Made by a program: the position numbers and the translations under genes. A stretch of 25,424 nt of DNA from a virus: positions 1 to 25,424 of the IMG/VR virus record IMGVR_UViG_3300047493_000202; one strand, given 5' to 3'. The notes under the pieces were generated by a model, which did not search any database, was not told where the DNA came from, and saw nothing but the letters and a program-made list of their open reading frames with translations. Below are positions 1-25,424 of this stretch, in pieces (position 1 is the first letter of the stretch; each line of letters opens with the position of its first letter).

Positions 1-816
1 TCAGTGGTACACTTTGCCGCCGCTGTTTATATCCAAGGGAGTGTTGCCATAAGCCGTCGCATCCTTGGCAAGGCTTGGCATCACCTGGTCGATCAGTTGA
101 GAACTCATGCCGGTAGTCGTGAGCCAGTAATATGCCTCGGCAAGCTCAGAGCTGGAGCTGCCTGTTTTCAGGGCCAGATTATCGAGCATGGAGCTTAATG
201 CATCAACCCGAGGTCCAGCCGTGTCAGAATTATACCCCTCCTTAATCGCGGTCTGGTAGAGTATCTGCTCAAACGCGGCATAATCATCGGCCGACTCCTT
301 AGCCACACCGGCCGCGACACCAGCCATCAGCACATGGGTGAACACGTCTCCACCATGCCCTCGCTGTTGCGGCCTGGGTGGCATCGGATCAGGACCAGGC
401 TCGGACTCTGGGTCGGGCGACGTAGGCTGGTCAGGGTTAGACGGTGGCTGCATATATCCGCCGCCTCCACCCCCGCCTCCCCCGCCGCCGGCCGCGTACC
501 CGTGATATTCGTCATACGCCGATATCCAGGCATCCTTCATTTCACCGATTTTGGTGATGTCGTCATCGATGGCGGTACCGATACCCTGCACGGCCGTGAT
601 GGCGGCGCTGGTCTCGTCGGTGAAGGCGCGCATGCCCTCATCCAGCCCCACCGGCGCGCGCAACGCCGCCAGTTCTTCGGTCAGGCTGAGTGCCGTGTCG
701 CGGGTAACTTTCAACGCGTCGGTGAGGTCGGTGAATTCGCTGCGGATTTCACCTACCTGGCCCTGCATCTCATTGCGCAGCCGCAGGGTGAGTTCGGCAA
801 CCAGATCATCCGCCAT
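1..816 (-). CDS. Tail tape measure protein, short or truncated (Mu gp42-like)
   Basis: This 271-residue protein follows the tail assembly chaperone, where tailed phages carry the tape measure protein that sets tail length and later helps DNA exit. Residues 1-105 are helical and rich in charged and Thr/Ala residues. Residues around 108-118 are a run of eleven glycines, followed to about residue 150 by a Pro/Asp/Glu-rich linker. The rest (from VFTHVLMAGVAAG to PSLAKDATAYGNT) looks like the start of the TP901-type tape measure core, with motifs such as AYYWLTTTGM. Family members are normally several hundred residues longer and carry hydrophobic segments that are missing here. The stop codon is the first three bases of the window, so a frameshift, a split gene or a truncation just beyond the left edge is possible. 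The ATG at 816 starts four bases after the frameshifted chaperone stops. Confidence 0.7.
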   Translation of the reverse strand: MADDLVAELTLRLRNEMQGQVGEIRSEFTDLTDALKVTRDTALSLTEELAALRAPVGLDEGMRAFTDETSAAITAVQGIGTAIDDDITKIGEMKDAWISAYDEYHGYAAGGGGGGGGGGGYMQPPSNPDQPTSPDPESEPGPDPMPPRPQQRGHGGDVFTHVLMAGVAAGVAKESADDYAAFEQILYQTAIKEGYNSDTAGPRVDALSSMLDNLALKTGSSSSELAEAYYWLTTTGMSSQLIDQVMPSLAKDATAYGNTPLDINSGGKVYH

Positions 817-819
817 GGC

Positions 820-1415
820 TCATCCCCCCTTTTCGCGCGTGTGCAGCTCCCCCGCCGCATTGGCCCAGAAACTTATTTCGTCCCAGGTGAGTTTTTCCAG
901 CTCAGCCTTCGGCCAGTGGTACCACCGCCCCAGAAACGCCAGGATCAGGGGCCAGTCCGCAGGCCAGGCGTCGTAAAAAAACGATAAACCCGCAATGCCG
1001 CGCCGATGTCGCGCGCGTCCATCAGGTTATAAATGAGCTGCATCTTGGCCAGGAAAATACCAGCCGAGCAGCCGATTGCCACAACCTCAAAATCATCCTC
1101 TTTGGCCTTGCGCAGCTCCAAGCGAGCCTTGCCGTTGATGGGCCCCATTGTGAGGGACTTAAACACCTCTTCCGTGGTTGCCCCTTGCCCGTCCTTATAG
1201 CGCAGCACCACGGGCGACTGCAGGGTCAACACCACGCTTCCATCACTCTGCAGCACCGCATTCACCGGCCAGTCCGCCTTGGGGGCGCCAGCCTGGCCAT
1301 CCACCAGAACCGGGAGATTTTCCGGCGCAGGTGCCGGCGTATCAGCCAAAACAGGCAGCACCTCGGCCACCGCAGCAACCTGCGCACCATGCGTGATCAC
1401 CGGCGGATCGATCAC
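820..1415 (-). CDS. Tail assembly chaperone, -1 frameshift fusion (GpGT-type)
   Basis: A -1 slip on the T TTT TTT heptamer (975-981) joins the first 147 residues of the chaperone to a 51-residue extension, giving about 198 residues. I translated the -1 frame by hand. It runs open from YDAWPADWPLILAFLGRWYH through the segment with LEKLTWDEISFWANAAGEL and stops with TGA at 820-822, four bases before the tape measure start. The Trp-rich, acidic-helical extension is like the T domains of GT proteins in lambda and Mu-like phages, which recruit the tape measure protein. No independent start codon is needed for it. Frameshift efficiency cannot be read from the sequence, and I did not identify a convincing downstream stimulatory structure. 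Confidence 0.8.
945..1415 (-). CDS. Tail assembly chaperone, zero-frame product (Mu gp41-like, GpG-type)
   Basis: This 156-residue protein lies between the tail tube and tape measure genes, the position of the G/GT tail assembly chaperones, which bind the tape measure during tail assembly. Residues 50-140 hold the recognisable core: a beta-rich segment, then KSLTMGPINGKARLELRKA, typical of the 'phage tail assembly chaperone E/41/14' family, and a helical end with MDARDIGAALRVYRFF. The first 45 residues are an Ala/Pro-rich extension. The ATG at 1415 overlaps the stop of the tube gene by four bases. The last nine residues after RFF are read past a slippery T7 run and are replaced by a longer extension in the frameshift product. 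Confidence 0.78.
   Translation of the reverse strand: MIDPPVITHGAQVAAVAEVLPVLADTPAPAPENLPVLVDGQAGAPKADWPVNAVLQSDGSVVLTLQSPVVLRYKDGQGATTEEVFKSLTMGPINGKARLELRKAKEDDFEVVAIGCSAGIFLAKMQLIYNLMDARDIGAALRVYRFFTTPGLRTGP
975..981 (-). promoter_or_regulatory. Programmed -1 ribosomal frameshift slippery heptamer (T TTT TTT)
   Basis: On the minus strand the codons are CGT TTT TTT ACG, so the heptamer T TTT TTT fits the X XXY YYZ rule exactly in the zero frame. Slipping back one base opens 51 further codons ending just before the tape measure start. Position, frame and downstream reading frame all match the frameshift conserved between the two tail assembly chaperones of long-tailed phages. Confidence 0.82.
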
Positions 1416-1798
1416 GACACGACCTCAGGTGCTGGCTGCCCGGACCATTTGCAGGACACGTTACTCCCCGCCCCACCCTTCACCATCGGGTCCCCGGTCA
1501 GGAATGCGCCATTTATGGTGTAGGTCTGGCCAGAGTCGCATTTCAAAACCAGCGGCTGGCCAGCCAGCGCCTTCAGATCATCGAGCGACATACCCTTGGC
1601 CAGCGGAAAACTGGCGCTGACTTCCGGCGCCATGAACGACTGTGATTGCGTGACCTGCCGTCCCGCCACTACCGCCGTGCTGACCAGGCCGCCGCGTTTG
1701 AAGCTGGATGATTTGGTATCGACGTTGAACTTGGTGCTGCCCCAAATGAGGTCGATAATACCAAGCGATGCTGCGGTCGGATTTGCTGTACCGGACAT
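1412..1798 (-). CDS. Tail tube protein (Mu gpM-like)
   Basis: This 128-residue protein builds the inner tube of a contractile tail. It lies directly after the sheath gene, the invariant Mu order L then M. Features of the Mu/P2-like tube family are the small beta-rich fold, the early GTANPTAASLGIIDLIWGST segment, the basic loop SSSFKRGGLVS and the C-terminal motif TYTINGAFLTGDP followed by a beta strand with NVSCKWSGQP. The usual length of this family (about 115-130 residues) is kept. The ATG at 1798 is seven bases after the sheath stop, and the TGA overlaps the start of the chaperone, so tube and chaperone are probably translationally coupled. Confidence 0.88.
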   Translation of the reverse strand: MSGTANPTAASLGIIDLIWGSTKFNVDTKSSSFKRGGLVSTAVVAGRQVTQSQSFMAPEVSASFPLAKGMSLDDLKALAGQPLVLKCDSGQTYTINGAFLTGDPMVKGGAGSNVSCKWSGQPAPEVVS

Positions 1799-1805
1799 GG
1801 TGACC

Positions 1806-3320
1806 TCAATTGTTGGAGATGAATTCGAGCGAGCCGGCCAGCACGATCAGATTGCCCATATTGTCAATTTGCATCCGCGCATCCACCCGGTTGCCATCCT
1901 GCCCGTTGATCACGAAGGTGGAATTCTTCACCGTGGCGGCGGAATTCTGTATCCAGCCATACTGCTCATAAAGGTTGGATCGCCCGGCCCATTGCGCCAG
2001 CAAAGCGCTGGGCGTGACCACATTGGCGTTATACTGCGCGGCGATCGATCCATCCGGCGCCAGCAGCGCCTGCGGGTAGAGCGCCGCCATAAATGTGTCC
2101 CAATCATACCGCACCCGTGTCGGAATTTTCACGGCCTGCAGGTCGAAGTAACCGCCATCCGCCACGTTGCCAGGGTCAAACCGGTAGCTGGTGGTGACGC
2201 GCTCCAGGTAGAACGCCCCATTGCTGTCCGTGTAATAGGTGGAGAGCCCCGCCTCCAGCAGCACCTGCTTCTCGTTCAAGGAGAACAAATCCGCCTGCGC
2301 CGGTGCCGCGATATCGGGCAGCACCACCGTCTTCAACTGCAAGGCGGGCTGCTGCGCGGTGGAATAGCAGCAGGCCCCGGCCACCGCCGCCGCCGTCTTC
2401 CAGCTCGGGCTGCGCGGGTTCTGCACGGGCAGCGGCGTAATAAATTTGCAGTTCGGCAGAAACGTCAATGCGGTGCCATAGGTCGCGTCGATCGCCACAT
2501 AGGCTTGCGCATCCAGCTTCTCCATCGCGCCATAGCGCGGCGTAATCCAGGCGATCAGTGCCGCCATATTGGTGGCATCCGTCCAGGGCCAGGCGACGTC
2601 GGTATACCAGGTGCTGGTAATGCCGACGAGCGCGGCGGCGATCGACGCACTCGGGTCCGTTGCCCCGCCGCTCATCGGCGCAATCGTCACGGTTAGGCCC
2701 GGCGGCGTCATGTCACCAGGCTGCGCGTTCAGGCGGATATCGAGCTGGTTGCCGAGCGTGCCGGCATTCAAAGCCTTCAGCGCCACGGTGGAGGCGCCGG
2801 CGGTATAAGTGGGCGCCATGCCAGGGATGGTTTTGTAGGTGCCGGTGCCCTGCAATTGCAGCGCCGTAAACAAGTTCGCTGCCACCACCGCGGCGGTATC
2901 ACCAATATTCACCGCCACCGGCACGCGCACAGAGGCAAACTCCAGCGCCAGCGTGCCGGCCGCCGTCGCCGGGCCGGTGATGCTAACGCCGCCGGCGGCG
3001 AGCACACCACCCGAGGCATCCGAAATACCGATCACATCCACCGGCGTATAGGGGTTGGCCTTCAGCCAGCTCCCGCACATTTCGGCCAGCACGGAGCCCG
3101 CGCCGAACAGCGCCTTGGCCTGCTTAACGCTATACAGCGGATACACCGTGCCAGGTGTGGCCGTGCCCGTGCTCAGCATCTGGCCCATGATCAACCCGCG
3201 CGCCGGGAAGGCAGCCAGTTGGTTTTCGTTGATGGCCTGCTTCACCTCGGTATAATTCCCCGGCACTTTCCAGTTATTGGGGATTTCCGTGAAGGCGATG
3301 ATTTGTGCGCTGCCGGACAT
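1806..3320 (-). CDS. Contractile tail sheath protein (Mu gpL-like)
   Basis: This 504-residue protein forms the contractile sheath around the tail tube, so the phage is a myovirus. The N-terminus (residues 1-45, containing FTEIPNNWKVPGNYTEVKQA) is the conserved Mu gpL start. The central region (about 110-220) is a Gly/Ala/Thr-rich beta domain that varies between phages. Residues 220-400 contain the conserved sheath core (WTDATNMAALIAWITPRYGAM; KFITPLPVQNPRSPSWKTAA; YLERVTTSYRFDPGN). The C-terminal domain includes IPTRVRYDWDTFMAALYP and ends with a strand (IVLAGSLEFISNN), which in sheath proteins bonds to neighbouring subunits. Length fits Mu gpL (about 495). It sits between the DUF2635 gene and the tube gene. 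Confidence 0.95.
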   Translation of the reverse strand: MSGSAQIIAFTEIPNNWKVPGNYTEVKQAINENQLAAFPARGLIMGQMLSTGTATPGTVYPLYSVKQAKALFGAGSVLAEMCGSWLKANPYTPVDVIGISDASGGVLAAGGVSITGPATAAGTLALEFASVRVPVAVNIGDTAAVVAANLFTALQLQGTGTYKTIPGMAPTYTAGASTVALKALNAGTLGNQLDIRLNAQPGDMTPPGLTVTIAPMSGGATDPSASIAAALVGITSTWYTDVAWPWTDATNMAALIAWITPRYGAMEKLDAQAYVAIDATYGTALTFLPNCKFITPLPVQNPRSPSWKTAAAVAGACCYSTAQQPALQLKTVVLPDIAAPAQADLFSLNEKQVLLEAGLSTYYTDSNGAFYLERVTTSYRFDPGNVADGGYFDLQAVKIPTRVRYDWDTFMAALYPQALLAPDGSIAAQYNANVVTPSALLAQWAGRSNLYEQYGWIQNSAATVKNSTFVINGQDGNRVDARMQIDNMGNLIVLAGSLEFISNN

Positions 3321-3323
3321 GGT

Positions 3324-3572
3324 TTAGCCTTTCAGGGTTTTGGTGGCCGGCGCGTCCGGGGCCGGGGTTTCCGGCGGCGTTTCAACCTCGGGCGCCGGCG
3401 GCTCAGGCGGCTTGGCCTCCACCAGGTCTTTCGAGCGGATCAACCGGTGCACATGCATGGATTTTTGCACCCACGCGCCCGCCGCCGGCACAAACCCGCC
3501 ACCAGGCAGCGGCAACGGCACTTTACGGCCCTCGCCCGGCACCACGAAGATTTTGTCAGGAACTTGCTGCAT
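3324..3572 (-). CDS. DUF2635 family protein (Mu gp38-like)
   Basis: This 82-residue protein lies between the gp37-like gene and the sheath, the fixed Mu position of gp38. Residues 5-52 show the family signature: a short strand with KIFVVPGEGRKVPLP, then FVPAAGAWVQKSMHVHRLIRSKDLV, the 'P...G.W V......RL..GDV' pattern of DUF2635. Residues 55-82 are a Pro/Glu/Thr-rich tail of low complexity. Its role in Mu tails is unknown. The ATG lies inside the last 17 bases of the upstream gp37-like gene, so the two genes overlap and are probably coupled. Confidence 0.8.
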   Translation of the reverse strand: MQQVPDKIFVVPGEGRKVPLPLPGGGFVPAAGAWVQKSMHVHRLIRSKDLVEAKPPEPPAPEVETPPETPAPDAPATKTLKG

Positions 3573-4182
3573 CAGGATTTTCCCAGTCGGATAAGTAGGT
3601 GGTGGTCACGCCCGTCACGCCGCCGAGCACCCAGGTCTCGGCCATCTCAGCAAACACCCCAGCCCCGCCAGGGTTGGCAATCAGATCAGGCAAAGCCAGC
3701 GTGATGGGGATCGAGAAGGACACCTGGACAATCGAGCTGTCATCAGCCCACTCGTCGGAGGCAACGTTGGCCATACCATCAACCGTCGCGGTGCCCGTGT
3801 TGGAAAACCAGCCCTGCAGCATCGCAACCAAAATCGGCGCCAGCGTGAGCACACCCAAACCCTGCGCATCGCCATAATAGCGCTCATCCGGCCGTCCCGC
3901 CGCGCGCACCGCCACCAGCGCGATCCAGTGCGCGATACCGGCAAACTGACGGCTCTCGATCTTTTGGGCGGAAATTTTCTGGAAGCCCAGCCCGATGAAT
4001 GGCTGCCCAGAGGTCGTCAAATCCTTCCAGGCGGCTTTGTCGATACGCGGCGGCAGGAATTTATGCTGGAATTTATTGGCCGGAAAGGCGAGTTTGAGCC
4101 GCTCCTGGATCAGCTTGCCCTGGGCAACAACCGGGCCAGGGAAGATCAGCGCGAGCGGGTTCTGCGCGCCGCTCATCACCAA
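3556..4182 (-). CDS. Mu gp37-like tail protein (DUF1834)
   Basis: This 208-residue protein belongs by position and sequence to the Mu gp37 / DUF1834 family of putative tail terminator or connector proteins. Recognisable are LTLAPILVAMLQGW in the middle, WADDSSIVQVSFSIPITLALP, and a C-terminal EMAETWVLGGVTG...YLSDWENP segment. An ATG at 4182 and one two codons later (ATG AGC GGC) are both possible starts. The gene overlaps the gp36-like gene by seven bases and the DUF2635 gene by seventeen bases. Function is inferred from the Mu gene order. Confidence 0.8.
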   Translation of the reverse strand: MVMSGAQNPLALIFPGPVVAQGKLIQERLKLAFPANKFQHKFLPPRIDKAAWKDLTTSGQPFIGLGFQKISAQKIESRQFAGIAHWIALVAVRAAGRPDERYYGDAQGLGVLTLAPILVAMLQGWFSNTGTATVDGMANVASDEWADDSSIVQVSFSIPITLALPDLIANPGGAGVFAEMAETWVLGGVTGVTTTYLSDWENPDAASS

Positions 4183-4622
4183 AACCCGCCACGGAAGCTG
4201 TTACCGTCATTGCGGCCGGAGAACACATCCCGCCGGTCCTCCATCACGGCAAAACTCTCATCGCCCTGCGCCACTTCCTGCAAATCCAGCAACACCAGGC
4301 CGCGCGCGATACGCTCCAGCCAGGAGACGGCCTCTTTCTGGTCGTGCAATGCCTGCTCAGACGCCTGCCGGCCGCCACCACTCAGCAGATACACCCGTGC
4401 GATGGAGCAAACGGTGCGGGTGATTTCCACCGGCGCGATATCAAGCGGCGTCTGGTAGCGTTTGCGCAGATAGCTGTCGGCCGTCGCCGAGGCATCATTG
4501 AGCGCCGCCTGCACCGGTGCCGCCACCACATCCCCCACCTCCTGCCCATCCGGCGTGGAGGCACGCGCAATCTCCGACTGCCCAAACCGCAACACCATAT
4601 CGTCGATGCTGGCATAGGCCAT
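4176..4622 (-). CDS. DUF1320 family protein (Mu gp36-like)
   Basis: This 148-residue protein carries the DUF1320 signature: an N-terminal MAYASIDDMVLRFGQSEIA, then SATADSYLRKRYQTPLD and a helical IARVYLL segment, ending with SFRGGFW. The family sits between capsid and tail genes in Mu-like phages and is thought to act at the head-tail interface as an adaptor or stopper. That role rests on gene order and fold comparisons known for the family, not on anything visible here. The start ATG at 4622 is five bases after the stop of the gp35-like gene. Confidence 0.85.
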   Translation of the reverse strand: MAYASIDDMVLRFGQSEIARASTPDGQEVGDVVAAPVQAALNDASATADSYLRKRYQTPLDIAPVEITRTVCSIARVYLLSGGGRQASEQALHDQKEAVSWLERIARGLVLLDLQEVAQGDESFAVMEDRRDVFSGRNDGNSFRGGFW

Positions 4623-4627
4623 GGCTG

Positions 4628-4879
4628 TTAGGCCTTCGTCTTGCCGGTTTTGGCAGCTTCATCTTGCGATGCCACGAGCACGAGGAACTCATCGACATCA
4701 CCAGCGGCGAGCTGCTGGCCGATGACAACGGTGAGCACGCGATCGCCGATCAACGCCTTCAACTCATCCGCCGTGAAGCGGTCGATGGGGAACGCCTCCA
4801 CGCCGGTAATTCGAACGCCGGCGCACAGACGCGGCATGGGCGAGGTTGATGTGATGATGATCTGAGGTTTTGCGTTCAT
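4628..4879 (-). CDS. Mu gp35 / HI1506-like small protein
   Basis: This protein has 83 residues from the ATG at 4879. A GTG four codons upstream could also be used, but the ATG has CAGGA at a proper distance. The segment IDRFTADELKALIGDRVLTV is the helix-strand pattern of the Mu-like gp35/HI1506 family, which includes an N-terminal strand of the type RRAG-x-x-F and a 'L..D..L.V' motif. It sits between the major capsid gene and the gp36-like gene, as in Mu. Function is unknown; it may be a small head-associated protein. Confidence 0.68.
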   Translation of the reverse strand: MNAKPQIIITSTSPMPRLCAGVRITGVEAFPIDRFTADELKALIGDRVLTVVIGQQLAAGDVDEFLVLVASQDEAAKTGKTKA

Positions 4880-4912
4880 GGCATCCTGCACGGGTTATGA
4901 GAGGTCAAACAC

Positions 4913-4930
4913 CGCCCGGTCAGCCGGGCG
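4913..4930 (-). terminator. GC-rich hairpin after the major capsid gene (attenuator or processing site)
   Basis: A perfect 7-base-pair stem CGCCCGG/CCGGGCG with a 4-base loop lies 18 bases after the capsid stop and before the gp35-like gene. No long T run follows on the minus strand (GTGTTTGACC), so it is not a clear intrinsic terminator. It could stabilise or partly terminate the mRNA and so keep capsid expression above that of the tail genes. Confidence 0.4.
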
Positions 4931-4948
4931 ATGCCATTCAGCGGCGCA

Positions 4949-5854
4949 TTACTGCAGCCAGGGGTTCTCGACGGCCTTTGCCAACCCCTTGAAGGTATTG
5001 GGCGTCAGATTGGAGAGCTGCTGCGGATCGAAATCATTTACCTCATACGCCTTCGCCAGCGGGTAGAGAGACGGCGGCACGACCAGTTTTGTGGGCGAAA
5101 TCCCCATCGGCGAGCCATCCGGCCGCTTCCAGGCCGCCATCGCGGCACGCGCCGCCACCAGGTTGGCGAGGTTCAGCGGCGCATCGGAGCGGTAGATAAG
5201 CTGGTACAGCCCATAGCCGGCATTGCACCGGCCTTTGGTGCCCCAGGTCAGTTCATTCCGGTCGAACACCGCCGGGTCGGTCAAAGAACCCCGGAACGTG
5301 ATTTGGAACGGCTCACGGTTTTGGAAAACAAACGGCTTCAGGACGCGCGAGTCATCAATGAGATACCAACTGGTCTGGGAGCCGCTCTGATAATTCGAGT
5401 TGGTGGCAGTGCTGTTGGTGTTCGGGAAGCTGACATGGTTAGCGGAGAAGAAATCCTGCCCATCAACCCAAATCTGAGAGACGCCATTTTTGAACAGCGA
5501 CGCCACCAGTTTGTCCGGCAGATTACCCGCATCCTGGCCAAGCTGTGCTGCCGCCGGCGCCAGCATACCGTATTTGTCGTCGGCAAATTGGTTCATGTCG
5601 ATCGAGATGGTTTCCTCGAACATCCGGTTTTTGATGGTGAATGTTTCCTGGCTCAGCGAATAAACCTCACGCTCACCAATCCACTCGCGCACACCAGGCA
5701 GCATATCCAGGCGCGGATAAACCTCCGCATCGCCGGTTGAATTCACGATAAAACAGAAATCTTTGTACAGACTCTTGGCGGCATAGAGCTGATCATTGAA
5801 CGACATGGTGACGCCGTTATTGATCGACTGCAGGGCAGGAAAATTAATAATCAT
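4949..5854 (-). CDS. Major capsid protein (Mu gpT-like)
   Basis: This 301-residue protein is the major head subunit of the HK97 fold, Mu gpT family. Diagnostic are the N-terminal MIINFPALQSINNGV, LDMLPGVREWIGEREV (the gpT 'M..F..L.EW.G.R' motif), FEETISIDMNQFADDKYG, WVDGQDFFSANH and the C-terminal SPTKLVVPPSLYPLAKAY. The length matches Mu gpT (about 305). It follows the protease/scaffold and decoration-like genes with a 3-base gap, the expected late head order. A GGGG stretch lies upstream of the ATG at 5854. A strong hairpin follows the gene. Confidence 0.95.
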   Translation of the reverse strand: MIINFPALQSINNGVTMSFNDQLYAAKSLYKDFCFIVNSTGDAEVYPRLDMLPGVREWIGEREVYSLSQETFTIKNRMFEETISIDMNQFADDKYGMLAPAAAQLGQDAGNLPDKLVASLFKNGVSQIWVDGQDFFSANHVSFPNTNSTATNSNYQSGSQTSWYLIDDSRVLKPFVFQNREPFQITFRGSLTDPAVFDRNELTWGTKGRCNAGYGLYQLIYRSDAPLNLANLVAARAAMAAWKRPDGSPMGISPTKLVVPPSLYPLAKAYEVNDFDPQQLSNLTPNTFKGLAKAVENPWLQ

Positions 5855-5857
5855 TGG

Positions 5858-6274
5858 TTAGGACCCCTGAATTCTGACATAGGTTTGGCCGTTCTCGATG
5901 CCGGCCAGGTAGCCGACCTTACCGGTAAAGCCGGTGGTGGGCGCCGTCAGCGTGAGCGTGCCATCATCGGTGGCGTAGACCGGCGCATTGATGTTCGCGA
6001 ACGTTGCGCTTGGCACCGTGAGCGCAAAGTCGTCGAACGCGCCGACTGCAAAATCTGCACTGGCCGACGAGCTGCCGATATTACTCACACCGACAGTCGC
6101 AAGGCCCACAAAGGCCACAATACCGGCCGTCTGAATGCGCACGGCCTGGCCGGACGAATTCACCCCAAACAGGCCACCGGTATAAATCACCTCACCAGGT
6201 GCCACCGGATACCCAAAGGCAATTCCCCGCTGCGGGCCGCGGCGCGCCACGGTAATATTCTGGGTCAATGCCAT
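5858..6274 (-). CDS. Capsid decoration-like protein (DUF2190-like)
   Basis: This 138-residue, Gly/Ala/Thr-rich, all-beta protein lies between the protease/scaffold and the major capsid genes. This is the place of small head decoration or DUF2190-type proteins in many Mu-like phages. It starts MALTQNITVARRGPQRG and has repeated strands such as VIYTGGLFGVNSSGQAVRI, FALTVPSATFANINAPVYA and GKVGYLAGIENGQTYVRI, which resemble the beta-barrel of DUF2190 and lambda gpD-like proteins. Its ATG overlaps the TAA of the upstream scaffold fragment (TAATG). Assignment is by context and composition; the exact family is not certain. Confidence 0.65.
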   Translation of the reverse strand: MALTQNITVARRGPQRGIAFGYPVAPGEVIYTGGLFGVNSSGQAVRIQTAGIVAFVGLATVGVSNIGSSSASADFAVGAFDDFALTVPSATFANINAPVYATDDGTLTLTAPTTGFTGKVGYLAGIENGQTYVRIQGS

Positions 6275-6495
6275 TACACAGCACTCCCTTCAGCGCCTTT
6301 GCTCTTGCCGAATTTTTTCTTGTACATCTCCTTGTCGAGCCCCATGGCGGTGCAAACCGCCATATCCTCGGCACTCAGATCACCGTCGCCAGCATCCTGC
6401 ATCGCAGTACGCTGGCCACCGGGCGCCTCGCGGATGTGGATCGAGGGCAGACCGTTGATGATCTTCTCGGTGCCGCCAGGGTCCGCCGTGTGCAT
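6274..6495 (-). CDS. C-terminal scaffold part of gpI, separated by an amber codon
   Basis: This 73-residue reading frame is in the same frame as the upstream protease gene and is separated from it only by a TAG (6505-6507) and three further codons. The region right after the stop (FIAMHTADPGGTEKIINGLP) and the segment DLSAEDMAVCTAMGLDKEMY look like the normal C-terminal end of the Mu-like gpI protease/scaffold family, which usually ends with an 'LS..E..VC..MG(I/L)' motif. It may be translated from its own ATG at 6495 as a free scaffold-like peptide, comparable to Mu gpZ, which starts inside gpI. Alternatively it may be the dead end of a mutated gene. No strong ribosome site precedes the ATG. 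Confidence 0.6.
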   Translation of the reverse strand: MHTADPGGTEKIINGLPSIHIREAPGGQRTAMQDAGDGDLSAEDMAVCTAMGLDKEMYKKKFGKSKGAEGSAV

Positions 6496-6504
6496 GGCGA
6501 TGAA

Positions 6505-7230
6505 CTAATCGCGCGTCGCGGCAATCGGTTTGCCGGCCTTTATCGCTGTATCAACAAACGCCGTAGCGGCATCCGTTTTGCCTTTGGCCTCCAACGTCTG
6601 CAGCCGCGTTTGCAGCGCCACCATTTCGGTCACCGGCACGGTGCTGCGCTCCAGCTCGGCAATGCGCGCTTGCGCGGTTTGCAGCGCGGTGCCGCTCTGC
6701 GCGGCCGTCTGCAGCGCGGTCAGCACCACGCCGTCATCCACCGTCTCGGCCAGGCCGAGAGCGGTGCAAATCGCTACCTTGTCCATTTTGTCTCCAGAGG
6801 TTTGCAGTGCGGTGAGCTGCGGCAGGCCGGGATTGTTGGTGAGCGCTGCGCTCAAAATCCGGGTCACGTTGCCGTTTTTATCGTATTTATATACCGGGCT
6901 GATATATCGGTAGGCCTTGTCCGTCATCAGCGCGATGCCGGAGCTGTTCCATTCCACCCGCGCCCACATGCCATCAGCACGATTTTCAAGCGCCACAATC
7001 CAGCCGCGCGCCGGGCTCGCATTACCCGCTTCGGGGGCGCGCTGAGTGGAATGGTTCTCGTCCAGCGGCAGCTTGCCGGCCGTCATGGACGCCGCAATCA
7101 CCGGCCCCGCATCACCCAGGCGATATTTTGTGCCTGCCGTGTCGGAAAAAGTCCCAGCCGGCAGCAGATGTATCCACTCGGGAACACCGCCCTCGGCCGG
7201 GAGCATTGAGGTAATAGAGGAAACGTCCAT
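6505..7230 (-). CDS. Head maturation protease/scaffold, amber-terminated (Mu gpI-like)
   Basis: This 241-residue protein is the Mu gpI-type prohead protease, which cleaves the scaffold during capsid maturation. The N-terminal part has the family start GVPEWIHLLPAGTFSDTAG, then AGKLPLDENHSTQRAPEAGNASPARGWI, with His and Ser in the expected catalytic region, followed by GMWARVEWNSSGIALM and AYRYISPVYKYDKNGNVTRI. From residue 150 on it is helical scaffold: VAICTALGLAETVDD, then an Ala/Gln/Leu-rich coiled-coil segment. The family typically continues 70-80 residues further; here a TAG stops it after IAATRD while the frame stays open beyond (6274-6504). The ATG at 7230 lacks a ribosome site, and a later ATG (codon 9) is also possible. 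A palindromic late-promoter candidate lies upstream. Confidence 0.82.
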   Translation of the reverse strand: MDVSSITSMLPAEGGVPEWIHLLPAGTFSDTAGTKYRLGDAGPVIAASMTAGKLPLDENHSTQRAPEAGNASPARGWIVALENRADGMWARVEWNSSGIALMTDKAYRYISPVYKYDKNGNVTRILSAALTNNPGLPQLTALQTSGDKMDKVAICTALGLAETVDDGVVLTALQTAAQSGTALQTAQARIAELERSTVPVTEMVALQTRLQTLEAKGKTDAATAFVDTAIKAGKPIAATRD

Positions 7231-7236
7231 AGGCAG

Positions 7237-7284
7237 ACACTACGCGGCACGCCCCCGCACCGCCCGCTGACACATGTCAGCGGG
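7237..7284 (-). promoter_or_regulatory. Candidate late promoter/activator site, PI-like palindrome
   Basis: A perfect inverted repeat, CCCGCTGACA (7263-7272) and TGTCAGCGGG (7275-7284) with two bases between, lies between gpG and gpI. This is where Mu has its C-activated late promoter PI. The same core CGCTGACA-N2-TGTCAGCG occurs once more, before the endolysin gene. A weak -10-like TAGTGT (7237-7242) lies about 34 bases downstream of the centre, close to the spacing at Mor/C-activated promoters. That would put the transcript start at or near the gpI ATG. The activator would be the Mor-family protein at 16819-17154; this is inference. Confidence 0.6.
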
Positions 7285-7310
7285 GCTTGGATTTCGTGCC
7301 TATGGAATGC

Positions 7311-7335
7311 AAAAGGGCGCGGGGCTGTGCGCCCT
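7311..7335 (-). terminator. Probable rho-independent terminator after gpG
   Basis: On the minus strand the stem AGGGCGC (7335-7329) and GCGCCCT (7320-7314) encloses an 8-base loop and is followed by TTTT (7314-7311). It lies 170 bases after the gpG stop and just before the PI-like palindrome, so it would separate the lysis/packaging/head transcript from the following head/tail transcript. The T run is short, so efficiency is uncertain. Confidence 0.55.
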
Positions 7336-7504
7336 CACGCCCTCATGCTATACTGGATTTACGCAAACCGGCCAGCCCATAAAACCCCCTTTTGACCGCC
7401 TTGCAAAAAACCCGTTTTAAAGCCCGTACAGGGCGGGGATATTTCCCTCGGGCCTTTGGTCCCGCACGAACCTGTACCCGCCTAGAATCTCAAATCAGTA
7501 ACGC

Positions 7505-8074
7505 TTAATCGCGGCTTAATAATTGACCCAGGATGTAATCCCGCGCCAGCGCGGTGATCTCGGTTTTATCCACCTCATCGAGCCCCAAATACGGCCTTGC
7601 CGGGATGGTGACGGACTGCGCCAACACCAGGTGCGCCTGCGTGTTGCCCAGCGCACCAGAGTTGCCCTTGGCGAACGTATCCCCCAGCACAAACGCCAGC
7701 GCCTTGGCATTCTTGGGCACGATGGTGGCACCGAACTGATGTACGGCAGCATACGGCCTGTCACTGCCCCAGCTCACCTCATCGGCGCCCAACACATAAT
7801 GCTGGCTTTTTAATAGAGCCTCAGATGCCCTGAGCATACCATAGCCTCGTCCGGCGCTTGACCAAGGCAACATTGCATAGGCAGGGCTCAGGCCAGGCCA
7901 AGGGCTGCCATCCGGGCCAGCCTGCGTGGCAAACCGCAGCTTCGTGCTATCAACGCCAGCGTTACCGATTTGGGAGAGCAGCGGTGCGGTATCAAGCAGG
8001 CTGGCCTCGATCCGGCCCAAGCCGCCTAAAATGGCGGCATCATCAAACGTCAGCTCAAACGCAACCCCGGTCAT
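7505..8074 (-). CDS. Virion morphogenesis protein (Mu gpG-like)
   Basis: This 189-residue protein belongs to the 'phage virion morphogenesis' family (Mu gpG, P2 gpS), a tail completion or terminator factor. Visible signatures are MTGVAFELTFDDAAIL...LGRIE, the PDGSPWPGLSPAYA motif, YGMLRASEALLKSQHYVLG, VSWGSDRPYAAVHQFGA and the C-terminal IPARPYLGLDEVDKTEI. Length is somewhat above Mu gpG (about 156). A good ribosome site (AGGGG, seven bases before the ATG at 8074) supports the start. It follows gpF, as in Mu. The 274 bases after it hold no gene: they contain a terminator-like hairpin and a palindromic promoter candidate. Confidence 0.9.
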   Translation of the reverse strand: MTGVAFELTFDDAAILGGLGRIEASLLDTAPLLSQIGNAGVDSTKLRFATQAGPDGSPWPGLSPAYAMLPWSSAGRGYGMLRASEALLKSQHYVLGADEVSWGSDRPYAAVHQFGATIVPKNAKALAFVLGDTFAKGNSGALGNTQAHLVLAQSVTIPARPYLGLDEVDKTEITALARDYILGQLLSRD

Positions 8075-8187
8075 TTTCTATCCCCTGGATAATTCAACCA
8101 AATTAGCCTATGTAGAGCCTGGACGCGCCGCGACACGGTGTTATTCACCCAGCCGTAGCACGGTTTCGCAAGAAGCCGGAGCGCCAT
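8071..8187 (-). CDS. Possible 38-residue peptide between gpF and gpG
   Basis: An ATG at 8187 opens a 38-codon frame (MALRLLAKPCYGWVNNT...) that ends with TGA overlapping the gpG start (ATGA). The overlap and basic/aromatic composition are suggestive. However, there is no ribosome site, and the frame contains codons that look rare here (CTA, AGG). It lies inside a long inverted repeat. An immunity peptide for the MuF nuclease domain encoded just upstream is conceivable but unsupported. The region may simply be structured noncoding RNA. Confidence 0.2.
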   Translation of the reverse strand: MALRLLAKPCYGWVNNTVSRRVQALHRLIWLNYPGDRK

Positions 8188-8220
8188 GTGAGGTTAGAGG
8201 GTGGCCTCACCGGCGCGTCC
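8121..8220 (-). repeat. Long-range inverted repeat enclosing the gpF-gpG junction
   Basis: GGACGCGCCG at 8121-8130 and CGGCGCGTCC at 8211-8220 are perfect 10-base inverted copies, 80 bases apart. One arm overlaps the last codons of gpF. Inside are smaller hairpins: GTGAGG/CCTCAC (8188-8193 with 8205-8210), CCGT/ACGG and GGTG/CACC. The mRNA could fold into a closed multi-branched domain between the toxin-like minor head gene and gpG. No known RNA family was recognised. Confidence 0.45.
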
Positions 8221-9400
8221 AATCGGATTTTTCACCCACAATGATTTTCGCATGAGCCAGTTGGCTCAGCACATCTTTAACAGAGGTTAGCCGGTAGCTG
8301 ACCAGATAGGTTTCCTTGCGATCCTTGGTGGTTTTAATCACGGCAAACCAAATTCCCGCTGCCTCACGTACCACAACAATTTTCTGGTCACCTTTTTCAA
8401 ATACAAGCTCTGGCGACGCAATCAACTTGTCCAGCGCCACATAGGCTGCCAAATTCAACTCCGGATGCCCAGGGTTGCCCGGCCGCTTGCCGAGCTGCTT
8501 CTTCATCGTATCTGCCGAGAGCAGCACGCGCGGGGATTTTGTGCCCAGCGCCTGCATCAATTTCGCATCCATCGTGCCAACTTGCACAGCACCCTGCGGC
8601 GCCTGCATGAACCGTTCCAGCACCGCCGGCGCCACGGCCGTCTGACCAGGTAGTGCCAGCACCGCCGGCGGCGCGCCGATAGGGCGAACAGAGGGTGTCA
8701 CCGGTATCGGCTTCTTCTCCAGCCAGGCGCGGCCTGGGTTGCCGACAAAGCCGGGGTCAACGCCCACCGGATATTTCGTGACAATCCCCGTGGTGCGGTT
8801 GATGTACTCCCGCCATTGCAGCTTGGGGCTGTCATCCAGCCCGTCTTTGCCCATGCGTGCCAGGCCGCGGTCATTGGTGGCGCTCACATAGCAGTGGCAG
8901 CCCCAGCCATTGGGCGGGTAGCAGGTGGCCCAGAACGGATCATCCGCCCGCAGCACCATGCCATCCCAGGCCAAATGCTGCAGGCGCGGATGCGGGCAGT
9001 TAACGTGGTGATATTGCCAGTACGGAAAGGCCGCCAGCACCGCCGGCTGCGTCATCTGCGCATAGCGCCCGGCCGCGTAGGCGGTGCTCATGTTGGTCTC
9101 GTAGATGATGCGCGCTCGCCAGCCAGGGTCCCCCGTATGCTTCCAGCCATATTTTTTTACTAGGTCATGAAACGTCCCGCGAAATTCGTTAAACCCTTTG
9201 CCCTCGCTCAGCCCCTTATCAATCGCGTCTCGAAAATCCTGGATCAGCGCTTTGTCCGTCGCGCCCGCCACCGCGAAGCTGCGCGCATGCGCCTCATCCA
9301 TCACCGCCGTCCAATGGCTGGACGGCATGTTGGTTTTCTGGCGGAAAAAATCCACCGCCTCCTGGAAGGGTTTTACGAGTGCCTTGGCTTCCCCAGCCAT
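8207..9400 (-). CDS. Minor head protein MuF with C-terminal nuclease-like toxin domain
   Basis: This 397-residue protein has two parts. Residues 15-230 are a Mu gpF / SPP1 gp7 minor head domain: EAVDFFRQKTNMPSSHWTAV, WRARIIYETNMSTAYAAGRY, a Cys/His-rich stretch NCPHPRLQHLAWDGMVL and CYPPNGWGCHCYV. Residues 231-285 are a Pro/Ala-rich linker. Residues 286-397 (VLLSADTMKKQLGK...HPELNLAAYVALDKL...YLVSYRLTSVKDVL) resemble the 'phage Barnase-EndoU-ColicinE5/D-RelE-like' (PBECR) nuclease domains that are fused to MuF proteins and are thought to act as toxins carried with the virion. The MuF part is clear; the exact nuclease family and its activity are inference from the motif pattern. It lies directly after the portal gene (gp29), and the start ATG at 9400 overlaps nothing. 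Confidence 0.85.
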   Translation of the reverse strand: MAGEAKALVKPFQEAVDFFRQKTNMPSSHWTAVMDEAHARSFAVAGATDKALIQDFRDAIDKGLSEGKGFNEFRGTFHDLVKKYGWKHTGDPGWRARIIYETNMSTAYAAGRYAQMTQPAVLAAFPYWQYHHVNCPHPRLQHLAWDGMVLRADDPFWATCYPPNGWGCHCYVSATNDRGLARMGKDGLDDSPKLQWREYINRTTGIVTKYPVGVDPGFVGNPGRAWLEKKPIPVTPSVRPIGAPPAVLALPGQTAVAPAVLERFMQAPQGAVQVGTMDAKLMQALGTKSPRVLLSADTMKKQLGKRPGNPGHPELNLAAYVALDKLIASPELVFEKGDQKIVVVREAAGIWFAVIKTTKDRKETYLVSYRLTSVKDVLSQLAHAKIIVGEKSDWTRR

Positions 9401-9402
9401 AG

Positions 9403-11085
9403 TTAAGACTTATGGAAGCCGGGCAGCCCCGTAATCTCGTCCAGCAGCTCGGCCTGGCCCACCAGGTTGGCCAGCGCCATGCCCTGCATCATCGCGGTCT
9501 GGAAGGCGTGGCTATCGAGTTTCAAATGTTCAAGCCGCACCGCCAGATCATCCATGCTGGTGGATGCTTCAAAACAGTCCCGCACCTGATCCGTCATTCC
9601 GCCCAGCGCCTTGCCGGCCTCTGTCTCCACCCGGTCGATCAGCGTGTCCAGCGCCTTCTTCTGCGCCGTCTGCAGCGCCGTGAACCGGCCGAACAGCGGC
9701 CTGGCCGTCATCAGCGCCCGCTCGTCGGAATTCGGGTTAATCTCCGGGTGCGGGTTGGCCTTTGGCTTCAGGTCCGCCTTCACCAGCGGGTTGCCATCCT
9801 CATCCACCTGGCCGGGTGCCGGCGCCGGCGGCGGCCCGATCACTTCGTCATGCGGCCCCGGCTCTGTCAGTTGCAGCCGGTCCCGCAGCTCGGATGCCTT
9901 AGCTTTAAAGCCCAGCGGGCCGAGGTCAGCGACGGACGCAATCACGTCACTCAACGGCACCTGCTCCTCCGTGCCGATCTTGATGCGCGGATACGCATCC
10001 TGCGGCCCAAACGTGAACGCAATCATCGCCGGCCCGATCTGCCGGTTAAAACTGCCCGCCAGCATCATGGCGTCAAATTTCTCCACATCCTGCTCGCCGG
10101 CGCGGTGCTCCTTGCCCACCGCATGGCCGCCGGATATCGCATCCATGCCGGCGGTGCCGCCCAGCACCAACTTGCTGGCCTGCTGGTCCAGCCAGTTCAT
10201 CCGCTCAGAATACAGCCGGGAGCCGTCATTCGCGCCCTTGGCCTCGACAAACTCCATCTCCATAGATTTCGGGATGATCGCCGCGAGGTCCCCGCCAATG
10301 CTGCGCACCGCGCGCCACAGCGTGCGCTTGTCATCGCTCGAAGCCTCAGCGCCATAGCGCCCCAGGCGCACCGGCAGCCCATAGCCCTGCACAAACAGCG
10401 CCCAATCCTTCAGGGTGTAGCTGGAATACATCCACATCCACGCGATGATGCGCGAGATACCGCTGCGCGCCACGCCGCCGGATTTCACCTTGTGCCCATG
10501 CAGCCAGAATTTATGCCGCGCCAGTGGCGTAAAGCCTGCATTGTCGCGCAGCAACAGCGTCTCTCCATCTTCCCAGCTCACCTCAAAATCTCGCTGGTGG
10601 CGCCACAGAATTTCCGCCGGCTGCACGCGGCCAGGCGCACTCTCCCAAATGATCTCATTGGCGGTAAACCCCTTGCCCACCGCATCCATCGCGTCATACA
10701 GCGCGTGCTGTAAAATCTCTTTATCCAGCCAGGCGCGCAGAAAATCCCCATGCCGCTTGGCATCCTTGCCGGTCTTGGCATCCTCCACGGTAATCGGCAG
10801 CAAGGCCACCTGGCGCTTACGTTTGGAGAGCACCGCCGTGTAGTGCGGGAACAGCTCCTCCATCTCTTCCGCCAAGGTAAACCAGTCACGCGAATTGAAA
10901 TTGTCAGCGCCGCGCAGGATCATCCCCAGCCGCCCAGGGTCAATCCCAAACGCCAGATGTCCGGCAAAGGGGGGCCTGGTCGAAAAACTGCTGGGCGAGG
11001 CGACCTGCTGTTTGAGCTGGGCGATCTCCGCACGCGGGATGACGGCGCCAAATTGGTCGATAATCGGCCGGTAATCATCCGCCAT
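9403..11085 (-). CDS. Portal protein (Mu gp29-like, DUF935)
   Basis: This 560-residue protein forms the dodecameric portal through which DNA enters and leaves the head. DUF935 signatures are clear: DPGRLGMILRGADNFNSRDWFTLAEEMEE, HYTAVLSKRKRQVALLP, GFTANEIIWESAPGRVQP, HKFWLHGHKVKSGG, GISRIIAWMWMYSSYTLKDWALFVQGYGLPVRLGRY, and KLVLGGTAGMDAISGGHAVGKEHRAGEQDV. The tail from residue 410 is Pro-rich, then helical. The ATG at 11085 (MADDYRP) overlaps the previous gene by eleven bases. An in-frame ATG 13 codons upstream exists but would add an odd Arg/Trp-rich leader. It stops with TAA three bases before the gpF-like start. Confidence 0.95.
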   Translation of the reverse strand: MADDYRPIIDQFGAVIPRAEIAQLKQQVASPSSFSTRPPFAGHLAFGIDPGRLGMILRGADNFNSRDWFTLAEEMEELFPHYTAVLSKRKRQVALLPITVEDAKTGKDAKRHGDFLRAWLDKEILQHALYDAMDAVGKGFTANEIIWESAPGRVQPAEILWRHQRDFEVSWEDGETLLLRDNAGFTPLARHKFWLHGHKVKSGGVARSGISRIIAWMWMYSSYTLKDWALFVQGYGLPVRLGRYGAEASSDDKRTLWRAVRSIGGDLAAIIPKSMEMEFVEAKGANDGSRLYSERMNWLDQQASKLVLGGTAGMDAISGGHAVGKEHRAGEQDVEKFDAMMLAGSFNRQIGPAMIAFTFGPQDAYPRIKIGTEEQVPLSDVIASVADLGPLGFKAKASELRDRLQLTEPGPHDEVIGPPPAPAPGQVDEDGNPLVKADLKPKANPHPEINPNSDERALMTARPLFGRFTALQTAQKKALDTLIDRVETEAGKALGGMTDQVRDCFEASTSMDDLAVRLEHLKLDSHAFQTAMMQGMALANLVGQAELLDEITGLPGFHKS

Positions 11086-11287
11086 GTGTCTGCTCCCCCG
11101 CCAAGGCCGCCAGCCGCGCATCAACCGCCGCTTGCACAGCCCTCAGCCGTTCCCGCGCCGCATCCATCCACGCCTGCCAATCCCGCAACCGCTCCTGATA
11201 ATCCGCCGCCCGCAACGCCGCCTCAGCCGCCGCCATCTCGGCCGCCAGCTCAGCAAAGGTCATTTCAGCGAGATAATTTCCGCTCAC
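11075..11287 (-). CDS. Small helical protein of unknown function between terminase and portal
   Basis: This 70-residue protein is almost entirely alpha-helical by composition (LAAEMAAAEAALRAADYQERLRDWQAWMDAARERLRAVQAAVDARLAALAG) with a heptad-like Ala/Leu pattern that suggests a coiled coil. It starts at 11287, overlapping the stop of the upstream gene (GTGA/ATGA type), and overlaps the portal start. It stands in the place where other phages carry small head-joining (gpW-like) proteins, but I see no gpW signature. Family unknown. Confidence 0.7.
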   Translation of the reverse strand: MSGNYLAEMTFAELAAEMAAAEAALRAADYQERLRDWQAWMDAARERLRAVQAAVDARLAALAGEQTHGG

Positions 11288-11589
11288 AGCCGTGCTCCCA
11301 TTTCCTGCACCACCGGGTCATGCGGCGGCAGTTTCGGTGCCTGGTCGCGCGGCATCTGGCGGCGGTATTTCCAGGCCAAGTCTTTGATCAGCCTGATCTC
11401 ATAGTCAGACGGCATTTGCCGCAGCACGCAAACCTTCACATCCAGCCGCTCGATCGTCCCGCCATCCAGCGTGTGCGTCGGCAGTTTCAGCCCAACCAGT
11501 TTCTCGACATGGATCGCCCATACCTGGATCAGCGCCTTTTCCACCCGCGCCGCATCATCGTCATCCGCTTCCGGTTGCGCATAGGCCAT
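11284..11589 (-). CDS. Conserved-looking 101-residue protein between terminase and portal
   Basis: This protein of unknown family begins MAYAQPEADDDDAARVEKALIQVWA and includes a middle portion with DVKVCVLRQMPSDYEIRLIKDLAWKYRRQMPRDQ. It has no membrane segment or metal motif. The ATG overlaps the terminase stop by four bases (ATGA), and its own stop overlaps the next gene, so it belongs to the packaging operon. It could be a small packaging or head-assembly accessory; that is inference from position only. Confidence 0.7.
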   Translation of the reverse strand: MAYAQPEADDDDAARVEKALIQVWAIHVEKLVGLKLPTHTLDGGTIERLDVKVCVLRQMPSDYEIRLIKDLAWKYRRQMPRDQAPKLPPHDPVVQEMGARL

Positions 11590-13172
11590 CAGTAAATCCT
11601 CCGGGTCAGTTCGGGCATCCAGCCACCGCCATTGCTGGCCGCATCATCGGCGGCATCCTGCTCGGCCGCCGTATTGTGCCAGCCAGGCGTGCTACTGGTG
11701 GCACCCGCGCGCGGCACCGCCTCGTACTCGTAAACCTCACGCTCCGCTCGGCTCGCCGCGATCGCCAGCACGCAGGCCACTGCCGCGTCGCCATGCCGCT
11801 TTTTGTCCTTCTCGCCAGTTCGCTCATCCGGCACCCGCCCCACACCGCGCACCAGGCGCAACAGCCGGAGGTCATCCATCACCTCGCGGTCGCGCGGTAT
11901 CTCAATCATGCCGTCATCAAACTGAGATTTCAGCCGTGGCATATTCTCCCGGTACCAAGGCTCCGTGAGCATCACGCACTCAATGCGCTCGCCATATTTC
12001 TGGAGCGACACTTCGGCCAGGTACGATCCATTCCCGCCCGCATCAAATTTCCCGGCGCGGAACAGCGGCAGCCGGTCGATAATGTAATGCACAATCTGCG
12101 CTTGGGCGGTATGCGGCACATTGCGCATTTCCAGAATAAACGGCGTGCGCAGCACAAGGTCCCGCCCGATCGCCAGCGGCCAGAACACCGACAAATCCCG
12201 CTTGCGCCCAAAATCATCCCCAAACACGTGCGGGCATTTCGGGTCGAGCAACTGCAACAGGGGCAGCAGCTCACGCTCGCAAAAATCTCTTATCTCGGCA
12301 GTGCGCAAATGCTCCGCCATCATCAAAAAGCTCTGCGGCAACTCCAGCCGCACCACGGGTATCCCACCCCGCTGGCACCGCTCAATCACCGCGGCGGAAA
12401 GGAACGCGCCGTTACCTTGCGCAGGCACGCAGAACAACTCCTCATCGGCATCATCGCCATACTGCGCAACAATCTCCGCCCGCCAGGCTACTTCCGCCTC
12501 GGGGCTCCAAACCTGCCCGGTCTTCGCAAAAATCCGCTTAACCAGGCCGTCCTTAATCGCATCATCCAACGTGGTGCGCAGCACATGGTAAGGCTTTTTG
12601 CCCGCCCGGATATCATTCACCAGCGTATTGAACGCATTCTCCTGGCCTTTGTGGGTGGAGAGCACAACCACTTTCCCGCCCCACATCAACAGCGCCAGGG
12701 CAGATTTCAGCACCTCGTCCAGATTATCATGGAAGGCAGCCTCGTCGATAATCACAAGCCCCTGCTTGCCGCGCAGCGCGCGGGGGGCAGAGGAAAGCGC
12801 CGATATTTCAAAGCCAGACGCAAATTTAATCCGGAAGGTCAAAATTTCCTTCTCGGGATTTTCCGGGTCGGTGAAGAAACTCTCTTCCAGCTCGCCGGCG
12901 GCCATCTGCAAGCTCTTCGCCCAGTCGCCGCAATAGCCGACGAACTCACGGGTCATGTCCTTGTCATAACCCATGTAATAAACATCCATCCCGCCGGCGG
13001 CCGTCTCCGCCGCAGCGGTCAGAACGGCAACAGCAGCCATCGACCAGGAATAACCAGTCCGGCGAGATTTCTCAGCCACCACCACGGCATATTGAGACAC
13101 AGAGGCCATAAGCCTCTGTTGAAACTCAACAAAAACCTCCGGCAGATCAATCAGGGCGGCATCAGCATCCAT
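11589..13172 (-). CDS. Terminase large subunit (Mu gp28-like)
   Basis: This 527-residue packaging motor uses ATP hydrolysis to pump DNA and a nuclease to cut it, in Mu by the headful mechanism. The ATPase half shows an unusual P-loop EKSRRTGYSW (residues 34-43; the Mu gp28 type), a Walker B strand LVIIDEAAFHDN (139-150) and a coupling motif KVVVLSTHKG (167-176). The nuclease half begins around HVFGDDFGRKRDLSVFW, with an Asp in the RNase-H-like first strand, and later has RLKSQFDDGMIEIPRDREVMDDLRLL. The ATG at 13172 (MDADAALIDLPEVF) overlaps the RMF-like gene by eleven bases. A longer in-frame extension to 13304 is Arg-rich and is read through the upstream gene, so I reject it. Confidence 0.95.
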   Translation of the reverse strand: MDADAALIDLPEVFVEFQQRLMASVSQYAVVVAEKSRRTGYSWSMAAVAVLTAAAETAAGGMDVYYMGYDKDMTREFVGYCGDWAKSLQMAAGELEESFFTDPENPEKEILTFRIKFASGFEISALSSAPRALRGKQGLVIIDEAAFHDNLDEVLKSALALLMWGGKVVVLSTHKGQENAFNTLVNDIRAGKKPYHVLRTTLDDAIKDGLVKRIFAKTGQVWSPEAEVAWRAEIVAQYGDDADEELFCVPAQGNGAFLSAAVIERCQRGGIPVVRLELPQSFLMMAEHLRTAEIRDFCERELLPLLQLLDPKCPHVFGDDFGRKRDLSVFWPLAIGRDLVLRTPFILEMRNVPHTAQAQIVHYIIDRLPLFRAGKFDAGGNGSYLAEVSLQKYGERIECVMLTEPWYRENMPRLKSQFDDGMIEIPRDREVMDDLRLLRLVRGVGRVPDERTGEKDKKRHGDAAVACVLAIAASRAEREVYEYEAVPRAGATSSTPGWHNTAAEQDAADDAASNGGGWMPELTRRIY

Positions 13173-13413
13173 GCCGCGCCCGCGCATCTTTTGTGTATTG
13201 CCACCTGGGCGCCGTCCGGGCCTGCGCCTCGCGGAATCCCTGCAACCAAATCTCATGCAAAGCGTGCCCCGGCGTGAACGGGTTCTCCCCCTCACACCCG
13301 CCACTCACAAACGCCTCAACCCCATCCAGCTCTGCCACGCGCTCAAAATCCACCATTTTGCCGGCATCGGCAGAATGGTTCACGGGGCGCTCACAAACGT
13401 CCAGCATGGTCAT
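13162..13413 (-). CDS. RMF-like (ribosome modulation factor/CrpP fold) phage protein
   Basis: This protein has 83 residues. The segment SGGCEGENPFTPGHALHEIWLQGFREA (residues 37-63) has the pattern 'G...C..NPF..G..LHE.W..G(F/W)..A' of ribosome modulation factor and CrpP-like small proteins, which bind ribosomes or act as small host-take-over factors. It sits directly before the terminase, a position where Mu-like phages of Alphaproteobacteria often carry such a gene. Its ATG overlaps the stop of the Gp49-like gene (ATGA), and its end overlaps the terminase start. Whether it still binds ribosomes is unknown; a DNA-packaging accessory role is an alternative. Confidence 0.6.
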   Translation of the reverse strand: MTMLDVCERPVNHSADAGKMVDFERVAELDGVEAFVSGGCEGENPFTPGHALHEIWLQGFREAQARTAPRWQYTKDARARHGC

Positions 13414-13745
13414 CAGTCGGCCTTCGCGGCCGATAAAATGCTCTTGAGCAAATACCCCTCAAAAGCCCAAATCTTCCGCCGGGCGTCTAGCCGCGCCAAT
13501 CTCTTGCCGATAACCGCATCAAAATTCTCGATGCTGGCAGAAGCACTTTCACCCACAACCTGAAAACCATTCTTCAGCGTCAAAGCACAAACGGTCAGAG
13601 AGGTATCAGGAAAATGATGGTACTGTTCCCGCACAATCTGCGCATCAATATGCTCCGGCGTTAGGCGCGGCGCATTCAACCCTTTCTCAACCAGCTCCTT
13701 TTCAAGAGCCGCTTCACCATTAACAATTTTCACAATTTCGCTCAT
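13413..13745 (-). CDS. Gp49 family protein (N4 Gp49 / Sf6 gene 66-like)
   Basis: This 110-residue protein has the Gp49 signature: RLTPEHIDAQIVREQYHHFPDTSLTVCALTLKNGFQVVGESASAS followed by FDAVIGKRLARLDARRKIWAFEGYLLKS. Proteins of this family occur in many unrelated phages and have no assigned biochemical role. It lies between the gp27-like and RMF-like genes, with ATGA overlaps on both sides, so it is expressed with packaging genes. The length is typical. Confidence 0.85.
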   Translation of the reverse strand: MSEIVKIVNGEAALEKELVEKGLNAPRLTPEHIDAQIVREQYHHFPDTSLTVCALTLKNGFQVVGESASASIENFDAVIGKRLARLDARRKIWAFEGYLLKSILSAAKAD

Positions 13746-14323
13746 GCCTTCACCCCAAAAATCCGCGCCTTAATCACCGCCACGGTATCCCCGGTGAGCC
13801 CGGCGGATTTGTCCCGCGCCACCTCTTCCACCGCCGCCATCGCCTCAGCCTTAGCCCGCTCCGCCGCGCGCTTCTCGGCCAACGTCAAAAACTCCACATT
13901 GCTCTTGCTGGCGCGCCCCAACTCGGCCAGCGCCTTCGCCAGCATCATCAACCCTTCCGGGTTACCCTGCAGCGCCGCGTGGCCATCCGCATCAACCTGG
14001 CCCCTCTCCAGCGCGTTGATGAACAGATCATTGATAGCACCATGCAGCAGCTCGATGTTCAGCCGCGCCGTCTTGCTCTCCGGCGCATCCCCCAGCTCGC
14101 GTACCAGCGCCTCCGCCACCACGCGGGAGGAGCGCATTTTCTCAGCCAGTTTATCAAAGCCTTTGATGTGCCGGCCGAGCGCGGAACGAGACACCGCCAC
14201 ATGGCTGCGCATATCCGCCAGATGGCTCATAATCTGGTCCAGTGTATGCCCTTCCCCCCGCAACTTACCGATCAGCTCGCGGACTTCCGGCGGCAGTTTA
14301 TCGATGCTGGAAGGGCGCGCCAT
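13742..14323 (-). CDS. Mu gp27-like DUF3486 protein, putative terminase small subunit
   Basis: This 193-residue protein starts MARPSSIDKLPPEVRELIGKLRGEGHTLDQI, the DUF3486 hallmark, followed by VAVSRSALGRHIKGFDKLAEKMRSS, which looks like a helix-turn-helix. The middle helix bundle (ALVRELGDAPESKTARLNIELLHGAINDLF) and the C-terminal KRAAERAKAEAMAAVEEVARD are typical of the family. In Mu this gene precedes gp28 and is considered the small terminase subunit that recognises the packaging site. It overlaps both neighbours by one to four bases. Confidence 0.85.
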   Translation of the reverse strand: MARPSSIDKLPPEVRELIGKLRGEGHTLDQIMSHLADMRSHVAVSRSALGRHIKGFDKLAEKMRSSRVVAEALVRELGDAPESKTARLNIELLHGAINDLFINALERGQVDADGHAALQGNPEGLMMLAKALAELGRASKSNVEFLTLAEKRAAERAKAEAMAAVEEVARDKSAGLTGDTVAVIKARIFGVKA

Positions 14324-14631
14324 CAGCCCGGCTCACGCCGCGCCACACCAGGGTAATGCCGGCCTTTCGCCACCTCCTGGCCCGCGTTGAGCAAATGCGT
14401 GATCCATAATTCACCACTCTGCGCCGCAATCTTTTCCAGCCGCACCAGGCCGTGCTCATCAAGGTACATGAGGTCGGCACGCACCATATCCCGGGTAGGA
14501 TGATGTCCGAACGTCTCGATCGCCTGTTTCAGTACCGTCTCGTTACCCGAAAAACCATATTCATCCAGCGCCCGCAGAATGATCAGCCGACGGTCTTCAC
14601 TCATGAATTCTGCAAAACTTTTAGCGCTCAT
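14323..14631 (-). CDS. VpaChn25_0724-type phage protein (winged-helix-like, Mu gp26 position)
   Basis: This 102-residue protein contains MSEDRRLIILRALDEYGFSGNETVLKQAIETFGHHPTRDMVRADLMYLDEHGLVRLE, which matches the VpaChn25_0724-type small phage proteins and reads like a winged helix (recognition helix around DMVRADLMYL, wing after GLVRLEK). It could bind phage DNA at packaging or act as a regulator; the family has no established function. It overlaps DUF2730 upstream and gp27 downstream and is in the right place for Mu gp26. Confidence 0.78.
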   Translation of the reverse strand: MSAKSFAEFMSEDRRLIILRALDEYGFSGNETVLKQAIETFGHHPTRDMVRADLMYLDEHGLVRLEKIAAQSGELWITHLLNAGQEVAKGRHYPGVARREPG

Positions 14632-14978
14632 GGCCTGCTCTCCTGCATCCGGTATTCCACCAGCAGCCCCACCTGGTGCTCGATGCGGATCATGATGTCC
14701 CGCACGCCGCGAATTTCACTCACCTGGGAGGCAACCGTCTGCTCCACCACGCGCAGCCTGCCATCAAATCCTTTCAAGTCCTGCTCATCGGCTTTGCGGT
14801 CCAGCTTGTCGGCGATCTCGGCCAGTTTGGCGTTCAACTGCCCCTCGATCTTCACCAGATTATCCTGGCTCACATAGGTCGCGCGCAATTTCCAAAAAAA
14901 CGCCGCCATCACGCCATTGCCAACGGCGATTAAAAACGTCGCACCCTCAAAGATGGCCTGCCAGGCATTCGCACCCAC
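14628..14978 (-). CDS. DUF2730 membrane-anchored coiled-coil protein (Mu gp25 position)
   Basis: This 116-residue protein starts with a hydrophobic segment (FEGATFLIAVGNGVMAAFFW, about residues 10-29), presumably one membrane helix. A long amphipathic coiled coil follows (DNLVKIEGQLNAKLAEIADKLDRKADEQDLKGFDGRLRVVEQTVASQVSEI). This is the DUF2730 layout found between the lysis genes and gp26/gp27 in Mu-like phages. Its role is not established; a membrane-bound lysis or assembly helper is possible. It begins three bases after the o-spanin stop. Confidence 0.8.
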   Translation of the reverse strand: MGANAWQAIFEGATFLIAVGNGVMAAFFWKLRATYVSQDNLVKIEGQLNAKLAEIADKLDRKADEQDLKGFDGRLRVVEQTVASQVSEIRGVRDIMIRIEHQVGLLVEYRMQESRP

Positions 14979-14981
14979 GGC

Positions 14982-15305
14982 CTAATTCCCATCCGGCGGC
15001 GGCGCGTTTTCAATCGTGGCGATCGAGTTCACCGTATCCCGGCAATCCGCCCCCGCCTCTTCCAGCCGCACGAGGTAATCCGCCACATCGCTCTGCATCT
15101 TCATCGGCCCCACCGCCGGCTCCGGCGCGCAGGTGAGCAAGCCGGGTGGCAGCGTCACGCGCTCCACCACGGTTTTGGTAATCACCGTGGGTGCCTGCGG
15201 CGGCGCGGCGCAGCCCGCCAGCAGCAGCCCCACCAGCAGCGCGCAGGCCGGCATGGCAAAGCCGCCCGCCAGCGCCATCACAGTCTTCATTTGGTTCGCG
15301 CGCAT
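14982..15305 (-). CDS. o-spanin lipoprotein (Rz1-like)
   Basis: This protein has 107 residues from the ATG at 15305, chosen because GAAGGAG lies just upstream. A longer start at 15344 would add a Gly-rich leader. Residues 1-33 are a signal with the lipobox LLLAGC, so Cys33 should be lipidated. Downstream are Pro-rich VTLPPGLLTCAPEPAVGP and a helical MKMQSDVADYLVRLEEAGADCRD, the usual Rz1-type layout. O-spanins sit in the outer membrane and with the i-spanin fuse the membranes in the last step of lysis. It is a separate gene, not nested inside Rz. The stop is TAG. Confidence 0.8.
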   Translation of the reverse strand: MRANQMKTVMALAGGFAMPACALLVGLLLAGCAAPPQAPTVITKTVVERVTLPPGLLTCAPEPAVGPMKMQSDVADYLVRLEEAGADCRDTVNSIATIENAPPPDGN

Positions 15306-15363
15306 GTGCACTCCTTCTCCGCCGCCACCGCCCCGCAGGTGCATTTAAAACCGTCCCGGCGCT

Positions 15364-15759
15364 TCACGGCGCCTTCCCCTGGCTGGCCGCGAGCACGTCG
15401 AGCGTGGTGGCCAGCACCGGCGCCAGCGGCGCGTCCTGGTCGGGCTCGCCCGCCTGCTTGGCAATCTGTGTCCGCAAATCGGCACCAGCCGTCTGAGCCG
15501 CACTTAAGCGAATCTGTAGCTGGCTCATCGCTTGGTCATCCTGCTCCTTGGCGGCAGCCAGGTCAGCTTCCGCTTTGGCGTTGGCTGCGGCCGCAGCCTG
15601 GTCATCAGCCTGCACCTGCGCTGCCAGCGCCAGCTTGGCCGCGTCAATCGCGCCCAGGTCGAACTTATGGGTCACATACACCCCGCCCCCGAACGCAATC
15701 AGCGCGGCGGCGGCATACGGCCCAAGCTTAGCCAGCAGGCTGATCAGGATTGGCGGCAT
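15364..15759 (-). CDS. i-spanin (Rz-like)
   Basis: This protein has 131 residues from the ATG at 15759 (AAGGA eight bases upstream), MPPILISLLAKLG. Residues 8-30 form one N-terminal membrane helix (KLGPYAAAALIAFGGGVYVTH). The rest is an Ala/Gln/Asp-rich periplasmic coiled coil (AKLALAAQVQADDQAAAAANAKAEADLAAAKEQDDQAM), as in class II inner membrane spanins. It overlaps the preceding holin-like gene and is followed by the o-spanin gene, forming a two-gene spanin pair. Length fits Rz (about 110-150). Confidence 0.78.
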   Translation of the reverse strand: MPPILISLLAKLGPYAAAALIAFGGGVYVTHKFDLGAIDAAKLALAAQVQADDQAAAAANAKAEADLAAAKEQDDQAMSQLQIRLSAAQTAGADLRTQIAKQAGEPDQDAPLAPVLATTLDVLAASQGKAP

Positions 15760-15982
15760 CGTTATTTCCTTTTGCAAAACGGGATCGCAGGGTCAGGCTC
15801 CCCATGGAGCCACCCAAAAATGTCGCACTGGCGCCGGCATAGGTGAGCGGATCAAACGCCACACCACGCACCACCACGACAAAAACCGTCAGCGCCACCA
15901 AAACTAAACCGAAAATGATCGAGAGGGCCGCCTGCTCATCAAGCTTGCCGTCATCCCCCTCGATCAATTCCAGCAGACGCAT
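15728..15982 (-). CDS. Small membrane protein, holin candidate
   Basis: This 84-residue protein has a strongly hydrophobic helix (ALSIIFGLVLVALTVFVVVVRG, residues 19-40) and a second, weaker one (LTYAGASATFLGGSMGSLTL, 46-65). It has an acidic N-terminus (LLELIEGDDGKLDE) and a basic end. Size, two membrane segments and position between endolysin and spanins suggest a holin that makes lesions for the endolysin. No family signature was recognised. The gene end overlaps the i-spanin start. Confidence 0.65.
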   Translation of the reverse strand: MRLLELIEGDDGKLDEQAALSIIFGLVLVALTVFVVVVRGVAFDPLTYAGASATFLGGSMGSLTLRSRFAKGNNDAANPDQPAG

Positions 15983-16000
15983 GGCGGTGCATCCCTTCCT

Positions 16001-16150
16001 TTAAAAAATCGCGATCAGCACAAACAGCACAATCGCAGCGGCAATGGCCGTGCCAATCGCCGCCGCCTTCGGATTTTTCTCGAAAAACCCTGCAACCTTC
16101 ATTTCATCCGCCTGCAAAACAGACCCCGCACCTTTGATCGACTCGCTCAT
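16001..16150 (-). CDS. 49-residue single-membrane-helix protein in the lysis cassette
   Basis: An ATG at 16150 opens a 49-codon frame ending in TAA. The N-terminus is polar (MSESIKGAGSVLQADEMKV), then GFFEKNPKAAAIGTAIAAA leads into a C-terminal hydrophobic helix (IGTAIAAAIVLFVLIAIF). It sits between the endolysin and the holin candidate. A tail-anchored membrane peptide here could be an antiholin, a second holin or a pinholin-like factor. The reading frame is short, but its clean membrane-helix composition and its place in the cassette support it. Confidence 0.55.
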   Translation of the reverse strand: MSESIKGAGSVLQADEMKVAGFFEKNPKAAAIGTAIAAAIVLFVLIAIF

Positions 16151-16214
16151 CACACTCTCCACCTGGCGCGTTGAAGGACTTGGGCTGGCGCTGCGCCGCG
16201 CGCCCCCAAAGCAC

Positions 16215-16757
16215 TCAGGCGGCGTGGTCGCCGCCGGTCATATCCAGTTGCCCAAGGAACACCCGGCGCTCCACATCCCGCCGCCGCGTCAGCCCCGCCA
16301 TCACCCGGCCGCCGGCACGGTCCCACAGCGGGAATTGCTCCGCCGCCAGGTCAAAATCCCCACGGTCGATATAGGTGAACATCGTGGAGTGGCCGCCATT
16401 GGCAAGCCACACAAACCCATCCCGCCGGCCCGGCTCACCAGGCCCGATATTGTTCACAAAGCTGGTCAGCGCGCCCAGTTCATCGCCACTCAACGGCTCG
16501 CCCACATTGGCAATGACAATTTGCATCGACTCCGTGAGGTCCGCCTGCAGCATTTCCACCGCCTGCGCGTTGGTGATCACATCGCCCGACATCACCGCCC
16601 GCCCATTCATCCGGGTCGAGCCATACCCAATCGTCCACGGCTCAGCGCCGGTTCCAGGGTCAGGGTAGGCATTCAGCCGCAACCCCTCGAACATGATGGA
16701 GATGCCGGTGGCCTGCGCCATCGCGCGCGCGATAATCTGGGGAGCATATTTATTCAT
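16215..16757 (-). CDS. Endolysin, GH24 lysozyme-like
   Basis: This enzyme has 180 residues from the ATG at 16757 (MNKYAPQ). A GTG 11 codons upstream is possible, but it would begin right beside the regulatory palindrome. The T4-lysozyme-type active site is visible: MFEGLRLNAYPDPGTG then EPWTIGYGS, with the triad Glu24, Asp33, Thr42. Later motifs include LSGDELGALTSFVNNIGPG and FPLWDRAGGRVMAGLTRRRDVERRVF. There is no signal peptide or N-terminal hydrophobic anchor, so it needs a holin to reach the cell wall. It opens the lysis operon and corresponds to Mu lys. Confidence 0.92.
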   Translation of the reverse strand: MNKYAPQIIARAMAQATGISIMFEGLRLNAYPDPGTGAEPWTIGYGSTRMNGRAVMSGDVITNAQAVEMLQADLTESMQIVIANVGEPLSGDELGALTSFVNNIGPGEPGRRDGFVWLANGGHSTMFTYIDRGDFDLAAEQFPLWDRAGGRVMAGLTRRRDVERRVFLGQLDMTGGDHAA

Positions 16758-16762
16758 GGGCC

Positions 16763-16809
16763 ATTTTTGCCCCATTCCGCCGCCGCTCACCCGCTGACAT
16801 ATGTCAGCG
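16763..16809 (-). promoter_or_regulatory. Candidate late promoter/activator site, Plys-like palindrome
   Basis: CGCTGACATATGTCAGCG (16792-16809) is a perfect 18-base palindrome, ten bases after the mor-like gene and 34 bases before the endolysin ATG. It shares CGCTGACA-N2-TGTCAGCG with the palindrome before gpI. A -10-like AAAAAT (16763-16768) lies about 35 bases downstream of the centre, and the transcript would begin at or near the endolysin start. In Mu, Plys is activated by C, a Mor paralogue; here only one Mor-family gene is visible, and it is the direct neighbour. Confidence 0.65.
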
Positions 16810-16818
16810 CCCGGCCTT

Positions 16819-17154
16819 TTAGAACGGCAACGACAACTGCTTGGTATCGGCCTTATTCAAAAACCGCGCCACGGATCGCTCATCAAGCGCAACCTTCTGG
16901 GCGATGGCTTTCGTCTTTAACCCACGTTTCGCGTAAACGTCCATCCGCCAATGCTTGGCCAGCGGCATTTTGATCTCGCAGCCGCCAAAATATTCCCACA
17001 GCGCTTCAAAGCCCGCATCGCCCAACAAATCCCGCAAGGCGTGCTCTGCCAACTTCTCTTTCGGCACATAAAACCGCGTGCCGCCATGCTGTTCGATGAG
17101 GCGTAATGTCACCTCCTCGCCTAGCAGATCGAGCATGTTGGCAAGCTCGCTCAT
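16819..17154 (-). CDS. Mor/C-family transcription activator
   Basis: This 111-residue protein is of the Mor activator family. It starts MSELANMLDLLGEEVTLRLIEQHGGTRFYVP, the N-terminal dimerisation part with the typical GG.R.YVP motif, and continues to a C-terminal helix-turn-helix (GLKTKAIAQKVALDERSVARFLNK). Mor and C activate the middle and late promoters of Mu by binding dyad sites upstream of the -10. A single copy here probably does the job of C (late switch). It overlaps the gemA-like gene by four bases and precedes a palindrome that is its likely binding site. Confidence 0.92.
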   Translation of the reverse strand: MSELANMLDLLGEEVTLRLIEQHGGTRFYVPKEKLAEHALRDLLGDAGFEALWEYFGGCEIKMPLAKHWRMDVYAKRGLKTKAIAQKVALDERSVARFLNKADTKQLSLPF

Positions 17155-17639
17155 TTGCCCGGCGGTATCCCCGCCGGCTTACGGCGCATTTTTGGCGCTG
17201 GTTTGGCGCCACCGCGCGCCGCCGCGGCCTTGCGCCGCTCACGATCCAGCCACGCTTTCAGCCCCTCAATCACATCATTGCCGGCCTCCGGCGTCAAAAA
17301 CTCCGCCGCATCCACGCCCGCCTGCCGCTTCACAAACGTATCAAGCGCGCGCTGCGAGTGGTTGCCCACATACGGCTTCAAATCCTTCCAGATGCCATAG
17401 ATCATCCGCACATAGGCTTTGTCAGAGAGCGGTCGGCGCTTTGCCGCCTCGGCCACAAACCCCAGCCGGGTGAACTCCGCCATCACCGCCTCAAGCTGCC
17501 CCAGCCCGCAATCCGCCGAGTTGCTCTTGCCCGTAATCCGTAGCAAAATGCCGCGATAATCCCCATCCTCCAGCTTGAGCTGCTTCTTGGCGATATGCAC
17601 TTTCGCCAGCATCGCCCGCTTCTCCGGCTGCACACTCAT
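17151..17639 (-). CDS. GemA/gp16 family regulatory protein
   Basis: This protein has 162 residues from the ATG at 17639 (MSVQPEKRAMLAKVHIAKKQLKLEDGDYRGILLRITGKSN). That N-terminus is the gp16/DUF1018 signature of Mu GemA, a middle-region protein that modulates host and phage gene expression and supercoiling. Also diagnostic are LDTFVKRQAGVDAAEFLTPEAGNDVIEGLKAWL and an Ala/Lys/Arg-rich tail. An in-frame start seven codons upstream is possible but has a Met-Pro-Arg-Gly-Arg leader and is less likely. It overlaps the mor-like gene, so the two are co-transcribed as in Mu. Confidence 0.88.
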   Translation of the reverse strand: MSVQPEKRAMLAKVHIAKKQLKLEDGDYRGILLRITGKSNSADCGLGQLEAVMAEFTRLGFVAEAAKRRPLSDKAYVRMIYGIWKDLKPYVGNHSQRALDTFVKRQAGVDAAEFLTPEAGNDVIEGLKAWLDRERRKAAAARGGAKPAPKMRRKPAGIPPGK

Positions 17640-17690
17640 GGCGCACCGCCCGCGAGGCATCCGGGGGCAACCAGCCCCCGGATCATAACG

Positions 17691-17873
17691 TCAGTGTTTC
17701 TCGTGGGCCTCCGTGGCCCGTTCGAGGTCAGCTTTAATAAGCCGGCAAATATAGGCCACGCCAAGAACTTCCTCGGCCGGCAGAGCGTTCTGCCGGTCAA
17801 CCAAAGACTCCCCAAGGAACTCCAAAGCGTTGGCCGCCTGCAAAACGTCCCCGGTGTAGTTAAAGTCCTGCAT
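17691..17873 (-). CDS. 60-residue protein of unknown function, antirepressor cassette
   Basis: This small, mostly helical protein (MQDFNYTGDVLQAANALEFLGESL...VLGVAYICRLIKADLERATEAHEKH) has no recognised family. Its ATG at 17873 lies inside the last 14 bases of the upstream 121-residue gene, and it is followed by the gemA-like gene. It belongs to the same transcript as the antirepressor-type gene. It could be a small partner protein or phage accessory; nothing in the sequence allows more. Confidence 0.6.
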   Translation of the reverse strand: MQDFNYTGDVLQAANALEFLGESLVDRQNALPAEEVLGVAYICRLIKADLERATEAHEKH

Positions 17874-18225
17874 TGCCAGCCTTCATCTGGGCGCGAAGCC
17901 GCATGTGCTCGAGGGTCTCCTGCAAAAGCTCTTCCTGCCGCGCCTCGTATATCTTCCGAAGCTCGGCCTCCTGTTGTTTGATCTCCTCGAAGAGCGGGTC
18001 TGCCAGCACGCCAAGCCCCGGATTGACAAAATGCGGGTCCGGAACCTCGATATTGTAAGCAAGTATCGCACAGTCCTCGGCGGTCATAAGGTGCTCCGCC
18101 AACTCCTCCTTCATATCTTGCAGAATCTCTGGAGTCAGTTTTAGCTGTTTGCTCCGGGCCAACCGTTCCAACTGAAAGAAGAGGTAGCTGAGGGCATCGA
18201 GGGTGAGAAATAATGGCTCTTCCAT
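17860..18225 (-). CDS. 121-residue helical protein of unknown function, antirepressor cassette
   Basis: This acidic, helical protein has a start rich in aromatic and hydrophobic residues (MEEPLFLTLDALSYLFFQLERLA). A long C-terminal coiled-coil-like segment (EEIKQQEAELRKIYEARQEELLQETLEHMRLRAQM) follows a Pro-containing middle (VPDPHFVNPGLGVLADP). No family was recognised. It starts three bases after the antirepressor-type gene and overlaps the following 60-residue gene, so the three genes form one accessory unit inserted between the early region and gemA. Confidence 0.65.
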   Translation of the reverse strand: MEEPLFLTLDALSYLFFQLERLARSKQLKLTPEILQDMKEELAEHLMTAEDCAILAYNIEVPDPHFVNPGLGVLADPLFEEIKQQEAELRKIYEARQEELLQETLEHMRLRAQMKAGNAGL

Positions 18226-18228
18226 CGC

Positions 18229-18903
18229 TCAGCCCTCCCCGCCAAGAAGTCGCGGCGCCGACTTGTCTTTTCCAAGAAGCTTCCGACGATTCTTGACGTA
18301 CCGCCGAATACTCTCCGGCTGATAGCCAGAACGCGCCACCTTCTGTTTCACCTTGTTGAGGATTGAAGTACCACGGCCCATCAAATCCGCGCCTTCTTCC
18401 CACTCGTCCGCATAAGCATCGAGCAAGGAGTCGCCAGGGATTGCACGCACGCCCAGTTTCAAATCGCGCAACACATCCACAGAAAGCTGGCTCAGCGAAA
18501 ATAACCGTTCCACCTCGTCCAGCGCCTGCACTACTTCGAGTGCCGGCGGAGTTGCGCCGGGCGAAGTAAGCGTGAACGACTGCTGACGACCGCGTCGCAC
18601 ACCGGCGATAAGGCCCAGAGCCCATTCTCGGAAGTTGTCGCCCTGCTTTGTCCCCAGATTGATCCCAAGCCGATCCGCACCAGCGAGAGAGACAATCCAT
18701 TGCGCCTGCATGCCGCCGTTGCTCGGAAGCAAAATTTTCTGTGCCTCGTGGGGGATGAAGCGGTGCTGATGCCGGTTTATAATCCTCAGTAAAGTGGACT
18801 TCTGGCACGCCAAAGGCTGTGCAAGTTGTCCTAACCTTAGCCAGGTTTGCCCATCCTTCTGGACGGTCTCCAAATCGTATTTCTCGTAGCGTAAAATGCT
18901 CAT
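18229..18903 (-). CDS. BRO-N-like antirepressor-type protein
   Basis: This protein has 224 residues. The first 100 show a BRO-N/antirepressor-like pattern: a strand pair LRYEKYDLETVQKDGQTWLRLGQLAQPLAC, then a segment with NRHQHRFIPHEAQKI, then QAQWIVSLAGADRLGINLGTKQGDNFREWAL, the usual 'L....GL..L.......A..F..W' ending. The remainder is helical and basic (RRYVKNRRKLLGKDKSAPRLLGG). Antirepressors inactivate phage or host repressors and so favour induction, but the BRO-N fold is also found in other regulators. A strong ribosome site AGGAG six bases before the ATG at 18903 lies inside a stem (see leader). Two unknown helical proteins follow at once. Confidence 0.7.
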   Translation of the reverse strand: MSILRYEKYDLETVQKDGQTWLRLGQLAQPLACQKSTLLRIINRHQHRFIPHEAQKILLPSNGGMQAQWIVSLAGADRLGINLGTKQGDNFREWALGLIAGVRRGRQQSFTLTSPGATPPALEVVQALDEVERLFSLSQLSVDVLRDLKLGVRAIPGDSLLDAYADEWEEGADLMGRGTSILNKVKQKVARSGYQPESIRRYVKNRRKLLGKDKSAPRLLGGEG

Positions 18904-19140
18904 TGTAGGCTCCTACGTTATGGAACCGCACCATGCGGTTCCGGGTGTTCGAAAGCTGACGTAGGACAGCCGCGCACGTCTTTAGGCCGCCATTGCTGGC
19001 GTCCATTGGACATTCACGTGCGCCACCCGGAAGTACAGGGAACCCCGTTTCGCGGAGGAAGGCGCCTACGTTCAGCTCACTATCGGACCGGTTTCGACGC
19101 CGGGCCGTAGCAAGCTGACGTTGCAACAGGCCGCCGCGAT
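18904..19140 (-). promoter_or_regulatory. Structured double-copy leader of the antirepressor-type gene
   Basis: This leader holds three successive inverted-repeat blocks. Block A (18908-18971) has an outer stem TCCTACGT/ACGTAGGA (18911-18918 with 18959-18966), extended by GGC/GCC, and an inner 9-pair hairpin GGAACCGCA/TGCGGTTCC with a 3-base loop. Block B (18972-19023) has an outer stem GCGCACGT/ACGTGCGC and inside it CGCCA/TGGCG. Block C (19061-19132) has an outer stem ACGTTCAGCT/AGCTGACGT, with GCCT/AGGC, and an inner hairpin CGGACCGG/CCGGGCCG. Blocks A and C share CCTACGTT and AAGCTGACGT and have the same architecture with different but still paired inner hairpins. In A the ribosome site AGGAG (minus, 18914-18910) is fully inside the outer stem. 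Riboregulator, thermometer or protein-bound leader are all possible. No named RNA family was recognised. Confidence 0.6.
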
Positions 19141-19152
19141 TTGTCAACATAT

Positions 19153-19248
19153 TCATTTTTGGCCGCCCCAGCCCGCCGCCAGGGCTGCCAGCCAGCGCCA
19201 AAACCCAGCCCGGCGCGCCAACCGGCGCCGCCGCGGGTCAATCAGCAC
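19153..19248 (-). CDS. Possible 31-residue Arg/Trp-rich peptide
   Basis: A GTG at 19248, two bases after the stop of the zinc-ribbon gene, opens a 31-codon frame. It has a basic start (LIDPRRRRLARRAGF), an amphipathic or membrane-like helix (WRWLAALAAGWGG), and a TGA stop at 19153-19155. Small basic/hydrophobic peptides are common in Mu-like early operons, but no ribosome site is clear and evidence is limited to position and composition. Confidence 0.3.
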   Translation of the reverse strand: MLIDPRRRRLARRAGFWRWLAALAAGWGGQK

Positions 19249-19249
19249 G

Positions 19250-19468
19250 TTACGAAGCCAGGAATGTGCGTTTCGCCGTCCGATAACCATCATGTTGCTC
19301 CTGGATGATAACTGGCCGCGCCGCAGCGAGGGCCATCTTCACGTAATAAACCCATTGCAGCTCGGCGATTTCCGTGCAGCGCGGGCAGGCATCGATGTCC
19401 GCCGCTCTCTTCGCCCCCGGCCGCAGCCTGGTGTTGCCGCACACATGGCAATCACCAGGTGCCGTCAC
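19250..19468 (-). CDS. Small zinc-ribbon protein, early region
   Basis: This protein has 72 residues from a GTG at 19468 that overlaps the TGA of the upstream gene (GTGA). It has CHVC (residues 7-10) and CPRC (28-31), separated by a basic turn, a treble-clef/zinc-ribbon type pair, then an aromatic helix AELQWVYYVKMALAAARPV. Such small zinc-ribbon proteins are usual in phage early regions and may bind nucleic acid or host polymerase. Exact family unknown. Confidence 0.6.
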   Translation of the reverse strand: MTAPGDCHVCGNTRLRPGAKRAADIDACPRCTEIAELQWVYYVKMALAAARPVIIQEQHDGYRTAKRTFLAS

Positions 19469-19713
19469 CCCTCAAACGCCCGCCAGCTCGCCCACCGCGC
19501 CTCCGCCGCCGCCCGGTGCGCCGCCTGCTGCCCTTGCCAGTGCTCAGCCAGCCCAAAATACCGCTGCACCTCCACCGGCTTCGGCAGGCTCTTCTTCTGA
19601 TCAGCGGCAGCCGATGCCTCGCGCACGCGCCGCTCGGCCTCGGCAAAATAAGTCAGCGTCTCCCGTGGATCACCACCCAAGGCGGCCACCCGTTCAAACC
19701 GGCTCGCACTCAT
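19465..19713 (-). CDS. 82-residue helical early protein of unknown function
   Basis: This protein is rich in Ala, Arg, Glu and Trp (FERVAALGGDPRETLTYFAEAERRVREAS...WQGQQAAHRAAAEARWASWRAFEG), mostly helical, with no recognised motif. It overlaps the upstream gene by four bases (ATGA) and the zinc-ribbon gene by four (GTGA). Part of the early operon after MuB. Confidence 0.6.
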   Translation of the reverse strand: MSASRFERVAALGGDPRETLTYFAEAERRVREASAAADQKKSLPKPVEVQRYFGLAEHWQGQQAAHRAAAEARWASWRAFEG

Positions 19714-19898
19714 GATATCCTCCCCAAATGTGGAATTTTCACAACATTGCCGTTGCGCGCGAAAATGCGGTCCAGATCGTCTTCAGTGAGTTCCAGCACT
19801 TCAATCGCATCCAGCGCTCTCGCCGAAATATCGGAATTCGCCCACCGAACCAGGTCCCGCACCGCCCGCATCCGGTCAGGCTTTTCCGCGCCGCTCAT
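19710..19898 (-). CDS. 62-residue early protein of unknown function
   Basis: This protein is MSGAEKPDRMRAVRDLVRWANSD..., with an acidic centre (IEVLELTEDDLDRIF) and a basic end. The ATG at 19898 overlaps the TGA of the winged-helix gene (ATGA). A TTG five codons upstream is in frame but less likely. No recognised family; it could be a DNA-binding or partner protein of the early region. Confidence 0.55.
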   Translation of the reverse strand: MSGAEKPDRMRAVRDLVRWANSDISARALDAIEVLELTEDDLDRIFARNGNVVKIPHLGRIS

Positions 19899-20323
19899 GG
19901 GAGCAGGCTCCAAGCGGCCTTACGCAGAGCCACCATTGACGCATGGGGCAAACAATCAGCATTATTTCCTACGGCCTCGATTATCACTCCGTATGTCTCA
20001 AACTTGCGGCGCAATCCCCGAACAATCATTGCAGCCGTGTCTAAGGTTGCCGGATAAGTCGCCTCTGGATACAAGTCGGCTAACATTTGGGCATGTAAAA
20101 CAACGTGTGGGCTATGCCTGACAAGGCGGACCAGAATACGCAGTTCCAACTGGTCCAGTCGAAAACTGCTATCACGCCGAAAAGCGTCGCATATCTCATC
20201 GCTCATTAGTGCGATGGCACAGAGCGTTTTCACTTGCGCATCCCGTTCGGCGAGCTGGGCCTGCAATATGGCATTCATCCTAGCAAGGGATTTCAGCGTT
20301 GGCTTAGCCAGCGCCGCGCTCAC
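19895..20323 (-). CDS. Winged-helix (OmpR/PhoB-type) DNA-binding protein
   Basis: This protein has 142 residues from a GTG at 20323 that overlaps the MuB stop. Residues 1-45 are helical (LAKPTLKSLARMNAILQAQLAERDAQ). Residues 60-130 form a winged helix of the response-regulator C-terminal type: LELRILVRLVRHSPHVVLHAQMLADLYPEATY, then MIVRGLRRKFETYGVIIEAVGNNADC (recognition helix plus wing). There is no receiver domain, so it is a stand-alone regulator. Early position suggests control of phage or host transcription. Known in some Mu-like early operons; the target is unknown. Confidence 0.65.
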   Translation of the reverse strand: MSAALAKPTLKSLARMNAILQAQLAERDAQVKTLCAIALMSDEICDAFRRDSSFRLDQLELRILVRLVRHSPHVVLHAQMLADLYPEATYPATLDTAAMIVRGLRRKFETYGVIIEAVGNNADCLPHASMVALRKAAWSLLP

Positions 20324-21291
20324 TGCTGCCCCTCCAGAATGTTCGCCGCCCGCACCACATGCTTATCGGTCAGCGCCTCGCCGGCGGCTGCCAGCATCGC
20401 GGCATCCAGTGTGTAGACCATCTGCCGCAGCCCGCCCGGCTTGCGCGCAATCGTCCCCAGCAGCGTGCGCACCTTGTCGTCCCGCACCCCAAACGCATCC
20501 AGCATGGCGGTGATATCGCCGGCCGTGGAATTCACCACCTCAACCCGCATGCCCAGCCGCGAGAACACCTGCGCAAACTCCGCCTGCCGCCCGCCGCCAT
20601 CCACCCGCCGGTTGACATCAATATTCCCGGCCAGCACGATGCCGATCTCGGTCTCATCAGCAATCGCGCGCAGTTGCTCGATGCCGTTCATTTTCAAATG
20701 CTGCGCCTCATCCACAATCAGCAGCGCCTGGCGCCCTGTCAGCCGCGCGCAAATCGCCCGGAACCGTTTTGTTCCCGCCATGTCCGAGAGCCCCAGCCTG
20801 TCGCAAATATCCTCCATAATCTGCGCCGCCGTGGCATTCTTCGGCGCGCAGGTGATGCGCCAAACATTGGAGTGCTCACCTTGGTATTTTTTAAGCGCGG
20901 TGGTCTTCCCAATCCCAGCACCGCCCGCAATCACCGCCATCCGCCCCAGGCTCTGCGCGTGGCTCAGCACATGCAGAAACGTCATCGCACTCGGTGTCGC
21001 CACAAAATCCGGCTTGCGCAACAAAACCGACCTGGTCTGGCGCTCGCTCTCCCGCGTCTCCAGCCAGGCCCGCAGCTTCTCGGCCACGGCGGTGTAATTG
21101 CCGCTATAGCTCTTCTTCATCCAGGCCGGCACCGTGCTCTGGCCAATCCCCGCAAGCTTCGCAATCGCCGCAAAGCTCAACCCATCCTGGCGGGACGCTT
21201 CCCGTATCTTGCCCCGCAGCGCTTCAAATTCATCAAGCATGGCAGAGGCATTGCCAGCCGCACCAAACTCTTGCGTTACATTATCGAGCAT
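20320..21291 (-). CDS. Transposition target-capture ATPase (MuB-like)
   Basis: This protein has 323 residues. The ATG at 21291 is preceded by AAGGAG. The first 80 residues hold an HTH-like domain (LSFAAIAKLAGIGQSTVPAWMKKSYSGNY). An AAA+ domain follows with Walker A AGGAGIGKTTA (about 122-132), Walker B ALLIVDEAQHLK (189-200) and a sensor-like GIVLAGNID. The C-terminal part (VRTLLGTIARKPGGLRQMVYTLDAAMLAAAG) is the MuB/Tn7 TnsC-like lid. MuB forms ATP-dependent filaments on target DNA and delivers it to MuA. It follows MuA by 25 bases, in the canonical A-B order. Length matches Mu B (312). Confidence 0.93.
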   Translation of the reverse strand: MLDNVTQEFGAAGNASAMLDEFEALRGKIREASRQDGLSFAAIAKLAGIGQSTVPAWMKKSYSGNYTAVAEKLRAWLETRESERQTRSVLLRKPDFVATPSAMTFLHVLSHAQSLGRMAVIAGGAGIGKTTALKKYQGEHSNVWRITCAPKNATAAQIMEDICDRLGLSDMAGTKRFRAICARLTGRQALLIVDEAQHLKMNGIEQLRAIADETEIGIVLAGNIDVNRRVDGGGRQAEFAQVFSRLGMRVEVVNSTAGDITAMLDAFGVRDDKVRTLLGTIARKPGGLRQMVYTLDAAMLAAAGEALTDKHVVRAANILEGQQ

Positions 21292-21316
21292 TTTTAACTC
21301 CTTTTTTGATGAACGT

Positions 21317-23227
21317 TCAGTCACTATCGCCGGTCACAAGCCGCAGCCCGCGGTCCATATCCCGGTAAAATTGCAGGGTTTCCGACTCATCCTCAGCCAC
21401 CGGCTGCAGCGCCGTATTCCCAGCCGTCACCAGCCGCACCACCTTCGTCTCCGGCGGCGTGTAGGGGGCAACGGGTGGGGACAATTGCGCCAGCTCCGGC
21501 AGCGTCATCCGCCGCTCCGCTGCCAGGCGCTCCCGGGTTGCGCGCAGATACGCATTGCGCGCGTTGGCGTGCTCGCGTGCCGCCTCGGTATCGGCAAACC
21601 CAACGGCCTCGATCAGCCTGGCCACACAAATCAGCCGCTTATCGCGCGCATAAACCGCCAAATCCTGATGCACATTCTCGGGGTCAAACCTCACAACCAG
21701 TTTTTGCCCGCGATATTCCAGCAGCTCCTCGCACCAATACCGGTTGCCAAGCAGATAGATCGCGCCATCATCTTTGCGCACCGTCACACCCTCGGCCATC
21801 AACATGCACAGCCGGCGTTGCTCGGCCGAGGCCTTGCGGATCACCGTCTCCGGCGCGCCATAACTCTGGTCAAACGCTTGCTGAAACGAAAGCTTCCCGC
21901 CGCACACCCGGCTCTGCCGCCCCTCGCGCTGGTTATGCAGCGCAATCTCGCGGTCAATTACGGCCAGAAACGTTGCGAGCGGCACCGCCTTGGAGCCATA
22001 ATCCTCTGGCTTCGCCAGCGGGTTATTGCCGCAATACGCCCCGTCAAACGCCGGGTGCTTGGCAATATCACGGGCAAAATCTCCGAAGCCACGCTCAATC
22101 GGCTTGCTCTGCCCGGCATACGGCGTAACAAAATGCACATCCACACCGAGCAGTTTAAAAACGCCGTCCGGGTCTTCATCCCGCACTTTAAACCGATACC
22201 GCGTCTTCGTGCCACCGCTCAGCCATTTGGAGGCAAAGGCCCTCCCATTATCCAGATACGCTTTTTCTGGGATGCCATAGGTCTCAATCAAATCCCCAAA
22301 GCACAGCCGCACCTCGTCCTTGTTCTCGGTCCGCCCCGTCCGCCAAGCCAGAAACATCCCTGAATAAAGGTCTTGAAATGCCACGGTGAGCGGCCGAGCC
22401 ACCTTGCCATCCGGCCATTGCACAAACACATCCCATTTATGCCCATCCGCATTCACCGCCTCGAGCGCATGGAACCCAGACCGGTCTCGCTCCTGCGCCG
22501 GGAACAACGCCTTGGCAGCATCCCGCCCCTCGCGCGCCATCACCAGCACCGCCTCCGGAATCGTCTCCACGCGCCGGCGCAGCGTCTTCTCGTTGGGGAT
22601 TACCCAACCTTGCTCCGCCGCAATCCGGCAGGTCCGCCGGTAAACCGAGGTAAAGCTGGGGTTCGCCGGGCGCAGATAATCAGCCTGCGTCGCATCCTGA
22701 AAATTCGGGTCAATCTCAACGCGTCGTCCGCCGCCGCCGCGTGCGCTCGGCGTCAAAGCTGGCAGCCAGTCGCTTTTGTTTGCTCTTTTCCTGGTATCAA
22801 GCCAGTTGCGGATCGTCTGGTGGGATGCTCCAACCTCTTTGGCAACAATCTTTATGGCGTTTGCGCCATGCTGCGCCCTTAAATCATCAACTCGTAACAA
22901 CGCCCGCAGCCGCCGCGCGCCTTCATCCTTCCGGCTCTGCGGTTGCTTCTCAAACCACTCCCAAGTCTGCTCATTCGGTGCAGTATCCACCTTGGCCTTC
23001 GGCTCAGCCTCTTTCGGGGTATACCGGATAACAAGTTCTGCCTGTTGCCGCTCGGGCAGGGCAGTATAATGATATTCCTTGCCATTTCCGTCTGCACGCG
23101 TGCGCGATTTGCCCTTCCCGTCCCAGTCATCCCGCCTCGCCAACTTCAAATAGCCGGGCTGAGACGTAGGCATCCCAAAGAGCGCCTCTTTCACAAATTC
23201 ATTGAGCGTGAACCACTCTTTTTTCAT
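21317..23227 (-). CDS. DDE transposase (MuA-like)
   Basis: This 636-residue protein is the transposase that pairs the phage ends and carries out replicative transposition. Domain order is typical: MuA N-terminal DNA-binding motif (MKKEWFTLNEFVKEALFGMP, LKLARRDDW, ALPER), an end-binding region (110-220, containing KIVAKEVGASHQTIRNWLD and KTLRRRVETIP), then the RNase H-like core. The catalytic triad is visible: Asp261 (NADGHKWDVF), Asp326 (YLDNGRAFAS) and Glu378 (SKPIERGFGD). The C-terminal MuB-contact region is about 500-636. The ATG at 23227 overlaps the stop of the upstream gene (ATGA). An apparent longer frame to 23401 would run through that gene and lacks the motif. Confidence 0.95.
   Translation of the reverse strand: MKKEWFTLNEFVKEALFGMPTSQPGYLKLARRDDWDGKGKSRTRADGNGKEYHYTALPERQQAELVIRYTPKEAEPKAKVDTAPNEQTWEWFEKQPQSRKDEGARRLRALLRVDDLRAQHGANAIKIVAKEVGASHQTIRNWLDTRKRANKSDWLPALTPSARGGGGRRVEIDPNFQDATQADYLRPANPSFTSVYRRTCRIAAEQGWVIPNEKTLRRRVETIPEAVLVMAREGRDAAKALFPAQERDRSGFHALEAVNADGHKWDVFVQWPDGKVARPLTVAFQDLYSGMFLAWRTGRTENKDEVRLCFGDLIETYGIPEKAYLDNGRAFASKWLSGGTKTRYRFKVRDEDPDGVFKLLGVDVHFVTPYAGQSKPIERGFGDFARDIAKHPAFDGAYCGNNPLAKPEDYGSKAVPLATFLAVIDREIALHNQREGRQSRVCGGKLSFQQAFDQSYGAPETVIRKASAEQRRLCMLMAEGVTVRKDDGAIYLLGNRYWCEELLEYRGQKLVVRFDPENVHQDLAVYARDKRLICVARLIEAVGFADTEAAREHANARNAYLRATRERLAAERRMTLPELAQLSPPVAPYTPPETKVVRLVTAGNTALQPVAEDESETLQFYRDMDRGLRLVTGDSD
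23205..23227. repeat. 23-base direct repeat, copy 1 (start of MuA)
   Basis: This 23-base stretch, coding for the first residues of MuA (MKKEWFTL), is identical to 23755-23777 at the start of the gene two positions upstream. A third, diverged copy (about 18 of 23 positions) begins the gene that ends at 23789. Probably a recent duplication or recombination of the N-terminal module. Confidence 0.9.
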
Positions 23228-23448
23228 GTAAGTGAGCAATCCTCGACCGTCACCTTGGTGTCCTGGACATAGGTTTCCGGCTGGCCATAAACCGATACCC
23301 AAAGCCGCCCATACGAACCGACCCATTCTTGTTGAAGATTTTGCCCAAAAAATCTCAGACGCATTGTCGGCGTCGCATCTCCGCCGATCTTTCGACGGCA
23401 TAGCGCCACAGACTCAGCGTAAATTTGGAATTGTTCTAAATCGCTCAT
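23224..23448 (-). CDS. 74-residue protein of unknown function before MuA
   Basis: This protein begins MSDLEQFQIYAESVALCRRKIGG, has a central MRLRFFGQNLQQEWVGSYGRLWVSVYGQ and ends VQDTKVTVEDCSLT. It looks like a small alpha+beta protein. No family was recognised. The TGA overlaps the MuA ATG and its own ATG overlaps the upstream stop, so it is coupled to MuA. Interposed between the two genes that share the MuA N-terminal motif. Confidence 0.6.
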   Translation of the reverse strand: MSDLEQFQIYAESVALCRRKIGGDATPTMRLRFFGQNLQQEWVGSYGRLWVSVYGQPETYVQDTKVTVEDCSLT

Positions 23449-23777
23449 GCCGCCCGACGCTCCCGGCGCTCAGCCAGCATCGCCTCGAGCATGCTGATCT
23501 CATCGTCCAAGCTTTCCGCAACCACCGGCCGCCAGATGCCCAGCTTGATAATCCGCTCGCTCACACTGCCAGGGAAAAACACCGCCTCCAGATGCTCGCG
23601 CATCGCAAACGACAAGCAGGAGACATGGAACTCCGCATTAATAGTTCCCACCCGCCGCCGTGCCTTTCTCTCGGGCAACCGGTCAAACCGCCTCGCCAGC
23701 GCGCGGCAGAAATCATCATCCACCCCCGCCACCTTCGCCGCCCGCAACTCCGCCAGCGTGAACCACTCTTTTTTCAT
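23445..23777 (-). CDS. Small protein with a MuA-type N-terminal DNA-binding motif (1)
   Basis: This protein has 110 residues. It starts MKKEWFTLAELRAAKVAGVDDDFCRALARRFDRLPERKARRR, nearly the MuA start, including a match of 23 bases at DNA level. It lacks any catalytic DDE domain. The rest is LSFAMREHLEAVFFPGSVSERIIKLGIWRPV and a helical DDEISMLEAMLAERRERR. It could bind the same internal or end sites as MuA, as a regulator or competitor, in the way the Mu repressor and MuA share related N-terminal domains; this is inference. Confidence 0.7.
   Translation of the reverse strand: MKKEWFTLAELRAAKVAGVDDDFCRALARRFDRLPERKARRRVGTINAEFHVSCLSFAMREHLEAVFFPGSVSERIIKLGIWRPVVAESLDDEISMLEAMLAERRERRAA
23755..23777. 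repeat. 23-base direct repeat, copy 2
   Basis: Identical to 23205-23227 and starting the 110-residue gene with the MuA-like N-terminus. Confidence 0.9.
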
Positions 23778-23788
23778 TTTATGGTCCT

Positions 23789-24328
23789 TTAAGAATGTTC
23801 TTTGTCGGGTGAATTGACGACAATGTCGTTGCTTGCGGCGTCGTAGAAGACCTCACCATCTTCACTATCGGTTTCCATCTCCGTGATAACTTCCAGACAG
23901 AAAATCCAGAACCACTCGCTGCGTTCATATCCACGCACACAAATGTGCCAGGCGATTAGCTCATCCCGTGAAACCCGCAGCTCATCAGCAGCGCGATAGT
24001 AGCAGTCGGCTGGCTGACCCGTTTCTTCATCATGGTTTTTGCAAGCGCCCCAAACAAAGCACTCGTTTTCCAGGTACGTTTCTAAGTAAGAAATACACGC
24101 CGCTCTATCGACAGCCTGCCGGAGTATTTCGTAATTAGTTTTGTGCTTTTGGGGCGCATAATGCTTGTAATAATAGGAAGGGATAACCCCCGCCCACGGC
24201 CGCGTGGGAAGCTCAGTATTTGGCCAACTCTCCCGCTCGGCCAACCGCTCCATATCAGCGACAGAGCGCGGCATGTTCGGCAATTGCTCAGCCGCAAATT
24301 CCGCCAGAGTAAAGAACTCTTTTCTCAT
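23789..24328 (-). CDS. 179-residue protein with a MuA-type N-terminal motif (2)
   Basis: This protein starts MRKEFFTLAEFAAEQLPNMP then ADMERLAERESWPNTELPTRPWAG, again the MuA N-terminal 'M(K/R)KE(W/F)FTL.E(F/L)....' motif. The 140 residues after it are unlike MuA: YYYKHYAPQKHKTNYEIL, a Cys-containing part (FVWGACKNHDEETGQPADCYYRAADELRVSRDELIAW) and an acidic tail. It has no catalytic motifs. The ATG at 24328 overlaps the stop of the ParB-like gene by four bases. Confidence 0.65.
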   Translation of the reverse strand: MRKEFFTLAEFAAEQLPNMPRSVADMERLAERESWPNTELPTRPWAGVIPSYYYKHYAPQKHKTNYEILRQAVDRAACISYLETYLENECFVWGACKNHDEETGQPADCYYRAADELRVSRDELIAWHICVRGYERSEWFWIFCLEVITEMETDSEDGEVFYDAASNDIVVNSPDKEHS

Positions 24329-25143
24329 TCCATCCCCCGGACTTCTTTTTTGAATTGCTTGCGTTCAGCCGGAGACCATTGCGCCCACGCCACAAGCAAA
24401 GCCTGCAACAGCCCATCCACGGTTGGCTTTTCTGTTGGCTTATCCGTCTTCGGTTTCGCCGGGTTCGCCCGCAAGGCGCGCTCAACACTGCCGTCATAGA
24501 GGGTCGCAGCCTCGTCAAGAACTGTCAGCGCCGCAGGATGCTTTTGCAGCTTATCCAGCAAAACCCCTTTTTTGGCCGCATCAGTGCCCTTAAGGCGCTC
24601 CCAGACATCATCGCTTGTCTTAAGACGGCGGTTTACCGCCAGGCGCACCGTGGTGGCATCAACCCCCAGTTTTTCGGATGTTTCGTCAAAAAAGTTCTTA
24701 TTTTTAGCCGCTTTTTGCAAAGTCGAAAATTTCGAATCATTTCGATCTCCGCCGCGAATGGAGCCATTCAGCCTATTCCATATCACCCAGCGCCGCGCCA
24801 AAAACTCCGCCTGATCGTAGGGGGAAAGCTCGATGCGATACAGGTTCTCGTCTATCTCCCGCAGCTCGGCCTCATCCTCGTTGCAAGCCTGAACAAGAGC
24901 AGAGATTTCCGCCCAGTCGGTGAGCCCAGCCGCGAGTAAATTCTGCGCAGCCTTCAAACGGTGCGCACCGGCAATCAGCCGATACCGCCCGTCCCTCAAA
25001 GGGCGCACGGTGATGGGGTTGAGCAGCCCCCGCTCACTGATGGAAATTTGGAGCCGCGCGACATCCGCATCATCGGTCGCCCTCAGCCGGTCCTTAACCT
25101 CGATCAGGTCAAGCCTGAGCTTAACCACCTCCGGCGCGCTCAC
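24325..25143 (-). CDS. ParB-like nuclease-domain protein, early region
   Basis: This protein has 272 residues. Residues 5-100 form a ParB/Srx N-terminal domain: LDLIEVKDRLR, ARLQISISERGLLNPITVRPL, and the GAHRLKAAQNLLAAGL motif (the place of GERR). An HTH-like segment follows around 165-185 (SEKLGVDATTVRLAVNRRL) and a helical, basic C-terminus. ParB-like proteins are found in the early operon of many alphaproteobacterial Mu-like phages and may bind phage DNA or influence lysogeny; a CTP-dependent activity is only a family possibility. It overlaps the Ner-like gene upstream (ATGA). Confidence 0.85.
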   Translation of the reverse strand: MSAPEVVKLRLDLIEVKDRLRATDDADVARLQISISERGLLNPITVRPLRDGRYRLIAGAHRLKAAQNLLAAGLTDWAEISALVQACNEDEAELREIDENLYRIELSPYDQAEFLARRWVIWNRLNGSIRGGDRNDSKFSTLQKAAKNKNFFDETSEKLGVDATTVRLAVNRRLKTSDDVWERLKGTDAAKKGVLLDKLQKHPAALTVLDEAATLYDGSVERALRANPAKPKTDKPTEKPTVDGLLQALLVAWAQWSPAERKQFKKEVRGME

Positions 25144-25424
25144 GCCGCAGCCTGCTCATTCTGAATGGCCTTGCGAAACTCGGTTGCGTGCAGCCGCCTA
25201 CCGTCAGATGTCCAGCGCTCCGGCCAAAGAGCATGAGGATTCATTTCCAGAGCATCGGCGATCACGGTCTCCACTTTTCCATTGATACGGACGCCGCCCA
25301 GCACGTCGGAAACCGACTGGGCGGACAGGCCGAACCGCTGGGCAAAGCCCTTAATCGTGCCAAAACGTATCCTGATCTCGGCCTTAATTTTTTCCGCGTG
25401 CAATCCTGCGACTTCCTGTGCCAT
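25140..25424 (-). CDS. Ner/Nlp-family HTH early regulator
   Basis: This 94-residue protein is of the Ner/Nlp type: LHAEKIKAEIRIRFGTIKGFAQRFGLSAQSVSDVLGGV, with the helix-turn-helix of small lambda-Cro-like proteins, and MNPHALWPERW, the typical Ner motif. Mu Ner turns down early transcription and the repressor gene to favour the lytic path. Its ATG is the last codon of the window (25422-25424). The repressor gene and early promoter would lie to the right and are not visible. Confidence 0.85.
   Translation of the reverse strand: MAQEVAGLHAEKIKAEIRIRFGTIKGFAQRFGLSAQSVSDVLGGVRINGKVETVIADALEMNPHALWPERWTSDGRRLHATEFRKAIQNEQAAA

Follow-up and report, generated by a model that had tools for sequence, protein, structure and literature searches.

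The CI RNA of P4, with its elements seqA, seqB and seqC, follows the order upstream target, RNA, downstream target, and it acts by premature transcription termination. The C4 RNA (RF01695) of P1 and P7, whose upstream target is c4-a1b1 (RF03163), is built as an outer stem enclosing two hairpins and measures about 77 nt once processed. It is cut by RNase P from a longer transcript and pairs with its target mRNAs via two segments, one of which partly covers the ribosome site (PMC5320573). A third RNA, sRNA-Xcc1 (RF02221), belongs to no Rfam clan and has been described as a virulence-linked sRNA, as cargo of vesicles, or as lying next to symE in integron cassettes (PMC2996969, PMC12189769, PMC12444791). 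One of these three papers places C4, isrK and sRNA-Xcc1 within 400 nt in Xylella, and PMC3256417 deals with integron-encoded sRNA-Xcc1. No mechanistic link between sRNA-Xcc1 and C4 was found in the literature covered by a limited collection.

The window, that is the entire 25.4-kb virus record analyzed here, corresponds to a Mu-like phage. Judging from its sequence, the leader of its antirepressor gene very probably yields a C4-type antisense RNA that silences this gene. This reading is adopted because a loop of the RNA is complementary to the Shine-Dalgarno (SD) sequence of ant, and because the layout is that of the P1/P7 C4. The features of the locus are the following:

23401-21317, minus strand: MuA
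21324-20320, minus strand: MuB
19119..19147, minus strand: promoter-like site (TTGACA at 19147-19142, a 17-nt spacer, GCAACG at 19124-19119)
19089..19100, minus strand: upstream tail target GCGTCGAAACCG, whose TCGAAA pairs with UUUCGA of the RNA
19065..19077, minus strand: upstream loop target AGCTGAACGTAGG, with a 7-nt complement of the locus's own loop
18939..19032, minus strand: C4-like antisense RNA body of about 94 nt, with a covarying fold and a match to RF02221
19032-19024/18947-18939, minus strand: RNA outer stem UUCCGGGUG/CACCCGGAA, pair probability 0.94-1.0
19023-18972, minus strand: hairpin 1, long
18971-18954, minus strand: hairpin 2, GGCUG-UCCUACGU-CAGCU
18959..18966, minus strand: hairpin-2 loop UCCUACGU, the anti-SD segment, a perfect 8-nt complement of 18918-18911
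18949..18955, minus strand: tail segment CUUUCGA, mostly single-stranded, complementary to the upstream tail target
18922..18942, minus strand: spacer hairpin GGAACCGCAUGGUGCGGUUCC (GGAACCGCA/TGCGGTTCC) between the RNA and the SD, covarying in ten loci
18911..18918, minus strand: downstream target ACGUAGGA in the SD region of the antirepressor gene, complementary to the loop
18229..18903, minus strand: antirepressor gene, phrog_5060-like, between MuB and GemA
17660-17151, minus strand: GemA
17154-16819, minus strand: Mor-like activator

The likeness to C4 extends from the outer stem enclosing two hairpins to the complementarity of loop and tail with a two-part upstream target, the pairing at the ribosome site, and the antirepressor gene located downstream, which is homologous to the ant gene of phage Aaphi23. 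A number of differences can be noted. Hairpin 1 of the window element carries an extra arm, a downstream tail target, present with C4 and in many RF02221 loci, is missing and a spacer hairpin is found there instead, and the SD with which the window loop pairs is that of ant itself, whereas a segment of the P1 C4 pairs with the SD of icd. The window loop would be the counterpart of the P1 segment covering the ribosome site, and the window tail that of the other segment. Phage Aaphi23 harbors a genuine Rfam C4 (58.2 bits) about 50 nt ahead of ant, with upstream tail and loop targets in the same order as in the window and a tail target that is also present downstream. With P4 CI, the locus shares the succession of upstream target, RNA, and downstream target; by contrast with the termination mechanism of P4, no terminator was seen at the window SD.

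In the Rfam search of the window, no match was obtained at gathering thresholds. The C4 model RF01695 gave none at E<=10 in 18880-19300 and none at E<=0.5 in 20 related loci. Weak matches to the Lambda cIII thermosensor, Bacillaceae-1, and Xoo5, obtained at relaxed thresholds (E 2.8-5.5), were discarded. The initial annotation, which recognized no known RNA class here, is thus borne out as far as gathering thresholds are concerned; the element is, however, a relative of RF02221 and has the C4 layout. On sequence grounds, it is best read as a branch of C4-type antisense RNA that was not recognized before.

The product of the gene at 18229..18903 is related to phrog_5060 (anti-repressor Ant; E 1.1e-9), to Ant of Haemophilus phage Aaphi23 (tblastn 8e-7), and to the Ant encoded by the relative L011 (BLASTP 8e-26; 31% identity over 204 aa), and a Pfam search of this product returned no match. 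By these homologies the protein encoded downstream of the RNA is a diverged antirepressor, in line with the antirepressor-type gene proposed initially, and its family membership suggests that it antagonizes a repressor. A protein-based scan of viral and genome contigs returned no relatives of it. Upstream of the leader, TTGAC is found 116 nt 5' of the RNA element (115 in L011) in all ten antirepressor-type loci, with GCA kept 17 nt further on. No TATAAT-like -10 was recognizable at this site, and its conserved position is what makes 19119..19147 a candidate promoter. A small ORF located upstream of the leader (19250-19468, minus strand) has a weak zinc-ribbon match, PF13453, below the cut-off.

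The strong folding reported for this region was confirmed, with a z of -2.45 relative to shuffles for 18880-19170. The closed unit 19032-18939 is present in both the fold centroid and the pairing ensemble. Among 30 distinct sequences, 26 of the 28 pairs of the RNA are changed on both sides, 97.8% of cells are paired, and covariation reaches 0.525 versus 0.135 for shuffled alignments, in an alignment that had been fitted to the covariance model. A MAFFT alignment of 5 sequences agrees with this result (7 pairs with double changes; covariation 0.254 versus 0.084 shuffled). The covariance models R1 and R2 score 110.9 and 89.7 bits, respectively, at the RNA body, the window being in both training sets. 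Taken at the level of compared sequences, the RNA fold of 18939..19032 is real. The GGAACCGCA/TGCGGTTCC hairpin already pointed out at 18922-18942 was also recovered, and in ten relatives 95.5% of its cells are paired, with a covariation of 0.502, compared with 0.150 on average for shuffles. This spacer hairpin overlaps the outer stem of the RNA at GGAA, and since GGAA is common to both, the two structures compete. An extra hairpin, CCUCCGCGAAACGGGG (19043-19058, minus strand), lies between the upstream target and the RNA and is partly conserved in relatives.

Besides the SD region, the loop UCCUACGU is complementary to ACGUAGG upstream (the copy at 19071-19065). This upstream loop target (19065..19077) adjoins the target of the single-stranded tail of the RNA, and it pairs, one bulge aside, with the 3' arm of hairpin 2 as well. 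The first two bases of the tail segment CUUUCGA close hairpin 2. The duplex is estimated at -16.8 kcal/mol with the SD region and at -30.3 kcal/mol with the upstream region. In the window, only the loop/SD part (8 nt) of the downstream target is present.

The same pairings were compared in ten Mu-like antirepressor loci (the window, L010, L011, L025, L026, L037, L038, L039, L058, and L059), whose hairpin-2 loops all differ. The complement of a locus's own loop within the first 40 nt downstream measures 8, 8, 11, 8, 8, 6, 7, 4, 8, and 7 nt, a result reached in 0 of 20,000 permutations against the targets of the other loci. The loop matches its own SD region over at least 6 nt in nine of the ten loci, and in nine the complement lies 18-22 nt 3' of the element, over the SD; in L039 the SD match is degraded to 4 nt. 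Upstream, a 7-nt loop complement is present in nine loci, at -40 in eight and at -38 in L011, L025 having no exact match. The tail target lies near -66, and 2 of 20,000 permutations gave a tail/upstream complementarity as good. Across 29 loci from the family at large, the loop-upstream, loop-downstream, tail-upstream, and tail-downstream complementarities were each reached in 0 of 5,000 permutations. Off-diagonal matches of at least 7 nt occur in 3-12% of pairings, and single matches are therefore weaker evidence than the whole set. These comparisons indicate that the loop-SD, loop-upstream, and tail-upstream complementarities are real and found at fixed distances. Ten distinct loops on one scaffold are as expected for immunity specificity, and loops that differ in every locus resemble a set of immunity types.

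RNA-based control of the antirepressor-type gene, one of the possibilities raised in the initial annotation, is the interpretation that fits best, the SD being a target. The transcript would start about 100 nt upstream of the RNA and would carry successively the two-part target, the compact RNA of about 94 nt, and the antirepressor SD. The RNA would probably be cut from the leader, as C4 is. Pairing of its hairpin loop with the SD would block ribosomes and turn ant translation off, and tail and loop together would pair with the upstream target of new transcripts, an interaction that may serve as a decoy, in termination, or in the control of processing. RNA made by a prophage would silence the antirepressor both in cis and in trans, stabilizing lysogeny, and would confer immunity to phages with the same loop. 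This suggests that P1-style RNA immunity is also carried by Mu-like phages of Alphaproteobacteria, in a form missed by every Rfam family.

A purely cis-acting attenuator or switch, operating through alternative folds of one transcript with no separate RNA acting in trans, is unlikely. All partners are indeed on one transcript, with the upstream target made first, and GGAA is contested between the spacer hairpin and the outer stem. Nevertheless, the RNA body behaves as a closed, self-contained unit (probability of 0.94-1.0 for the outer stem and of 0.001 for the SD stem), and solo copies without a gene target exist. Moreover, published work on P1/P7 describes C4 as an RNA that is processed and acts on target mRNAs (PMC5320573).

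It is much less probable still that the leader is a two-copy structure masking the SD in its own stem and sensing temperature, RNA, or a protein, as initially proposed. The direct repeats behind this proposal are present (AACGTAGG.GCCT at 19060-19072 and 18907-18919, plus the ACGTCAGCTT copies), as is the GGAACC hairpin. The SD does have a perfect upstream complement, but the stem that would mask it has a probability of only 0.001 in cis. It is the gene-proximal outer stem of the proposed three-block fold, and the outer stem of the RNA of about 94 nt, which competes with it, reaches 0.94-1.0. Relatives do not conserve the outer stem of block 1 (56.7% of cells paired versus 54.8% shuffled), the middle block belongs to the body of the conserved RNA instead of forming a separate stem, and blocks 1 and 3 have inner hairpins that are different elements, not covarying copies. 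Covariation is real inside the RNA and between loop or tail and their targets, but there is none between copies. Antisense pairing explains the loop-target covariation over ten loops, the upstream target included. What had been taken for a gene-proximal outer stem is the antisense match of the loop UCCUACGU to ACGUAGGA, and the other repeat copy (19071-19065) offers this loop a second target, located upstream. In place of a two-copy leader, the region looks like a C4-type antisense layout with an upstream and a downstream target, and nothing favors either a thermosensor or a bound protein.

Least credible of all is a protein-coding leader, rejected even though the long frame 19201-17636 passes through it, the repeat spacings (153 and 159) are multiples of three, and L010 has a similar 516-aa frame: there is no Pfam or PHROG match, the conserved pieces are in different frames in L011, double base-pair changes preserve structure, and the presumed transcription start lies downstream of the starts of the frame. 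No relatives of this leader frame were found by the protein-based scan. The 521-aa open frame (17636-19201, minus strand) extends across the RNA and the antirepressor gene in a reading frame other than that of the gene. Spurious proteins could be annotated from frames of this kind, LPGGARECP and QLSNTRN being translated conserved RNA.

As to the distribution of the C4-type element, blastn detects the scaffold, unannotated, on two Sphingobium plasmids, and DNA patterns derived from it matched the IMG/VR contigs L010, L011, L058, and L059 as well as eight alphaproteobacterial genomes. No DNA match was found in the named phages searched. R1 matches 14 of 398 genomes from the family of the L026 host and 10 of 385 from its class. 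Most of the Mu-like loci searched harbor a Bro-N/phrog_5060 antirepressor, and L010 and L038 a P22_AR_N antirepressor; one RNA scaffold therefore serves two antirepressor families. The L026 fragment has weak helix-turn-helix matches only. The neighbor genes checked in relatives encode MuA, MuB, or GemA, and distant members sit before small proteins of unknown function. Several copies from sphingomonads have the upstream target only, followed by a GC-rich terminator-like hairpin, with no SD target. Solo copies that match the upstream target but are without a clear SD target comprise L008, L009, L019-L024, L043, L044, L050, and L053-L057, and genome G004 contains five copies of the element. Other candidates were set aside: L003-L005 (DNA pattern GCTGAACGTAGGNGCCT) are three chance matches, L015-L018 (looser DNA pattern) are also chance matches, and L048 was discarded, being probably a false positive of the RNA model.

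The closest Rfam family is sRNA-Xcc1, RF02221 scoring 26.2 bits (E 0.02) on the window RNA at relaxed thresholds, short of the gathering cut-off of 53 bits, and 31.7-34.4 bits on five relatives. Conversely, of 30 RF02221 loci, R1 recovers 9 and R2 recovers 19, at coordinates identical to those of the RF02221 matches. No RF02221 sequence scoring above the cut-off had gone into either model, and the E-values are modest (6e-5 to 0.2). RF02221 was found in 57 of 399 Pseudomonadota genomes, 39 of them over the cut-off. In 30 of its loci, the same four complementarities of loop and tail to upstream and downstream targets are present, each reached in 0 of 5,000 permutations. Its downstream genes include Bro-N, P22_AR_N, KilA-N, Rha, and SymE, the others encoding small proteins of unknown function. 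The two groups thus share a fold, since the models match each other's members at identical coordinates, together with two-target complementarity and antirepressor genes. They differ in that the window remains below the RF02221 cut-off and in that the literature treats the family as a virulence-linked sRNA, not as C4-like (PMC12189769, PMC12444791).

It is likely that the window clade and RF02221 form one large, so far unrecognized C4-type class of two-target antisense RNAs, with swappable loops that would determine immunity in the case of phage antirepressors (Bro-N, P22_AR_N, KilA-N, Rha), and that this class would also silence SymE toxins. If true, the virulence-sRNA reading of sRNA-Xcc1 would need revision, and this RNA, now discussed as a virulence regulator and vesicle cargo, would gain a testable mechanism. 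Integron symE cassettes would also be predicted to carry a C4-type antitoxin RNA. Among the RF02221 loci L060-L089, some (for example L060 and L080) have the element upstream of SymE toxin genes, with a loop complementary to the SymE leader, and L080 has two such elements. The sequence of these loci suggests that RF02221 before SymE is a C4-type RNA antitoxin different from SymR. Finally, genome G1043 harbors nine RF02221 elements, possibly corresponding to several prophages or to a host-adopted set.
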